From Serratia liquefaciens (GTDB taxonomy: Bacteria > Pseudomonadota > Gammaproteobacteria > Enterobacterales > Enterobacteriaceae), in contig NZ_CP088930.1 of the NCBI RefSeq assembly GCF_027594825.1, positions 3,967,019 through 4,031,018 on the forward strand: DNA of 64,000 bases, read 5' to 3'. Below, piece by piece: positions 1 to 64,000 of this stretch (positions are counted from its first letter, which is position 1; each line of letters opens with the position of its first letter). The notes beneath the pieces were generated by a model. The model searched no databases. It was not told the origin of the DNA and was given only the letters and a program-made list of their open reading frames with translations. The translations under genes were made by a program, and so were the position numbers.

Positions 1-130
1 ATCGCCGTCCTTATCATCGTTCCATATCTAGAACACTGAGTGTACATCTTGCCTACTACTGCGGCAAACGCGACAGGATTAAACTTCTGACATCAACTTA
101 AGGTCGTGAGACCTGAAACAGGAGTTCAAG

Positions 131-1012
131 ATGAAAAAGATCCTCGGTATTTACAACAGCCCTGAAGCCCACTGGGTCGGCAACGGTTTCCTGGTGAATT
201 CGCTGTTCTCCTATAACGATTTGGGGGCGGAAATGAGCCCGTTCCTGCTGTTGGATCATGCTGCGCCAACCAAGTTCCGCTCTGCCTCTGGCACCCGTGG
301 CGTGGGTCAGCACCCGCATCGCGGATTTGAAACGGTGACCATCGTCTACCAGGGCGAAGTGGAGCACCGCGATTCTACCGGCAGCGGTGGGGTGATTGGT
401 CCCGGTGACGTGCAGTGGATGACCGCCGCCTCGGGTATTTTGCACGAAGAGTTCCACTCACGGGATTTCTCGCGCAACGGCGGCACCATGGAAATGGTCC
501 AACTGTGGGTGAATCTGCCGGCCAAGGACAAAATGGCTGAGCCGGGTTACCAGACGCTGCTGAATGCGGATATTCCAGTCGTTCCACTGGCGGATGGCGC
601 AGGTCAGGTTCGGGTGATTGCCGGTAACTTCGACGGCCACGCTGGGCCGGCACGCACCTTCAGCCCGCTCAATGTGTGGGACATGAAGCTGAACGCCGGT
701 CATACCACCACGTTGACGGTGGAAGAAGGGCATACGTTGGCGCTGGTCATGCTGCATGGCGCTATTCATGTTAACGGCGAAGAAGTGGTGCGCGAAACCC
801 AAATGGTCAGGTTTGACCGTGCGGGGGATTCAATCACCCTCGAAGCCAATAACGATGTCAGTTTGCTGGTTCTGAGCGGCGAGCCGATCGACGAGCCTAT
901 CGTCGGTTATGGTCCGTTTGTGATGAACAGCGACGCGGAAATTCAGCAGGCTTTCCGTGACTTCAACGGGGGCAAGTTCGGCAGCATGGCGGCAGAACAC
1001 GACGCCGTCTAA
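131..1012 (+). CDS. Pirin family protein (YhhW-like)
   Basis: This 293-residue protein is a bicupin of the pirin family. The N-terminal pirin motif is clear: HPHRGFETVTIVYQGEVEHRD starts near residue 61. The four expected metal ligands are visible as His61, His63, His105 and Glu107, matching the pattern of E. coli YhhW, which has quercetin 2,3-dioxygenase activity in vitro. A C-terminal pirin domain follows (about 175-280). The physiological substrate is not known for most bacterial pirins, so an oxygenase or redox-sensing role is inferred. The start is supported by AGGAG about eight bases upstream. It is followed after 135 bases by a YcaC-like hydrolase on the same strand, with an imperfect hairpin between them. 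Confidence 0.9.
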   Translation: MKKILGIYNSPEAHWVGNGFLVNSLFSYNDLGAEMSPFLLLDHAAPTKFRSASGTRGVGQHPHRGFETVTIVYQGEVEHRDSTGSGGVIGPGDVQWMTAASGILHEEFHSRDFSRNGGTMEMVQLWVNLPAKDKMAEPGYQTLLNADIPVVPLADGAGQVRVIAGNFDGHAGPARTFSPLNVWDMKLNAGHTTTLTVEEGHTLALVMLHGAIHVNGEEVVRETQMVRFDRAGDSITLEANNDVSLLVLSGEPIDEPIVGYGPFVMNSDAEIQQAFRDFNGGKFGSMAAEHDAV

Positions 1013-1029
1013 ACCCTCAGCACGCCCTC

Positions 1030-1066
1030 AGAACCGATCCGGAGAAACACCTCCGGATCCGGTTCT
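1030..1066 (+). terminator. Hairpin between pirin and ycaC-like genes
   Basis: The arms AGAACCGATCCGGAG (1030-1044) and CTCCGGATCCGGTTCT (1051-1066) pair over 15 bases with one bulge around a 6-base loop. No T-run follows, so it may be a weak terminator or an mRNA-stabilising hairpin and not a full stop between the two genes. Confidence 0.5.
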
Positions 1067-1147
1067 ACACTTAAGTAACCTCTGCGCTTTGGCCTGTCGG
1101 TCAAGGGCAACCTTTAGCTGCAACAATCAACCCCAAAGGAGTAAACC

Positions 1148-1774
1148 ATGACTGCAAATTACAAACGCCTTGATAAGGATCAGGCGGCCGTTTTGCTGGT
1201 GGATCATCAGGCAGGGCTGCTTTCACTGGTACGCGATATCGACCCCGATCGTTTTAAAAACAACGTACTGGCACTGGGTGATTTAGCGAAGTATTTCAAC
1301 CTGCCGACCATTCTGACCACCAGCTTCGAAGACGGCCCCAACGGCCCGCTGGTCCCCGAGCTAAAAGCTCAATTCCCCGATGCGCCCTTTATTCCACGCC
1401 CTGGACAGATTAATGCCTGGGACAACGACGACTTCGTCAAAGCAGTAAAAGCCACCGGCCGTAAGCAGCTGATTATTGCCGGCGTGGTGACCGAAGTGTG
1501 CGTGGCCTTCCCGGCATTGTCTGCCCTGAGCGAAGGTTTTGAGGTCTTCGTGGTCACCGACGCCTCTGGCACTTTCAACGAATTGACGCGTCAATCGGCC
1601 TGGAGCCGTATGGAAGCCGAAGGCGCGCAGCTGATGACCTGGTTCGGCGTGGCCTGTGAGCTGCACCGTGACTGGCGCAATGATATTGAAGGCTTGGGCG
1701 CGCTGTTCTCCAACCACATTCCCGATTACCGCAACCTGATGACCAGCTACAGCACGCTGACCAAAGGCAAGTAA
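1148..1774 (+). CDS. ycaC: YcaC-like isochorismatase-family hydrolase
   Basis: A 208-residue cysteine hydrolase of the isochorismatase superfamily. From memory it resembles E. coli YcaC almost throughout and has the same length. The superfamily nucleophile is Cys118 in AGVVTEVCVAF and the conserved aspartate is Asp19 in LLVDHQ. The position near residue 84 reads IPRPG, so an arginine is seen there and not the lysine of classic isochorismatases. YcaC itself has no firmly established substrate. AAAGGAG lies about eight bases before the ATG. A strong hairpin follows the stop, so this ends the pirin-ycaC transcription unit. Confidence 0.9.
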   Translation: MTANYKRLDKDQAAVLLVDHQAGLLSLVRDIDPDRFKNNVLALGDLAKYFNLPTILTTSFEDGPNGPLVPELKAQFPDAPFIPRPGQINAWDNDDFVKAVKATGRKQLIIAGVVTEVCVAFPALSALSEGFEVFVVTDASGTFNELTRQSAWSRMEAEGAQLMTWFGVACELHRDWRNDIEGLGALFSNHIPDYRNLMTSYSTLTKGK

Positions 1775-1781
1775 TTCCCCC

Positions 1782-1806
1782 GGAGCGCAGCCAACAGCTG
1801 CGCTCC
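1782..1806 (+). terminator. Hairpin terminator after ycaC-like gene
   Basis: A perfect 10-base-pair stem, GGAGCGCAGC and GCTGCGCTCC, with a CAACA loop and then GTTTG. It lies eight bases after the stop codon. The T-run is short, but the stem is strong. Confidence 0.7.
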
Positions 1807-2210
1807 GTTTGAGCCAGATTACGTGAGATTGCATATCTGAAGTCTTTTAGTCGATAAATCCATTCACTCGCCTTCCTTCCTGTAATTATCCAACCCTGCA
1901 GCCCATCAGATTTGAAAAAAAACACCCTGTAAACAGTGAAATTTAATTGTGTTTGAAATCATTAAATTTCTATAAATTTTTTTTGGGTTAAAAATACCTG
2001 ACCGATTATTTTGAACTCGGTATTAATATTGATTTAATGCCTTTGATTAAAGCAGGCGTGTTCTGCTATATATTTAATGTTTAAAGTTATTTAATTCAAT
2101 AAATAAAACAGCCAGCGGCCTACCAGGTCGTGCTGTGGGAAAACGTAAAACTTTCTGTAGGTCTGATTTTAAGAGATGAAGAATGTCTAACACAGCAAGA
2201 GGGATGGTTG
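1807..2210. other. AT-rich intergenic stretch before the HsdR_N-like gene
   Basis: About 400 bases with no supportable gene. The region from about 1910 to 2110 is much richer in A/T than the flanks, with runs such as TTTCTATAAATTTTTTTTGGG. It probably holds the promoter of the downstream nuclease-like gene. The base composition suggests that gene and its upstream region were acquired. Confidence 0.5.
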
Positions 2211-3380
2211 ATGAATGCATTCAGAGATAAGCTTAAAGCGCATGTGCATCATGTGTCCGCGGTCGGTCAGCATTGCAATACAGAAGAAACGACAAAGCAG
2301 GCTTTAATTTTGCCATTATTGGAAATCCTCGGTTTCCACCCTTATGACCCCACGAAGGTAAAAGCAGAGTATGGTGCTGATTTTCCTGGTGTTAAGGTCG
2401 GTGAGCGAGTCGATTATTCTCTTTTTTGCCATGCCGTACCTGTCATGTTTATTGAGGCGAAGTCCTTCAATCAAAACTTAACGAATCACAGCCCGCAGCT
2501 ATCACGTTACTTTAATGCCACACCCGAAGTCACGGTTTCTGCTATCACTAACGGAAAAGAATGGCGTTTCTTTACCGACCTGAAAGATAAAAATATTATG
2601 GATGATACGCCCTTCCTAAAAATAGATTTTAATGATTTAAACGACTCTGATATTGAACAGCTTTATAGATTTAGACATGATCAATTTCAGCCGGAAGCTC
2701 TGAGGACGCTGGCTGAGGAGAGCATTTATCTGACATCATTCACTAAAACAATCAGTGCCAGCCTGAGAGACGTAGACTTGGATTTTGTCAGGTATGTGGC
2801 GAACAGATCCAATGTTCAACGCCAACTTAACCAGCGTTTTCTGGAGACAATCACTCCTTTGGTCCGTCAGGCCGTTGAGAAAGCGGTAAGTGCTATGGTG
2901 GTGTCTGGATTGTCTGTGACGTCTGAAAATAAAACGCTCTCCGAAGAGAGCGGCGAAGGCGAGCAAAACAGTAACGCAGATCCGTTAGCGCCGATCATTG
3001 ATCCAGAAAACAGCAAGATAGTTACTACTTATGCTGAAAGAGCTTTATTCGATAATGTGGCGATGATTCTGGGTGAGAGTGCAGATTTAACGGCAAAAGA
3101 TACGGAAAGCTATTACAGCATTCTGGTGCAGGGAAAAACCACTCGCTGGGTCCTTCGGTATTTTGATAATAAACAAAGGCCTACCGTGCTTCTCCCCTTG
3201 GAAATCAATGAGGAAAGACATGCGGAAATTGTCCGTGCGGGTTTGGAGCTTGCTGCTGGAGGGCACATCATTATCGATCGACCTGAGAATATCTTGCGGC
3301 TCACGGGGTTGATCATCGACTCCTACCATTATTGTATTGATGATGAGAACTTCAGGCAGAAGAAAAAAACGCAGGGATGA
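2211..3380 (+). CDS. Lone type I restriction HsdR N-terminal domain protein
   Basis: A 389-residue protein with a PD-(D/E)xK nuclease-like N-terminal domain of the HsdR_N type. Candidate active-site residues are Asp68 (GERVDYS) and Glu82-x-Lys84 (MFIEAKS), preceded by a Glu-rich helix around residues 25-40. No helicase or ATPase motor follows, so it is not a full HsdR subunit. The C-terminal part (about 285-385) is a separate domain of unknown role. No methylase or specificity gene is adjacent. The frame is open 81 bases further upstream, but the ATG at 2211 has AGAGGG in front and starts the homology-like region. It is AT-richer than its neighbours. A defence or DNA-repair role is possible but unproven. 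Confidence 0.75.
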   Translation: MNAFRDKLKAHVHHVSAVGQHCNTEETTKQALILPLLEILGFHPYDPTKVKAEYGADFPGVKVGERVDYSLFCHAVPVMFIEAKSFNQNLTNHSPQLSRYFNATPEVTVSAITNGKEWRFFTDLKDKNIMDDTPFLKIDFNDLNDSDIEQLYRFRHDQFQPEALRTLAEESIYLTSFTKTISASLRDVDLDFVRYVANRSNVQRQLNQRFLETITPLVRQAVEKAVSAMVVSGLSVTSENKTLSEESGEGEQNSNADPLAPIIDPENSKIVTTYAERALFDNVAMILGESADLTAKDTESYYSILVQGKTTRWVLRYFDNKQRPTVLLPLEINEERHAEIVRAGLELAAGGHIIIDRPENILRLTGLIIDSYHYCIDDENFRQKKKTQG

Positions 3381-3576
3381 GTTTTTTCATAAAGTACTGC
3401 AAGGCGTAATCAATAAAAATTTTCCCTGATGCCTTTACACAATCCTTAAGCTTTCATCACGTTAGCGCAGGGATGTAAGCAAAGATCATCGGGATGCAAA
3501 GGTCGTGAAAAGCGGCTTTCTCATCGGCCGGGAGCGGGGTAGGTTAGGCCCAATCCCGGCAAATGAGAGCGACACC

Positions 3577-3909
3577 ATGAAAAATGCATGCAAAGTACTG
3601 ATACTGCCCGTTCTGGCTGCCACGACGTTGTTCAGCGTCAGTGCGCTTTCTGCGCCGCCGGCGGCAGATAAAAATGGGCCGCCCGCAGAACAGGGTTCCC
3701 GCCAGCCTCCTTTCCCTGGTGGGCATATGCCTAAACCGGGTTTCTGTCACGGTGGCGAACTGTTCTGTGCGACCTCCGCCAGCGATAACCCCACCGAAAC
3801 CATCAATAAGCTGACTTCGGTGATCCCTGCCGGCAACGCCAAGCATTACGAAGTACGTATCTCGGTAGTGGCATTACCGGATAAGCCGCTCGCCCCTCCG
3901 GCTCCTTAA
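3577..3909 (+). CDS. Small secreted protein of unknown function
   Basis: A 110-residue protein beginning MKNACKVLILPVLAATTLFS with a clear Sec signal peptide ending near ALSA-APP (about residue 26). The mature part is rich in Pro and Gly, has two cysteines (PGFCHGGELFCATS) that could form one disulfide, and ends in a Pro-Ala tail. I do not recognise the family. The frame is open from 3505, but 3577 is chosen because the signal peptide starts there and GAGAGCGAC precedes it. It stands alone, with the DUF393 gene 64 bases downstream. Confidence 0.65.
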   Translation: MKNACKVLILPVLAATTLFSVSALSAPPAADKNGPPAEQGSRQPPFPGGHMPKPGFCHGGELFCATSASDNPTETINKLTSVIPAGNAKHYEVRISVVALPDKPLAPPAP

Positions 3910-3973
3910 ATCGGGCCGCTGGTTCTGAAGGGGAATGCGCGTTAGTCTGGGGTGAATCACCTCAGGAGGCAGG

Positions 3974-4426
3974 ATGAATCCGTCAATACTTCCCCCTTAT
4001 CTCCAGCCCGGTGACCGGGTGCTGCTATTCGATGGCGAGTGTAATTTGTGTCACGGGCTGGTGGGATTTTTGATCCGTGCCGATCGGCAGGGCAAGATCC
4101 TGTTGGCCACGGTGCAATCCGAAGAAGGGCAGGCAATCCTGAATTGGCTGGCCTTGCCCACCGATCGTTTTGACTCCATCGTCTATCTTGAACCGGGCCG
4201 ACATTGGCTGCGTTCGGCGGCGTTTTTTCAGGCGTTGCGCCAACTCGGCTGGCCATTTCGCCTGTTGGCGCTGGCGCGCTTTTTGCCGCAGCGGCTGGCG
4301 GATGGGTTTTACAATGCAGTGGCGAGCAACCGCTATAGGTTGTTTGGCCGCAATGCCGGCACGGCGTTGCCTGGAGAGGCTTTGCCGGAGCGTTATCTGC
4401 GCCATCGTCGTGGGAAATCTCGCTGA
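3974..4426 (+). CDS. DUF393 (DCC) thiol-disulfide oxidoreductase-like protein
   Basis: A 150-residue member of the DCC family (DUF393, like Bacillus YuxK). The diagnostic motif is visible as LLFDGECNLCHG at residues 17-28, with Asp20, Cys23 and Cys26 forming the D-x-x-C-x-x-C signature. The family has a thioredoxin-like fold and is predicted to do thiol chemistry, but substrates are unknown. There is no signal peptide, so it is probably cytoplasmic. CAGGAGGCAGG lies directly before the ATG. The gene for a small membrane protein follows on the same strand after 85 bases. Confidence 0.85.
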   Translation: MNPSILPPYLQPGDRVLLFDGECNLCHGLVGFLIRADRQGKILLATVQSEEGQAILNWLALPTDRFDSIVYLEPGRHWLRSAAFFQALRQLGWPFRLLALARFLPQRLADGFYNAVASNRYRLFGRNAGTALPGEALPERYLRHRRGKSR

Positions 4427-4511
4427 GCTTTACGCTTCTTTACCCTTTAATCGATTGAATTATCATCATTCTGGCCCCATATAATGGAACGTTCAGCCAA
4501 AAGGAGTGCGT

Positions 4512-4775
4512 ATGGGGATCAGCGAAGAAGAGTACATCCGCCGTTTAAGTCAGGAAAAGAATGCGGTGGGAAATACGGCAAAATGGGTGGCGATCGTTTC
4601 CGCCATTTATTTCGCCCTTATGGTGTTTTACGGCCATCCGATCGGCGTGCTGACCATGTCCGGGCTGATTTTTATTGTCTCAACCACCACCTGGTTGAAG
4701 AAGCGCCAAAAGGTGAAGTCCTACCGTCGGGCGCTGGCAAGGATCAACGACGAACCACCGGTTCAGCAGCCTTGA
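4512..4775 (+). CDS. Small two-helix inner-membrane protein
   Basis: An 87-residue protein with a charged N-terminus, two hydrophobic segments (about 24-40 and 46-62) separated by a short GHPIG turn, and a basic C-terminal tail starting KKRQKVKSYRR. I do not recognise a named family. The ATG at 4512 is chosen over the in-frame GTG at 4506 because AAAGGAG (4500-4506) is then correctly spaced. Its end overlaps the end of the convergent acetyltransferase gene by 13 bases. Confidence 0.7.
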   Translation: MGISEEEYIRRLSQEKNAVGNTAKWVAIVSAIYFALMVFYGHPIGVLTMSGLIFIVSTTTWLKKRQKVKSYRRALARINDEPPVQQP

Positions 4776-5314
4776 TATTCGCTGCGCATGATGCTGTAAA
4801 CCAGGCTTGGCGTATCGCCGGGCACGTCATCCAGAGTATCGACCAGACTTAACCCCGCTTTTTCCAGCACGCGGCATGAGGCCAGATTTTTTTCGCGCAC
4901 AAGGGCGGAAATCTCTGCCAACTGCAGGTGTTTGAAACCATACTCCAGCGAGGCCAGCGCCAACTCCGTAGCCAGGCCACTGCCCCAGACCTGCGTATCA
5001 AAACGATAGCCCAAATTCACCGTGCGCTGTGCCCCTAGCGGCCGCCAGGACAGCCCGCCAAAGCCGATAATCCACTCCGGCCGTTCACGTAGCGCAATTG
5101 CCCAGGAACCATAACCGTGTTGCTCCCAGCATTCGATCCGTTCCGTCAGCGCCAGCCGCGCCCGTTGTTCCGTGGTGATGGGGCCTGCGGGGTTAAAGCG
5201 TTGGGTGTCGGGATCGCCAAAAATGGCGTAAAACCGGGCCAAATCATCGGCCACCGGGGGGCGCATCAACAGGCGTGGGCTGGTATAGGGATCGGTAGGG
5301 TTCATTTTCGACAT
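4763..5314 (-). CDS. GNAT acetyltransferase, RimJ/RimL type
   Basis: A 183-residue GNAT-family N-acetyltransferase. The N-terminus TSPRLLMRPPVADDLARFY is typical of the RimJ/RimL branch (Acetyltransf_3). The motif A region lies around residues 95-125, with GYRFDTQVWGSGLATELALA providing the acetyl-CoA pyrophosphate loop. This branch acetylates ribosomal protein N-termini, amino groups of small molecules or peptides, so the substrate cannot be named from sequence. An in-frame ATG three codons inside (5305) is an alternative start. Confidence 0.85.
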   Translation of the reverse strand: MSKMNPTDPYTSPRLLMRPPVADDLARFYAIFGDPDTQRFNPAGPITTEQRARLALTERIECWEQHGYGSWAIALRERPEWIIGFGGLSWRPLGAQRTVNLGYRFDTQVWGSGLATELALASLEYGFKHLQLAEISALVREKNLASCRVLEKAGLSLVDTLDDVPGDTPSLVYSIMRSEYQGC

Positions 5315-5381
5315 GGTTCACGTAACCTGCTGTGATTGGACAGATTTAACTGTAGACCAGACGTGGGGGATGAGGAAACAG

Positions 5382-5405
5382 AAAACCCCTCTCCGGGGAG
5401 AGGGG
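5382..5405 (-). terminator. Intrinsic terminator of the DUF2076 gene
   Basis: CCCCTCTCC and GGAGAGGGG form a 9-base-pair stem at 5386-5405. On the minus strand it is followed by TTTTC, which fits termination of the DUF2076 gene, whose stop is at 5414. Confidence 0.75.
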
Positions 5406-5413
5406 AAAAGGGA

Positions 5414-6166
5414 TCAGATAAACGAATCGTCGTCGCTGTAGTCGTCATCGGAGAAGTCGGTGTTATCGTCGTTTTGATAATCCGCGTTCTGGAAGCCGTT
5501 GTCTTGGTTGAGGAAGCGGCTATCTCCGCCGTTGTTAAAGGTATCGAGATTATTGGACGCGTCGAAATTATTCATCGCGCTGTCATCCACCGGCGTTGTC
5601 GGCGTCTCATCGATAATATTAACAATTTCCTGAGGTTGTGAATGGCGGAACATGCCGGTCAACATGTCAGCCAGCACCACACCGCCCGCCACGCCGGCAG
5701 CAGTTTGCAATGCCCCACCGAGGAACCCGCCGGCACGTGAAGGCGCCGCCTGTGGCGGTGGATTGTTGTAGGCGGGTTGCTGCTGGGCATAGCCCGTCTG
5801 AGGCTGATTGTTCCATGCCGCGTTATTCTGCTGTTGCGCCTGATACTGTTCGCGCGGGCTTGGCGCGTTGCGGTTACCGCCGCCAAACAGCCCGGCCAGG
5901 AAGCCGCCGCTGCTTTGTTGATTGGCGTTATTTTGCTGTTGCTGGGCAATCTGGCTTTCCAGATCCTTCACCCGCTGGTCGAGCTGTTTCAGCGCCGCTT
6001 CCTGAATGATCATCGCCTGCGCCATGTAATAAGGTGCGGAAGGCTGTTCGCGGATGTGCTGGTTGATTTGCTGCTCTGCCTGAAGATCCCTCTGGCCCGT
6101 CTTGGTCTCGGCTTCTTTCAAGCGGCCAAACAGACCATCGATAAGACGTTGTTCTTCGGATTGCAT
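5414..6166 (-). CDS. DUF2076 domain protein
   Basis: A 250-residue DUF2076 protein. The conserved N-terminus (MQSEEQRLIDGLFGRLKEAE) is followed by a helical coiled-coil-like stretch to about residue 95. Next come a Gln/Asn-rich low-complexity linker, a Gly/Ala-rich hydrophobic stretch (about 145-168, GGFLGGALQTAAGVAGGVVL) and a very acidic Asp/Asn-rich tail ending DDDSFI. DUF2076 is described as a periplasmic ligand-binding-like family, but no function is established and no Sec signal is seen here. It is a single gene with its own terminator. AAGGAG-like sequence (CTTGAGGTAATCCT) lies upstream of the ATG. Confidence 0.8.
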   Translation of the reverse strand: MQSEEQRLIDGLFGRLKEAETKTGQRDLQAEQQINQHIREQPSAPYYMAQAMIIQEAALKQLDQRVKDLESQIAQQQQNNANQQSSGGFLAGLFGGGNRNAPSPREQYQAQQQNNAAWNNQPQTGYAQQQPAYNNPPPQAAPSRAGGFLGGALQTAAGVAGGVVLADMLTGMFRHSQPQEIVNIIDETPTTPVDDSAMNNFDASNNLDTFNNGGDSRFLNQDNGFQNADYQNDDNTDFSDDDYSDDDSFI

Positions 6167-6292
6167 AGGATTACCTCAAGGAGATGAATAACGGTACTGG
6201 ATGAGAGATCTCATCGGTAGCTGTCACCCTAGCGCGTTTAGATGAACCAATAAATAAATGGCAGGTAAACCTGTTTATGAATTTGTTACCCG

Positions 6293-7078
6293 TTACGTCA
6301 GAGGGATCAGCATCACCAGTTTCAGCCCGCCGTTTTCCACCGGATTAAACGTCAGTTGCCGATAGCGCAGCTCGCCTTGTTGCCCATGAGTAAAAGCTCG
6401 TTCTCCCCCTTCGCGCGCCAGCACATCATGCTGTTTCCACCAGTGATGGAAGGCCTCGCTGTTGTGCGTCATGTTGCGTACGAAAGCGCGCATCTCTTCG
6501 GTATTTTGATGGTGGCTGGTTTCGGCGCGAAACTCGGCGACCACGCGTCGTGCCCGGTCCTCCCAGTCGCTGACCAGCGCTTTGGCCAAGGGATGAAAAA
6601 ACATAAAGTGCAGCAGATTGGGCGCGGCGGTTTGGTCCAGCCAGCCACAGAACAGGCTTTCCGCCGCCGGGTTCCAGGCGAGCACATTCCAGGTGATATC
6701 CAGCAGGTAGCAAGGCACCGTCACCTGGTTAACGCTTTGCAGCACCGCGCTGTTGTCGGCTTCGTGAGGCTGTTCCTGTTCGGGATCGGCGACTCGCGCC
6801 AGGGTAAACAGGTAGTGACGCTCGGCATGCCCTAACCGCAGTGCTTTGGCGATACGCGCCAGCGTATGCGGCGAGATGGAGACCTCGCGGCCTTGCTCGA
6901 TCCAGGTATACCAGGTGGCGCTGATACCGCTGATTTGCGCCAACTCTTCACGGCGCAGTCCACTGGTGCGACGGCGGGGAGCAGTGGGTAAACCCAGCAT
7001 TTCCGGCGTGATGCGCTCACGGTGTGCACGCAGAAATGCGCCGAGGGCTTTGGGGCCGGACAAGGCTTCAGTTTGCAT
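6293..7078 (-). CDS. XRE-type regulator with MmyB-like ligand domain
   Basis: A 261-residue transcription regulator. Residues about 10-85 form a helix-turn-helix of the XRE type (RRTSGLRREELAQISGISATWYTWIEQGR), and residues about 100-255 match the MmyB-like ligand-binding domain (WNVLAWNPAAESLF). The family tends to regulate a nearby or divergent enzyme gene. Here it is divergent from a YafE-like methyltransferase with a shared intergenic region of about 117 bases. The start is ambiguous: ATG at 7078 (MQTEAL) or ATG at 7114 (MSSYPS), neither with a strong ribosome site. The long open frame up to 7570 runs into the divergent gene and is not real. Confidence 0.85.
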   Translation of the reverse strand: MQTEALSGPKALGAFLRAHRERITPEMLGLPTAPRRRTSGLRREELAQISGISATWYTWIEQGREVSISPHTLARIAKALRLGHAERHYLFTLARVADPEQEQPHEADNSAVLQSVNQVTVPCYLLDITWNVLAWNPAAESLFCGWLDQTAAPNLLHFMFFHPLAKALVSDWEDRARRVVAEFRAETSHHQNTEEMRAFVRNMTHNSEAFHHWWKQHDVLAREGGERAFTHGQQGELRYRQLTFNPVENGGLKLVMLIPLT

Positions 7079-7195
7079 AGGCTGGTACCTGTTTATACTA
7101 GGATAACTGCTCATATTGTACCCGTATATTAAGCTGATTATAGTAATAAAAAAGCCATCCGGCACCGGCGCAAGCCCGACAAAAAGGAAGCACAT

Positions 7196-7966
7196 ATGAG
7201 CAACAGCAACAGCCATAAGAATGCGGTCGACCGCCAGTTTGGCGAGCAGGCCAACGCCTATCTCACCAGCGCAGTGCATGCACAGGGGAAGGATCTGCAG
7301 CGACTGGCTCAGTTGCTGGAACCTTATCCCGATGCCAGGCTGCTGGATCTGGGGTGCGGAGCCGGGCATGCCAGCTTTACCGCCGCAGCGAAAGTGGCGC
7401 AGGTAGTGGCCTATGATTTGTCGGCGCAAATGCTGGCGGTCGTGAGCCAGGCCGCGGTAGACAAAGGTATCAATAATATTCAGGTGCAGCAGGGCGTGGC
7501 GGAATCCCTGCCGTTTGAAGAGGCCAGCTTTGATCTGGTGATTAGCCGTTATTCGGCCCACCATTGGCACGATGTCGGCCAGGCGCTGCGTGAAGTGCGT
7601 CGGGTGCTCAAACCGGGTGGCAGAGCCATCTTTATGGATGTGGTCTCACCGGGGCATCCGCTGCTGGATATCTATCTGCAAACCGTTGAGGTGCTGCGTG
7701 ACACTTCGCATGTCCGCAATTATGCACCGGGCGAATGGCTGAGCCTGCTGACCGAAGCAGGGCTGCTGGTACGGCAGGTGACGTCTGACAGGTTATATCT
7801 GGAATTCAGCAGTTGGGTTGCACGCATGCGTACGCCGGAGCATTTCGTTACCGCGATCCGAGCGTTGCAACAGGGGGTTTCTGAAGAGGTGCTGCAGCAT
7901 TTTGCCATCCAGCCGGACGGCTCATTCACCAGCGACATCATGATGTTTGAAGCGGCCAGAGGCTAA
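7196..7966 (+). CDS. yafE: YafE-like class I SAM-dependent methyltransferase
   Basis: A 256-residue methyltransferase of the UbiE/Methyltransf_11 type. Motif I is LLDLGCGAGHASF (residues 49-61), followed by the acidic end of strand 2 (VVAYDLSAQM) and motif IV-like FDLVISRYSAHHW. From memory, the N-terminal 90 residues track E. coli YafE, whose substrate is not established. AAAAGGAAGCAC lies upstream of the ATG. The divergent MmyB-type regulator is an obvious candidate for its control. Confidence 0.85.
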   Translation: MSNSNSHKNAVDRQFGEQANAYLTSAVHAQGKDLQRLAQLLEPYPDARLLDLGCGAGHASFTAAAKVAQVVAYDLSAQMLAVVSQAAVDKGINNIQVQQGVAESLPFEEASFDLVISRYSAHHWHDVGQALREVRRVLKPGGRAIFMDVVSPGHPLLDIYLQTVEVLRDTSHVRNYAPGEWLSLLTEAGLLVRQVTSDRLYLEFSSWVARMRTPEHFVTAIRALQQGVSEEVLQHFAIQPDGSFTSDIMMFEAARG

Positions 7967-8080
7967 ATAACTTCAGGGCAGCCAATATACCCTTTGGTTT
8001 TTCGATTGCCGCGTAATCGGCAATAATCGGAAAACCCTGGGATATAGCGGCTGCCCTGACAGAACAAGAACGGGTATAAA

Positions 8081-8776
8081 TTACTTCTTGTCTTCCAGCA
8101 GGCAGCGATAAATCAGGCCGCCAATAACACCGCCGACTAACGGTACCAGCCAGAATACCCAAAGCTGTTGCAATGCCCAGGTTCCCTGGAATATTGCCAC
8201 GCCGGTACTGCGCGCTGGGTTAACGGAAGTATTGGTTACCGGAATACTGATCAGGTGAATCAGGGTTAATGTCAAACCAATGGCCAGCGGAGCAAATCCT
8301 GCCGGTGCACGCTTATCGGTCACGCCATGAATAACGATCAGGAAGAATGCGGTCAACACCAATTCAATGACGATGGCGGATTGCAGAGAATAACCGCCCG
8401 GTGAGTGTTCACCATAACCGTTGGAAGCAAAGCCGCCGCCGGTAGGATCAAAGCCTGCCTTACCGCTGGCGATCAGGTACAACACCGCCGCTGCGGCAAT
8501 CCCGCCAATCACTTGAGCAATCACGTAAGGAATAACGTCTTTGGCGGCGAAGCGACCACCGGCAAACAATCCCACGGTAATGGCCGGGTTAAAGTGCCCG
8601 CCAGAAATATGACCAACGGCATAAGCCATGGTGACCACTGTAAGACCAAATGCGAGTGCGACACCAAGAAAACCAATACCCAGTTGTGGAAATGCTGCTG
8701 CTAATACTGCGCTACCACAACCACCGAACACTAACCAAAATGTGCCAAAAAATTCGGCAAAAAGTCGCTTTGACAT
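8081..8776 (-). CDS. aqpZ: Aquaporin Z water channel
   Basis: This 231-residue protein is a six-helix water channel in the inner membrane and has the same length as E. coli AqpZ. Both NPA boxes are present (residues 63-65, HFNPAIT, and 186-188, VNPARS). The aromatic/arginine filter of a water-specific channel is intact: Phe43, His174, Thr183 and Arg189, at the E. coli positions. The ATG at 8776 is preferred over the in-frame ATG at 8785 because GGGATGGAATCT gives a good ribosome site for the inner one. It is a single gene. A long AT-rich intergenic region lies upstream. Confidence 0.97.
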
Positions 8777-9147
8777 AGATTCCATCCCACGGAAAATACT
8801 AACGGGCGTTAGCACTAAAAACTATAGAACACCTTTTTAAATAAATGCAGGTTTCTATCAGTAATTTCTTAATGCACCTTGAGTAATCGAGGGTATTAAA
8901 TCCCCGGGGATTAATTTTGTCTATGCGAATACGCTTATATTTTAGGGTTCTCAGCCTGTTTGGCGGTTTTTTTAGCACTATTATAAGAATTTACCCTATG
9001 CTTTATCGATATAAGTATTTCCAGTGAGAAATAGCCACGGTTAAATTCATTTTTTCATATGATTATTCCATTCGATTTGTTCTCGTTAATTGTTAATTCC
9101 TATTTGCCATGTTTAATTGTTGCTTCAATTCATGGCATTAGACGCTC
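8777..9147. other. AT-rich divergent intergenic region aqpZ / phytase-like gene
   Basis: About 370 bases with no supportable gene. It must hold the aqpZ promoter (minus strand). The sequence is rich in T-runs and TTAAT motifs. A candidate Pho box for the rightward gene begins at 9148 and is listed separately. Confidence 0.5.
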
Positions 9148-9166
9148 CCGTCATCAAAATGTCATG
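9148..9166 (+). promoter_or_regulatory. Candidate Pho box before phytase-like gene
   Basis: CCGTCATCAAAATGTCATG matches 15 of 19 positions of the Pho box consensus CTGTCATAAAACTGTCATA, including both TGTCA-type repeats in the right 11-base phase. TTAATACAT at 9172-9180 could serve as the -10 element, at the spacing seen in PhoB-activated promoters. The gene downstream is phytase-like, which fits phosphate control. Confidence 0.6.
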
Positions 9167-9221
9167 ATGGGTTAATACATTAACAGGCTGCAAACTTTCC
9201 CCTTAACTCTGAGCCAACATC

Positions 9222-10586
9222 ATGAAAATAAAACCGGTTTCGCTGTTAATCAGTTCGTTGTTCCCCCTGTTTTCCTATGCTGCCACCGACGTTGAAGTGG
9301 CGCGTTATGTGGTCAGCTTTCCCGGCGGGGAGCATGTGAGTTATCAGGGGGCGTTCGCCAAGAATTTCCCTCAGGGGCTGCCGGTGGGCATTGGCTCGGG
9401 CCTGGTCTTCAATGGGCGCGAGGGTAAGGACTTGCTGTTAACGACTTTGACCGATCGCGGCCCGAATGCTGACGCGCCTGCGGTGGGCGAACAGGAAGCG
9501 AAAATCTTCGCTAATCCGAAGTTTGTGCCGCTGTTGATGGATATTCGCGTTGGCGACGGCAAAGCGGTCGCCAGCAACTTGCGCCCGCTGCACGATCAGC
9601 AGGGGCCGATCAGCGGGTTGCCTTTGCCGGCGGGGTTGATCGGTACAACCAACGAAGTGGCGTTGAGCGATACGCTGAAAACGTTGGAGAGCGATCGACG
9701 CGGGCTGGATACCGAAGGCATCACGCCGGACGGTAAAGGTGGTTACTGGCTGTGTGATGAATATGGTCCTTTCCTGATCCATATCGACAACCAGGGCAAG
9801 ATCCTCGCCAAGTATGGCCCGACCCCTGAACAGGGGGAACAAGCGGTCGCCGGCGGATTGCCGAACATCATCAAGTGGCGCCAGCCGAACCGAGGCTTCG
9901 AAGGGATCACCCGTTTGCCGGACGGCCGTATTCTGGCTGCGGTGCAGAGTACGCTCGACGTTGACGGTAAGAGTAAAAACAAGGCCCAATTTACTCGCTT
10001 GGTCAGTTTTGATCCGGCCAGCGGCAAAACGGCCATGTACGGCTATCCGATCGATGTCGACAGCTATAAAAAGGCCAAAGACGCCAAGGTGGGTGACATC
10101 GTGGCGGTGGACAACCAACACATCCTGTTAGTTGAGCAGGGCAGTGATAAAGACAAGCAGATGATCAACAAGATCTATCTGGTCGATCTCAGCCAGGCTA
10201 GCGATCTGACGGCCTTTGACGGCAAAGGCAAGGCGCTGGAGTTTGACGATGCCAAGGATCTCGCCAAGCGCGGCGTGAAGCTGGCGCAGAAACGTGAAGT
10301 GGTGGATCTGCGTAAATTGGGCTGGCAGCAGGAGAAGGTAGAGGGCCTGTCGCTAATTGACGATCGCACCCTGGCAGTGATTAACGATAACGATTTTGGC
10401 CTACAGGCCAAGCTGGTGGACGCCCAGCCCAAGGCCAAGAAAATTAGCGATTATCAGTTGGATAAGCAGGGCAGCCTGAGCCTGGACGGTAAAGCGGTAT
10501 CCACCCGCATCGAGCTGCAACCGCTGGAGAAACCGGAATCGCTCAGCGAGCTGTGGGTACTGACGCTACCGCAACCGCTGAAGTAA
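9222..10586 (+). CDS. Secreted phytase-like esterase-family protein
   Basis: A 454-residue exported protein. Residues 1-20 (MKIKPVSLLISSLFPLFSYA) are a Sec signal peptide. The mature part matches the 'esterase-like activity of phytase' family, a beta-propeller: typical pieces are DRGPNAD (residue about 80), LDTEGITPDGKGGYWLCDEYGPFL (about 162-185), RGFEGITRLPDGRILA (about 226-241) and EKVEGLSLIDDRTLAVINDNDFG (about 370-392). Acidic residues in these loops are likely metal ligands. It presumably acts in the periplasm on phosphoesters, but the substrate is inferred. It stands alone, with a Pho box candidate upstream and a hairpin downstream. Confidence 0.85.
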   Translation: MKIKPVSLLISSLFPLFSYAATDVEVARYVVSFPGGEHVSYQGAFAKNFPQGLPVGIGSGLVFNGREGKDLLLTTLTDRGPNADAPAVGEQEAKIFANPKFVPLLMDIRVGDGKAVASNLRPLHDQQGPISGLPLPAGLIGTTNEVALSDTLKTLESDRRGLDTEGITPDGKGGYWLCDEYGPFLIHIDNQGKILAKYGPTPEQGEQAVAGGLPNIIKWRQPNRGFEGITRLPDGRILAAVQSTLDVDGKSKNKAQFTRLVSFDPASGKTAMYGYPIDVDSYKKAKDAKVGDIVAVDNQHILLVEQGSDKDKQMINKIYLVDLSQASDLTAFDGKGKALEFDDAKDLAKRGVKLAQKREVVDLRKLGWQQEKVEGLSLIDDRTLAVINDNDFGLQAKLVDAQPKAKKISDYQLDKQGSLSLDGKAVSTRIELQPLEKPESLSELWVLTLPQPLK

Positions 10587-10594
10587 TAGCGAAA

Positions 10595-10641
10595 CAGGGG
10601 ACCGCCGCCCTAATATTGCGCTTCAGTGAGCGCGTCCCCTG
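10595..10641. terminator. Probable bidirectional terminator
   Basis: CAGGGGAC (10595-10602) pairs with GTCCCCTG (10634-10641). It sits between the convergent phytase-like and ltrA genes. The loop of about 30 bases contains a second small stem (GCGCTTCAGTGAGCGC at 10619-10634). Confidence 0.5.
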
Positions 10642-10653
10642 CTTTCTACTTTA

Positions 10654-11829
10654 TCAGTGAACGTCGCTGGCCTGTGGCGTTCTGCCGCGTGAAATACTCT
10701 CCCACACCGCGACGGCCACCATAATCAGCGTGGTCAGGCCATTCACCATCAGTAAATCGGTGAGGTAAGCTATCGGCGCCAATACCGCCAAAGCGATCAA
10801 TCCCACCAGGTGCGAAAGCGGGAAACGGTGATACACCAGTCGTTTGTAAAGCGCATTGGCGAGCAGATAAATCGCCGGGCCCAGCAGCAGCACTGCTGCC
10901 GTTACATTGTCGATATGGCCGTCAGGGTGGGCGATCACCAGTTCATTGGCAACGGCGCAGACGATGATCGCACCAACCAGCACCACGTGCACGTAATGGA
11001 AGTTGGCGCCCAGTTGGCCGGGGTTTTCCGCCTGGCTGATAGCATGGCTGCCGGCTTTGCTGCTGGTATCGAAATAGACCCACCACATCGCCAGGCTGCC
11101 GAGAAACGCCACCAGTGAGGCTATCAGCACCGGTGCGCTCCAGGACTCCATTTCGCTAAGGGTCGAACCGGTAATCAGAATGGTTTCCCCCAACGCCACG
11201 ATCACGAATAGCTGGCAGCGTTCCGCCAGATGATGGCCTTCGATAGTCCATTCGCTGCTGCTGTCGGAGCGACCCAGCACCGGCAAGCGGAAACCGAGCA
11301 TCGGCGAAACGTATTCGCACAATACTGCCAGGGCCCACAGCAACAGTCGGTTATGACCTTCCGCCAGCCCGCCAAGGATCCAGAACACCGCTGAAATACA
11401 CATCCAGCCAAGAATGCGGCGGAAGTTTTGTTTCAGTGGATGGCCGGCGGGCAGCAGGTTCAGCACCACGCACGATCGGCCCACCTGGATCGCCACGTAA
11501 AACAGCGCAAACGTCAGCCCGCGTTCGCCAAAGGCCTGCGGCAGAGCAGAAGAAGCGAACAGGCCCAACAGCATGATGCCGAACAGCAGGATACGGATAG
11601 GGCGCGTATCGGGATTAAACCAGTTGGTGACCCAGGCGGTGTATTGCCAGGCCAGCCAAACGGCGAACCACAGCAGCAGCGTTTCCACCGCGCCGGTCAG
11701 CGTCAGATGGTGCAGCAGGTAGTGGGAAAGTTGGGTAACGGCAAAAACGTAAATCAGGTCGAACAGCAGTTCCGAAAACGAAACCGAAGCACCATGACCA
11801 TCACGAACACGCAGTAAGGTTTGCGACAT
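10654..11829 (-). CDS. Low temperature requirement protein A (LtrA) family
   Basis: A 391-residue polytopic inner-membrane protein of the LtrA family. Features are the conserved N-terminus ASVSFSELLFDLIYVFAVTQLSH, about ten hydrophobic segments and the GLAEGHNR loop. A second conserved motif is ERCQLFVIVALGETILITGS near residues 205-225. LtrA was named for a Listeria low-temperature growth phenotype, but its molecular role is unknown. The ATG at 11829 is chosen over 11844 because AAGGACTCCCT precedes it. Confidence 0.88.
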   Translation of the reverse strand: MSQTLLRVRDGHGASVSFSELLFDLIYVFAVTQLSHYLLHHLTLTGAVETLLLWFAVWLAWQYTAWVTNWFNPDTRPIRILLFGIMLLGLFASSALPQAFGERGLTFALFYVAIQVGRSCVVLNLLPAGHPLKQNFRRILGWMCISAVFWILGGLAEGHNRLLLWALAVLCEYVSPMLGFRLPVLGRSDSSSEWTIEGHHLAERCQLFVIVALGETILITGSTLSEMESWSAPVLIASLVAFLGSLAMWWVYFDTSSKAGSHAISQAENPGQLGANFHYVHVVLVGAIIVCAVANELVIAHPDGHIDNVTAAVLLLGPAIYLLANALYKRLVYHRFPLSHLVGLIALAVLAPIAYLTDLLMVNGLTTLIMVAVAVWESISRGRTPQASDVH

Positions 11830-12135
11830 AGGGAGTCCTTCCATAATGATAACCTTCAGAAATAGCGTAGTTCAGTCGCGGGTACGGGGAGAAGAATCTT
11901 AAAAGGGGCGGTTTTTATATCCCTTGGCCAAACGGACTTTTAATTGTCATCTGTCAGGGGTAGAGTGACTGCATAGACCCGCGTTGTCCTGCCAAAGACA
12001 TACCTGCACGTACTTCCTCCTTATTTTCATCACAATGATTGATGTTCTTTACATTGGATTACGTCCGCTTTCATTGCCTGGTAGATAATTAACTCCACTG
12101 ATACGAGAAATAAACAAAAACATCTGGAGTTCATT
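11830..12135. other. Intergenic region ltrA / DUF1471 gene
   Basis: About 300 bases between divergent genes. It must contain promoters for both. No convincing operator, small RNA or additional reading frame was recognised. Confidence 0.4.
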
Positions 12136-12420
12136 ATGAAACTATTACCTGGCATCGCAGCAGTTCTTTTGGCAGCCGCTTCATTCTCTTCCTTTGCAGC
12201 GCCGCTGTCATCGGTAAAACAGATCAATACAGAGCAGGCCAGCGGTATGCAAAGCCTTGGTGTAGTGTCGGTTTCCGGCATTAGCGGTTCTCCGGGCGAT
12301 GCGGTTCACGCACTGAAAGAAAAAGCTCAGGCGGACGGCGCCAGCAGCATTCGTATTATCGGGCTGGACACCCCGGGGGATTCCAGCAACTGGCGCGGTA
12401 ATGCGGAAATATACCGCTAA
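12136..12420 (+). CDS. DUF1471 (YdgH/BhsA/McbA-like) periplasmic peptide
   Basis: A 94-residue secreted protein. A Sec signal peptide (MKLLPGIAAVLLAAASFSSFA, about 21 residues) is followed by a single DUF1471 domain. The conserved pieces are the turn after GVVSVSGISGSP and the C-terminal DGASSIRIIGLDTPG...WRGNAEIYR. Family members such as BhsA and McbA affect biofilm formation and stress tolerance and are often stress-induced. Which one this corresponds to cannot be decided. CTGGAG lies upstream of the ATG. Confidence 0.85.
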   Translation: MKLLPGIAAVLLAAASFSSFAAPLSSVKQINTEQASGMQSLGVVSVSGISGSPGDAVHALKEKAQADGASSIRIIGLDTPGDSSNWRGNAEIYR

Positions 12421-12656
12421 TCGGTTACAGTAAATAAATTCGGCCAGGGCAACAGCTGGCCGATAAAATAAACGGGTGTGGATAATAATCTGACCGGTAA
12501 TGCAATGACTTGATTACCCGACGATGATTTCCGCACCCTTTTTTTCTGTGTCGGTTGCATTTTATTACAACTGCGTCGGCGGTTTTAGGAAACATGTTAA
12601 TGAATACTTAAGAAATTGGGGTCAGATTGGTGGCTACTCAACCAAAGGAGGCCCCA

Positions 12657-13214
12657 ATGTTAAACGCGACACGGCTGCAACTGAAAAACCACTTTTCCTA
12701 CCTCCAGCAGTTTATGGCTTCGCCGCGCACCATTGGCACGCTGGCGCCTTCTTCCCCCTGGCTGTGTCAGGCGATGTTGAATCAGGTTGAATGGACCGGG
12801 GCGCTGTCGATCGCCGAACTGGGCGCGGCGGATGGCGTGCTGACCAAGCGGATATTAGGCCGGATGCGTGCAGATGCTTCGCTTGAGGCCTTTGAAATTC
12901 AATCTCATTTTGTCCATCAGCTACGGAAAATCGACGATCGCCGCCTGCAGGTAATGGATCGTTCGGCTGAAGAGATGGCCGGCGATTATGACGTGGTGTT
13001 CTCTTGCCTGCCGTTGCTGTCGATCCCGCTAAAAATCAGCATTCGTATTTTGCAGCAGGCCCAGCAGCGTTTGCTCGCGCGCAACGGCACCCTGGTGCTG
13101 TTCCAGTACAGTCACCTGTCGGAAAAGCTGCTGTCCCGTTATTTTCACTGGAAGCGGCTGCGGGTCGTGCGCAACTTCCCGCCGGCGTTGGTTTACATCT
13201 GCACGCCGCGTTAG
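12657..13214 (+). CDS. Small class I SAM-dependent methyltransferase
   Basis: A 185-residue methyltransferase resembling phospholipid or rRNA-dimethylase-like enzymes. The N-terminal FLQQF-like helix and PRTIGTLAPSSPWLCQAM (residues about 22-39) are typical of the PmtA-like group. Motif I is SIAELGAADGVLTKRIL (about 51-67), with the acidic residue in the LEAFEI strand. The start at ATG 12657 has AAAGGAG seven bases upstream. The frame is open 30 bases further up, but without a ribosome site. The substrate is not identifiable. Its end abuts the convergent acetyltransferase gene (4-base overlap). Confidence 0.75.
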   Translation: MLNATRLQLKNHFSYLQQFMASPRTIGTLAPSSPWLCQAMLNQVEWTGALSIAELGAADGVLTKRILGRMRADASLEAFEIQSHFVHQLRKIDDRRLQVMDRSAEEMAGDYDVVFSCLPLLSIPLKISIRILQQAQQRLLARNGTLVLFQYSHLSEKLLSRYFHWKRLRVVRNFPPALVYICTPR

Positions 13215-13675
13215 CCAAGCCTTTTTTCCATCACCACCACTTCGCCATCATATTGCCGTCGGCGTTCGATGGTCTGCCAGCCCCAACCCGCATACAGCGC
13301 CTCGGATTTATCGGTGATCAGGTGCAATAGGGGGTGATTGCGCTGGCGTGCCAACAACACGATGGCCGCCTCCAGCCGCTGTGCAATACCCTGGCGACGG
13401 TGATCCGGGTGGACGAATACGCCGGCCAGCCAGGGAGAAAGGTCCATCCGATGATGATCGTCGCTCGGCCACAGGCTGGCCATGCCCAGCGGGCGTTCGT
13501 CCTCAATCACCAGCAGGGTGGTGTAATCTTCGCTCGGCTGGGCGCACTGGGCAAAGCGTTGGCGCGTGCGTTCCAGTGAACCGCCGCGTTGCGAACCCCA
13601 TTGACCAAACGCCCATGCGGCGCAAACGTCGCTGAACTGTGGGCACTCCGCCAATGGAATAATACGTTGGGTCAT
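13211..13675 (-). CDS. GNAT family N-acetyltransferase
   Basis: A 154-residue single-domain GNAT enzyme. Motif A is GVFVHPDHRRQGIAQRLEAAIV (about residues 84-105), where RRQGIA is the acetyl-CoA pyrophosphate loop, followed by HLITDKSEALYAGWGWQTIERR, the usual Tyr-containing end of the fold. The substrate is unknown. AGGAGGTACTGAG immediately before the ATG is a strong ribosome site. Confidence 0.88.
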   Translation of the reverse strand: MTQRIIPLAECPQFSDVCAAWAFGQWGSQRGGSLERTRQRFAQCAQPSEDYTTLLVIEDERPLGMASLWPSDDHHRMDLSPWLAGVFVHPDHRRQGIAQRLEAAIVLLARQRNHPLLHLITDKSEALYAGWGWQTIERRRQYDGEVVVMEKRLG

Positions 13676-13840
13676 CTCAGTACCTCCTGAATTATCTGCA
13701 ATCTGACTGGCCTTTTACTGGATTATCGACCGATTTTTTAACTTTATAAAACGGCATTTACAGCGATTTTTCGCGTATCCGCGCCGAAACAGCGTGATTC
13801 AGCGGATTTAACCGTCCCGTCAAGCGTTGTGATTGAAAGT

Positions 13841-13859
13841 GCTAATGAGAGTGATTATC
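13841..13859 (+). promoter_or_regulatory. Candidate Fur box
   Basis: GCTAATGAGAGTGATTATC matches 15 of 19 positions of the Fur box consensus GATAATGATAATCATTATC. It lies 33 bases before the start of the iron-chelate binding-protein gene, which makes iron repression of the two-gene operon likely. Confidence 0.65.
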
Positions 13860-13891
13860 ATGCGCGCATATTTTGTTGATCCGGCCCACTT

Positions 13892-15007
13892 ATGCGCAAT
13901 TCCCTCATGTTACTGCTGTTTTCCCTGCTGCTTGGCGGTTTTAGTGCTCAGGCGAAAAGGGTCACCGATATCACCGGCCGCCAGGTCGAGGTGCCGGATA
14001 ACCCGCAGCGTATCGTGCTGGGCGAGAGCCGCATGCTGTATACCCTGGCGTTGCTGGAGCCGGGCAATCCGGCCCAGCGTATCGTTGGTTGGCCGGAAGA
14101 CATGGCGCGTTTCGATGCGCAGAGCTGGCAGCTCTATACGCAGAAATTTCCTCAAATCAAAGCCATACCCTCTATCAGCAAGGGCAACTTCCGTCAGGTT
14201 AACATTGAAAATCTGATCCGGTTGAAACCGGATCTGGTGATCCTTGCCCGCTATGCGAAGGAGGAGGGCGACAGTGACTTGCTGCTAACGGCGCTGAGTA
14301 AGGCGGGTATTGCAGTGATCTACGTCGATTTACGGGTCGACTTGCTGCATAACACCGTACCCAGCGTTCGACTGTTGGGCGAGGTGCTCAACCGTCAGCA
14401 GCGTGCTGAGCAGTTTATCGACTTCTACCAGCAGCATATGGCGGTGATCCAGCAGCGCCTGGCCGGCTACCAGGGGCCAAAGCCCAAGGTCATGCTGCAT
14501 CTGCACCTCGGGCGGCGTGAAACCTGCTGCACCACTGCGGCTCATGGCAACCTCGGCGATCTGCTGGCCTTTGCCGGCGGTGACAATATCGCCAGCGCCA
14601 GCATCAAAGGGGTTTACGGCGAGCTGAACCCGGAAACCATTCTGACCGCCAATCCTGATATTTACATTGCCACCGGCATGGCCGGCCCACAGGGCAAGCG
14701 CTTTTCCGATTTGCGTCTGGGACCGCTGGTTACCCAGCAGGAAGCGGATGAGAGCTTCCGTCAGATCATGCAAAAACAGCCGATGCTCGCCAACCTGAAA
14801 GCGGTAAAAGACCGTCAGGCCTGGAGTATCTGGCACAACTTCTACCTTAGCCCGTACCACGTCGTGGCGGTCGAAATGTTCGCCAAAGCGTTTTACCCGG
14901 ATCTGTTTGCAGACATCAACCCGCAACAGACCTTCAAACAGCTCTATCAACAATTTTTGCCGTTACCTTTTTCAGGGACCTATTGGAGTCAGTTACATAA
15001 TGAATAA
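13892..15007 (+). CDS. Periplasmic iron-chelate binding protein (FecB/BtuF-like)
   Basis: A 371-residue substrate-binding protein of the class III (TroA/BtuF/FecB) fold with a Sec signal (MRNSLMLLLFSLLLGGFSAQA, 21 residues). The mature start RVTDITGRQVEVPDNPQRIVLGESRMLY is typical of siderophore- or heme-binding proteins. Conserved EPG- and GGDNIA-type motifs occur around residues 53 and 228. It overlaps the start of a TonB-dependent receptor gene by 8 bases, so the two are one operon. No permease or ATPase gene is adjacent, so it must borrow a transporter or signal differently. The ligand is not known. A Fur box candidate precedes it. Confidence 0.85.
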   Translation: MRNSLMLLLFSLLLGGFSAQAKRVTDITGRQVEVPDNPQRIVLGESRMLYTLALLEPGNPAQRIVGWPEDMARFDAQSWQLYTQKFPQIKAIPSISKGNFRQVNIENLIRLKPDLVILARYAKEEGDSDLLLTALSKAGIAVIYVDLRVDLLHNTVPSVRLLGEVLNRQQRAEQFIDFYQQHMAVIQQRLAGYQGPKPKVMLHLHLGRRETCCTTAAHGNLGDLLAFAGGDNIASASIKGVYGELNPETILTANPDIYIATGMAGPQGKRFSDLRLGPLVTQQEADESFRQIMQKQPMLANLKAVKDRQAWSIWHNFYLSPYHVVAVEMFAKAFYPDLFADINPQQTFKQLYQQFLPLPFSGTYWSQLHNE

Positions 15008-17129
15008 TACCCAGCGTGGCTGGTGGTGCGCACTGCCTCTGGCGGCCTGTGCGGCTGTACCGGCGATCGGCGCCGACAAAACCGCCGAAAAAGAAAAAGG
15101 GGAAACCCTGGTGGTGGTCGGCCAGGCATCGGCGAAGGGCGTGCAAAGTTACCAGCCGCTGACCAGCGTGACCGGCACCCGAACCGAGACCAGCCTGCTG
15201 AACGTGCCGCAGGCTATCGACGTGGTGCCACAGCAGGTGATTATCGATCAGGCGGTCAGCAACCTCGATGAAGCGCTAAATAACGTCAGCGGCATTACCC
15301 AGGCGAACACCCTGGGCGGCACCCAGGACGCGGTGATGAAGCGCGGTTTTGGCGATAACCGCGACGGCTCCATTCTGCGTGACGGCGTGCGTTCGGTACA
15401 GGCCCGCAACTTTACCCCGACCACCGAACGGGTTGAGGTGCTGAAAGGCCCGGCTTCGATGCTTTACGGCATGGGTGAACCCGGCGGGATGATCAACATG
15501 ATCACCAAAAAGCCGCAGTTGCAGCAGCATACCCACGTGGAAGGCTGGGGCAGCAGCTTCAAGGGCGGCGGTGGCCAGTTGGACGTCACCGGGCCGCTTG
15601 GCACCTCCGGGTTCGCCTATCGGATGATTGTCGACCACGATGAAACCGACTACTGGCGCAACTTTGGCCGTAACCGCCAAACGGTGATTGCGCCGTCGCT
15701 GATGTGGTTCGGTGAGAGCACCACGGTACGCGTCGCCTACGAACATATGGAATATTTAGTGCCCTTCGATCGTGGCACCATTATTGATTCGCGTACCGGC
15801 AAACCCGTGAATACGCCGCGCGATCGTCGCTTCGACGAAAGCTATAACGCCACGCGTGGCGATCAGGACAGCGTCACCCTGCAGGTTGATCAGGTGCTGA
15901 ATGAAAGCTGGAAAAGCTCTCTGACCTACGCCTACAGCCGCAACAGCTACAGCGATAATCAGGCGCGTGCGCTGGCTTTGGATCCTGTAAACGGCAAACT
16001 GACGCGTCAGGCCGACTCCACCGCCCATGCCGTCAGCCATGCCAATGCGGTACAACTGACGCTCAATGGCGACGTTGACTGGGGCAGTATCAACCACCAG
16101 ATGCTGTTCGGGTTTGATTTTGAAGATAACCGCACCTACCGCGGCGACATGATCCGCGGCACCAAGAACAGCGATTTCGATATCTATAACCCGGTGTATG
16201 GCCTGATGCCGACCTCGAACGCCGTCAATGCCAAAGACAGCGACCAGCGTGAAAATCTCACCAGCTACGGCTGGTTTATGCAGGATTCCGTTCAACTGAC
16301 CGATAAATGGTTGGTGATGGGCGGGCTGCGCTATGACGCCTTTGACGTTTTTGCCGGTAAAGGGCGGCCGTTTGTCACCAATACCGACAGCTCCGACAGC
16401 AAGCTGGTGCCGCGCCTTGGGGGGGTCTACAAACTGACGCCATATGTGTCGCTGTACAGCAGCTACACCGAGTCGTTCAAGCCAAACTCCTCCATTGCCA
16501 GCCAGATTGGCTCGCTGCCGCCGGAACAGGGCAAGGCCTGGGAAGTGGGCAGCAAGGTTGAACTGCCCAATGGCGTCACCGGGACCCTGGCGTTGTTCGA
16601 CATCACCAAACGCAACGTAATGGTCAGCGAACTGGTGGATGGCGAAACCGTCACCCGAACCGCCGGGCGCGTACGCTCGCAGGGCGTGGAGCTGGATGTT
16701 GCCGGCAATATCACCGATTCGTTAAGCATGATCGGTTCTTATGCTTATACCGACGCACGGGTGGTGGACGATCCGGACAACAAGGGCAAGGAGATGACCA
16801 ACGTGGCACGTCATACCGCCTCGCTGTTCCTGACGCAGGATCTGGGGTCCCCAGGGCTTTACAGCGGGGACAACGTACGTATTGGCGCAGGGGCGCGTTA
16901 TGTGGGCCGCCGTCCAGGCGACACCGCCAACAGTTTCACTCTCGATAACTACACCGTTGCCGACGCCTTCGCCGCTTACACCATGCCGGTGCAGGGGTAT
17001 CGGGTGAAATGGCAATTGAACGTGAAGAACCTGTTCGACAAAACCTATTACCCTTCCAGCGGCAATAAATTGCGCGTAGCGATAGGGGAACCGCGAGAAG
17101 TGGTGCTGCGCGCCAGCGTCGACTTCTGA
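15000..17129 (+). CDS. TonB-dependent siderophore receptor
   Basis: A 709-residue outer-membrane receptor. A signal peptide (to about IGA-DK, residue 23) is followed by the TonB box region ETLVVVGQ. The plug domain (about 50-160) includes TSLLNVPQAIDVVPQQVI and ERVEVLKGPASMLYGMGEPGG. A 22-strand barrel follows, ending in the terminal aromatic residue of EVVLRASVDF. The sequence is of the FhuE/FpvA-like siderophore receptor type, without an N-terminal signalling domain. The frame is open from 14907, but 15000 has TTGGAGTCAG upstream and starts the signal peptide. It is translationally coupled to the binding protein. The specific siderophore is unknown. Confidence 0.92.
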   Translation: MNNTQRGWWCALPLAACAAVPAIGADKTAEKEKGETLVVVGQASAKGVQSYQPLTSVTGTRTETSLLNVPQAIDVVPQQVIIDQAVSNLDEALNNVSGITQANTLGGTQDAVMKRGFGDNRDGSILRDGVRSVQARNFTPTTERVEVLKGPASMLYGMGEPGGMINMITKKPQLQQHTHVEGWGSSFKGGGGQLDVTGPLGTSGFAYRMIVDHDETDYWRNFGRNRQTVIAPSLMWFGESTTVRVAYEHMEYLVPFDRGTIIDSRTGKPVNTPRDRRFDESYNATRGDQDSVTLQVDQVLNESWKSSLTYAYSRNSYSDNQARALALDPVNGKLTRQADSTAHAVSHANAVQLTLNGDVDWGSINHQMLFGFDFEDNRTYRGDMIRGTKNSDFDIYNPVYGLMPTSNAVNAKDSDQRENLTSYGWFMQDSVQLTDKWLVMGGLRYDAFDVFAGKGRPFVTNTDSSDSKLVPRLGGVYKLTPYVSLYSSYTESFKPNSSIASQIGSLPPEQGKAWEVGSKVELPNGVTGTLALFDITKRNVMVSELVDGETVTRTAGRVRSQGVELDVAGNITDSLSMIGSYAYTDARVVDDPDNKGKEMTNVARHTASLFLTQDLGSPGLYSGDNVRIGAGARYVGRRPGDTANSFTLDNYTVADAFAAYTMPVQGYRVKWQLNVKNLFDKTYYPSSGNKLRVAIGEPREVVLRASVDF

Positions 17130-17219
17130 TTTTTCGAGCAGCAATACATGCCCGGCGGCGGGTATCTGCCGTCGGGGAAATCTGATTAAATAGCCGGCCC
17201 TGACGTTAAGGAGAGCCCG

Positions 17220-17738
17220 ATGAGCCTGCAAATCCGGTTAGCGCAGCCGCAGGATATCGCCCAGTTGATGGCGGTTGAGCACTCGGCAGCCCAGCTGTTC
17301 CGCCAACAGCCGGCCTGGCGTTTTATCGCCGAAGGCCCGGTGATGAGTTCCGATCGGCATGCCGATTTTATTCAGCGACAGCACGAGTGGCTGGCTGAAA
17401 GTGCGGCGGGGGAGGTTGCTGGCTTTATCGCCGTCGTGCCGCAATCGCAGGATTGGCACATCGCCGAGCTGTCGGTGGGCGCCAACTGGCAGCGTCAGGG
17501 CATTGGGCGCCGCTTGCTCATCGAGGTTGCGGCGCAGGCCGCATTATTGGGCGCACAGCGCCTGACGTTAACCACTTTTATTGATGTGCCCTGGAATGCG
17601 CCTTATTACCGGCGCCTGGGGTTCATGCCGATAGCCGCCGGGCGGCTCAGTCCGTCGTTGAGGGCGGGGTTGGCGGAAGAGGTGGCGCAGGGTTTTGCCG
17701 CAGGCAGCCGCTGTGCCATGGAATTTACACTATCGTAA
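17220..17738 (+). CDS. GNAT family N-acetyltransferase
   Basis: A 172-residue GNAT enzyme. Motif A is IAELSVGANWQRQGIGRRLLIEVAAQA (about residues 80-106), followed by LTTFIDVPWNAPYYRRLGFMP, the RimI-like ending. The TFxDVPWNxPYYxRLGF signature is shared by a group of uncharacterised enterobacterial acetyltransferases. AAGGAGAGCCCG precedes the ATG. It lies just upstream of aroL on the same strand, and the candidate TyrR box overlaps its stop codon. Confidence 0.85.
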   Translation: MSLQIRLAQPQDIAQLMAVEHSAAQLFRQQPAWRFIAEGPVMSSDRHADFIQRQHEWLAESAAGEVAGFIAVVPQSQDWHIAELSVGANWQRQGIGRRLLIEVAAQAALLGAQRLTLTTFIDVPWNAPYYRRLGFMPIAAGRLSPSLRAGLAEEVAQGFAAGSRCAMEFTLS

Positions 17739-17751
17739 ATATTGAAATACA
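17734..17751 (+). promoter_or_regulatory. Possible TyrR box upstream of aroL
   Basis: CGTAAATATTGAAATACA fits TGTAAA-N6-TTTACA at 9 of 12 arm positions and keeps the essential G and C separated by 14 bases. E. coli aroL is controlled by TyrR and TrpR, so a site is expected. The match is weak and overlaps the end of the preceding gene. Confidence 0.35.
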
Positions 17752-17853
17752 GGCTGATGGCGGTATGATGCAGCATCTACGCCATCGCACGATCTGCACG
17801 CCGGATTCTGGCGTGCTCACGCATTCAAGTCACCGTATAAGGGACAACCCGTA

Positions 17854-18378
17854 ATGACACAAACCATTTTCATGGTGGGCGCTCGCGGCGCCGGTAAAAC
17901 CACGGTGGGCAGTGCACTGGCGTTGGCGCTGGGCTATCAATTCACCGATACCGATCTGTTTATGCAACAGACCACGCAGATGAGCGTGGCGGAAATGGTC
18001 GCAAACGAAGGCTGGTTGGGTTTTCGCCGCCGTGAAAGCAATGCTCTGCAAACCGTTACTCAACCGTCAACTGTAGTTGCCACCGGCGGCGGCGCGATCC
18101 TGGCGGAAGAGAACCGTCAATTTATGCGTCAGCACGGCACCGTTATTTACCTGCGCGCTCCGGCCGAGGTGTTGGCTCAGCGGCTGGAAGAATATCCGCA
18201 AGACGCGCAGCGCCCCACGCTGACAGGGCGTCCAATCGCCGAAGAGATGCTGGAAGTGCTGGCCGCACGCGAGGCCTTGTATCAGGAGACCGCGCACTAC
18301 GTGATGGACGGTACCGGAAATCCACAGCAGGTGGTCGAAAAGATCCTGGCCGTGCTGCAGCGGGAAACGGTAAAGTAA
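17854..18378 (+). CDS. aroL: Shikimate kinase II
   Basis: A 174-residue cytoplasmic kinase that phosphorylates shikimate to shikimate 3-phosphate in the chorismate pathway. The Walker A is [11 protein letters not shown] (residues 9-19), the shikimate-binding Asp and Arg lie in FTDTDLF and GFRRRES, and the Gly-rich loop is [18 protein letters not shown] is the lid region with the arginine. Length and sequence track E. coli AroL more closely than AroK. In E. coli the next gene is yaiA. Here yaiA lies 3.1 kb away, behind inserted genes. AAGGGACAACCC precedes the ATG. Confidence 0.95.
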
Positions 18379-18395
18379 TCCGCCGCTTATGTTAT

Positions 18396-18417
18396 CGGGC
18401 ACCGAGTCTTGTGCCCG
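18396..18417 (+). terminator. Hairpin after aroL
   Basis: CGGGCAC and GTGCCCG form a 7-base-pair stem with an 8-base loop, 17 bases after the aroL stop. There is no clear T-run, so termination is only probable. Confidence 0.5.
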
Positions 18418-18478
18418 AACTCCTCCCATTCTCCCTGTTGGTCTTTTTTTGTTCATGGTAGATTGCGCTTGTTTTTAT

Positions 18479-18520
18479 AGATGATGAATGACATATATAA
18501 AATAATGATGATCATCATCT
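18479..18520. promoter_or_regulatory. Palindromic operator candidate before aldo/keto reductase
   Basis: A perfect 14-base palindrome, ATGATGATCATCAT, lies at 18505-18518. A wider inverted pair, AGATGATGA (18479-18487) and TCATCATCT (18512-18520), spans it. The same AGATGATG arm recurs before the TetR gene at 19617-19664, so TetR binding is a natural guess. Confidence 0.5.
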
Positions 18521-18556
18521 ATATTGATAAACGCAACGTAATCGCGAGGTTTTCCC

Positions 18557-19603
18557 ATGAAATACACCACCTTTGGCCGCAATACCGGCCTGCGCGTTTC
18601 TGAAGTGGCATTAGGGACCGGCAACTTTGGCACCGGTTGGGGCTACGGTTCGGAAAAAGAACAGGCCAAACAGGTTTTCGATCGCTATGTCGACGCCGGC
18701 GGCAACTTTATCGACACGGCTGATACCTACCAATTCGGTCAGTCAGAACAGATGGTGGGGGATTTCATCGCCGCCGAACGCGACCGTTTCGTGGTCGCCA
18801 CTAAATACACCCTGGGTGCCGCGCCGGACGCGGGTATTGCCTATACCGGCAACAGTCGCAAAAACATGATTGCCTCGGTAGAGAGTAGCCTGAAACGCCT
18901 GAAAACCGATCGTATCGATCTGCTGTGGGCGCATTTTTCTGACAACCTGACGCCGCTTGAAGAGATCGTCCGTACCTTTGACGATCTGATCCGCGCCGGC
19001 AAGATCCAATATGCCGGGCTGTCCAATTTTCCGGCGTGGCGTATTGCCCGTGCGGATACGATGGCCGAACTGCGCGGCTGGGCGCGCATTGCGGGCATTC
19101 AGGTGGAATACAGCCTGGTAGAGCGAACCGCAGAACGTGAATTGCTGCCGATGGTCGAAGCGCTGGGAATGGCCGCCACCCTGTGGTCGCCGCTGGGCGG
19201 TGGCCTGCTGACCGGCAAGTATCGCCACAGCGACGCCGGGCGGTTGAGTGAGCTGGGACGTTTGGTGCATCGCGAGAAAGATACCGCGTTGCTGGATGAA
19301 GTGCTGGCGATTGCGCAAGAGCATCATGCCCAGCCGACTCACGTCGCTATCGCCTGGTTGCGCAACAGGGCCGCGCATTCCAGCACCAGTCTGATCCCCA
19401 TTCTGGGTTCGCGCACCTTGGATCAGTTAGAGGATACGCTGGCGGCGCTTGATTTGACGTTGGATGAGCAGCAGATGGCGCGTCTTGATCGGGTCAGCGC
19501 CATCGAACCGGGCACGCCCCATCGGCAGATTGCCGACACGCTGGCGCGTGCGCAGGGCGGTGACAGTTCCCGCTTTGCCGCGCCGCGCACCCCGCGCGCC
19601 TGA
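18557..19603 (+). CDS. Aldo/keto reductase
   Basis: A 348-residue NADPH-dependent oxidoreductase with the AKR TIM barrel. The catalytic tetrad is visible: Asp53 (FIDTADTY), Tyr58, Lys83 (VATKYTLG) and His126 (LLWAHFSD). The C-terminal cofactor motif is IPILGSRTLDQLEDTLAAL (about 280-298). It resembles the YajO/Tas-type general aldehyde reductases, and the physiological substrate is unknown. The gene is followed after 82 bases by a TetR regulator in the same direction. Related inverted repeats in front of both genes suggest a shared repressor and hence an inducible detoxification pair. Confidence 0.9.
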   Translation: MKYTTFGRNTGLRVSEVALGTGNFGTGWGYGSEKEQAKQVFDRYVDAGGNFIDTADTYQFGQSEQMVGDFIAAERDRFVVATKYTLGAAPDAGIAYTGNSRKNMIASVESSLKRLKTDRIDLLWAHFSDNLTPLEEIVRTFDDLIRAGKIQYAGLSNFPAWRIARADTMAELRGWARIAGIQVEYSLVERTAERELLPMVEALGMAATLWSPLGGGLLTGKYRHSDAGRLSELGRLVHREKDTALLDEVLAIAQEHHAQPTHVAIAWLRNRAAHSSTSLIPILGSRTLDQLEDTLAALDLTLDEQQMARLDRVSAIEPGTPHRQIADTLARAQGGDSSRFAAPRTPRA

Positions 19604-19616
19604 CTCTTTGGATGAA

Positions 19617-19664
19617 AGGCATCATCTATTGAGCGCTGTCGGTGGATAGCCTAAGATGATGCCT
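19617..19664. promoter_or_regulatory. Inverted-repeat operator candidate before TetR gene
   Basis: AGGCATCATCT (19617-19627) and AGATGATGCCT (19654-19664) are perfect 11-base inverted arms 26 bases apart, ending 21 bases before the TetR start codon. They fit autoregulation by the encoded TetR protein, and the core is shared with the 18479-18520 site. Confidence 0.55.
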
Positions 19665-19685
19665 GATTGATAAGGAGAAAACGCC

Positions 19686-20273
19686 ATGGCACGGGTTTCA
19701 AAGCAGCAGATGGAGCGCAATCGCGAGGCGATTGAGCAGGTGTCTTCACAGCTTTTTCGCGAACGCGGCCTCAATGGCGTCAGCGTTAACGATCTGATGG
19801 CGGCCGTGGGGCTGACGCACGGGGGGTTTTATGGCCATTTTAGCTCCAAGGACCAACTGGCGGCGGTGGCCAGCCGCAGGGCGGTAGAGGAATCCGCTCA
19901 GCGCTGGGAAGCCGCCAGCCGTCAGCCCGATCAGCACAATTTACAGACCTTGGTTGATGCCTATCTGAATGTCAGGCACCGCGACTGCCCGGGCGAAGGC
20001 TGCATGGTTGCCGCTCTGGCTGCTGATGTGGCGCGCGAAGAGGCGGATAAACCGGTGCATCAGGCTTACCTGAGCGGTGTGAAAGCCATGTTGGCGCGGC
20101 TGGAGTCGCTTTCGCCAGATGAACAGCAACCTCAACGACACCAGCAGGCGCTGGTGCAGATGGCGATGCTGGTGGGAGCGCTGACGCTGGCGCGGGCAAC
20201 GCAGGGCGATGCGTTGTCAGAACAGTTTCTTAACGCGACGCGTCAGGCGCTGTTGCCGGCTGACGCTGACTAA
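19686..20273 (+). CDS. TetR/AcrR family repressor
   Basis: A 195-residue regulator. The N-terminal helix-turn-helix is residues about 10-55 (REAIEQVSSQLFRERGLNGVSVNDLMAAVGLTHGGFYGHFSSKDQL), of the AefR/NemR-like type. The C-terminal domain includes CPGEGCMVAALAADVAR (about 100-116), whose cysteine lies in a motif common to this subgroup. It probably represses the adjacent aldo/keto reductase and itself. AAGGAGAAAACGCC lies before the ATG. Its end overlaps the convergent AraC-type gene by 44 bases. Confidence 0.88.
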   Translation: MARVSKQQMERNREAIEQVSSQLFRERGLNGVSVNDLMAAVGLTHGGFYGHFSSKDQLAAVASRRAVEESAQRWEAASRQPDQHNLQTLVDAYLNVRHRDCPGEGCMVAALAADVAREEADKPVHQAYLSGVKAMLARLESLSPDEQQPQRHQQALVQMAMLVGALTLARATQGDALSEQFLNATRQALLPADAD

Positions 20274-20988
20274 AATATAGCCCAGGCGTGGTGCCAAAAC
20301 GTTGACGGAAGGCGGCAATATAGGCGCTGACATTGTCATAACCGTATTCGCCGGCGATTCGACCGACCGATTCACCGCGCGACAGCGGCTCCAGCGAGCG
20401 GATCACCCGTGCTTGCTGGCGCCAACGGGCAAAGGTCACACCGGTTTCGCTGATAAAACGGCGGCTGAGGGTGCGCACGCTCAGCCCGGCCCAGGCGGCC
20501 CAGTCACTCTGGGTACGCTCGCTGGCGGGTTCATTCAGCAGGGCACGGGCGATTTTCAACAGCCTGGCGTCCTGCGGTAGCGGTAACTGCAGCGGTATGC
20601 TCTGTTCCACAGAAATCTCATCCAACAAGACCCTCAATAGGCGTTGTTGCGCCGGAGCCAGCTTATGTCCGGCAAAAGAAGCTATGCGCTCCATTAGCGC
20701 CTGAATCAATGCGGAGGCAGGGCTCAGATGCGGCTGCGTCGGCAGCGTCGCACAGCAGGACTCCGGCAGATACAGGCTCCAGCCGGCGACGTTACCGCAT
20801 GCCAGCGCCTGGTGCGCACAGTTGGGTGGCAGCCAACCGATGCTGCCGGCGGTCATCGCCCACTGCCGCTCCCGGGTTTCCAGCGCCATCATGCCATGGG
20901 TCAACAGGTAGATTTGTCCGCTGGCATGCTGGTGCCAGGGCGTCAGGTGTTTTTTCTCATGCCAAAGTCGCTGGCTTTGCAGGATCAT
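20230..20988 (-). CDS. AraC-family transcriptional regulator
   Basis: A 252-residue regulator with an N-terminal cupin-like sensing domain (HQHASGQIYLLTHGMMALETRERQW, about residues 19-43). Two helix-turn-helices lie at the C-terminus (about 155-245; WAAWAGLSVRTLSRRFISETG and IAGEYGYDNVSAYIAAFRQRFGTTPGLY). It is divergent from the NTF2-like gene at 21090 and may control it. The ligand is unknown. Confidence 0.88.
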   Translation of the reverse strand: MILQSQRLWHEKKHLTPWHQHASGQIYLLTHGMMALETRERQWAMTAGSIGWLPPNCAHQALACGNVAGWSLYLPESCCATLPTQPHLSPASALIQALMERIASFAGHKLAPAQQRLLRVLLDEISVEQSIPLQLPLPQDARLLKIARALLNEPASERTQSDWAAWAGLSVRTLSRRFISETGVTFARWRQQARVIRSLEPLSRGESVGRIAGEYGYDNVSAYIAAFRQRFGTTPGLYFSQRQPATAPDASR

Positions 20989-21089
20989 AATGATTGGCCG
21001 ATTTACGGTATAAAAAGTCTTGGTGTGGTTATTATGCCATGACTTGTTCGTTTTATGATCTCCGCGTCATTCAATTTTGGAGATCGACC

Positions 21090-21494
21090 ATGACCCCGAA
21101 AACCCCCACAACCCTGGTGCTCGATGCCTTGCAAAAGGTCGTCGCCGCCCCGCAACACCAGCCGGCGCTGATCGCCGAGCTTTTCAGTGCGGATTACCGC
21201 CAACAGGTGGACGGCAAGGCGCTGGACTATATGCAGTTTGTGCAACACATGGCGCTGCTCAAGCAATTGACTCGCAGCATGACGCTGGAGATGGTCGCCA
21301 TTGCCGGGCAGGATGACTGGGTGTTGACACACCATAGGGTGCGGGTGGAAAAGCGCGATGGCAGCCTTAGTCGGGTTAAGGTACTGGCGCATTTCACCGT
21401 GCGTGAGGGCAAAATCTGCGCCTGCGATGAACTGACGCAGTTGCTGGAAGGCGATCGTGCCGATCGCGATCTGGGGTCCCGCATGTCGGCATAA
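21090..21494 (+). CDS. NTF2-like (SnoaL-type) protein
   Basis: A 134-residue protein with the cone-shaped NTF2-like fold pattern: an N-terminal helix pair (LVLDALQKVVAAPQHQPALIAELFSADYRQQVDGKALDY) and then a strand-rich half ending VREGKICACDELTQLL. Members are either small enzymes of SnoaL type or ligand-binding proteins, and no function can be assigned. The ATG at 21090 with TTGGAGATCGACC upstream is preferred over in-frame starts near 20994. It is divergent from the AraC-type regulator, its likely controller. Confidence 0.75.
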   Translation: MTPKTPTTLVLDALQKVVAAPQHQPALIAELFSADYRQQVDGKALDYMQFVQHMALLKQLTRSMTLEMVAIAGQDDWVLTHHRVRVEKRDGSLSRVKVLAHFTVREGKICACDELTQLLEGDRADRDLGSRMSA

Positions 21495-21540
21495 ATCGCG
21501 CTGCTATACTTAGCTGTGTGAAATAACACGGGAGATCAGC

Positions 21541-21741
21541 ATGCGCGAAAATAACCGACCTGGCTATCCGAGAACCGCCCGAGTGGTCGCCGTTGACCGA
21601 GGCGATCCCAGCTTGCATATGCACCGTTTTGAGGTGCGCACCGATGATATAGAGCCCAATACGCTGCTCAGTGAGCACGAAACCGAGCAGGAGGCGCTGG
21701 ATGCCAAGCATCGCTATGAGGATCCTGCGCTGGAAGACTAA
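21541..21741 (+). CDS. yaiA: YaiA-like small protein
   Basis: A 66-residue cytoplasmic protein that resembles E. coli YaiA (63 residues): the PREAYIV-like start reads YPRTARVV, and the C-terminus LLSEHETEQEALDAKHRYEDP is nearly the same. Function is unknown. In E. coli yaiA lies in the TyrR-controlled aroL-yaiA-aroM unit. Here it has its own ribosome site (GGGAGATCAGC) and a terminator directly after, so it is no longer linked to either partner. Confidence 0.8.
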   Translation: MRENNRPGYPRTARVVAVDRGDPSLHMHRFEVRTDDIEPNTLLSEHETEQEALDAKHRYEDPALED

Positions 21742-21755
21742 TCACTTCTCCCTCA

Positions 21756-21785
21756 GAAACCGGCGTAAAGCCGGTTTCTTGTTTT
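21756..21785 (+). terminator. Intrinsic terminator after yaiA
   Basis: GAAACCGG and CCGGTTTC form an 8-base-pair stem with a 7-base loop (21756-21778), followed by TTGTTTT. Confidence 0.85.
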
Positions 21786-21819
21786 GCCCGCCATGGCCGC
21801 TATTTTCCAGTCTTTTATT

Positions 21820-21838
21820 GATAATGATAATCATTTGT
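21820..21838 (+). promoter_or_regulatory. Fur box before hasI
   Basis: GATAATGATAATCATTTGT matches the first 16 bases of the Fur consensus GATAATGATAATCATTATC exactly and 17 of its 19 positions overall. It lies 47 bases before the hasI start. In S. marcescens hasI is known to be iron-repressed through Fur. Confidence 0.88.
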
Positions 21839-21884
21839 GTGATTTTTATCGCCCCTATTGGGTGTTTCACTTCTGGGAAAAGAG

Positions 21885-22385
21885 ATGTCCAATTCCGAGT
21901 TGCAGGCGTTGTTTCAACGCCACATGCGGCCATTGCAAGCTTATTTGAACGCCAAACTGCGCGATCCACAGCTGGCCGCGGACTTGGCTCAGGAAAGTTT
22001 TACCCGGCTGACTGAGCTGTATCCGCAGGGCAATATTATCGACATTGAGGCGTACCTGTATAAAACGGCCAAGAATCTGATGCTGGATCATATCCGGCAG
22101 CAGCAGCGTCGGCAGACCGATCTGGTCGAAGATGACGTACTGGCACAGCTTCCCGCCGGCGGACCGGCTCTGGAACAGCTGGCGATAGATAGCCAGATGC
22201 TGCTGTTGTTGCAACAGGCACTGGCATCGATGCCGGTGCGCACGCAGCAAATCTTCCGGCTTAATCGGCTTGAGGGGTTGACCCAGGCGCAGGTGGCGGC
22301 GGAGCTGGGCGTGTCGCTCAGCACGGTGGAAAAACATCTGGCCGGTGCGCTGGAAATCCTGATGGCACGGATGGATGCACAATAA
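21885..22385 (+). CDS. hasI: HasI, ECF sigma factor of heme acquisition
   Basis: A 166-residue FecI-like extracytoplasmic-function sigma factor. Region 2 is residues about 6-75 (LFQRHMRPLQAYLNAKLRDPQLAADLAQESFTRL...KTAKNLMLDHIRQQQRR), and region 4 is about 105-160 (MPVRTQQIFRLNRLEGLTQAQVAAELGVSLSTVEKHL). In S. marcescens HasI directs transcription of has genes when heme-loaded HasA docks on HasR. The ATG at 21885 has GGGAAAAGAG upstream; the open frame further up lacks a ribosome site. It is preceded by a strong Fur box and followed after 76 bases by hasS, whose upstream region holds a candidate HasI promoter. Confidence 0.95.
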   Translation: MSNSELQALFQRHMRPLQAYLNAKLRDPQLAADLAQESFTRLTELYPQGNIIDIEAYLYKTAKNLMLDHIRQQQRRQTDLVEDDVLAQLPAGGPALEQLAIDSQMLLLLQQALASMPVRTQQIFRLNRLEGLTQAQVAAELGVSLSTVEKHLAGALEILMARMDAQ

Positions 22386-22395
22386 TGACAATTTT

Positions 22396-22426
22396 TTTAC
22401 GGGTTTATCCGCGTTCAGACGTCTTA
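22396..22426 (+). promoter_or_regulatory. Candidate HasI-dependent promoter of hasS
   Basis: TTTACGGGTTT (22396-22406), then 13 bases, then CGTCTTA (22420-22426). The same two elements with the same spacing occur upstream of hasR. ECF promoters typically have such paired -35/-10 motifs, the latter often containing CGTC. Confidence 0.7.
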
Positions 22427-22461
22427 CTCTATAACCAGACAAAACAGGGGTCTACGCCATC

Positions 22462-23415
22462 ATGAAACAGCTTACTGCGCAGGTGCGACAACAGGCGGCC
22501 AGTTGGGCCGTGCGCCTGGCCGAAGGCCCGCTGTCTGCTGAAGACCAGCGCGAGTTGAGCACATGGTTGGCCAGTGAACCGCAGCATGAAGCGGCGTTGC
22601 GACAGGCCCGGCAGCTGTGGGCGGCGCTGGGCCAATTGCCCGAATCACAGCGGCAACGGCTGCAACCGAAAGTCGCCGAGCTGAAGCGCCCGGTGCGAAG
22701 CATATGGCGCACCTGGGCGGTGGCTGCCCTGGTGGTGATCGCGGTTTCCGTTGGCGTTTATGGCGGGCCCGGCTGGTGGATTGATATGCAGGCGGACTAT
22801 CAGACCCTGCGCGGTGAAGTGCGTCAGATCGCGCTACCGGACGGCAGCCAGGTAGATCTCGACAGCGGCAGTGCCATTGCGCTGGCTTACAGCGGGAGTG
22901 AACGCAAGGTCAGGCTGTTGAGCGGAGCGGCCTATTTTACCGTGGCACCAGTGACCGGCAGCGAAACGCGCCCGTTCCGGGTAGAGGCAAATAATGGCGT
23001 CACTCAGGCGTTGGGTACCGAATTCAGCGTGGCGCATGTGGCGCAAGGGGTTGATATCAGCGTCCATCAGCACAGCGTGCGCGTATCGCTGGAGGGGGGC
23101 GAACGCTCGTTGGTGGTGGCTGAGCGACAGGCCGCACATTATCAAGGGCAAGCGCTGCAGTTGACCAGGCAAAAAACCTCCGACGATGCCTGGCGGCGAG
23201 GTTGGTTAGTGATCGACCGTCAGCCGCTGGCGCAGGCGCTTGAGCAGCTTAACCGTTATCGTCGCACCAATGTGGTGGTGCTTAACCCGACGCTTAAGCA
23301 GCGGAAAGTCAGCGGCGTATTTGCGTTGAACAATCTCGACGGGGCAATGCAGGCGATCCGTCAGGAGTTGTCCGCCGATCAGCTAACCCTTCCCGGCATA
23401 ACGCTTCTCTACTGA
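22462..23415 (+). CDS. hasS: HasS, FecR-like anti-sigma regulator
   Basis: A 317-residue inner-membrane regulator of the FecR family. The N-terminal cytoplasmic anti-sigma domain (about 1-75) contains WAVRLAEGPLSAEDQRELSTWLASEPQHEAAL. A single transmembrane helix lies about residues 84-104 (TWAVAALVVIAVSVGVYG). The periplasmic FecR domain (about 115-220) has VRQIALPDGSQVDLDSGSAIAL, and a C-terminal STN-like part follows. It holds HasI inactive until the HasR N-terminal domain signals. The candidate HasI promoter in front implies that the anti-sigma factor is made in response to the sigma factor it restrains. Confidence 0.93.
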   Translation: MKQLTAQVRQQAASWAVRLAEGPLSAEDQRELSTWLASEPQHEAALRQARQLWAALGQLPESQRQRLQPKVAELKRPVRSIWRTWAVAALVVIAVSVGVYGGPGWWIDMQADYQTLRGEVRQIALPDGSQVDLDSGSAIALAYSGSERKVRLLSGAAYFTVAPVTGSETRPFRVEANNGVTQALGTEFSVAHVAQGVDISVHQHSVRVSLEGGERSLVVAERQAAHYQGQALQLTRQKTSDDAWRRGWLVIDRQPLAQALEQLNRYRRTNVVVLNPTLKQRKVSGVFALNNLDGAMQAIRQELSADQLTLPGITLLY

Positions 23416-23482
23416 CGTCCTTTGGGGGCGTTTCACCCCCGGGGCGCCCTGGCTTTTTCCAAACTCTTAACCGATTGATATT

Positions 23483-23503
23483 ACGGGCCTGGTGCCCGTT
23501 TTA
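23483..23503 (+). terminator. Terminator between hasS and hasR
   Basis: ACGGGC and GCCCGT form a 6-base-pair stem with a 5-base loop, followed by TTTTAACCTTTATTTTTC. It separates hasIS from hasR and explains why hasR needs its own promoter. Confidence 0.65.
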
Positions 23504-23533
23504 ACCTTTATTTTTCATTCTTTGTAAAAAATC

Positions 23534-23565
23534 TTTACGGGTTTTTAGTCCCCGGAACGTCCTTA
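23534..23565 (+). promoter_or_regulatory. Candidate HasI-dependent promoter of hasR
   Basis: TTTACGGGTTT (23534-23544), 13 bases, then CGTCCTTA (23558-23565). Identity and spacing match the hasS upstream element. Confidence 0.7.
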
Positions 23566-23580
23566 TGTTTAAACGAGATT

Positions 23581-23593
23581 GATTTCCATTATC
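23581..23593 (+). promoter_or_regulatory. Possible Fur half-site region before hasR
   Basis: GATTTCCATTATC agrees with 10 of the last 13 positions of the Fur consensus. It lies 38 bases before the hasR start and downstream of the HasI promoter motif. The left half of the box is poor, so confidence is limited. Confidence 0.4.
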
Positions 23594-23630
23594 ACTAAGT
23601 TTGACATTTTCAGGGCGGAACGCACACACC

Positions 23631-26318
23631 ATGTTTAACCTCAGGGCAGCAACACCGGCCAGCCAACTGACCACGGCGGTACGCGCCGCGTTGGCGGCGA
23701 TGGTTCTATCACAGCCGTTAACTGCCGTCGCAGCGCCGGTCCCGGCGACCAACACGCAGGCGACGCAGCAAAAAAATTTCAGTATCGCGGCCCAGCCGTT
23801 GCAAAGCGCCATGCTGCGTTTTGCCGAACAGGCCGGGATGCAGGTGTTTTTTGACGATATAAAGCTCGACGGCATGCAAGCTGAAGCGCTGAACGGCAAC
23901 ATGAGCGTTGAGCAGGGCATGCGGCGCCTGATTGGCGGTAATCCGGTGGCTTTTCGCCTGCAACCGCAGGGGCAGATTGTGTTGAGCCGCTTACCGGCAA
24001 CGGTGGGCGCCCAGGGGGCGCTGGAGCTGGACAGCCTGACGGTCGTGGGCACCGGCGGCTTTACTCCCAATGACTGGGTTTATGACGAACCGCGTTCGGT
24101 CAGCGTGATCAGCCGCGAGCAGATGGATAATCGCCCGGCGCGCCACGCGGCCGATATTCTGGAGCAAACCAGCGGTACCTATTCCAGCGTCAGCCAGCAG
24201 GATCCTGCACTGTCGGTCAATATCCGCGGTATTCAGGATTATGGTCGGGTGAACATGAACATTGACGGCATGCGCCAAAACTTCCAGAAAAGCGGCCACG
24301 GCCAGCGCAACGGCACCATGTACATCGATTCTGAACTGCTGTCTGGCGTCACCATAGATAAGGGCACGACCGGGGGGATGGGCAGCGCGGGCACCTTGGG
24401 CGGGATCGCGACCTTCAACACCGTCAGCGCCAGCGACTTCCTGGCCCCGGGCAAAGAGCTGGGCGGCAAGTTGCACGCCAGCACCGGCGATAACGGCACC
24501 CACTTTATTGGCAGCAGCGTGCTGGCGCTGGGCAATGAAACCGGCGATATCCTTTTGGCCGCCAGCGAACGTCACCTGGGCGATTACTGGCCGGGCAACA
24601 AGGGCAGCATCGGCAACATTCGCATCAATAACGATACCGGGAATTACGATCGTTACGCCCATGACATCAAAAACAACAAGATCCCCGATACTCACTACCG
24701 CATGCATTCCCGGCTTGCCAAGCTGGGCTGGAATCTTCCGGCCAATCAGCGTGTACAACTGAGCTATCTGCAAACTCAAACCTCGTCGCCGATCGCCGGC
24801 ACGCTAACCAATCTGAGTAACACGCCGCCCTATGATTTGGGCTGGAAAAGTACCGGCTACAGCGAAGTGATGGCGCGCAATGCGGCGCTGGACTACAGCC
24901 TGGCGCCGGAGGACGTCGGCTGGCTGGATCTTCAGGCAAAGCTGTATTACGTCGATACCCAGGATGACAGCGACACGTACGGCACCGGCACCTTGTTGAA
25001 CAACGGCTATGACAGCCGCATCCGGCTACGCACTTATGGCGTGCAGGTGCAGAATACTTCGCGCTTCAGCCTGGCGCCGGGCCATGACTTTAGCGCCAAC
25101 TATGGTCTGGAAGGGTATTACGACAAGGCCACCAGCGACTCTTCTCGCGAAGGGATGGATGGGGTAACGCCGGCCGGCAACCGCTCGGTCAGCAGCCTGT
25201 TCGCCAACCTGACCTATGACTATGACGGCTGGCTAACGCTGGAAGGCGGGTTGCGTTATGACCACTATCGGCTGCGTGGCCAAACGGGCCTCAGCTATGC
25301 TGATTTCCCGTACACTATCGACAACCCTTGCAAGCAATTGCGGTTGCGTAATTGCCTGGCCACCACTACCCATCAGGAGTGGAACGTCGATCGCGATGAG
25401 GGCAAGCTTTCACCGACGCTGGCAGTGGCCGTGCGCCCTGGGGTCGAGTGGCTGGAACTGTACAGCACCTACGGCAAATCCTGGCGCCCGCCGGCCATCA
25501 CCGAAACGCTGACCAACGGCAGCGCTCACAGTTCTTCCACTCAATACCCCAACCCTTTTCTGCAGGCCGAACGTTCACGCGCCTGGGAAGTCGGTTTCAA
25601 CGTACAGCAGCCGGATCTGTTCTTCAACGGCGATCGCCTGGTGGCCAAGGTGGCCTACTTTGACACCAAGGTCGACAACTACATCAATCTGGCGATTAAC
25701 CGTGACAAGCCGGGGCTGGTGCAGCCGAGCATCGGTAACGCGGCCTACGTCAATAACCTGTCGAAGACCCGTTTCCGTGGGTTGGAATACCAGCTTAATT
25801 ATGACGCCGGCGTATTTTACGCCGACCTGACCTACACCCACATGATCGGCAAAAACGACTTCTGCTCGAAAAATGCCTGGCTCGGCAACCGCCTGCGCTA
25901 TGGCGCAGGGGTAGGCCCGGGCAACTACTACATGGAGCCTGATCCAATGAGCAATGACTATGTCTCCTGCGACGGGGGTTCACAGTTTGGCACCGCGGCC
26001 TACCTGCCGGGGGATCGCGGCTCGGTCACGTTGGGCGGTCGCGCTTTCGATCGCAAATTGGACGCTGGGGTCACCGTGCGCTTTGCGCCGGGTTATCAAG
26101 ACAGCTCGGTGCCGACCAACTACCCGTATCTGGCCGACTGGCCGAAATACACCCTGTTTGACCTGTACGCCAGCTACAAGCTGACCGACAGCCTGACCCT
26201 GCGCGGTTCGGTGGAAAACCTGACCAACCGCGCCTATGTCGTCAGTTATGGCGAAACCCTGGCCAATACCCTGGGGCGTGGCCGTACGGTGCAGGGGGGC
26301 GTGGAATACCGTTTTTAA
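23631..26318 (+). CDS. hasR: HasR, outer-membrane heme/hemophore receptor
   Basis: An 895-residue TonB-dependent receptor that takes heme from HasA. A long signal peptide (about 34 residues, ending AVA) is followed by the signalling STN domain (about 50-120) that talks to HasS. The plug domain contains FTPNDWVYDEPRSVSVISRE and the barrel runs to the terminal VEYRF. Residue His223 in QKSGHGQRNG is mature His189, the known plug heme ligand. His633 (NGSAHSSS) is the likely counterpart of barrel His603. This protein is four residues shorter than the 899 I recall for S. marcescens, and the offset agrees. ATG 23631 is chosen; upstream in-frame TTG has no support. Confidence 0.97.
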   Translation: MFNLRAATPASQLTTAVRAALAAMVLSQPLTAVAAPVPATNTQATQQKNFSIAAQPLQSAMLRFAEQAGMQVFFDDIKLDGMQAEALNGNMSVEQGMRRLIGGNPVAFRLQPQGQIVLSRLPATVGAQGALELDSLTVVGTGGFTPNDWVYDEPRSVSVISREQMDNRPARHAADILEQTSGTYSSVSQQDPALSVNIRGIQDYGRVNMNIDGMRQNFQKSGHGQRNGTMYIDSELLSGVTIDKGTTGGMGSAGTLGGIATFNTVSASDFLAPGKELGGKLHASTGDNGTHFIGSSVLALGNETGDILLAASERHLGDYWPGNKGSIGNIRINNDTGNYDRYAHDIKNNKIPDTHYRMHSRLAKLGWNLPANQRVQLSYLQTQTSSPIAGTLTNLSNTPPYDLGWKSTGYSEVMARNAALDYSLAPEDVGWLDLQAKLYYVDTQDDSDTYGTGTLLNNGYDSRIRLRTYGVQVQNTSRFSLAPGHDFSANYGLEGYYDKATSDSSREGMDGVTPAGNRSVSSLFANLTYDYDGWLTLEGGLRYDHYRLRGQTGLSYADFPYTIDNPCKQLRLRNCLATTTHQEWNVDRDEGKLSPTLAVAVRPGVEWLELYSTYGKSWRPPAITETLTNGSAHSSSTQYPNPFLQAERSRAWEVGFNVQQPDLFFNGDRLVAKVAYFDTKVDNYINLAINRDKPGLVQPSIGNAAYVNNLSKTRFRGLEYQLNYDAGVFYADLTYTHMIGKNDFCSKNAWLGNRLRYGAGVGPGNYYMEPDPMSNDYVSCDGGSQFGTAAYLPGDRGSVTLGGRAFDRKLDAGVTVRFAPGYQDSSVPTNYPYLADWPKYTLFDLYASYKLTDSLTLRGSVENLTNRAYVVSYGETLANTLGRGRTVQGGVEYRF

Positions 26319-26339
26319 GCAGTAGCAGTAAAAGGGCGT

Positions 26340-26355
26340 TGCTCATCGTTGAGCA
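26340..26355 (+). other. Small hairpin in the hasR-hasA intergenic region
   Basis: TGCTCA-TCGT-TGAGCA forms a tight stem-loop, followed by a second GC-rich imperfect stem (26359-26380). No T-run follows. It may stabilise or process the mRNA between hasR and the highly produced hasA. Confidence 0.4.
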
Positions 26356-26402
26356 CAAGGGCCGCTCCGCAAGGGGCGCCGTTAATCAATGGAGATAGAG
26401 AA

Positions 26403-26969
26403 ATGGCATTTTCAGTAAATTATGACAGCAGTTTCGGCAGTTACAGCATTCATGACTATCTGAACGAGTGGTCTACGGCGTTCGGCGACGTCAACCACAC
26501 CAACGGCAATGTCACCGACTCCAACAGCGGCGGTTTCTATGGTGGCAGCCTGTCCGGCAGCCAATATGCCATTACCAGCACCGCCAATGGCCTCACCTCT
26601 TTCGTCGCGGAAGGCAACCTGACCTACACGCTGTTTAACGAGCCGGCGCACACGCTGTATGGCCAACTGGATGGCTTGTCATTCGGTGACGGTCTGAGCG
26701 GCGGCGGGGCTTCGCCGTACAACATTCAGGTGCCTGACGTGAGCTTCGGTGGTCTGAACCTCAGCAGCCTGCAGGCGCAAGGACACGAGGGCGTGGTGCA
26801 CCAGGTAGTTTACGGCCTGATGTCCGGCGACACCGGCGCGTTGGAAACCGCGTTGAACGGCATCCTCGACGACTACGGTTTGAACGTCAATTCCACCTTC
26901 GATCAGGTGGCGGCGGCAACGGCGGTGGGCGTGCAGCACGCCGACAGTCCGGAATTGCTGGCGGCCTGA
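26403..26969 (+). CDS. hasA: HasA, secreted heme-binding hemophore
   Basis: A 188-residue extracellular hemophore with no N-terminal signal peptide. The heme-iron ligands His32 and Tyr75 and the assisting His83 are all in place (VNHTNG, LTYTL, PAHTL). The C-terminal secretion signal for the type I exporter ends in ELLAA, as known for S. marcescens HasA. From memory the sequence differs from S. marcescens HasA at scattered positions, mostly in the first 110 residues. GGAGATAGAGAA precedes ATG 26403. Two hairpins bracket the gene, which would favour a higher level of hasA mRNA than of its neighbours. Confidence 0.98.
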
Positions 26970-26981
26970 TTCAGGTCGTTT

Positions 26982-27010
26982 GCCCGCCGGTGCAGGGAGC
27001 CCCGGCGGGC
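26982..27010 (+). terminator. Strong hairpin between hasA and hasD (partial terminator)
   Basis: GCCCGCCGG (26982-26990) and CCGGCGGGC (27002-27010) form a perfect 9-base-pair stem, followed by GCTTTAT. It would end most transcripts after hasA and let a minority continue into hasDEB. Confidence 0.7.
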
Positions 27011-27041
27011 GCTTTATCGGTTCTAACCTATGGGAAACATC

Positions 27042-28820
27042 ATGAAAAACGCCGTCAGGCGCGGAGAAGTGTTAAGCGTGCTGGCCGCGTATCGGCGCGG
27101 ATTCTGGGGCATCGCGCTGTTTACCGCAGTGATCAACCTGCTGATGCTGGCCCCGGCACTGTATATGCTGCAAGTCTACGATCGCGTGCTGCCTTCGGGT
27201 AATCGCATGACGTTGGCGATGCTGACGTTGATGGTGGTCGGCCTTTATCTGTTTATGGGCCTGCTGGAGTGGGTACGCAGCCAGGTGGTGATCCGCCTCG
27301 GCGCCCAGATGGACATGCGTTTAAACCAGCGGGTGTATAACGCCGCCTTTGAAACCAATCTAAAAACGGGCAACCCGTTGGCCGGACAGGCATTGAACGA
27401 TCTCACCCATCTGCGGCAATTCGCTACCGGCAATGCTTTATTCGCTTTCTTTGATGCCCCCTGGTTCCCGGTTTATCTGCTGGTGGTTTTCTTGCTGCAT
27501 CCCTGGCTTGGCGCGTTGGCAAGCGTTGGGGTGATCATTTTGGTGCTGTTGGCCTGGCTCAACCAACGGGTATCGCAGGTACCTCTGGCGCAGGCCAGCC
27601 GGGTCGCCCTGAGCGCCACTCAACAGGCCAACGGCAATTTGCGCAATGCCGAAGCCATTGCCGCCATGGGCATGCTGACCGCCCTGCGCCAGCGCTGGCT
27701 ACGTCAACATCAGCAGTTTCTGCTATTGCAAAATCGCGCCAGCGAGAAAATCGCCACGGTCTCCGCCTGGTCGAAAACCGTGCGGCTGGCGTTGCAATCG
27801 CTGATGCTGGGGTGTGGTGCGCTGCTGGCGGTCAATGGAGATATTACACCCGGGATGATGATAGCCGGGTCGATCCTGATTGGCCGGGTATTGGGGCCGA
27901 TTGACCAATTGATTGGCGCCTGGAAGCAGTGGTCTTCCGCTCGAGAGTCGTTGCAAAGGCTGGAAGTGATGTTGGCGGCCAACCCGACGCGGGCGGAAAG
28001 CTTGCCGCTGCCTGCTCCCACAGGAAAACTGAGCGTCAATCAACTGGTGGCTTGTGCCCCGGGGGGCAGTACGCCGGTGCTGCATAACCTCAGCTTTCGT
28101 CTGGAAGCCGGTGAAGTGTTGGGGGTGATCGGCGCTTCAGGCTCCGGCAAGACCTTGCTGATGCGGCAATTGGTGGCTGCGCAGGCGCCGTTGAGCGGTG
28201 ATGTGCGGTTAGACGGGGCGGACATCCATCAGTGGGACCGGCAGTCGCTGGGGCCCTATATCGGCTATCTGCCCCAGGACATCCAACTCTTTGCCGGTAC
28301 GCTCACGGAGAATATCGCCCGCTTTGGTCAGGTTGACGCCGAAAAGGTGGTCGCCGCCGCCGCGTTAGCCGGGGTACACCAACTGATTTTGCACCTGCCC
28401 AAAGGCTATGAAACCGAACTGGGCGAAGGGGGCAGTGGCCTTTCCGGCGGCCAACGTCAACGGGTGGCGCTGGCGCGGGCGTTGTATGGCTCGCCGGCCT
28501 TGCTGGTGTTGGATGAGCCGAACGCCAATCTTGACCGTGAAGGGGAAGAGGCGTTGCAGGCGGCGATCGTTGCGCTGAAACAGCAGGGGGCAACGGTGGT
28601 GTTGGTAACGCATAAACCGGCGATCCTGGCGGCGACTGACAAGCTGCTGGTTTTGAGTGCCGGGCAGGTGCAGCACTTTGGCCCCAGCGCTGCCATTTTG
28701 AATAAATTGCCCGGCTTTGCGCCCGTCGCCTCTGTTGCACCGGCGAATGCCGGGCACCGCGGTGGGTTTAACGTCGGTTATGCCAACTTTGCCAAAACGG
28801 CCAGCGGTGAGCGTAAATGA
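27042..28820 (+). CDS. hasD: HasD, type I secretion ABC transporter
   Basis: A 592-residue inner-membrane ABC exporter for HasA. The membrane domain (about 15-310) carries the PrtD/HasD-type start [41 protein letters not shown]. The nucleotide-binding domain has Walker [11 protein letters not shown] (about residue 363), signature LSGGQRQR (about 466) and Walker [13 protein letters not shown]. There is no N-terminal C39 peptidase domain, so it exports substrates with C-terminal signals and does not cleave Gly-Gly leaders. ATG 27042 is preferred because GGGAAACATC precedes it; an ATG at 27030 is in frame. It overlaps hasE by four bases. Confidence 0.97.
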
Positions 28821-30151
28821 TGAGTCATCAGACAGCCATTTCCCAGGATCTTGAAGCAATAGCTCTGCAGTTTGACGAACGGCGGCATCTGCGCCTCGGA
28901 GGTTGGTTGGTGTTGCTGGGGTTTGGCGGCTTTTTACTGTGGGGGCTGTTAGCACCGCTGGACAAAGGGGTGCCGGTTTCCGGCAGCGTGGTGGTTGCCG
29001 GCAATCGTAAAGCGGTACAGCATCCCAGCGGTGGCGTGGTGTCGCAAATCAACGTCCACGAAGGCGATCGGGTTAGCGCCGGGCAGGTGTTATTGCTGAT
29101 GGATACCGTCGACAGCCGGACCCAGCGCGATGCGTTGCGCAGCCAGCATCTGGCCAACATCGCGCAGCAGGCGCGGCTACAGGCTGAACGTAGTGATTTG
29201 AGTGAGGTGCAGTTCCCCGCCGCTTTGCTGGAGCAGGGGGCGCAACCGGAGATCCAGTCGCTGATGCTGCTGCAGCAACAATTATTCACCAGCCGCCGCG
29301 CGGCATTGCGCAGTGAGCTTGCGGCTATAGAAGAGAGCATCGCCGGCTCGCAGGCCATGCTGATTGGCCTACGGCAATCTTACGCCAGTAAGCAGCGGCA
29401 GAAAGGCATGTTGCAGGAACAGCTGAACGGTATGCGCAAGCTGGCGGCGCAGGGGTATGTGGCGCGTAACCGGTTGTTGGATCTCGAAGGGCAGCAAGCG
29501 CAAATTGACGGTCAGGCATCCGAGGACAGCGGCAATATCGGTCGGTTAAGTCGGCAAATTCTTGAGCTGAAGCTGCGGAGCATCCAACGGCGAGAAGAAT
29601 ATCAGAAAGAGGTGAACAGCCAGTTGGCCGATGTGCGGATGAAGCTGGACGAGTTGGACAATCGGCTGGCCAAGGCAGAGGCAGATCTCGGTCATACGCA
29701 GGTGCGGGCACCGGTGGCGGGGACGGTGGTGGGGCTGAGCGTCTTCACTGAGGGAGGGGTGATCGGCGCGGGTCAACAGCTGATGGAGATTGTGCCCAGC
29801 GATCGGGGCCTGCTGGTGGAGGCGCATATTCCGGTAGAGCTGATCGACAAGGTACAGGTTGGGCTGCCGGTCGAACTGCTGTTTTCGGCCTTTAACCAAA
29901 GCACCACGCCACGGGTGGAAGGAGAGGTGACCTTGGTCGGCGCTGACCGCTTGAACGATGAGAAAACCGGGGCTCCCTACTACAACGTGCGGGCCAAGGT
30001 CGGCGAGGAAGGCCTGCAGCAGCTTAATGGGCTGGAGATCCGCCCGGGCATGCCGGTAGAAGGGTTTATCCGCACCGGTGAACGTTCGATGATGAACTAC
30101 CTGTTCAAGCCGCTGACCGATCGGCTGCATCTGGCATTGACGGAAGAGTGA
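28817..30151 (+). CDS. hasE: HasE, type I secretion membrane-fusion protein
   Basis: A 444-residue adaptor of the HlyD/PrtE family that bridges HasD to an outer-membrane TolC-type channel. One membrane anchor lies at about residues 28-48 ([24 protein letters not shown]). The biotinyl-lipoyl halves flank a long coiled-coil (about 100-270), and the C-terminal HlyD barrel includes [12 protein letters not shown]. The outer-membrane channel gene is not in this cluster, as in S. marcescens, where a TolC-like protein from elsewhere is used. It overlaps hasD and hasB by four bases at each end, indicating translational coupling. Confidence 0.96.
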
Positions 30152-30957
30152 GTCTCGTGGTCTCGCAACCGACGTTGCCGTTTGGCGCGCCCCACCAAGC
30201 CTTGCCGTGGCGACGCAGCCTGTTGGTGGTGCTCGCACTGCACCTGCTTGGCGCGGTGTTGTTCTGGCAATGGCAAAATCGACAGGCCCCGACGGCGATG
30301 CCGACGCCGGCGGTGATGATGGTGTTTGCCGAAGCGCCACAGGCGGCTCCGGCCGACAGTACGCCGCCGGGGCAGGCCATGTCACAACCTGAGCCTGAGC
30401 CATCGGCGCTGCCAGAACCCTTGTCGCTCCCCCAGTTGCCCGAGAGCTCACAGCCGCGTATTGCGCTGCCGCCGGTAAAAAAGAAGGTGCCTAAACCGAT
30501 TGAAAAAACGCGCAGGATCGCGCAACCGAAGCCGCCTCAGGAGGCGGTGAAAAGCCATCCGCCGGCTCTCGAACAAAACGCCGGTGCGCCGCCCCCGGGG
30601 AATACCAATCGGACTGCCGCGCCGCAAACTCAGTTGACGCCTTATTCGCAGGCAGGTGAAGACAGTTGGCGTAGCCGTATTAATAGCCGTCTCAACCGTT
30701 TTAAACGTTATCCCAAAGACGCGCTTCGCCTGAAGCGTCAGGGTATCGGGCGGGTTAATTTTACGCTGGATCGGCAGGGCAACGTGCTGGCGGTTTCACT
30801 GGTCAGCAGTGCCGGCCTGCCTTCACTGGATCGTGAAATTATTGCCCTGGTAAAACGCGCTTCACCTTTACCTACGCCGCCGGCCGACACTTTCCATAAC
30901 GGCGTGGTGGAATTAACCATGCCGATAGATTTCAGTCTGCATAACGCTCGCTTCTGA
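30148..30957 (+). CDS. hasB: HasB, TonB paralogue dedicated to HasR
   Basis: A 269-residue energy transducer that delivers proton-motive force to HasR together with ExbB/ExbD-type proteins. A single N-terminal transmembrane helix (about 24-44, LLVVLALHLLGAVLFWQW) precedes a Pro-rich periplasmic linker with the typical EPEP and KKVPKPIEK patches. The C-terminal TonB fold (about 175-265) includes YPKDALRLKRQGIGRVNFTL. The GTG at 30148 overlaps the hasE stop by four bases. A GTG three codons later is an alternative start. This completes the has operon. Confidence 0.95.
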   Translation: MSLVVSQPTLPFGAPHQALPWRRSLLVVLALHLLGAVLFWQWQNRQAPTAMPTPAVMMVFAEAPQAAPADSTPPGQAMSQPEPEPSALPEPLSLPQLPESSQPRIALPPVKKKVPKPIEKTRRIAQPKPPQEAVKSHPPALEQNAGAPPPGNTNRTAAPQTQLTPYSQAGEDSWRSRINSRLNRFKRYPKDALRLKRQGIGRVNFTLDRQGNVLAVSLVSSAGLPSLDREIIALVKRASPLPTPPADTFHNGVVELTMPIDFSLHNARF

Positions 30958-31194
30958 TGCTGGGGCGGCAAAGCCTATTTGCCTGCTCTGGTGAATGACG
31001 TTTTCAGCAGCTTGTGCTGATATTTCCCATAGCTTAAGTACATGTGCAAATTAATTCCCGCTATGACTTTGGCGATCTGTCCGCTATTTTATTTTCAAAA
31101 GCATCATTCTCTTTAATTTTCCACGGCGTAAAAAATAAACTGCTTGACGATAAGTTGTGCGGGTTTTAGTTTCTTATTATCAAACAGGAACTAA

Positions 31195-31211
31195 GTTCCA
31201 TATAGTGGAAC
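31195..31211. promoter_or_regulatory. IclR-type operator at its own promoter
   Basis: GTTCC-N7-GGAAC (31195-31199 and 31207-31211), ten bases before the iclR start and overlapping its ribosome site region. A GGAAC element also sits just upstream (31187-31191). The same arms and spacing occur before the transporter gene at 32105-32127. Confidence 0.65.
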
Positions 31212-31221
31212 AAGGCGTGCC

Positions 31222-31995
31222 ATGACAACCTTGGAAAATGCCGCAGCGGTATTAAAGTTATTTTCACAACAGCGGATGATGCATGGGCAACCCGGTATTT
31301 CATTCAGCGATGTGGTGAACCAACTGGCGCTGCCGAAAAGTACCGTATCGCGCCTGCTGCAGACCATGGAATCGCAGGGCATGTTGGAGCGCGATCCCGA
31401 CAGCAAGCTGTACAAAATCGGTCGCTTGCTGCTATCGGTTTCCAGCCATTATCTGTCGACGCCGCTGGTGGACAGCGTGGCGGCCAGCATGGTGCAGCTC
31501 AGTCAACAGACTTGCTGCACGGGCTATGTTTCGGTGCTCGAGGGGCAGGAAATCATGGTGATGCGCATGTTCCCGGGCCGTCATTTCCTCCAGGTAGTGA
31601 CGCCGGCGGGCAGCCGTTCACCGGCGGCGGAAACGTCGGTAGGCAGGGCAATTTTGGCGCGTGACAGTGATGAACAGGCTATTGCGCGCTATGCCGCGGG
31701 TTACCGCGTGGCTTCGCCCAATGCCCCGCAATCGCCGGATGCGTTGTTGAGCAAGCTGGCGCAGATTCGGCGGCAGGGCTGGTCGCTGGCGCGTAACGAA
31801 ACCCTGCAGGGCATCAGTTCGTTGGCGACGGCGGTGATCAACAAGCACCGCAATGAGACGGTAGGGCTCTGTTTGTCCTTTGCTACCCAAGCGGATGAAC
31901 AACCGTTTTCTTCCGCCGTATTGGCGGCATTGATGACGGTGTCCCGGCAATTGGCGGAAAAATTCGGTGATGATTATTGGCAACAGATCAAATAA
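31222..31995 (+). CDS. IclR-family transcriptional regulator
   Basis: A 257-residue regulator. The N-terminal winged helix is residues about 8-70 (NAAAVLKLFSQQRMMHG...SFSDVVNQLALPKSTVSRLLQTMESQGMLERD), and the C-terminal IclR effector domain is about 85-250 (GYVSVLEGQEIMVMRMFPG). Effectors of this family are usually small organic acids. The OPT-DUF1177-aroM genes follow in the same direction, and a matching palindrome lies in front of both, so local repression of self and operon is the simplest model. Confidence 0.9.
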   Translation: MTTLENAAAVLKLFSQQRMMHGQPGISFSDVVNQLALPKSTVSRLLQTMESQGMLERDPDSKLYKIGRLLLSVSSHYLSTPLVDSVAASMVQLSQQTCCTGYVSVLEGQEIMVMRMFPGRHFLQVVTPAGSRSPAAETSVGRAILARDSDEQAIARYAAGYRVASPNAPQSPDALLSKLAQIRRQGWSLARNETLQGISSLATAVINKHRNETVGLCLSFATQADEQPFSSAVLAALMTVSRQLAEKFGDDYWQQIK

Positions 31996-32104
31996 CGCAC
32001 TGAAATAATTCCGCCACCACCCAATAATTAATGAAAGCCAACACCAGGGAATTTATTGATTATTTAACTTGGGATTAAGGGGCAATAAATTATTAATTCA
32101 ACGC

Positions 32105-32127
32105 ACAGTTCCAAATATCGGAACTGT
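32105..32127. promoter_or_regulatory. IclR-type operator before OPT-DUF1177-aroM
   Basis: Perfect inverted repeat ACAGTTCC (32105-32112), 7 bases, GGAACTGT (32120-32127). The core GTTCC-N7-GGAAC equals the site at 31195-31211. It is 68 bases before the transporter start. Confidence 0.7.
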
Positions 32128-32194
32128 GACGGCCGCTCTGCGCCGAAAAAATGCCCCTTGTCCAGCGTCAGCGAATATTCAGGGAAATGACTTT

Positions 32195-33760
32195 ATGAAA
32201 CCCAATACCACCATAAATCCGTTGAAAGATATAGGTACGCTGCTGGTGATGGTGATCCTGTCCATCGTCGGCGCCATCATCGGCGTACAGCTGATCACCA
32301 CGCTGGGCGTGACGCCCAACACGTCAATCATTGGCGCGCTGTTTGCGATGCTGTTGGCGCGAATTCCGTTGCAGATGTTTCAGCGTTACCGGTCGGTGCA
32401 TACGCAAAACCTGGCGCAAACGGTGATCTCCTCCGCCACCTTTGGCGCGGCCAACTCATTGCTGATGCCCATTGCCGTGCCTTATGTGATGGGGCAGCCA
32501 CAGCTGATCCTGCCGATGTTCAGCGGTGTGGCCGTGGCAATGTTGCTTGACGCCTACCTGCTGTATCGCATGTTTGACACCAAAATATTTCCTGCCGCCA
32601 ACGCCTGGCCGCCGGGCGTTGCGGCGGCGGAAGCCATCAAGGCCGGCGATCGTGGGGGCAAACAGGCCTGGTTACTGGTGGTGGGCGTAGTGGTGGGTAT
32701 CGCCGGGTCGATGCTTAAAATCCCGATGGCGGCCTTCGGCACCGCCTTCATTGGCAATATTTGGGCTTTGGGAATGTTTGGCGTCGGTCTGCTGCTGCGC
32801 GCCTACGCAGAACCTATGGCGGGTTTCGACATCAATGCGCATTTTATTCCTCATGGGGTGATGGTCGGCGCCGGATTGGTGGCGTTGATCCAGGTGGTGC
32901 AGGTGATCCGCAGCAAAAACGTCGACGCGGCCGGTTACAGCCAGGCAGATAGCGAAGTGCGTAAGGCGCTGGGGCTGGGAGCCGTTGGCTATGTCGTCAT
33001 CGCTGCATTGCTGGCGTTGGCCGGCGGACTGTACAGCGAGATGTCACTGACCATGCTGGTATTGTTTGTGATTTATGCCGCGTTCGCCGCCTTTGTGCAT
33101 GAGCTGATTGTCGGTATCGCCGCGATGCACTCTGGCTGGTTCCCGGCCTTTGCGGTGGCGTTGATCACCCTGATTATCGGTATTTTGATTGGTTTCCCGC
33201 CGGTGGCGCTGTGCGTACTGACCGGGTTCACCGCCGCCACCGGCCCGGCGTTTGCCGACATGGGGTTTGATCTGAAAGCCGGCTTTATTCTGCGCGGCTA
33301 CGGCAAAGATTTGCAGCAGGAGCTGCTGGGGCGTCGCATTCAACTGTTCGCCGCCTTGATCGCCTTTGTTATTGCCATTCCGGTGGTGTACTTCGCTTAC
33401 AGCAGCTACTTCCTGCAGGACCTGATCCCACCGGTAGCGCGGGTGTACGCCAAAACCATCGAGGCGGGCGCGCAGCCGGGCATTGCCTTCAGCTTGCTGA
33501 TCTGGGCCATTCCCGGGGCCATTGTGCAGCTGATTGGCGGACCCAAACGCCAGCTCGGTGTGCTGTTAGCTACGGGCCTGCTGATCAACAACGCGTTGGC
33601 CGGGTGGGCAGTTCTCCTTGGCATTGCGCTGCGCATCCTGATTATCCGCCGCTGGGGCGACAAGGGCCGCACGCCGATGGAGATCATGGCGGCCGGTTTC
33701 ATTGCCGGCGACGCGCTGTACAACTTTTTCAATTCGATTTTTTCCAGCAAAGGGAAATAA
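32195..33760 (+). CDS. OPT-family membrane transporter
   Basis: A 521-residue polytopic inner-membrane protein of the oligopeptide transporter (OPT) superfamily, the bacterial branch that imports peptides or small chelates with protons. About 12-14 hydrophobic segments are visible. Recognisable stretches are FPAANAWPPGVAAAEAIKAGD (about 140-160) and FIPHGVMVGAGLVALIQVVQ (about 213-232). ATG 32195 follows AGGGAAATGACTTT; the frame is open from 32069 but that segment contains the operator. A DUF1177 gene follows after 31 bases and aroM after that, forming one operon. The transported compound is unknown. Confidence 0.85.
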   Translation: MKPNTTINPLKDIGTLLVMVILSIVGAIIGVQLITTLGVTPNTSIIGALFAMLLARIPLQMFQRYRSVHTQNLAQTVISSATFGAANSLLMPIAVPYVMGQPQLILPMFSGVAVAMLLDAYLLYRMFDTKIFPAANAWPPGVAAAEAIKAGDRGGKQAWLLVVGVVVGIAGSMLKIPMAAFGTAFIGNIWALGMFGVGLLLRAYAEPMAGFDINAHFIPHGVMVGAGLVALIQVVQVIRSKNVDAAGYSQADSEVRKALGLGAVGYVVIAALLALAGGLYSEMSLTMLVLFVIYAAFAAFVHELIVGIAAMHSGWFPAFAVALITLIIGILIGFPPVALCVLTGFTAATGPAFADMGFDLKAGFILRGYGKDLQQELLGRRIQLFAALIAFVIAIPVVYFAYSSYFLQDLIPPVARVYAKTIEAGAQPGIAFSLLIWAIPGAIVQLIGGPKRQLGVLLATGLLINNALAGWAVLLGIALRILIIRRWGDKGRTPMEIMAAGFIAGDALYNFFNSIFSSKGK

Positions 33761-33791
33761 CCCCCCGGTTAAATTGTGAGGTCAGCCGATT

Positions 33792-34721
33792 ATGAGTTTG
33801 CAACAAACGCTGCAGGTTTTTGAATTAATAGATAATGCTTATGTAAGCGGTCAGGATGTCGTCGATCTGTTTGCGTCTTATCCCGGCATTCGAGCCAGCA
33901 CGTTACGTGCCAGCGGACCGAAAGGCGCCACCGATTTCGTGCGAATCGACATCCCCGGCAGCGCCGGTAAAAAACGCGGTGGGGATGCGCCAACCCTGGG
34001 CATTGTCGGCCGGTTGGGCGGCATCGGTGCGCGGCCTACGCGCATCGGTTTGGTGTCCGACGGCGACGGGGCGATTGCCGCGATTGCCAGCGCGTTGAAG
34101 CTGGCGGAAATGCAGCGCAAGGGCGATGTGTTGGCGGGGGATGTCATCATCACCACCCATATTTGTCCTGATGCCCCAACCCGTCCGCATGATCCGGTGG
34201 ATTTTATGGATTCGCCGATCGACGACGTGACGATGAACGACAATGAAGTGGTGGCGGAAGCCGACGCGATCTTGTCTATCGATACCACCAAAGGCAACCG
34301 CATCATCAACCACAAAGGTTACGCGCTGTCGCCGACGGTGAAAGAAGGCTACATCCTGCGGGTGGCGGAAGATTTGCTGCGGATTATGGAGATGACCAGC
34401 GGGCGTCCGGCGGTGACGTTCCCGATCACCACGCAGGACATTACGCCGTACGGCAATGGGGTGCATCACCTGAACAGCATCCTGCAACCTTCTACCGCGA
34501 CTTCTGCGCCGGTGGTTGGCGTAGCGATCTGTACCGAGTCGGTGGTGCCGGGCTGCGGTACCGGGGCCAGCCATGAGGTGGATATTGCGCTGACCGTGAA
34601 GTTCGCGGTGGAAGTGGCGAAAGAGTTCGGGCGCGGTACCTGCCATTTTTACCAGACCGATGAGTACGCGCAGTTGCTGGCGTTGTACGGCAGCCTCAGC
34701 CACCTGCAAAAAAGGAAATAA
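33792..34721 (+). CDS. DUF1177 family protein
   Basis: A 309-residue protein of the DUF1177 family, function unknown. Residues 66-135 look hydrolase-like: APTLGIVGRLGGIG, then GLVSDGDGAIAAIASALKLAEM, then VIITTHICPDAP. A dense set of potential metal ligands follows (His123, Asp127, His133, Asp134, Asp137, Asp140). A second conserved region, VVPGCGTGASHEVDIALTVKFA, lies near residues 255-280. No signal peptide is present. Its fixed place between a peptide-type transporter and AroM suggests it processes the imported compound; this is inference. GTGAGGTCAGCC lies before the ATG. Confidence 0.85.
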   Translation: MSLQQTLQVFELIDNAYVSGQDVVDLFASYPGIRASTLRASGPKGATDFVRIDIPGSAGKKRGGDAPTLGIVGRLGGIGARPTRIGLVSDGDGAIAAIASALKLAEMQRKGDVLAGDVIITTHICPDAPTRPHDPVDFMDSPIDDVTMNDNEVVAEADAILSIDTTKGNRIINHKGYALSPTVKEGYILRVAEDLLRIMEMTSGRPAVTFPITTQDITPYGNGVHHLNSILQPSTATSAPVVGVAICTESVVPGCGTGASHEVDIALTVKFAVEVAKEFGRGTCHFYQTDEYAQLLALYGSLSHLQKRK

Positions 34722-34725
34722 CCGG

Positions 34726-35403
34726 ATGAATGCCTCATTTGCCACGCTGACTATCGGCCAGGCGCCGCGCAATGACATCATGCCGCTGCTGTCGGCCTAT
34801 CTGCCTGCGGATCAGGTGAGGCATGTCGGGCTGTTGGATGGGCTGAGCTTCGGCCAGATTGCCCAAGGCTACGCCCCTATGGCCGGTGAGAAGGTGCTGG
34901 TTTCACGCCTGTTGGACGGCACGCAGGTGAAGCTGGCTGCCCCGCGGGTTGAGCAGGGGCTGCAGCAGAAAATCAGTGAGCTGGAAGCGGAAGGTTGTGA
35001 GGTGATCCTGCTGTTGTGCACCGGAGAATTTGGCCGACTGCACGCCGAACGTGCTCTGTTGCTGGAGCCGGATCGCATTATTCCACCGCTGATTTCCGCC
35101 ATTGTCAGCCAGCATCGGGTCGGCATTGTGGTACCGGTGGCGGAGCAAATCAGCCAGCAAGCCGGCAAGTGGCAACGGCTGGCGACGCCGCCCTGTTTCG
35201 CCGTGGCCAGTCCCTATCTGGCGGACGACGTGGCGCTGGAACGGGCGGCAAGTGAGTTGCAGCGGCAAGGGGCGCAGGTGGTGGTGCTGGATTGCATCGG
35301 CTATCACCGTCAGCATCGCGATTTCCTGCAGGCGCGGCTTGAAATACCGGTGCTGTTGTCCAATGTGCTGGTTGCCAAGTTAGCGGCTGAGCTAATTAAC
35401 TGA
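34726..35403 (+). CDS. aroM: AroM family protein
   Basis: A 225-residue protein resembling E. coli AroM throughout (LTIGQAPRNDI at the start, VVVLDCIGYHRQHRDFLQ...VPVLLSNVLVAKLAAELI at the end). AroM is co-transcribed with aroL in E. coli but has no known function; the fold belongs to the Asp/Glu racemase-like group. Two cysteines typical of that group are visible, Cys104-like in LLLCTGEFG and Cys189-like in VLDCIGYH. AAAGGAAATAACCGG precedes ATG 34726, four bases after the DUF1177 stop. Here it has been separated from aroL and joined to a transporter operon. Confidence 0.88.
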   Translation: MNASFATLTIGQAPRNDIMPLLSAYLPADQVRHVGLLDGLSFGQIAQGYAPMAGEKVLVSRLLDGTQVKLAAPRVEQGLQQKISELEAEGCEVILLLCTGEFGRLHAERALLLEPDRIIPPLISAIVSQHRVGIVVPVAEQISQQAGKWQRLATPPCFAVASPYLADDVALERAASELQRQGAQVVVLDCIGYHRQHRDFLQARLEIPVLLSNVLVAKLAAELIN

Positions 35404-35614
35404 ATAAAAAGCAAATAAAATCTTATTTTGCTGAATGTCTGCGGCTTGCCTGCGCCTTTTTGCGAATGGAACCAGGACGGCTGGCTGAGGGGCAATTGCC
35501 CGGCAGAATTTTACTCTGCGTCGCGATCGCATTTCGCGTGAAAAACCAGTGACAGATCAACCGCAATCCCCCAATATGGTTTTCCCATAAAGTTGATTAC
35601 GCGGGTGTCAGTCT

Positions 35615-35905
35615 ATGCTGAAAGTGAACGAGTATTTTGCCGGAAAAGTGAAGTCTATCGGTTTCGATAGTAGCAGCATCGGCCTTACCAGCGTCGGTGT
35701 CATGGAAGAGGGAGAGTACACCTTCAGCACCGCCCAGCCGGAAGAAATGACCGTGATTACCGGCGCGTTGAAAGTGTTGCTGCCGGGCTCACCGGACTGG
35801 CAGGTGTTTATGCCGGGTGAGAAATTCTTCGTACCGGGCCACAGTGAGTTCAACCTGCAGGTTGCCGATGCAACCGCCTATCTGTGCCGTTATTTAAGCA
35901 AATAA
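35615..35905 (+). CDS. ppnP: Pyrimidine/purine nucleoside phosphorylase
   Basis: A 96-residue small cupin resembling E. coli PpnP (YaiE). It cleaves nucleosides with phosphate to give a base and ribose 1-phosphate, with broad specificity. Conserved stretches are [17 protein letters not shown] at the start, [24 protein letters not shown] (about 30-53) and [18 protein letters not shown] (about 69-86). In E. coli it lies between aroM and rdgC, and that order holds here, except that a microcin-like cassette sits between ppnP and rdgC. Confidence 0.92.
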
Positions 35906-35928
35906 TTTTCGCCCCAGTGTGATAAATC

Positions 35929-35950
35929 AGGGCTCTGCATGCAGAGCCCT
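35929..35950 (+). terminator. Palindromic hairpin after ppnP (left copy of repeat)
   Basis: A perfect 22-base palindrome whose central 18 bases are GGCTCTGCATGCAGAGCC. It lies 23 bases after the ppnP stop and would form an 11-base-pair stem in either strand. An identical 20-base stretch recurs at 36914-36933. Confidence 0.7.
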
Positions 35951-36003
35951 AAGACGTCTTACAAAATGAGATATTAGTGAGCGCGCTGCGGTAGAAGGTG
36001 CGG

Positions 36004-36207
36004 TCATTCATCATCTTTTATTTTTAAAACATATTTTTTCCAAAGACGGCTGGAAAGAAATGCATAAATTAATGTGAATATAATAGACGCAAGAAATGCT
36101 TTTATTAATGATGCTGGGAAAGTAAGTATCCTGATGTTTGCGATTAAATAAGTGGAAAAAGAAACTCCTGATATAAATGCCAATCTTCTTATTCTTTCTT
36201 TTTTCAC
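36004..36207 (-). CDS. Small two-helix membrane protein, probable microcin immunity protein
   Basis: A 67-residue protein with a basic start (MKKERIRRLAF), two hydrophobic helices (about 9-25 and 33-52) and a highly charged tail (RLWKKYVLKIKDDE). It starts at GTG 36207 with AAAAGGGATTCATT upstream, 55 bases after the microcin-like gene on the same strand. Class II microcins are always encoded with a small immunity protein, and many of these are two- or three-helix membrane proteins, so the assignment rests on context and architecture. No sequence family was recognised. Base composition is AT-rich like its partner. Confidence 0.55.
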   Translation of the reverse strand: MKKERIRRLAFISGVSFSTYLIANIRILTFPASLIKAFLASIIFTLIYAFLSSRLWKKYVLKIKDDE

Positions 36208-36262
36208 AATGAATCCCTTTTACCTAAAAAGGAGAGATTACAATCTCTCCTCATGTAACTAC

Positions 36263-36604
36263 TTACCAATGGCATTGACCGTTTACACTATTCTTATTTC
36301 TGTCTCCGCCAAAAGCACCACGTCCGTTATCGCCATTATTCCGGGGATCATTTACTGCATCTACTGCGGCATTATAACCAGCTTCGCCGATAATACCACC
36401 GATCCAACCCCCAAGAGCGGCCCCCAGAGGTGCTCCGGGCCCGGTAATGAGGGCTCCGATGTACCCCCCTGCTATGGCTCCTGCCCCTGCAGCTGCCGTT
36501 TTGCCTGCGCTATTAGCCCGGCTACTATTGTCAATCCGGTCACCGCCATTATTCCCGCGGCCGCCAGAAATAGAGTCAAGCATCGATGAATCAATAACTT
36601 TCAT
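36263..36604 (-). CDS. Putative class II microcin precursor with Gly-Gly leader
   Basis: A 113-residue peptide precursor. The first 15 residues, MKVIDSSMLDSISGG, have the form of a double-glycine leader (compare the MccV leader MRTLTLNELDSVSGG). The predicted mature peptide of 98 residues begins with an Asn/Gly-rich polar part. It continues into a Gly/Ala helix-forming core with many GxxxG patterns (about 38-82, GAGAIAGGYIGALITG and GAALGGWIGGIIG) and ends in a polar tail with one cysteine (GQCHW). This is the plan of pore-forming class II microcins. AAAAGGAATTATTT precedes the ATG. No C39-peptidase exporter is in the window, so export would rely on another locus. Confidence 0.65.
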   Translation of the reverse strand: MKVIDSSMLDSISGGRGNNGGDRIDNSSRANSAGKTAAAGAGAIAGGYIGALITGPGAPLGAALGGWIGGIIGEAGYNAAVDAVNDPRNNGDNGRGAFGGDRNKNSVNGQCHW

Positions 36605-36913
36605 AAATAATTCCTTTTCATGATGTGATTGATATGAATATATATTGGTGTGTGAGGCTATTTACAGATAGCTTGTTTTTCCGTCTAGATCAATACGGGT
36701 GGGTAAAAGAAAAATAAAAGGCAGTTAATGGTTGTACTAAAAAGGAATGTTGAAAGGTAAATAAGTCACTGATTGATATGTTTTTAAATGTTTGGTCGCT
36801 GATTATATATGTAAAAAATTGGCAGTTATAAGGATGAGAGAGTTAGCTCAATTTATATCGGTTACTGGAGGATTCGGATGTGTCCCTGATAAAGAATGGT
36901 GCAGTAGATCAAA
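36605..36913. other. AT-rich upstream region of the microcin-like gene
   Basis: About 310 bases without a supportable gene. It is strongly AT-rich (for example around 36630-36660 and 36700-36830) and probably carries the microcin promoter. A short open frame at 36792-36998 runs into rdgC antisense and is not believed. Confidence 0.5.
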
Positions 36914-36931
36914 GGCTCTGCATGCAGAGCC
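36914..36931 (-). terminator. Palindromic terminator of rdgC (right copy of repeat)
   Basis: GGCTCTGCATGCAGAGCC is a perfect palindrome 19 bases after the rdgC stop (minus strand), followed on that strand by TTTGATC. The same sequence lies after ppnP at 35931-35948. Confidence 0.75.
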
Positions 36932-36950
36932 CTTGGTATTTACGGTGGGA

Positions 36951-37862
36951 TTAACGCTGGGCTTCGCCACCCAGAGCTTCGATGGTGTTTTTGATTAACG
37001 CCGCCAACTCACTGGTCATCAGGATGAAATCGGCATCAAAACGCTGGGCGAAGTCGTCACGATCGATATCGTCATTCTGCTCACGCAGCGTATCGGCAAA
37101 CTTCAGACGCTTCAACGAACCGTCATCTGCCAGCACCAGTTGAATGCGCTCTTGCCAGTCCACTGCCAGCTTGGTAACCAGCTTGCCGGCTTCAATATGT
37201 ACCGCAATTTCATCGCTGATCAGGTTCTGCTTCTTGCAGCGGATCACGCCACCGTCTTCCAGAATCGCTTTCAGCTCCGCCTCGTCCTGAATAATAAAGC
37301 CGGCCGGCAGTTCACCGGAACGCACCCATTCGGTCAGCGTCAGCTCGATCGGGCTTTCCATGGTCAGTGGCACCACCGGCAGAGAGCCCAGGCTTTTGCG
37401 CAGCAGCGCCAGGGTATCTTCCGCGCGCTTGGCGCTGGCGGCGTCAACCATGATCAGGTCGTTGACGGTGTCGATCCACATAAAGGTTTGGTTAAAACGG
37501 CTAAAGGCGCGCGGCAACAGGCTGTGCAGCACTTCGTCTTTCAGCGCGTCTTTTTCGGTTTTCTTCAGTTTGCGGTGTTGCTCGCCTTCGAGGCGTTCAA
37601 TTTTGGCCTGCAGCTCTTGCTTGATGACCGGTGACGGCAGGATTTTTTCTTCCTTACGTGCGCAGATGACGATCTGGCCGTTAACCGCATGCGTCAATGC
37701 GTCGCTGTGGGAGCCCATCGGGGAGACCCAGCCGGTTTTCGCCATGTCCTGGCTGCCGCACGGGGTGAAAGCAAAAGCGCTGAGCTGTTTTTCCATTTCA
37801 TCCGCGTTTAGCGCAACTTCGCGGCTCAAACGGTAAACCATCAAATTCTTAAACCACAGCAT
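36951..37862 (-). CDS. rdgC: Recombination-associated protein RdgC
   Basis: A 303-residue DNA-binding protein, the usual RdgC length, starting [16 protein letters not shown]. RdgC forms a ring-shaped dimer around duplex DNA and limits RecA-dependent recombination. Conserved stretches include [20 protein letters not shown] (about 43-62) and the C-terminal [22 protein letters not shown] 37862 is the family start; the open frame upstream is not used. It is a single gene with the palindromic terminator behind it. Confidence 0.96.
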
Positions 37863-37950
37863 AATGTTATCCCTGGCTGGGCGTGCACCTGGCACGCTTA
37901 TTCATCAAAAGCAGGGCGGCATAATAACGAATCAGAGGCGAAAAATCGCC

Positions 37951-40563
37951 TCATTCCCTCCGAATTGCGTCGCCGTCCGCGTTTGAACACCGTGCCCGTT
38001 GCAGCGCCAACGCCAGTTGCCGCTGGCTGAAAGGCTTACGCAGCAGTTCAACGTTTGGCAGATTTTCTTCGTGCTGACGGCGGATGTCCTGGCCGCTGAT
38101 CAGCAGGGCGGTAAGCCGTGGGTTAATCTCTCGCGCCAGCCCAATCACCTGCACACCGTCCAGTTCGCCCGGCAGCATCAGGTCGCTGATCAGTATGTCT
38201 ATATCCGGTGTCTGGCGCAGCAGCGCCAAAGCTTCCTGACTGTCCGCGCTGTCCAGCGTCAGGTAGCCGAGCTGGTGCAAGTGTTCGCACAGCGTATGGC
38301 GAACGTCGTTTTCATCTTCCAGTACCAGCACCAGATTGTCGGTGTTCAGGCTTTCCTCGAGCGCGGGCGAAGGCGCTTCCTCTGGCGCTGGCGTCGGCGC
38401 TCGCGGCAATTGCAGGCGCACCAGCGTGCCCTTGCCCGGTGTGGTTTCAATCTGTACCCGGCCGCCGGACTGGCGGACAAAGCCATAGACCATCGACAGC
38501 CCCAGCCCACTGCCGCTGCCTACCGCCTTGGTGGTGAAGAAGGGTTCGAACACCTGAGCCTTCACCTCTTCCGACATGCCGCAGCCGGTATCAATCACTT
38601 CCAGCGCCACCATGTCCTGCTTTTTGCCGCCGCTGCGCACTACCCGTTGGTTGTAGATGCGAATATTCACCACGCCGCTGCGGCCTTCCATCGCATCCCG
38701 AGCGTTGACCACCAGGTTGATGAGCGCATTCTCCAACTGATTGGCATCGATCCAGGCAGGCCAGCCAGGGCGCTGTGCCTCGATGCTCAGCGAAAGCGTG
38801 CTGGGCAGTGAATGGCGCAACAGCTCCTGCAGGTTTTCCACCAGCGCCTGCAGCGTGATGGCCTGCGGATGCAGCGCCTGCTTGCGCGAGAATGCCAGCA
38901 GCCGCTGGGTGAGCTGTGCGCCACGTTCGGCGGCCTTCAGCGCCCGAAGGATGCGCTGTTCGGTCTGTGCGTCCTGGGTTTGTTGAGTGGTCAGTTCCAG
39001 GCTGCCGATAATCACCGCCAGCAGGTTGTTGAAATCATGCGCCAGGCCGCCGGTGAGCTGGCCGACCGCCTTCATTTTCTGGCTGTGCAGCAGCGCTTCT
39101 TCCAGCGCTTTGCGCTCGGTGCGTTCCAGCACCACGTTGACCACGCCACGGTTAGGTACCGGACTGAAGCGCAGCTCTACGGTTCGGCCATCGCTCAGGC
39201 GCAGTTCCTGCGGCTGTGGTAGTTCGCTCGACAGGTTGGCCAGCACCGCCTCCCAACGCTGACCCGCCGGTGGCGTAACCTGTTGCAGTAGTTCACGGTA
39301 GTGCAGGCCGCGGTGCAGCTGGTGCTCGTTGAGTCCCAGCAGCAGGGGGTATTGCGGGTTCCACACCACCAGTTGACCGTCGTTATCAAACAGCGCAAAA
39401 CCGTCGCGCATCGCCAGAAAGGTGGTTTCCAGCTGGGTGCTTTTTTCTTTCAGCAGGCGGGAGGTCTGTTCCAGCGAGGCGGTGTTGCGCGCAAAAACGT
39501 TGAATGCGCGCGCCAGTTCGCCCAGTTCGTCACGGCGTTGCAGCGCCGGTACGCTGACGTCACGTTCGCCGCGCGCCAGCCGCGTCATGGCGCCGGCGAT
39601 TGCCGTCAGGTTGGAGCCGAGGTTGCGGTAGATATACAGTCCGGCGAAGCCGGTAATCACCAGTGCCAGCAACGCGAACAGGCCGATAAACCAGCTGATG
39701 GAACTGAGCTCATTATGGGTTTGGTGAGTGCGCAGCTCCGACTCGTTGGCCACCTTTTGCACGTAAAGGTTGATATCGTCGTTGAGCATCGCGACTAACG
39801 CTTTGATGTGGTAGGTGTAATAGGCTAGGGCCAGGTCGCTTTGTTCCAGCTCCAGCGTTTCGGGCAGCAGGCGCTGTTCGCTGAGCCGAAACTGGCGCAT
39901 TTTCTCGTCTACCAAGGCATCCGGGCTGTGTTGCGGCCAGTAGGCCATAACGCTGTCGAGCTGCTGGGCCGCAGCCTTGGGGGTTGGGGTCTGTATGGCG
40001 ATCGCCAGCAGCCGGTCGATCTGGCTTAGCAGCGGCTGCGAGGGCTGGTTGAGATTATTGCGCTGATTGAGGGTGGCGATATGCCGCAGCGTACTCTGTG
40101 ACTGATACAGCCCGCTGAGCAGAATATTGCGTTGCAGATGCCGTTGGTGTCCCAGATCCAGCATGCGGGTTACGCTGCTTTCCAGCGCGTTGCTGCGGCT
40201 AATGATGCGCTTGACCAGTGCCGGTTCGCTGTGGGCCAACGGGGCGTCTGCCAGCCGGCTGAGCGAGGTTTGCAGCACCAGCTGCGTTTGTTTCAGCCGG
40301 GCGGATTCGCTCTGGTATTCCAGAGCACCCACCACTTGCGAGAGCCGAATAGCCGCGGTCGCCACGTTGGAGGTATCCCGGCTCAACGCCATGCTGCCGT
40401 TCATTTCTGCCAGGGTTTGCGCCTGCATCTGTTCCTGCAGCTTGCCCGCATGGTAGAAACCGAAGATCGCCACGCCGCTGACCATCAGCGTCACCGCCAC
40501 CACCAGCAGGTTGAACATCAACAGGCGCCCACGCGCGCCGGCAAGGAAAGGCAGTCTGCGCAT
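37951..40563 (-). CDS. Hybrid sensor histidine kinase
   Basis: An 870-residue inner-membrane kinase with TorS-like architecture. Order: transmembrane helix (about 14-34), long helical periplasmic sensor (about 35-285), second helix (about 288-312), HAMP (about 313-365), PAS-like domain (about 385-480), HisKA with His509 in [11 protein letters not shown]. The ATPase domain has [16 protein letters not shown] and [12 protein letters not shown], and the receiver domain has Asp794 (LISDLMLPG). There is no HPt domain, so phosphotransfer to a partner would need a separate HPt or direct transfer from His509. It is divergent from the sugar ABC operon. The response regulator at 46866 is the likely partner. 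Confidence 0.92.
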
Positions 40564-40703
40564 CGAATCCCCCGTAACTGACTGTTCGCAGTATAAATCC
40601 CCGTCCCATTAACAATATGACAAAGATGAACGAGCGCTGACATTTTGCATTTATTTATGCGTGGTTAACTGCTGCCATCCGAACCGCAACCAGAGGTATG
40701 ACG

Positions 40704-42224
40704 ATGAGCGCGACCCCGATTCTGGAAATGCACAACATCGCCAAGAGTTTTGGTCAGTTCTATGCGCTCAAGGGCGTCAACCTGACGGTGTATCGCGGTG
40801 AGATCCACGCGCTAATGGGTGAAAACGGCGCGGGTAAAAGTACCTTGATGAAAATATTGGCCGGCGCTTATATCGCCAGCAGCGGGGAAATTATTATCGA
40901 TGGGCAGCCGTTCGCCATCAAAGGGCCAAAAGATGCTCTGGCGGCAGGTATCACGCTGATTTACCAGGAAATGAATTTGGCCCCGAATCTGACGGTGGCG
41001 GAAAACATTTTTCTGGGCAGCGAGATCCAACGTGGCGGCCTGGTGAAACGCGGACAGATGTTGCTGGAAGCGCAGAAGGTGATCGATCGTTTGGGGGCGC
41101 AGTTCAGCGCCGGCGATCGCGTGATGAAATTAACCATCGCCGAGCAGCAACAGGTGGAAATCGCCCGTGCGCTGCACCGTAACAGCCGCATTCTGGTGAT
41201 GGACGAACCTACGGCGGCGCTTTCTTCACGCGAGACGCATCGACTGTTCGAGCTGATCAAACGGCTGCGCGATGAAGGCATGGCAATCATTTATATCAGC
41301 CACCGCATGGCGGAGGTGTACGAGCTGTCGGATCGCGTCAGCGTGCTGCGCGACGGTCAGTATGTTGGCAGCCTGATGCGCGACAAGCTGTCCGCCAGCG
41401 AGTTGGTGCGCATGATGGTGGGGCGACCGCTGAGCGACTTGTTCAATAAGGAACAGGGCATCCCGGTGGGGGAACCTCGGCTGACGCTGCGCGGCCTGAC
41501 TGACGGCAAAAAGGTGAAGCCGATCAGCCTTCAGGTCCGCGCCGGTGAAATTGTCGGCCTTGCCGGGCTGGTGGGCGCCGGCCGCTCCGAACTGGCGCAG
41601 CTGATTTTCGGCGTGCGCAAGTCCAGCGGCGGTACGGTGGAGATCGACGGCAAACTGGCCAGTATCCACTCGCCGCGCGATGCCATTGCTCTGGGCATCG
41701 GCTTTCTCACTGAAAACCGCAAGGAGCAGGGGTTGTTTCTCGATCTGGCCGCGCATGAAAACATCGTGATGGCGACGCTGGAACGCGACAGCCGCTATGG
41801 ACTGCTCAATCGCCGCAAGGCGCAGCGTATTTCCAGCGACGCTATCGGCCTGCTGAATATCCGCGTGCCACATGCTCAGGTGCGGGCCGGCGGCCTGTCC
41901 GGCGGTAATCAGCAAAAGCTGCTGATTTCACGCTGGGTAGCCATTGGCCCACGGATCCTGATCCTCGATGAACCGACACGCGGCGTGGACGTGGGGGCCA
42001 AAAGCGAGATTTATCGCATCATGAGCCAGATGGCGCAGCAAGGCGTGGCGATCCTGATGATCTCCAGCGAACTGCCTGAGGTGGTCGGCATGAGCGACCG
42101 GGTCTACGTGATGCACGAAGGCAGCATCGTCGGGGAACTGAGCGGCGATGAGATCAGCCAGGAAAACATCATGACGCTGGCCACCGGCGTTGACGCCACC
42201 CAGCCGCAGGCGACTACCGCATGA
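40704..42224 (+). CDS. Sugar ABC transporter ATP-binding protein (RbsA-like)
   Basis: A 506-residue protein with two fused nucleotide-binding domains, as in RbsA, XylG and AraG. Domain 1 has Walker [12 protein letters not shown] (about 36-46) and signature [15 protein letters not shown]. Domain 2 has the degenerate first loop [16 protein letters not shown], the signature [14 protein letters not shown] and Walker [21 protein letters not shown]. It powers pentose/hexose import. ATG 40704 is preferred over ATG 40698 because AGAGG is then seven bases upstream. It overlaps the permease gene by four bases. Confidence 0.93.
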
Positions 42225-43246
42225 ATAATTCCATCCCTACGCTCAAGGAGCCGACCATGACTTCGAATCCATTGCCGCCAGGCGCAAAAAATCCGACGCT
42301 GAAACGGGCACTGTTGGGCGATATGATGCAAACCGTCGGTATCTTGCCGATATTGATCCTGATCGTCGCGGTTTTCGGCTTTGTCGCACCAAACTTCTTT
42401 ACCGATGCCAACCTGCTGAATATCGCCCGGCAGGCGTCGATTAACATCGTGTTGGCGGCGGGCATGACCTTTATCATTCTGACCGGCGGTATCGATCTTT
42501 CGGTCGGTTCGATGCTGGGCACCACCGCGGTGGTAGCGATGGCGGTGTCACTGATGCCAGGCATGGCCGGAATGTCGATCCCGCTGGCGCTGCTGGCCGG
42601 TTTAGGCATGGGGCTGTTTAATGGTTTTCTGGTGGCCTACGCTGGTTTGCCGCCGTTTATTGTCACCCTCGGCACCTATACCGCGCTGCGCGGTGCCGCT
42701 TATCTGTTGGCGGACGGCACCACCATCATCAATTCCAATATCAGTTTTGAATGGATCGGCAACGCTTACCTGGGGCCTATCCCCTGGTTGGTGATTATCG
42801 CCTTTGCGGTGATTGCAGTGTGCTGGTTCATTCTGCGCCGCACGACGCTGGGGGTTCATATCTACGCGGTAGGCGGCAACATGCAGGCGGCGCGCCTGAC
42901 CGGGATCAAGGTCGGTGCCGTGCTGCTGTTTGTCTATGGCATGAGCGGCCTGCTGTCCGGGTTGGGCGGAGTGATGAGCGCCTCGCGGCTGTACAGCGCC
43001 AACGGTAACCTTGGCATGGGCTATGAGCTTGATGCTATCGCCGCAGTCATTCTCGGCGGCACCAGCTTCGTCGGCGGCATCGGTACCATTACCGGTACGC
43101 TGGTAGGGGCGTTGATTATCGCCACCCTGAACAACGGCATGACGTTGATGGGCGTCTCTTACTTCTGGCAACTGGTGATCAAAGGAGCGGTGATCATCAT
43201 AGCAGTGCTGATTGATAAGTACCGCACCCGCAATTATCAACATTGA
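42221..43246 (+). CDS. Sugar ABC transporter permease (RbsC-like)
   Basis: A 341-residue inner-membrane permease of the ribose/xylose type with about 8-10 helices. The conserved cytoplasmic motif is the family signature [29 protein letters not shown] (about 287-315). [15 protein letters not shown] (about 85-99) is also typical. Translation is coupled to the ATPase gene by a four-base overlap. A second in-frame ATG at 42257 is possible but less likely. Confidence 0.93.
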
Positions 43247-43312
43247 TTTATCCGTCACCGACGCCCACCGGGGCAGGTTTTTCGTATCTCAGAAAATAAT
43301 GGGGAAAACACT

Positions 43313-44257
43313 ATGCGTTTCAAGCCATTGATTACCGCTTTGCTGGTTACCGCCGCACTCGGCAGCGCTTCGTTGGTGCAGGCGAAAGAATTGAAATCGA
43401 TTGGGGTGACGGTGGGCGATTTGGCCAACCCGTTCTTTGTGCAGATCACCAAGGGTGCGGAACTGAAAGCGCGCGAACTGGCCGGTGACAAGGTTAACGT
43501 GACGCTGGTGTCGAGCGGTTACGATCTCGGTCAGCAGGTGGCGCAGATCGATAACTTTATCGCCGCCAAGGTGGATATGATCATCCTGAACGCCGCAGAT
43601 TCCAAAGGGATCGGCCCGGCGGTAAAACGCGCCAAAGACGCCGGCATCGTGGTGGTGGCGGTGGACGTGGCGGCGGAAGGTGCCGATGCCACCATCACCT
43701 CGGACAACACCCAGGCCGGCGCCATGGCCTGTAAATACATCAGCGATCGCCTGAAAGAGAAAGGCAACGTGGTGATCATCAATGGCCCACCGGTGTCCGC
43801 GGTACAGAACCGGGTGGAAGGCTGCATGACCGAACTGAAGAAACACTCGGAGATCAAGCTGCTGTCCTATAACCAGAACGCCAAGGGCAGCCGCGAAGGC
43901 GGGCTGGAGATCATGACCGCGCTGTTGGCGGCCAATCCGAAGATCGACGGCGTATTTGCGATTAACGATCCTACGGCGATCGGTGCCGATCTGGCAGCCA
44001 AGCAGGCGCAGCGCAGCGAATTCTTTATCGTTGGCGTAGACGGATCGCCGGACGGCGAAGAGGCGCTCAAGCGCGGCGGAAAATCGCTGTTTGTGGCGAC
44101 ACCGGCACAGGATCCGCAGGTGATGGCGGCCAAAGCGGTCGAGATCGGTTACGAAATTCTGCAGGGTAAACCCGCACCAACCGGTCCGGTGCTGATCCCG
44201 GTCACCATGATCGATAAAAACAATATTGGCAGCTACAAAGGCTGGACGGTGAAATAA
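43313..44257 (+). CDS. Periplasmic sugar-binding protein (RbsB-like)
   Basis: A 314-residue binding protein of the Peripla_BP_4 family. The signal peptide is MRFKPLITALLVTAALGSASLVQA (24 residues). The mature start LKSIGVTVGDLANPFFVQITKGAE is typical of RbsB-type proteins, as are VDMIILNAADSKGIGPAVKRAKDAGIVVVAVDV and FAINDPTAIGADLAAKQA. It captures the sugar for the ABC importer; the adjacent isomerase points to a pentose or hexose such as D-lyxose or D-mannose. Confidence 0.92.
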   Translation: MRFKPLITALLVTAALGSASLVQAKELKSIGVTVGDLANPFFVQITKGAELKARELAGDKVNVTLVSSGYDLGQQVAQIDNFIAAKVDMIILNAADSKGIGPAVKRAKDAGIVVVAVDVAAEGADATITSDNTQAGAMACKYISDRLKEKGNVVIINGPPVSAVQNRVEGCMTELKKHSEIKLLSYNQNAKGSREGGLEIMTALLAANPKIDGVFAINDPTAIGADLAAKQAQRSEFFIVGVDGSPDGEEALKRGGKSLFVATPAQDPQVMAAKAVEIGYEILQGKPAPTGPVLIPVTMIDKNNIGSYKGWTVK

Positions 44258-44319
44258 CCTGTTATCGGCGGGGTCTGCTACGCCAGGCCCCTCATTTCAT
44301 CCCCACTTCCGGAGGCGAT

Positions 44320-45006
44320 ATGAACCGTTCCGCCGTGAACCAGACTCTGCAACAAACCCAGCATTTTTTTGCCCGCTTCGACGTCCATCTGCCGCCCTTT
44401 GCCCACTTTAGCCTGCCGGTCTGGCGTCAGCTCGATCGCCAGCCGTGGCAGGAAGTATTCGACCTGAAGTTGGGTTGGGACGTCACGGCGTTCGGCGGCG
44501 ATGATTTTGCTCACAAGGGGCTCACGCTGTTCACGTTGCGAAACGGTTCGCCCGGCGGTCGACCTTATGCCAAATGCTATGCGGAGAAAATAATGCATTG
44601 CCGTGAAGCGCAGGTGACGCCGATGCATTTCCACTGGCGCAAGCGGGAAGACATCATCAATCGCGGTGGCGGCAACCTGATCGTCGAGCTGCATAACGCC
44701 GATCCGCAGGAAGGGCTGGCCGATAGCCCGGTGAGCGTGACCCTGGACGGTTGCCGACAAACCCATACTGCCGGTTCGCGCCTGCGGCTGGCGCCGGGGG
44801 AAAGCATCTGCCTGACGCCGGGGATCTATCACAGCTTTTGGGGCGAGGAAGGTTTCGGCGACGTGCTGGTGGGGGAGGTCTCTACGGTGAATGACGACGA
44901 CAGCGATAACCGCTTCCTGACGCCGCTCAGCCGCTTTAGCCAGATCGAAGAGGATCAGCCGCCCCAGTGGTTGCTGTGTAACGAGTACTTGCGCTTTATC
45001 GATTAA
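44320..45006 (+). CDS. D-lyxose/D-mannose isomerase family protein
   Basis: A 228-residue cupin of the D-lyxose isomerase family, which interconverts D-lyxose and D-xylulose and also D-mannose and D-fructose. The metal site is visible as MHFHWRKREDIINRGG, with His108 and His110 and the following Glu residues, and a later His in GIYHSFWGEEGFGDVLVGEVS. The flanking YAEKIMHCREAQVTP and LTPGIYHSFWG blocks are the family hallmarks. AGGAG lies before the ATG. It is the first catabolic step after import in this operon. Confidence 0.85.
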   Translation: MNRSAVNQTLQQTQHFFARFDVHLPPFAHFSLPVWRQLDRQPWQEVFDLKLGWDVTAFGGDDFAHKGLTLFTLRNGSPGGRPYAKCYAEKIMHCREAQVTPMHFHWRKREDIINRGGGNLIVELHNADPQEGLADSPVSVTLDGCRQTHTAGSRLRLAPGESICLTPGIYHSFWGEEGFGDVLVGEVSTVNDDDSDNRFLTPLSRFSQIEEDQPPQWLLCNEYLRFID

Positions 45007-45017
45007 GGAGATGCACC

Positions 45018-45878
45018 ATGGCATTGATTTCACTGGCACAGGGGCTATCGCACGCGCGTCAACACGGCTATGCGCTTGGCGCGTTCAACGTGCTCGACAG
45101 CCACTTCCTGCGCGCGCTGTTTACCGCCGCGCAGGCCGCGCGATCGCCCTTTATCATCAATATTGCCGAAGTCCACTTTAAGTACGTCTCGCTGGAGTCT
45201 TTGGTCGCGGCGATCAAAAGCGAAGCGGCGCAGCACGACATTCCGGTGGTGTTGAACCTCGATCACGGTCTGCATTTTGAGGCGGTGGTGCAGGCATTGC
45301 GGCTGGGATTCAGCTCGGTGATGTTCGACGGTTCCGGGCTGAGTTACGAAGAAAATGTGCGCCAAACGCAGGAAGTGGTGCGCATGTGTCATGCGGTGGG
45401 CGTCTCGGTGGAGGCCGAGCTGGGTGCCGTCGGCGGTGACGAAGGCGGTGCTCTGTATGGCGAGGCCGACAGCAATAAATTTACCGACCCGCAGCGGGCG
45501 CGCGAGTTTGTCGAATTGACCGGCATCGATGCACTGGCGGTGGCGATCGGCAACGCGCACGGCAAATACAAGGGCGAACCCAAGCTCGATTTCGAACGTC
45601 TGGCGGCTATCCAGCAGCAGGCTGGCATCCCTTTGGTGCTGCACGGCGGTTCCGGCATCAGCGATGCCGACTTCAAGCGGGCAATCAGCCTGGGCATTCA
45701 CAAAATCAACTTCTATACCGGCATGTCGCAAGCGGCACTGGGGGCGATTGAACAGCGGATGACGCAGCGTCACGCGATTTATGATGAGTTTGCCGAAGTG
45801 CTGTTGGCGGTGGAGCGGTCGATCAGCGAAGTGGTGCAGCAGCAGATGCATATTTTCGGCAGCGCCGGGCGGTTGTGA
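45018..45878 (+). CDS. Class II (zinc) ketose-bisphosphate/ketose-phosphate aldolase
   Basis: A 286-residue class II aldolase of the GatY/KbaY/FbaA type. The catalytic pair Asp82 and zinc ligand His83 lie in VVLNLDHGLHFE. Further zinc ligands are His in GNAHGKYKGEPKLDFE (about 180) and LHGGSGISD (about 208), with the Gly-rich phosphate-binding loop. The partner kinase overlaps it by four bases. In this operon it could split a ketose 1-phosphate or 1,6-bisphosphate into dihydroxyacetone phosphate and an aldehyde; which one is inferred from context only. Confidence 0.9.
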   Translation: MALISLAQGLSHARQHGYALGAFNVLDSHFLRALFTAAQAARSPFIINIAEVHFKYVSLESLVAAIKSEAAQHDIPVVLNLDHGLHFEAVVQALRLGFSSVMFDGSGLSYEENVRQTQEVVRMCHAVGVSVEAELGAVGGDEGGALYGEADSNKFTDPQRAREFVELTGIDALAVAIGNAHGKYKGEPKLDFERLAAIQQQAGIPLVLHGGSGISDADFKRAISLGIHKINFYTGMSQAALGAIEQRMTQRHAIYDEFAEVLLAVERSISEVVQQQMHIFGSAGRL

Positions 45879-46891
45879 TGATCCGGCGCGGCATTGTTTC
45901 TGCCGGTAACATGCTGGTGGATCATGTCCATCAAATTGCGCATTGGCCTCAGCCGGGCTGGCTGGTGGAGATTGAGCATAGCCAGCGTGCTACCGGCGGT
46001 GCGCCGCTCAATGTGCTGCTGACGCTGGCACGGATGGAAACCGGGTTGCCGCTGGCGGCGCTTGGGCTGATCGGATGCGATGCCGATGGCGACTATATTT
46101 TGCAAATGCTGGCGCAGCACCAAGTCGACAGCGGCCGGGTGCGTCGCAGCGAAACGGCGATGACCTCGATGTCGCAGGTGATGACCGAGCCGGGGGGGCA
46201 GCGGACCTTTTTCCATGCGCCGGGCGCGAATCGGTTGTTGGACCTCGGCGATTTTGACGCGCTGCACAGCAGCCATAAAATTTTCCACCTGGGCTATCTG
46301 CTGCTGCTCGACAGCCTGGATTGTCCGGACCAGGAGTTCGGCACCCGCAGCGCACGCCTGCTGGCACAAATGCAGCAGCGCGGTTACCAAACCTCGTTGG
46401 ATCTGGTGTCGCGCCAGGGCGATCCACGCTATCGGCCTTTGGTGTTGCCGGCGCTGCGCTGGCTGGATTATCTGGTGATCAACGAGCTGGAGGCCGGTGA
46501 GTTTACCGGACTGGCGCTGCGTACGGCTAATGGCTCGCTGCAGCAGTCATTGATGGCGCGGGCCGCAGAACAATTATTGCAGGCCGGTGTGCGGCGGCGG
46601 GTGGTGATCCACTGTCCGGAAGGGGCCTACGGGCTGGAGAGCGGTGGCGAAGCGCGTTGGCAACCCTCATGGCGGGTGAGGGAAACTGAAATCGTGGGCA
46701 GCGTCGGCGCCGGTGATGCGTTCTGCGCCGGCGTGCTGTACGCCAGCCATGAAGACTGGCCTTTGGTGGAAACCCTGCAGCTGGCGCATGCCTGTGCGCG
46801 TTTCAACCTACTGTGCGCCAATGCTATCGACGGCGCTCGGCCACTGCCTGAACTGCAGGATTTTATCAGGCGGCAGCCACCGGTTGGCTGA
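45875..46891 (+). CDS. PfkB-family sugar kinase
   Basis: A 338-residue carbohydrate kinase of the PfkB/ribokinase family. The N-terminal signature region reads RATGGAPLNVLLTLARM (about 33-50), and the C-terminal ATP-binding signature is VGSVGAGDAFCAGVLYA, with the catalytic Asp in GAGDAF. It presumably phosphorylates the ketose made by the isomerase before the aldolase acts. Its 3' end overlaps the end of the convergent response regulator gene by 26 bases. Confidence 0.9.
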   Translation: MMIRRGIVSAGNMLVDHVHQIAHWPQPGWLVEIEHSQRATGGAPLNVLLTLARMETGLPLAALGLIGCDADGDYILQMLAQHQVDSGRVRRSETAMTSMSQVMTEPGGQRTFFHAPGANRLLDLGDFDALHSSHKIFHLGYLLLLDSLDCPDQEFGTRSARLLAQMQQRGYQTSLDLVSRQGDPRYRPLVLPALRWLDYLVINELEAGEFTGLALRTANGSLQQSLMARAAEQLLQAGVRRRVVIHCPEGAYGLESGGEARWQPSWRVRETEIVGSVGAGDAFCAGVLYASHEDWPLVETLQLAHACARFNLLCANAIDGARPLPELQDFIRRQPPVG

Positions 46892-47606
46892 CGTCGGCGG
46901 CAAAGACGTAACCCAGCCCGCGAATAGTGCGGATCAGTTCGGGCTGGTGCGGATTGATTTCGATCTTGCGGCGCAGTCGCATGATCAACACGTCGATAGT
47001 GCGATCGAAGACCTCCAGAGTTTCGCCGTGGGTCAGTTCCAGCAGGCGATCGCGGGTCAGTACTTTACGCGCATGTTGTACCAGCGCCAGCAACAAACCG
47101 TACTCGCCCTGGGTCAGATCGACAGCCTGGCGCTGAGGGTTGTGCAGCGTGCAGCGGTTGGTGTCCAGACACCAGCCGTTAAACTGCCAGCCTTCCGCTC
47201 TGGTCTGGCCGACAGCGGCAGGTTCCAGCGCCAGCGCACCGGTACGGCGCAAAACCGCCTTGGCGCGAGCGACCACCACGCGGGGATTAAAGGGTTTAGC
47301 GATGTAGTCGTCGGCGCCCATTTCCAGGCCGACCACCACGTCGGATTCGGCGCCGAGACCGGTCAGCATCACCACCGGCAGATCCGGGCGCAGGCGGTGG
47401 ATCTGCTGTAACACCAGCAGGCCATTGGTATCCGGCAGGATCAGATCAAGCAGCACCAGCGCAATATCCGGTTGCTGATTGAGTAACGCCAGTGCCTCGC
47501 TTCCCCGGTGGCAGGCATGTACGGTAAACACGTGCTCATTGAGTACGTCACAAAGCAGATCACAGATAGCGGGATCGTCGTCGACGATCAATATGGCAGG
47601 TTTCAT
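46866..47606 (-). CDS. OmpR/PhoB-type response regulator
   Basis: A 246-residue regulator. The receiver domain has the acidic pair Asp9/Asp10, phospho-acceptor Asp54 (LVLLDLILPD), Thr82 and Lys104 (IAKPF). The C-terminal winged helix (about 140-235) contains LTQGEYGLLLALVQHARKVLTRDRLLELTHG and VLIMRLRRKIE...RTIRGLGYVF. With the hybrid kinase at 37951-40563 it brackets the sugar operon, so the two are probably a split two-component system for that operon. Candidate alternatives such as a global TorR-like role cannot be excluded. Confidence 0.9.
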   Translation of the reverse strand: MKPAILIVDDDPAICDLLCDVLNEHVFTVHACHRGSEALALLNQQPDIALVLLDLILPDTNGLLVLQQIHRLRPDLPVVMLTGLGAESDVVVGLEMGADDYIAKPFNPRVVVARAKAVLRRTGALALEPAAVGQTRAEGWQFNGWCLDTNRCTLHNPQRQAVDLTQGEYGLLLALVQHARKVLTRDRLLELTHGETLEVFDRTIDVLIMRLRRKIEINPHQPELIRTIRGLGYVFAADVSQPVAAA

Positions 47607-47817
47607 CGCTGCTCTCCGAATTTTATGATGGGTAAAAATGTTATCAACAGGTTAACTGATAAAATCCAGTGTACCCGATGGCTAATTAATAAGCGGCAGC
47701 CGGTGCGGTTCTGATGCGGAAATTGCCATCGCCGTCACACTCGGCGTTTATGGGGTGATCCCGCAAGCCGGTTACATTAGGCTGTAGCAATGTTGTTGTG
47801 CATTGAGGAGAAAAATC

Positions 47818-48726
47818 GTGCGCATTGGTATCGACCTGGGTGGCACCAAAATTGAAGTGATCGCGTTGGCCAACGACGGGCAGGAGTTGTTCCGCCATCG
47901 TATTGCCACGCCGCGCCATGACTATCAGCAAACGTTGGAGGCCATCACCGGACTGGTGAAGCTGGCGGAAGACCACACCGGGCAACAGGGCTCGGTCGGC
48001 GTGGGCATTCCCGGTACGCTGTCGCCCTATACCGGGCTGGTGAAAAATGCCAACTCGGTGTGGCTCAACGGTCAACCCCTGGATAAAGACCTGTCGGCCA
48101 TGCTGGCGCGTGAAGTCCGCATCGCCAACGACGCCAACTGCCTGGCGGTTTCGGAAGCCACCGACGGCGCTGCCGCCGGCAAACAAACCGTATTTGCGGT
48201 GATAATTGGCACCGGCTGCGGCGCAGGGGTGGCGATTAACGGCCAGGCGCACTCGGGCGGTAACGGCATTTCTGGCGAATGGGGACATAACCCGCTGCCG
48301 TGGCTGGACGATGACGAACTGCGTTTTCGCGCTGAGGTCCCTTGTTACTGTGGGAAGCAGGGCTGTATCGAGACTTTTATCTCCGGCACCGGCTTTGCCA
48401 TCGATTATGCGCGCCTGAGCGGCAATCCGCTGAAAGGGCATGAGATCATGGCGTTGGTGGCGCAGGGGGATACTCTGGCGGAGCAAGCCATTAGCCGCTA
48501 TGAGCTGCGGTTGGCCAAATCGCTGGCGCACGTGATCAATATTTTTGATCCGGACGTGGTGGTGTTGGGCGGCGGTATGAGCAATGTGGACCGTCTTTAT
48601 CAGCGTGTGCCGCAGTTGGTGAAATCCTGGGTTTTCGGTGGCGAGTGTGAAACCCCGATCCGCAAGGCCGTGCACGGAGACTCCAGCGGCGTGCGCGGCG
48701 CGGCCTGGTTGTGGCCACAGCTGTAA
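47818..48726 (+). CDS. mak: Mannofructokinase
   Basis: A 302-residue ROK-family kinase resembling E. coli Mak (YajF), which phosphorylates fructose and, less well, mannose at C6. The ATP motif is [12 protein letters not shown] at residues 2-13, and the ROK zinc site is [12 protein letters not shown], with EWGHNPLP ahead of it. The start is GTG 47818, preceded by GAGGAG, and gives the E. coli-like MRIGIDLGG beginning. In E. coli mak follows rdgC directly; here the sugar operon and its two-component genes intervene. Confidence 0.95.
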
Positions 48727-48736
48727 CTGTTGCAAA

Positions 48737-48760
48737 AAAGCGCGGGCCCGCTCGCGCTTT
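48737..48760 (+). terminator. Terminator after mak
   Basis: AAAGCGCG (48737-48744) and CGCGCTTT (48753-48760) pair with an 8-base loop, followed by AATCAATTT. A T-run is included in the stem end. Confidence 0.7.
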
Positions 48761-48800
48761 AATCAATTTCCTGTGCAAAAAATAGACTCCCCTCTATGCT

Positions 48801-48817
48801 TTAGCTAACTTAGCTAA
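48801..48817. promoter_or_regulatory. Tandem palindromes at the toxin-antitoxin promoter
   Basis: TTAGCTAA occurs twice, one base apart (48801-48808 and 48810-48817), and the second copy runs into the AAGGAG ribosome site. Antitoxin operators are typically short palindromes at this position. Confidence 0.6.
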
Positions 48818-48828
48818 GGAGATCGCGT

Positions 48829-49062
48829 ATGCCTATTCAGGCCAATATGCACGAAGCCAAATCCAACCTGAGCCAATTGGCGGATAAAGCCGCACAGGGA
48901 GAAACCGTGATTATAGCGAAAGCAGGGAAGCCGTATGTTCAACTGGTCGCCATCAAGGGGCAAACCCGCAAACCTGGTGCCGCCAAGGGCAAGTTTACCG
49001 TGCCGGACAATTTTAATGATGGCGATGCAGATATCACCGCGCTGTTTGAGGGCGATGAATGA
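48829..49062 (+). CDS. Phd/YefM-family antitoxin
   Basis: A 77-residue antitoxin. The N-terminal DNA-binding part MPIQANMHEAKSNLSQLADKAAQGETVIIAKAGKP is the classic Phd/YefM fold. The C-terminal tail KFTVPDNFNDGDADITALFEGDE is the acidic, unstructured part that wraps the toxin; the VPxxFN...LF pattern is common in antitoxins paired with PIN toxins. TAAGGAGATCGCGT precedes the ATG. It overlaps the toxin gene by four bases. Confidence 0.9.
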   Translation: MPIQANMHEAKSNLSQLADKAAQGETVIIAKAGKPYVQLVAIKGQTRKPGAAKGKFTVPDNFNDGDADITALFEGDE

Positions 49063-49445
49063 AACGTCTGCTGCTGGATACCCATGCGTTGCTGTGGTGG
49101 CTGATCGATGACGTCAGCCTGGGGGAGAACGCCAGAAGGCAGATCGCCGATCCCGGTAATGTGGTGTACGTCAGCGCGGCCAGCATTTGGGAGATTTCAA
49201 TTAAGCGGGCGTTGGGCGAGCTGGCACTGCCGGAGGACATTTTCGAGGTCATTGAGGCCGAAGATTTTCTGCCGTTGCCGATGGCCGCCTTTCATGGTCA
49301 GCAGACGGGCCAATTGCCGCCACACCATCAGGATCCTTTTGATCGCATGTTGATCGCCCAGGCGCAGGCCGAAGGGCTGACGCTGGTTTCCGCCGATGTC
49401 GCTTTCCCGCAGTATGGCATCCGGGTGTTTGACGCCCGGCGCTAG
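49059..49445 (+). CDS. PIN-domain (VapC-type) toxin
   Basis: A 128-residue ribonuclease toxin. The PIN acidic residues are all seen: Asp6 (LLLDTHALLWW), Glu44-like in SIWEISIKRALGEL, Asp91-like in DPFDRMLIAQAQ, and the final Asp in LVSADVAF. VapC toxins cut tRNA or rRNA when the antitoxin is lost. The gene ends three bases before the end of the convergent bglG-like gene, so the pair appears to have been placed tightly between mak and bglG. Confidence 0.9.
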   Translation: MKRLLLDTHALLWWLIDDVSLGENARRQIADPGNVVYVSAASIWEISIKRALGELALPEDIFEVIEAEDFLPLPMAAFHGQQTGQLPPHHQDPFDRMLIAQAQAEGLTLVSADVAFPQYGIRVFDARR

Positions 49446-49447
49446 AT

Positions 49448-50290
49448 CTATTTCACTTCGCTCTCGCTGCGTACCCGTTCTATATGAATGGTCAGAAACA
49501 TCATTTCTTCGCGGGTGAGCTGATGTTGATAGTTTTTCTCGATGTGCTGGTTGATCTTGCCTGCGCAGGCAAAGGAGTCAGGGTACTTTTCTTTCACCAC
49601 CAGATAGAGTGAGTCGTCGTCGCTGTCGACATAGTTTTTACCCAGCAGACGCTGGGCGAAGAACTTCAGGTGAGTGATAAAGCGGTGATAGCTCAGGGCT
49701 TCTTCGTTGTAGTCAAAACGGAAGTGGTATTTGACGATATTCAGGATTTCCTGCATGACGCGAGTGATATGCAGGGTGTTGTGCATTTCATCATTCAACT
49801 GGGCGTTAACCAGATGCAGGGCGATAAACCCGGCTTCGTCCTCCGGCAGCGTGGTGCCGAGCCGTTCGGCGATCAGCGTCAGTGCTTCCAGCCCGACGGC
49901 AAATTCGGCCGGGTAGAGTTTCTTGATTTCCCACAGCAGCACGTTTTTGATGTCCAGCCCCTGGGCATGGCGCTGCAGCGCAAAGTGGATGTGATCGGTC
50001 AGCGTGATATAAACGATGTTATGCAGTTTGCCCGGCAAACGCTGGCGGGCGAGGGTGATGATTTTGTCGGCCGTGGTCACGCAGGCCAGGGGGATCTCCG
50101 ACAGCAGCGTTTTAAAGCGCTCAGCCATTTCGCTGCCGTTAAGGGTGAAGACCTTCTCGATCAGATTTTCGTCCAGCAGATCGCCGGCCTTCTTTTTAAA
50201 GCCGATGCCTTTTCCCATAACCACCGTCTCTTCCTGACGGTCGTCAAGCGTAATCACCACGTTATTATTAAGTATTTTTGCGATCTTCAT
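49448..50290 (-). CDS. BglG/LicT-family transcription antiterminator
   Basis: A 280-residue RNA-binding antiterminator. The CAT RNA-binding domain is residues 1-55 (MKIAKILNNNVVITLDDRQEETVVMGKGIGF). PRD1 (about 65-170) contains the phospho-His in LTDHIHFAL, and PRD2 (about 172-275) contains the His in FLTIHIERV. It prevents termination at RAT-hairpin leaders when a cognate PTS sugar is present. ATG 50290 is chosen over the upstream ATG at 50314. Its own leader has a RAT and terminator. No PTS enzyme II or phospho-beta-glucosidase gene is next to it, so its target operon has been lost or lies elsewhere. Confidence 0.92.
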   Translation of the reverse strand: MKIAKILNNNVVITLDDRQEETVVMGKGIGFKKKAGDLLDENLIEKVFTLNGSEMAERFKTLLSEIPLACVTTADKIITLARQRLPGKLHNIVYITLTDHIHFALQRHAQGLDIKNVLLWEIKKLYPAEFAVGLEALTLIAERLGTTLPEDEAGFIALHLVNAQLNDEMHNTLHITRVMQEILNIVKYHFRFDYNEEALSYHRFITHLKFFAQRLLGKNYVDSDDDSLYLVVKEKYPDSFACAGKINQHIEKNYQHQLTREEMMFLTIHIERVRSESEVK

Positions 50291-50324
50291 GGTTTTTCCC
50301 GGATGTTTCAGCATGCTGAAAACG

Positions 50325-50366
50325 AAAAAACCTGACGTCCAGGAGCGATCCCGTGCGTCAGGTTTT
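50325..50366 (-). terminator. Leader terminator controlled by BglG-type antitermination
   Basis: On the minus strand CCTGACG (50362-50356) pairs with CGTCAGG (50337-50331), followed by a run of T (50330-50325). The upstream arm overlaps the RAT, so RAT and terminator are mutually exclusive. Confidence 0.85.
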
Positions 50367-50391
50367 GCCTGTATATTTACAGTAACAATCC
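50360..50391 (-). promoter_or_regulatory. RAT ribonucleic antiterminator in the bglG leader
   Basis: On the minus strand the 32 bases start GGATTGTTACTG, continue through a short loop and end CAGGCAAAACCT. This is the classical BglG-family RAT consensus from the E. coli bgl leader. It overlaps the left arm of the terminator hairpin. Confidence 0.88.
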
Positions 50392-50485
50392 TGTTATCGA
50401 TAGCATCATAACCCTTGTCTGCGGCGGCTCAACGCTTTTCGCCGGGGAGTGCCGCCGCGGTCACATTTCTCAGGCCGGTGCAAAG

Positions 50486-53400
50486 TTATTCCCGTCGGAA
50501 CTGCGGTTCCAGCCGGCTGATACCGAGGCCGTTCACCTTTTTCACCTTAATTTGCACCGGAATTCGGTCTTTCATGGCTTCAACGTGGCTGATCACGCCG
50601 ATGGTTTTCCCGGAGGCATTCAGACTGTCGAGGGCGTCCAGCGCGGTATCCAGGGTTTCCGCATCCAGCGTGCCGAAGCCTTCGTCAAGGAACAGTGAGT
50701 CGATGCTGGTCTTGTGGCTGACCAGATCGGATAGCGCCAGTGCCAATGCCAGGCTCACCAGGAAACTTTCACCGCCGGACAGGGTACGGGTGTCGCGCAG
50801 TGCGTCCGCCTGCCAGGTGTCCACCACCTGCAATTCCAATGCATCACTGGTTTTGCGCTGCAGCAGATAACGGCCGTGCAACCGCCCCAACTGGTTATTG
50901 GCGAGGTACACCAGATGATCGAGCGTCAGTCCTTGGGCAAACTTACGGAATTTATCCCCCTCTTTGGAGCCGATGAGCTGATTGAGGTAGCTCCAGTCGT
51001 CGTACTGCTGCTGACTTTGGCTGATTTGCTCAAACAGCGACTGCTGATTGAGACGGCGTGCGGCATCACTTTCCAACTGGTTGCGCACTTCGCCCTGGCG
51101 TAGCTGCAGAGTTTTGAGCTGCTGCGCCAGCGCGGCCAGATCCTGGCCCAGGGTTTGGGGATCGGCCTGGGTTTCATCCAGCCCTTCCGGACGCTGTTGG
51201 CGTTGCTGTTCCAGATTGGCTACGGCCTGGGTCAGCAGGGCGCTGGCTTCAACTTGCCGTTGCTGCAGTTGCTCCTTGCGATGTTGCAATTGTTGGCGCT
51301 GGTCGTCATTCAACAGGGCGGCGTTGAAGGCCGCTTCGTCGCTGAATTCGCTGGTGGATAACGCTTGCTGCCAATCTTGCTCAGTCTGTTGCAGCCGTTC
51401 GGTCAGGTGCAACAGCTGTTGCTGCAACCCGGTAAGTTGCCCGCTCAGACGATCGCGTTGTTCCTGCGCCTTCTGCCATTGCTCTGCGGCCAGTTGTACA
51501 GCCTGTTCGCAGGCCGTCTGCCGGGCGCGCAACTGTTCACGCACCTGCACGATTTGCCGTTCGCCAAACAGCGCCAGCCGCTGCGTACGCTGTTCGCCAA
51601 GGGCAAGCTCTGCTTCCTGACGCTGTTGCTGCAGGCGTTGCTGCTGCGATTGGGCCTCGGCGTGGCTTTTTTCCTGCAGGCTGAAACGCTCGTCCAGCCG
51701 CGCCTTTTCTTGCTGCGCCTGTTGCTGCTGTGCCTGCAGTGCGGCCAACCGATCTTTAGCCTGCTGTACCGCCTGGGCTGCCTGCTCGTGTTGCAGCAGA
51801 CTGGCCTGAGCCTGACGTTCCTCATTGTCGCAGTCGCTTAACCACTGGCTAAGGCGAGCGGCGTCCTGCAGATCAAAATCAAATGCCAGAGGCGTGCTGA
51901 GGGTTTGCCATTGCTGACGATGAGCGGCCAACTGTTGTTCATCTTGTCCGATAAGATGCTGCTGGCGTTGCAGTTGCTCTTTCAGGCTTTCGCAGCGGGT
52001 GCGCAGCTCGGTGCCCTGGGTGTACAAGGCCTCGGTTTTGATACGCATATCCGCCAAACGCAGGGCTGTCTCAGAGGGTTTTACCGCCTGATACTGTTCG
52101 ATGGCCGGATGTTCGGAAGATCCGCACAGTGGGCAAGGTTCGCCGGTTTGCAGGCGAGCGCGTTCAGCCTCCAGGCTGACGATGCGTTGCTCCAGCTCAA
52201 GGGCTTTCTCTACGTCCGTCTGATGCGCTTTTTGCTGTTTGTACTGCTGGCGTGTTTCTTCGAGCTGTTTTTCAAGTTCGCCGAGCTGGGTCTGACGGGC
52301 CGTGAATTCCTTACGTTGCTGTTCCAGACGTTCACTGACCTGGCCAAACAGCGAGGAGAGGGTAAATAATTGCTGACGCACCGGACGCAGCTCGGCCAGC
52401 TCGGTCTGACGTTGGCGCAGCCCTGTTAAGGGGACTTGGGCTTCCAGCGCATTTTGCTGCTGTTGCTGCGTTGCCAGTGCGGCAGTCAGGCCGTTAAGCT
52501 GCTCCTGATGCTGTCCGGCCTGGGCGGTGAGCCGGGCTCGTAAGACCTCTAGCTGTTCCAGCTCCGTTTGTTGCTGTGCGTACTGTTGCGTGGCGACATC
52601 GCAGGCCTGTTGCAATTCTGTCTGCGTTTTTTGCAACTGGGTTATCTGGTGGTCGAGCGGGACGATCTGCTCGTCGATCAGCCGTTGTTGGATCTGCTGG
52701 TGTTCGACATGCGCCTGCAGTTGCGCACGCGCTTGTTCCACTGCCTGCTGCAACGGGGCCATCTGGGCAAGCTGTTGCTCCTGTTGCTGCGTCAACTGGG
52801 CAATCTGCTGTTGTAGCGCCTGTTGATCGTTGCGGCAGCGGTTGCGTTCGTTGAGCAGTGGGCGCAGTTTCTCTGCCGGCTCGCTTCGCGCCAACTGCTG
52901 CAGCTGCGGTTCTGCCTCAGCCTGCTCCTGTTGCACGGCGCTCAACTGACGCTGGTATTCCTGCTGTTTCTGCTGCGTCTGTTGCCATTGCTGCAGCCAG
53001 TTTAACGCCCGTTGCTGACGCTGGGTCTGTTCACTGAGGGCATTTTCCTGCGAACTGAGCTCCACGAGCTGGCTTTCCAGCTGTTGGCGTTGTTCCTCGT
53101 TCAGCAACTCAATGCCGCTGGCGCGCTGATGCAACGCGTCCAGATCGGTTTTGGCCTGCTTGTGCTGCTCGAAAACACGTTCCGAAAGCTGGCCGTAAAT
53201 CTCGGTGCCGGTCAACTCTTCCAACAGTTCGGCCCGATCATTGGCATCGGCATTCAGGAAGGCAGCGAACTGCCCCTGAGACAGCATCATCGATTTGGTA
53301 AAACGACCGAAATCCAGCCCGGTGATCGCGGCGGTAAGATCCAGCTTGTCGCGGACTTTATCGGCCAGGATCTTGCCGTCATCGCGCAGCGCCAGTTCCA

Positions 53401-53737
53401 CCTTCGGTGCCTGCAGGTTGCCGTCCGGGGCATTTTTGGCACGTCGTTGGCTCCAGAACGCGCGGTAACCGACGCCTTTAACCTCAAACTCGACCTCCGC
53501 CAGCGACTCGGCGGTGTGGCGGGTCATCAGCTCATTTTGGCTTGGCGTGACATTCAGACGCGGCGTCTGGTGATAAAGCGCCAGGCAGATGGCGTCCAAT
53601 AGGGTGGTTTTACCCGCGCCGGTGGGGCCGGTGATGGCAAATAATCCGTTGCTGGCGAAGGGCTCGGCGGTGAAATCTATCTTCCATTCCCCCTGCAGCG
53701 AATTCAGGTTTTTTAATCTCAGGCTGAGAATTTTCAT
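50486..53737 (-). CDS. sbcC: Nuclease SbcCD subunit C
   Basis: A 1083-residue SMC/Rad50-like ATPase, slightly longer than E. coli SbcC (about 1048). The Walker A is [14 protein letters not shown] (about residues 37-50). Two very long Gln-rich coiled-coil arms flank the zinc hook CPLCGS near residue 530, and the signature [15 protein letters not shown] with Walker [14 protein letters not shown] lies at the C-terminus. With SbcD it cleaves hairpins and protein-blocked DNA ends. It overlaps sbcD by four bases. The E. coli gene araJ, which sits between mak and sbcC there, is missing. Confidence 0.97.
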
Positions 53738-54966
53738 TGGTTCGGCTCCTGATCCTGGTGCCGTACGGCTTCGACCACCTGTTGGAACATCTGACTCATT
53801 CGCTGTTTGCGTGCTTCGGCCATTTCAGGTTCCTGCGCCAACCGCCGCTCGAAGACTTCGTTGACGCTCAGCTCGTTGAGCGTTTCCTTGTCTTGCTGCT
53901 CAATGGCCTGGCGACGCTGCTCCTTGCTGCGGCGCAGCAGCACGACCTCTACCGGCAGTTGATCGGCCAGCAGCTGAATGCGACGCTGAATGTCGCTAAG
54001 GTAATCCTGGGTCGCCACTTCGATATCCAGCCATACGGGTAATTCACCCTGATAATCGGTGAATTGCCGTAATTGTTGCTCGATCTGCGCCAAATCTCCT
54101 TTAATGAGCTGCATCGGCTGGAAGGTTGGGATCTCCAATGTGCTGACCTGCTGCAGGGCACCCGCGGCGAAATCCACCATAAACACGCTTTTGGCCTTAC
54201 CCAGCTCGTCAAAACTGAGCGGGATAGGGGAGCCGCTGTAGCGAATATGCTCAGATTTGGCAACGTTTTGCGCGCGATGAATATGCCCCAGCGCGATGTA
54301 ATCTGCCGGCGGGAAGGCCTGGGCGGGGAAGGCGTCCAGCGTACCAATATAGATGTCGCGCACCGAATCGGAGGTCGTTACGCCGACGGTGGTTAGATGG
54401 CCGGTAGCGACGATGGGCAGCGGTAAGCCCAGCGCATCACGGCGCGCACAGGCGGCCTGGTACAGCGTGTGATAGTGGTCGGCGATAGACTCTTGCAGCG
54501 CCTGCTGTTTTTGCACCCCGGACTCACCGGCGCGGCTGGTGAGCAGATCGCGCGGGCGCAGAAAAGGAATGGCGCACAATACCGCACCCGGTTGGCCGTC
54601 GCGTTGATTCAACACCAGCACCTGTTGTTCGATTTCGCTCTGTGCATTGGCGATCACGGTGGTATTCAGGCAGGAAAGCAATTCGCGCGATTCATTTAAG
54701 GTTGCCACGGAGTCGTGATTGCCGCCCAACACCACTAACTGGCAGCCGGTGCGCTGCAGTTCCACCACGAAGCGGTTATACAGCTCGCGGGCGTAGCTTG
54801 GCGGCGAGCCGGTATCGAACAGGTCCCCGGCGACGATCAGCGCGTCCACCTGGTGTTGTTCGATCTGTTCGATCAGCCAGCGCAGAAAGGCCTGATGCTC
54901 GGCGGCGCGGCTTTTGGTGAAAAAGTACTGGCCAAGATGCCAGTCAGAGGTGTGGATCAGGCGCAT
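53734..54966 (-). CDS. sbcD: Nuclease SbcCD subunit D
   Basis: A 410-residue Mre11-like metallophosphoesterase nuclease. The phosphoesterase motifs are all visible: HTSDWHLGQ (residues 5-13), AGDLFDTG (about 46-53), GGNHDSVA (about 80-87), ATGHL (about 190) and ALGHIHRAQ (about 225). It supplies the 3'-5' exonuclease and hairpin endonuclease activity. The gene starts divergently from phoB, with a shared intergenic region of about 200 bases. Confidence 0.97.
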
Positions 54967-55097
54967 GACACTCCCGGGGCGATAGGGTAATGGCGGTGAT
55001 TATAAAGGGAATATGATGTTTCTGTGTGATTAGAAATAACCGCTATGCTTACTGCCCATAACAGCCCGTTTTTTTCATGGCTATTTATTTCATAAAT

Positions 55098-55116
55098 CTG
55101 TCACAAAACTGACGCA
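55098..55116 (+). promoter_or_regulatory. Pho box before phoB
   Basis: CTGTCACAAAACTGACGCA matches 15 of 19 positions of the Pho box consensus. It lies 51 bases before phoB, at the place of the E. coli autoregulatory site. Confidence 0.85.
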
Positions 55117-55167
55117 TAATGGCGCCCGCAATCAACTGTGATCGCTAACACATTGGCAGGATTGACG

Positions 55168-55857
55168 ATGGCAAGACGCATACTGGTGGTGGAAGACGAA
55201 GCGCCGATCCGTGAGATGGTGTGCTTTGTGTTGGAACAGAATGGTTACCAACCGTTGGAAGCTGAGGATTATGACAGCGCCGTGACGCGCCTGTCTGAGC
55301 CGTTCCCTGATTTAGTGTTGCTCGACTGGATGTTACCCGGGGGATCCGGCATTCAGTTTATTAAACATATGAAGCGTGAAGCCCTGACCCGTGACATTCC
55401 GGTGATGATGCTGACCGCGCGCGGTGAAGAAGAAGATCGGGTGCGCGGCCTGGAGGTCGGGGCGGATGATTACATCACCAAACCTTTCTCACCGAAGGAG
55501 CTGGTGGCGCGCATCAAGGCGGTAATGCGCCGTATTTCACCGATGGCGGTGGAAGAAGTGATTGAAATGCAAGGGCTGAGCCTGGACCCTTCCTCACACC
55601 GCGTGATGGCTAACGAACAGGCGCTGGATATGGGGCCGACCGAGTTCAAGCTGTTGCACTTCTTTATGACCCATCCGGAACGCGTTTATAGCCGTGAGCA
55701 GTTGCTTAATCACGTCTGGGGCACTAACGTTTATGTGGAAGACCGCACCGTTGACGTGCACATCCGTCGGCTCCGTAAGGCGTTAGAGACCAGTGGTCAT
55801 GACAAAATGGTTCAAACCGTTCGGGGCACCGGCTACCGATTCTCAACGCGCTACTGA
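55168..55857 (+). CDS. phoB: Phosphate regulon response regulator PhoB
   Basis: A 229-residue OmpR-family regulator, the E. coli PhoB length. The receiver has Glu9/Asp10 (VVEDEAPIR), phospho-acceptor Asp near residue 53 ([11 protein letters not shown]) and Lys in ITKPFSP. The winged helix ends with [25 protein letters not shown] and [10 protein letters not shown]. PhoB activates phosphate-starvation genes by binding Pho boxes at the -35 region. ATG 55168 gives the conserved start [11 protein letters not shown]; the longer frame is not used. phoR follows after 24 bases. Confidence 0.98.
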
Positions 55858-55881
55858 TCGCGCCGCGCTGGAGAATATGCC

Positions 55882-57198
55882 GTGTTAGAACGTCTATCCT
55901 GGAAGAGGCTGGCCCTGGAGCTGGCCCTTTTCTGCCTGCCTGCCTTACTGCTGGGGCTGATTTTCGGTTATCTGCCCTGGTTGCTGCTGGCCTCCGTGCT
56001 GGCGGCGTTGGTATGGAATTTCTACAACCAACTCAAACTTTCCCACTGGCTGTGGGTTGACCGCAGCATGACCCCGCCGCCGGGTCGCTGGAGCTGGGAA
56101 CCGCTGTTTTACGGTCTGTATCAGATGCAGCAACGGAACCGCCGTCGACGCCGTGAGCTGGCGCTGTTGATCAAACGCTTCCGCAGCGGAGCGGAATCGC
56201 TGCCCGATGCGGTGGTGATGACCACCGTCGAAGGCAATATCTTTTGGTGCAACGGGCTGGCGCAGCATTTGCTGGGTTTCCGCTGGCCGGAAGACAATGG
56301 TCAGCACATCCTTAACCTGCTGCGTTATCCGGAGTTCAGCCACTATCTGCAACAGCAGGAGTTCTCCCGCCCCTTGACGCTGCAACTGAACAACGAACAT
56401 TACGTAGAATTCCGCGTGATGCCTTATTCCGAAGGGCAGTTATTGATGGTGGCCCGCGATGTGACCCAGATGCGTCAACTGGAAGGCGCACGGCGCAACT
56501 TCTTCGCCAACGTCAGCCATGAGCTGCGCACGCCGCTGACGGTATTGCAGGGCTACCTGGAAATGATGAGCGATGAAGAGCTGGATGGTTCGCTGCGCGG
56601 CAAGGCGCTGGGTACCATGCAGGAGCAGACTCGCCGCATGGACGGACTGGTCAAGCAACTGCTGACGCTGTCGCGCATCGAGGCGGCGCCTAACGTTGAA
56701 ATGAACGAGCGGGTCGATATCCCTTTGATGCTGCGGGTGTTGCAACGTGAGGCGCAATCGCTGAGCGGCGGCAACCACGAGATCACCTTCCGGGTAAATG
56801 AACAGCTCAAGGTGTTCGGTAACGATGACCAACTTCGCAGTGCGGTGTCGAATCTGGTGTATAACGCAGTCAATCATACGCCGAAAGGCACCAATATTGA
56901 GGTCAGCTGGCAGCAGACGCCAAACGGCGCGCAGTTTCAGGTCAGTGATAACGGGCCGGGCATCGCGGCCGAACATATTCCCCGTTTGACCGAGCGTTTC
57001 TACCGCGTCGACAAGGCACGTTCACGCCAGACCGGCGGCAGCGGGTTGGGGTTGGCGATCGTCAAGCATGCGCTCAGCCACCACGATGCGCGACTGGAGA
57101 TCCTCAGCGAGCAGGGCATTGGCACCCGATTTATCTTTACCTTGCCTAACCGGTTGATTGTTCCCGCAGCTTTGTCAGAGAATGCGGTGAAAAATTAA
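55882..57198 (+). CDS. phoR: Phosphate regulon sensor kinase PhoR
   Basis: A 438-residue inner-membrane histidine kinase. Two hydrophobic helices at residues about 10-55 lack a large periplasmic loop. A PAS domain (about 95-190) includes [22 protein letters not shown]. The phospho-acceptor His lies in [19 protein letters not shown] (about 213), and the ATPase domain has [17 protein letters not shown] and [14 protein letters not shown]. It starts at GTG 55882. PhoR senses phosphate through PhoU and the Pst transporter and phosphorylates PhoB. Confidence 0.97.
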
Positions 57199-57212
57199 CG
57201 CGAGAGGCTGGC

Positions 57213-58151
57213 ATGATCCGAATCACCCGAGGGCTGTTGTTTTGCCTGGCGCTGTTGGCAAGCCGAGGCGCGCTGGCGCAGCCGGATGGCATGCTGTCCG
57301 GCAACCTGTCCAGCGTCGGCTCCGATACGCTGGCGAATCTGATGGCGCTATGGGCGCAGGACTTCAGCCAGCATTATCCCAACGTTAATCTACAGATCCA
57401 GGCCGCCGGTTCTTCGACGGCGCCAACCGCATTGGCGGCGGGTGCCGCGCAGCTCGGCCCGATGAGCCGGCCGATGAAGGCAGCGGAAGTGTCGGCGTTC
57501 GAACACCGCTATGGCTATGCGCCGTTGGCGGTACCGGTCGCGGTCGATGCGCTGGTGGTGCTGGTGCATCAGGACAATCCGCTGCGCGGTCTTAACCTGC
57601 AGCAGCTCGACCGAATTTTCTCCGCAACCCTGCGCTGTGGTGAAAGCCAGCCTTTGACCCGGTGGGGGGAGCTGGGGCTGACCGGTGATTGGCAACAGCG
57701 TGCGTTGCAACGTTTTGGACGTAATTCAGCCTCCGGCACCTACGGTTATTTCAAGCTGCGTGCGCTGTGTGGCGGTGATTTCATGCCGCGCGTCAATGAA
57801 CTGCCGGGGTCGGCTTCGGTGGTGCAGGCGGTGGCCGGTTCGTTGAACAGTATCGGCTACGCCAGCATTGGTTTTCGCGCCAGCGGCGTGCGGCTGCTGC
57901 CGTTGGCGGAATTCGGCGAAAACTACGTCACCCCCAATGACGCCAACGTGCGCAACGGCAGCTATCCGTTGTCGCGCTATCTGTATATTTACATCAATAA
58001 GGCGCCTAACCAGCAACTGGAACCGCTGACGGCGGCATTTCTCGATCGCGTGCTGTCGGGCACCGGGCAAAATCTGGTCAATCACGACGGCTATCTGCCG
58101 CTGCCGCCAGAGACTCTGCAGAAAACCCGCCTGGCGCTGGGCCTGCAATAA
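57213..58151 (+). CDS. PstS-like phosphate-binding protein in the phoBR unit
   Basis: A 312-residue exported substrate-binding protein with a Sec signal (MIRITRGLLFCLALLASRGALA, 22 residues). The mature part is of the PstS/PBP-like class: GNLSSVGSDTLANLMALWAQDFSQHYPNVNLQIQAAGSSTAPTAL contains the phosphate-loop residues of PstS-like proteins, and FGRNSASGTYGYFK matches the second phosphate-contact loop. The gene begins 14 bases after phoR, so it is probably co-transcribed and PhoB-controlled. It is not part of a pst operon here and may be a second phosphate scavenger or a sensor accessory. Confidence 0.88.
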   Translation: MIRITRGLLFCLALLASRGALAQPDGMLSGNLSSVGSDTLANLMALWAQDFSQHYPNVNLQIQAAGSSTAPTALAAGAAQLGPMSRPMKAAEVSAFEHRYGYAPLAVPVAVDALVVLVHQDNPLRGLNLQQLDRIFSATLRCGESQPLTRWGELGLTGDWQQRALQRFGRNSASGTYGYFKLRALCGGDFMPRVNELPGSASVVQAVAGSLNSIGYASIGFRASGVRLLPLAEFGENYVTPNDANVRNGSYPLSRYLYIYINKAPNQQLEPLTAAFLDRVLSGTGQNLVNHDGYLPLPPETLQKTRLALGLQ

Positions 58152-58160
58152 GCTGGCCTC

Positions 58161-58179
58161 TGGGCACCTTCGGTGCCCA
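58161..58179 (+). terminator. Hairpin after the PstS-like gene
   Basis: TGGGCACC and GGTGCCCA pair over 8 bases with a TTC loop, ten bases after the stop codon. No T-run is present, so efficiency is uncertain. Confidence 0.6.
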
Positions 58180-58255
58180 ACATGAATTTCTTTCATCCCC
58201 CGTGAAAATTCTTCCGTTGCCGCCCGGCAGTCGACGTGACAGCATGCTGAACATA

Positions 58256-58279
58256 ATTCATCTAGACGTCTGGAAGTCC
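58256..58279 (+). promoter_or_regulatory. Three contiguous MetJ boxes
   Basis: ATTCATCT, AGACGTCT and GGAAGTCC are three adjacent 8-base units. The middle one is the exact MET box consensus and the outer two match at 5 of 8 positions each. MetJ binds two or more tandem boxes. They lie about 85 bases before the methyltransferase gene. Confidence 0.75.
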
Positions 58280-58362
58280 ATTTTGTAACCCGACGTAATA
58301 GTTCACACTGTAAATCACTGAGGCAAAGGCCCGAGCTTTTGCCTGCTAGCGGGAGTCATATT

Positions 58363-59469
58363 ATGTGCGATTGCAATTCTGCCTTTCACGCTGACGTTGT
58401 CGGCAGTTTGTTACGCCCTGCGGCGCTGAAAACCGCTCGCCAACAGTTTCTGCAGGGCGAGATTGATGCCGTTCAGTTACGGGAGGTTGAAGACCAACAG
58501 ATCCGTCTGGCGGTGGCAAAACAGAAAGATCTCGGTTTGGCGGTCGTGACGGATGGGGAGTTTCGTCGGGCGTGGTGGCACTTCGACTTTTTGGAAGGGC
58601 TGGACGGCGTGGAAGGTTATGACGCGGAGCAGGGGATCCAGTTTAACGGCGTACAGACGCGGGCGCGCAGTATCAAGGTGGTCGGCAAATTGGGCTTCAA
58701 TCCGCAACATCCGATGCTGGCGGACTTTCGTTTTCTGAAGGCCACCGCCGGTGATGCGGTGCCGAAGATGACCATTCCCAGCCCAAGCGTGCTGCACTTT
58801 CGCGGCGGGCGCAAGGCCATCGACAGCCAGGTTTATCCGGATCTGAACGCCTATTTTGACGATCTGGCACAGACCTACCGCGACGCGATCAAGGCATTTT
58901 ATGATGCCGGTTGTCGCTATCTGCAGCTTGACGACACCGTCTGGGCCTACCTGTGCTCTGACGATCAACGGCGGCAGATCCGTGAGCGTGGAGAGGATCC
59001 CGATCTTCTGGCGCGGATTTATGCCGATGTGCTGAACGCGGCGATCGCCGACAAACCTGAGGATCTGATCATCGGGTTGCACGTTTGCCGCGGTAATTTC
59101 CGTTCCACCTGGATCTCCGAGGGCGGTTATGAACCTGTGGCGGAGATCCTGTTTGGTCAGGTGAATATCGACGCCTTCTTCCTCGAGTACGACAATGAGC
59201 GTTCCGGGGGTTTTGAACCGCTGCGTTTTATCAAACCGGGCAAGCAGCAGGTGGTGCTGGGCCTGATTACCACCAAAAACGGCGAACTGGAAAACCCCGA
59301 GCAGGTGAAACAGAGGCTTGAAGAGGCGGCGCAGTTTGTCGATCGCCGACAGCTTTGCCTCAGTACCCAGTGCGGTTTTGCTTCGACCGAAGAGGGTAAC
59401 AGCCTGAGTGAGCAGCAGCAGTGGAATAAGCTGCAAAGCGTGGTGAATATTGCCGAACAGGTTTGGTAG
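58363..59469 (+). CDS. MetE-like (cobalamin-independent) methionine synthase family protein
   Basis: A 368-residue protein equivalent to the C-terminal catalytic half of MetE, like Bacillus YxjG/YxjH. The zinc ligands are seen as His and Cys in IIGLHVCRGNFRST (about 229-242), a Glu in IDAFFLEYDNERSGGF (about 270-285) and Cys in LCLSTQCGFAST (about 335-346). LRPAALKTARQ near the start and LQLDDTVWAYLC (about 193-204) complete the fold. These shorter enzymes transfer a methyl group to homocysteine from donors that often are not the triglutamyl folate. GCGGGAGTCATATT precedes ATG 58363. The MetJ boxes in front support a methionine role. Confidence 0.9.
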   Translation: MCDCNSAFHADVVGSLLRPAALKTARQQFLQGEIDAVQLREVEDQQIRLAVAKQKDLGLAVVTDGEFRRAWWHFDFLEGLDGVEGYDAEQGIQFNGVQTRARSIKVVGKLGFNPQHPMLADFRFLKATAGDAVPKMTIPSPSVLHFRGGRKAIDSQVYPDLNAYFDDLAQTYRDAIKAFYDAGCRYLQLDDTVWAYLCSDDQRRQIRERGEDPDLLARIYADVLNAAIADKPEDLIIGLHVCRGNFRSTWISEGGYEPVAEILFGQVNIDAFFLEYDNERSGGFEPLRFIKPGKQQVVLGLITTKNGELENPEQVKQRLEEAAQFVDRRQLCLSTQCGFASTEEGNSLSEQQQWNKLQSVVNIAEQVW

Positions 59470-59487
59470 GGCAGAAAAATCGGTTCA

Positions 59488-59530
59488 GACCGCGCGGAAA
59501 CTGGTGGTTTATTGGCGTTTTCGCGCGGTC
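59488..59530. other. Long inverted repeat after the MetE-like gene
   Basis: GACCGCGCG (59488-59496) pairs exactly with CGCGCGGTC (59522-59530), and the inner GAAA/TTTT bases extend the stem. The loop is about 17 bases. It lies 19 bases after the stop codon and may end that transcript, although no T-run follows. Confidence 0.5.
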
Positions 59531-59916
59531 ATGAGTCATCTGCTTCACGTTTTGTGAATGCGTTGCTCAAAAATGATACAAATCATGTATTGTATATTTA
59601 TTGATAGCCCCTATGATCGACTGGCGCCGAAAGATTATCTGGTCGATAGCTCTGCTTTTTGTCATGCGACTTGCCTTTCAACGCTATAAACGTTTAACTT
59701 AGCCTCCGTTGTCGGACTAAACCTCCATTTATAACTCCTAAAACTCTGCCCATCATCATGAGTGGTCACTTTCGAATAAGGACAAAACGCCGGACGTTAT
59801 GCGTTTTCTGCTCTTATTGGTCTCGCGATGAAATGGCAAGCCGGCAACCGGATGGGGCTTAACGCTACCTCCATATCGGGCATTTTTTTTCATTTGAACA
59901 GGCAACACGACATCGT
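59531..59916 (+). other. Long leader or intergenic region before brnQ
   Basis: About 385 bases without a supportable gene. Several hairpins are visible: ATCGAC/GTCGAT (59613-59618 and 59641-59646) followed by GCTTTTT, and AAAACGC/GCGTTTT (59784-59790 and 59801-59807). The arrangement could be an attenuated brnQ leader or independent terminators. No start-to-stop leader peptide rich in branched-chain amino acids was found by eye. Confidence 0.4.
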
Positions 59917-61236
59917 ATGAGTCATCGTTTAACGTCAAAAGATATTATCGCATTGGGTTTTATGACCTTTGCCTTATTCGTCGGCGCCGGGAATATCATT
60001 TTCCCGCCGATGGTCGGTTTACAGTCCGGTGAGCACGTCTGGACCGCAGCTGTCGGCTTCCTGATCACCGCCGTCGGTCTGCCGGTGATGACCGTGATCG
60101 CCCTGGCGCGCGTCGGTGGCGGTATTGACGCCCTGAGCTCGCCGATTGGCCGTCGCGCCGGTCTGTTGCTGGCTACCGTCTGCTATCTGGCCGTAGGCCC
60201 GCTGTTCGCCACGCCGCGTACCGCGACCGTCTCCTTTGAAGTGGGCATTGCACCGCTGACCGGTGATGGCGCCATGCCGCTGTTTATTTACAGCCTGGTG
60301 TATTTCGCACTGGTGATCGGCATCTCGCTGTATCCGGGCCGTCTGCTCGACACCGTGGGCCACGTGTTGGCACCGCTGAAAATTGTTGCGCTGGGCGCGC
60401 TCGGCATTGCCGCGCTGGTTTGGCCGGCAGGCACGCCTATCCCGGCGACCGACATTTATCAGAATGTTCCTTTCTCCTCCGGCTTCGTCAACGGCTATCT
60501 GACTATGGATACGTTGGGCGCGCTGGTATTTGGCATCGTTATCGTTAACGCCGCGCGTTCCCGCGGCGTCAAAGATGCCGGTTTGCTGACGCGTTACACC
60601 ATTCTGGCCGGGCTGATTGCCGGTGTGGGCCTGACGCTGGTTTACCTGAGCCTGTTTAAACTGGGCTCCGGCAGCGGCGTGTTGGTACCTGACGCGACCA
60701 ACGGCGCGGTGATCCTGCATGCTTACGTGCAAAACACCTTCGGTGGGCTGGGCAGCTTCTTCCTGGCGGCGCTGATTTTCATCGCCTGTATGGTGACTGC
60801 GGTTGGCCTGACCTGCGCTTGCGCCGAGTTCTTTGCCCAATATCTGCCTTTCTCCTACAAGACGCTGGTGTTTATTCTGGGGCTGTTCTCGATGGTGGTG
60901 TCCAACCTGGGCCTGAGCCATCTGATCCAGATCTCCATCCCGGTGCTGACCGCGATTTACCCGCCGTGCATCGTGCTGGTGGTGCTGAGCTTCACCCTGC
61001 GTTGGTGGAACAGCGCGCCGCGTATTATTGCGCCGGTGATGTTAGTCAGCCTGTTGTTTGGTATCCTTGACGCGGTGAAAGCGTCCGCCTTCCAGCAAGT
61101 GCTGCCGGATTGGACCAATCACCTGCCGCTGGCGGAACAGGGTCTGGCATGGTTGTCGCCTTCGCTGTTGATGCTGGTGCTGGTCGCGATTTATGACCGG
61201 GTTTGTACGCGTTCCGAAGTGACCGCGCACTCCTAA
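59917..61236 (+). CDS. brnQ: Branched-chain amino acid carrier BrnQ
   Basis: A 439-residue inner-membrane sodium-coupled symporter for leucine, isoleucine and valine, the length of E. coli BrnQ. It has about twelve hydrophobic helices and the family start [32 protein letters not shown] (about 6-37). A second conserved stretch is [21 protein letters not shown] (about 89-109). It is the backbone gene following phoR in E. coli, here displaced by the PstS-like and MetE-like genes. Confidence 0.97.
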
Positions 61237-61255
61237 ATTCCCGGCTAAATTTTGG

Positions 61256-61281
61256 GCCACGGACTTGTCCGTGGCTTTTTT
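61256..61281 (+). terminator. Intrinsic terminator between brnQ and proY
   Basis: GCCACGGA and TCCGTGGC form an 8-base-pair stem with a CTTG loop, followed by six T. Confidence 0.9.
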
Positions 61282-61307
61282 ACGTTTAAAAAACACGGGT
61301 TATTTTC

Positions 61308-62714
61308 ATGCAACAACAGTCACCCACCGCTCCCGCGCCCAATAAGCTAAAACGCGGTCTCAGCACCCGTCACATTCGCTTTATGGCCCTGGGTTCGGCT
61401 ATCGGTACCGGCCTGTTCTACGGTTCGGCAGACGCGATTAAAATGGCCGGGCCAAGCGTTTTGCTGGCGTACCTGATTGGCGGCATCGTCGCTTTTATCA
61501 TCATGCGTGCGCTGGGCGAGATGTCGGTCAACAACCCGCAGGCCAGTTCGTTCTCGCGTTACGCGCAGGACTACCTTGGCCCGATGGCCGGGTACATCAC
61601 CGGCTGGACCTACTGTTTTGAAATCCTGATCGTCGCCATTGCCGACGTGACCGCCTTCGGTATCTATATGGGGGTGTGGTTCCCCGAGGTGCCGCACTGG
61701 ATTTGGGTGCTGAGCGTGGTGCTGGTGATAGGCGCCATCAACCTGATGAGCGTGAAGGTGTTCGGCGAGCTGGAGTTTTGGTTCTCCTTCTTCAAAGTAG
61801 CCACCATCATCATCATGATTGCCGCCGGTATCGGTATCATCATCTGGGGGATTGGCAACGGCGGTCAGCCGACCGGCATCCATAACCTGTGGTCTAACGG
61901 CGGCTTCTTCAGTAACGGCTTTATCGGCATGATCCTGTCGCTGCAGTTGGTGATGTTCGCCTACGGCGGCATCGAGATTATCGGTATCACCGCCGGTGAA
62001 GCCAAAGACCCGAAAACCTCCATTCCCAAGGCCATCAACTCGGTGCCATGGCGTATCCTGGTGTTCTACGTCGGTACGCTGTTTGTCATTATGTCGATCT
62101 ATCCGTGGAATCAGGTGGGAACCAACGGCAGTCCGTTCGTGCTGACTTTCCAGCATATGGGCATTACCGTGGCAGCAGGCATCCTTAACTTTGTGGTGAT
62201 CACCGCGTCGCTGTCGGCGATTAACAGCGATGTGTTTGGCGTTGGCCGCATGCTGCACGGCATGGCCGAGCAGGGCCATGCGCCGAAGATGTTCAGCAAG
62301 GTGTCCAAACGCGGGATCCCGTGGGTCACGGTGGTGGTGATGATGCTGGCGCTGTTGCTGGCGGTGTATCTCAACTACATCATGCCGGAAAACGTGTTCC
62401 TGGTGATTGCCTCACTGGCGACCTTCGCCACCGTGTGGGTGTGGATCATGATCTTGTCCTCGCAGATTGCCTTCCGCCGCGGCCTGAGCAAAGAGCAGGT
62501 GAAAGGCCTGGCGTTCCCACTGCGCGGCGGGGTGTTTACCTCGGTGGTGGCGATCGTCTTCCTGGTATTTATCATCGGTCTGATTGGTTACTTCCCAACG
62601 ACTCGGGTATCGCTGTACGCCGGGCTGGTGTGGGTAGCGGTGCTGCTAGCGGGGTATTACTTCAAGGTCAACCGCCAGAAAAAGCTGGCGATACTGGCAC
62701 AGCAACAGGATTGA
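61308..62714 (+). CDS. proY: Proline-specific permease ProY
   Basis: A 468-residue amino-acid permease of the APC superfamily with twelve helices. The N-terminal signature [30 protein letters not shown] (residues about 15-44) and [26 protein letters not shown] (about 220-245) are typical of the ProY/GabP/AroP branch. Its position right behind brnQ equals that of proY in E. coli and supports the specific name. A strong terminator follows. Confidence 0.93.
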
Positions 62715-62720
62715 AGATGA

Positions 62721-62750
62721 AAACACCGGCCATGAGCCGGTGTTTTTTTA
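62721..62750. terminator. Bidirectional terminator after proY
   Basis: AAAACACCGG and CCGGTGTTTT pair over 10 bases, with a loop of about 7, flanked by an A-run and by seven T. It serves the convergent proY and the small minus-strand gene. Confidence 0.9.
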
Positions 62751-63017
62751 ATGCTTTTCCTCAGGTTCGTCGTCACCGGAGGCGCGCGCTTCGATACGCA
62801 GGCTGCTGTCGCTCAGCCTTTCCTCTTTCCCCTCTCCGGCGCAGCGCGCCAGCACTTCGCGAATATCCTGCATGCTGCTGCTCAGGGCGCTAAGCGACGG
62901 TTGCAGAGTGCGGCTCATGCGGTTTTCATCCAGCGAAGCGCTGTGCAGACAACCGATGAACAACAGCGTGGCCAGCAGGGTAAACAGCCGATGTTTTACC
63001 TGTTTCAGCAATGGCAT
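62748..63017 (-). CDS. Small exported or membrane-anchored protein of unknown function
   Basis: An 89-residue protein beginning MPLLKQVKHRLFTLLATLLF with a hydrophobic segment ending FIGCLHSASL. This is either a Sec signal with an imperfect lipobox or a membrane anchor. The rest is helical and polar (RTLQPSLSALSSSMQDIREVLARC), with an acidic Glu-rich end (ASGDDEPEEKH). The family was not recognised. ATG 63017 is preferred because the hydrophobic segment then starts near residue 11 and GAAAGAAGAG is upstream; the frame is open to 63098. The MscS-family gene lies 126 bases upstream on the same strand. Confidence 0.6.
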   Translation of the reverse strand: MPLLKQVKHRLFTLLATLLFIGCLHSASLDENRMSRTLQPSLSALSSSMQDIREVLARCAGEGKEERLSDSSLRIEARASGDDEPEEKH

Positions 63018-63143
63018 CTCTTCTTTCACGTGGCTGGGTGAGCGTATTAACACCGCTTTCGGTGGGCAAGAAAAGAGGCTGGAGATATCTGCTGGCAATT
63101 GGTGGAGAATAATTACCAGCAGAAACAGTTACGTCAGCCTGCG

Positions 63144-64000
63144 TCAGGAAATGTCTGCCGCCTGCCGCAGAGGGCTTAGCATGCTACGCATGTCGTTACC
63201 GGTCGGCGTTTGGTGCACCCGCAAATCGAATTCGTTAATCACCGCCAGGATATGGTCAAAGATATCCGACTGAATACTTTCGTATTCTGCCCATACCGTA
63301 GTGTTGGTGAAGGCGTAAATCTCCAGCGGCAATCCCTCTGGCAGCGGTGCTAACTGGCGCACCATCAGCGTCATATTCTGGTGAATGCCAGGGTGGGCGC
63401 GAAGATAGGCCACCAGGTAAGCGCGCAGCGTACCAAGGTTGGTCAGTCGGCGGCCGTTGAGCGGTGAACTGAGATCTACTCCAGTCTGCTGATTATGCTG
63501 GCTCAGCTCCTGCGTTTTATCGTTCAGGTAGCGTTGCAGCAGCGGGTTACGGTTCAGGCGCTGTTGTTCCTCTTCCGACAAGAAATGCACGCTGGTGGTG
63601 TCGATATTGATACTGCGTTTGATGCGGCGGCCACCGGATTCCGACATGGAGCGCCAGTTTTTGAAGGAGTCGGAGATCAGCGCATAGGTCGGGATGGTGG
63701 TCACGGTATTATCCCAGTTGCGCACTTTCACCGTGGTCAGGCCAATGTCGGTCACCGCGCCGTCGGCGCCGTATTTCGGCATTTCCAGCCAGTCGCCGAT
63801 GCTCAGCATGTCGTTGGCGGAAAGCTGGATGCCGGCCACCAGGCCGAGGATCGGGTCCTTAAATACCAACATCAGCACCGCCGTCATCGCCCCCAGGCCG
63901 CTGAGCAGCAGCAAGGGCGATTTCCCCATCAGCAGTGAAACGATCATGATGCCAATCAGGATCGCCGCCACCAGCTTCAGGCCCTGGAAAATACCGCGCA
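63144..64000 (-). CDS. MscS-family mechanosensitive channel, YbdG-like (partial)
   Basis: The C-terminal 285 or so residues of a channel; the frame stays open to the window edge, so the N-terminus is missing. The last membrane helix and pore region ([81 protein letters not shown]) have the MscS signature, with the YbdG-type extension [19 protein letters not shown]. A cytoplasmic domain to residue end includes [17 protein letters not shown]. YbdG-like proteins are low-conductance osmotic safety channels in the inner membrane. The apparent start at 63971 is not the true one. Confidence 0.85.

Follow-up and report, generated by a model that had tools for sequence, protein, structure and literature searches.

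A putative class II microcin with a candidate immunity gene between ppnP and rdgC of Serratia liquefaciens

Our analysis covered a 64,000-nucleotide stretch of Serratia liquefaciens DNA (contig NZ_CP088930.1; hereafter the window). From comparison with related sequences, we conclude that the interval between ppnP and rdgC most likely encodes a secreted antibacterial microcin together with a membrane protein that would protect its producer. The original prediction had read these genes as a microcin/immunity cassette, and that reading is well supported: the peptide belongs to a family, a related pair lies beside an exporter on a plasmid, and the putative immunity protein co-varies with the predicted killing core. 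The distribution of the cassette is patchy and insertion-like, and the features are listed in Table 1.

Table 1. Positions of the cassette, its parts and its borders in the window.
Feature	Position	Strand	Description and evidence
Left palindrome copy	35931..35950		20 nt, terminator-like, GGCTCTGCATGCAGAGCCCT; exact repeat
Inserted segment	35951..36913		963 bp, 40% G+C vs 57% in the window; missing from 24/27 Serratia intervals
Putative immunity gene	36004..36207	-	membrane protein, 67 codons + stop, GTG start, ends WKKYVLKIKDDE; ORF, 16 homologues, dN/dS, co-variation with core class
Microcin precursor gene (putative)	36263..36604	-	113 codons + stop; ORF, homologues, dN/dS, plasmid copy
Conserved tail, putative uptake part	36266..36331	-	last 22 residues, ends NSVNGQCHW; motif counts, alignments
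Hydrophobic Gly/Ala-rich GxxxG core	36350..36514	-	about residues 31-85; alignment, limits set by eye
Double-glycine leader	36560..36604	-	15 residues, MKVIDSSMLDSISGG; sequence, Bacteriocin_IIc below cut-off, conserved in alignment
Possible ribosome-binding site	36611..36616	-	AAGGAA; by eye from sequence
Right palindrome copy	36914..36933		20 nt, identical to left copy (GGCTCTGCATGCAGAGCCCT); exact repeat

Results

The GG leader of the precursor is joined by a polar Asn/Gly linker to the GxxxG core, and a polar tail follows; the only Cys lies inside the C-terminal NSVNGQCHW. Both elements described in the original prediction, a 113-residue ORF with a 15-residue double-glycine leader and a hydrophobic GxxxG core followed by a polar tail with one Cys, were present as described. 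Mature class II microcins are smaller than 10 kDa; the mature part predicted after a cut at Gly-Gly has 98 residues and a mass of 9.46 kDa, and the 15-residue leader ending in GG falls within the 15-18 residues expected of the class. The profile check that had been proposed for the leader was suggestive only, with a Bacteriocin_IIc match at E 3e-5 but 24.4 bits against a cut-off of 27.1. MccV (PF17508) reached E 0.094 and 13.7 bits (cut-off 27). Because both matches are below cut-off, assignment to the class II microcins rests on context and family structure. By-eye comparison with the available description of class IIb microcins (PMC13101503) revealed no siderophore-type Gly/Ser-rich C-terminal motif in the tail, which ends GGDRNKNSVNGQCHW.

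Both ORFs are under purifying selection. Against the copy in G015, dN/dS was 0.13 for the microcin ORF, 0.08 for its GxxxG core and 0.17 for the partner gene; against the copy in G007, a genome of the same species as the window's genome (G000), values of 0.40 for the microcin and 0.29 for the partner were based on only 9 and 2 changes, respectively. A chance ORF is ruled out by the homologues and dN/dS, and an overlapping 145-codon ORF on the plus strand is considered a by-product because relatives and selection follow the minus strand. Fur regulation was also considered: the best upstream 19-mer agreed with the consensus at 11/19 positions, no better than shuffles. Two S. plymuthica copies of the window's microcin (P0006, P0007) have 80 residues, diverge after about 47 and are apparently frameshifted.

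The partner ORF follows the microcin ORF after 55 nt on the same strand. Its 67-residue product is hydrophobic, with a net charge of +8. The second hydrophobic stretch is clear (19-residue Kyte-Doolittle mean up to 2.1) but the first is weak (mean about 1.4), so that of the two-helix membrane protein originally proposed, the ORF, the 55-nt gap and one stretch stand firmly and two helices are plausible only. The small membrane gene lies beside the microcin ORF and co-varies with the core, and we regard its immunity role as putative; because homologues occur without a microcin in other genomes, it might serve a different function. The comparison of partner genes in relatives did not refute the cassette. 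The partner was found at 3/3 occupied ppnP-rdgC sites and on a plasmid, and in diverged form it adjoins family members in S. bockelmannii and Rahnella woolbedingensis, but several distant members had no partner detectable by the searches used, including tblastn (L083, L041, L044, L100, L101 and the second L037 peptide).

Pfam searches identified the flanking genes as ppnP (PF06865, E 7e-32) and rdgC (PF04381, E 5e-126). We then compared 27 Serratia genomes in which the two genes were found together. The cassette, with both ORFs, occupied three of these sites (G000, G007 and G015), and the other 24 intervals were empty and 66-273 bp long. A housekeeping membrane protein, the alternative named in the original prediction, is rejected on the 24/27 genomes without the insert. 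The first-proposed span, 36004 to 36604, holds both ORFs, but the inserted unit is longer, filling the 963 bp between two copies of a palindrome that lie 983 bp apart. Two exact copies were present at 3/3 occupied sites, compared with one copy at the empty sites of G016 and G017 and none at the remaining 22. In the genome, the 18-nt palindrome has exact matches at only these two places. Other hairpins or repeat-like sequence occurred in the 13 of 24 empty intervals that were viewed, and a different repeat-like element of more than 100 bp, without the cassette, was seen in intervals L051, L052, L068, L069, L074 and L075. Flanking palindrome repeats were not seen at the two other cassettes of the window's genome, and terminator duplication as a general insertion route was rejected on that ground. 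A search for a phage origin gave no match in a phage collection at E<=0.1.

A protein search with the microcin returned 17 homologues at E<=1e-3, and the named organisms among them were all Serratia. A profile built from 16 diverse members matched 88 proteins, the named ones from Serratia, Rahnella and Pantoea; NSVNGQC occurs in 60 of the 88 and is invariant in two alignments, and at least two of the matches bear the UniRef name 'Bacteriocin' (P0061, P0086). Scanning of contigs gave 16 family loci; Rahnella is among them, as is one Erwinia oleae contig that carries the tail. Beyond the genus, a family-wide search had matches in 14/392 genomes, 3 of these being Serratia. The S. bockelmannii relative had no match at E<=10 among solved structures, MccV included.

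The closest of the exporter-linked relatives is on pSERAS01 of S. marcescens AS-1, a conjugative plasmid with Tn3-family genes nearby. Its peptide (WP_126502365.1, annotated 'hypothetical protein') is 77% identical to the window's over 113 residues and is followed by an ORF, unannotated on the plasmid, that is 60% identical to the window's partner. Unlike the pair in the window, the plasmid pair adjoins PCAT, HlyD-type and CAAX-protease genes. The window therefore carries, in the chromosome, a pair that is accompanied elsewhere by its exporter. The microcin on pSERAS01 (L099 / L139) is surrounded by two PCAT-HlyD pairs and two genes for Tn3-family transposases.

The window itself had been noted to lack a C39-peptidase exporter, and one was expected elsewhere. 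The genome contains a single C39 match (G000:C1:78980), outside the window, in a 726-residue protein that combines a C39 domain with ABC-membrane and ABC-ATPase domains and whose gene overlaps that of a HlyD-type adaptor. Assuming a circular map, this PCAT lies about 1.4 Mb from the cassette. Two TolC-type proteins scored above the family cut-off. The PCAT, adaptor and TolC-type channel expected for a class II microcin are thus all in the genome, unlinked to the cassette, and the PCAT is about 39-41% identical to those beside family members. Among 30 Serratia genomes, a C39 match was present in 16/16 family-positive and 8/14 family-negative ones (Fisher P 0.005; leaving out the four small genomes G025-G028 raises it to about 0.046, calculated by hand). 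Of 34 family matches, seven are no more than 10 kb from a C39 gene, and three of these seven are partial (G029, G009 C33, G024); PCAT and adaptor are present in 5 of the 16 contig-scan loci. The S. bockelmannii relative has a PCAT 2.6 kb away, and plasmids of S. marcescens, Rahnella aceris and Pantoea agglomerans encode tail-bearing peptides next to a PCAT and an adaptor. Two loci (L020, L030) carry the family leader without a hydrophobic core about 4.4 kb from a PCAT. Separately, a 93-residue membrane ORF (L002 7345-7626), perhaps immunity-like, lies just upstream of the HlyD-PCAT pair of the window's genome.

As judged from the alignments, the family is modular: a common tail, NSVNGQC[HR]W, is found behind several hydrophobic cores, and there are three or more leader types. 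Three core classes can be told apart by eye: Cys-free GxxxG cores such as the window's, cores bracketed by Cys along with a related group that lacks Cys, and cores with a tail of their own ending KCSW or GCSW; these classes rest on by-eye motifs because BLAST did not separate them and put all 21 cores in one cluster. The partner proteins form three BLAST clusters that agree with the core groups. Over 21 pairs, core and partner similarity were correlated (Mantel r 0.815), and the correlation was 0.74 with the tail and 0.77 with the leader held constant. In comparison, leader-partner (0.41) and tail-partner (0.51) correlations fell to 0.00 and 0.05 once core similarity was controlled for. The core-partner value was 0.725 with 15 representatives (14 of the 21 pairs plus the plasmid pair) and 0.64 in the 10 sharing the NSVNGQC tail; P values for these tests are optimistic because the sequences, being related, do not count as independent. 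Similarity among partners goes with the core and shows no such link to leader or tail at constant core, as would be expected of core-specific immunity.

The 21 pairs were taken from 37 distinct ORFs. Six near-duplicates (L008, L011, L015, L016, L021, L026), L027 with its fused partner, and nine ORFs that had no core, lay on a cut contig or showed no partner in the scan (L020, L030, second L037, L038, L041, L044, L046, L047, L083) were left out, and some partner starts were trimmed to the start codon fitting relatives. One ORF outside this test, L038 of R. woolbedingensis, has a GxxxG core, and a tblastn search located a partner at 6388-6563 whose type fits that core.

The window's genome has two further family microcins, each with an adjacent small membrane ORF. 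L078 (G000:C1:4582016-4582315) lies between genes that we take to be gsiD and fghA, and L079 (G000:C1:920243-920590) between an M24-peptidase gene and one that we call norR-like; one of the two has the tail NSVNGQC and the other KCSW. Across 26 genomes, a microcin was flagged in the gsiD-fghA interval in two (G000, G006). In G007 (L103), about 194 bp including the core is lost from the microcin and the downstream partner gene is intact, and in G004, G017, G018, G019 and G020 the interval has immunity-like genes with no microcin flagged by the motif test. In G004, G017 and G023, a homologue of the window's partner lies next to a presumably TetR-like gene, and no microcin accompanies it. A weaker homologue (E 0.005) lies beside a speA-like gene in the window's genome, the place where G017 has both microcin and partner. 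Immunity-like genes often persist where no microcin was found, and the reverse also occurs, some microcins showing no partner in the searches.

Other arrangements were seen in passing. The M24 peptidase-norR interval holds three immunity-like ORFs and no intact microcin in L136 (G020), a fused 130-residue immunity-like ORF in L132 (G019) and two genes in L137 (G018). Lone immunity-like genes were noted at L089, L090, L091, L093, L097 and L078 4500-4724, and some are in genomes without a family microcin and without a C39 exporter (G004, G023). For E. coli bacteriocins, orphan immunity genes are reported to be common in the text available from PMC12546727.

Discussion

Taken together, the comparisons lead us to favor, with good confidence, one explanation for the whole cassette: a microcin that would be cut at Gly-Gly, exported in trans, targeted by its tail and lethal through its core, paired with an immunity protein that would recognize that core. 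The comparisons show the genes with their conservation and selection, the exporter genes, the insertion, the modular pattern and the co-variation of core and partner; the action of the pair, from leader cleavage and export in trans to uptake by a receptor, killing and immunity, is inferred as follows. The precursor would be cut after Gly-Gly and leave the cell through the genome's sole C39-peptidase ABC transporter and its adaptor, encoded elsewhere, together with a TolC-type channel. The common C-terminal tail may bind an outer-membrane receptor of related enterobacteria, after which the Gly/Ala-rich GxxxG core would act on the inner membrane, harming it or one of its proteins. In the producer, the 67-residue membrane protein is predicted to recognize the core and thereby block the damage step.

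The cassette could instead be degenerate or silent, so that the microcin is no longer made or exported and only the immunity gene is useful to the host. The unlinked exporter would fit this, as would the truncated sister copies of S. plymuthica and the other family microcin of G007, which has lost its core and kept its immunity gene. Nevertheless, the microcin ORF in the window is complete and has a low dN/dS in the G015 comparison, and the window's genome retains the PCAT, the adaptor and two other intact family ORFs; we consider a silent cassette unlikely.

Less likely still is a contact-dependent glycine-zipper toxin of the Cdz kind, forming surface aggregates on the producer and killing by touch without diffusion. 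Such systems, mostly single-toxin, have been proposed for S. marcescens in the available part of PMC5380434, and the GxxxG core and weak glycine-zipper Pfam matches in some relatives are in keeping with one. Secreted class II microcins of S. marcescens, however, gave inhibition zones (PMC13101503, as far as its available text reports). A near-invariant polar tail on different cores also suggests a binding part.

Double-glycine leaders mark signalling peptides too, and homologues of the small gene occur alone. Even so, a secreted signalling or other non-toxic peptide next to an unrelated membrane protein is very improbable, as the partner co-varies with the core specifically, presence is patchy, and 17/40 cloned S. 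marcescens class II microcins were antibacterial (PMC13101503, available text).

We can also speculate on how such cassettes arose, in a picture that is possible and that we offer tentatively. Serratia, Rahnella, Pantoea and Erwinia may share one uptake tail (NSVNGQC[HR]W, with CxW-ending variants) that has in nature been recombined with several killing cores, each of which would travel with an immunity gene locked to it. Cassettes would sit in scattered slots and be served by one stand-alone exporter, orphan and stacked immunity genes would remain after loss of the killing gene, and the arrival of the window's cassette would have left the terminator palindrome duplicated.

Both class II microcins of Serratia and the modularity of microcins have been published before. 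In S. marcescens, 96% of genomes were reported to contain putative class II microcins, and 17 of 40 cloned ones were active (PMC13101503, 2026, available text), so that 'new', as first claimed, holds for this sequence but not for its kind. In the accessible portion of a review, the C-terminal part of class II microcins governs uptake and the N-terminal part activity (PMC10233263); the background of PMC13174018, as available, states the opposite assignment. The letters of the tail were found in no paper of an open-access collection, supplements, which may hold the sequence, being excluded, and a search of the same scope found no paper on class II microcins of Rahnella. What may be fresh to a specialist is a natural series in which a single tail occurs with different cores and every core has a partner gene of its own. 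This study adds an unannotated putative microcin/immunity pair and, more usefully, offers that series, whose shared tail and differing cores and partners make both the receptor of the tail and the recognition of cores by small membrane immunity proteins testable. Immunity-like genes found orphaned or stacked in sister genomes may be a record of earlier exposure to microcins.

Among known systems, microcin V (colicin V) has the same layout as the putative cassette of the window, with a double-glycine leader, a Gly-rich hydrophobic core and a small immunity protein. The Pfam MccV model, on the other hand, matched the window's precursor at only E 0.094, below cut-off, and the tail differs from microcin V in that no disulfide loop is possible within it, because it has one Cys only. 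According to the available text of PMC5380434, Cdz of Caulobacter resembles the predicted pair in its glycine-zipper toxin, type I secretion and small inner-membrane immunity protein, but it is contact-dependent and aggregated, with two toxins in the type case. The class II microcins of S. marcescens, which are from another species and were compared by description rather than sequence (PMC13101503, available text), share with the window's putative pair the double-glycine precursors and small membrane immunity proteins and, as here, a PCAT in nearly all carrier genomes.
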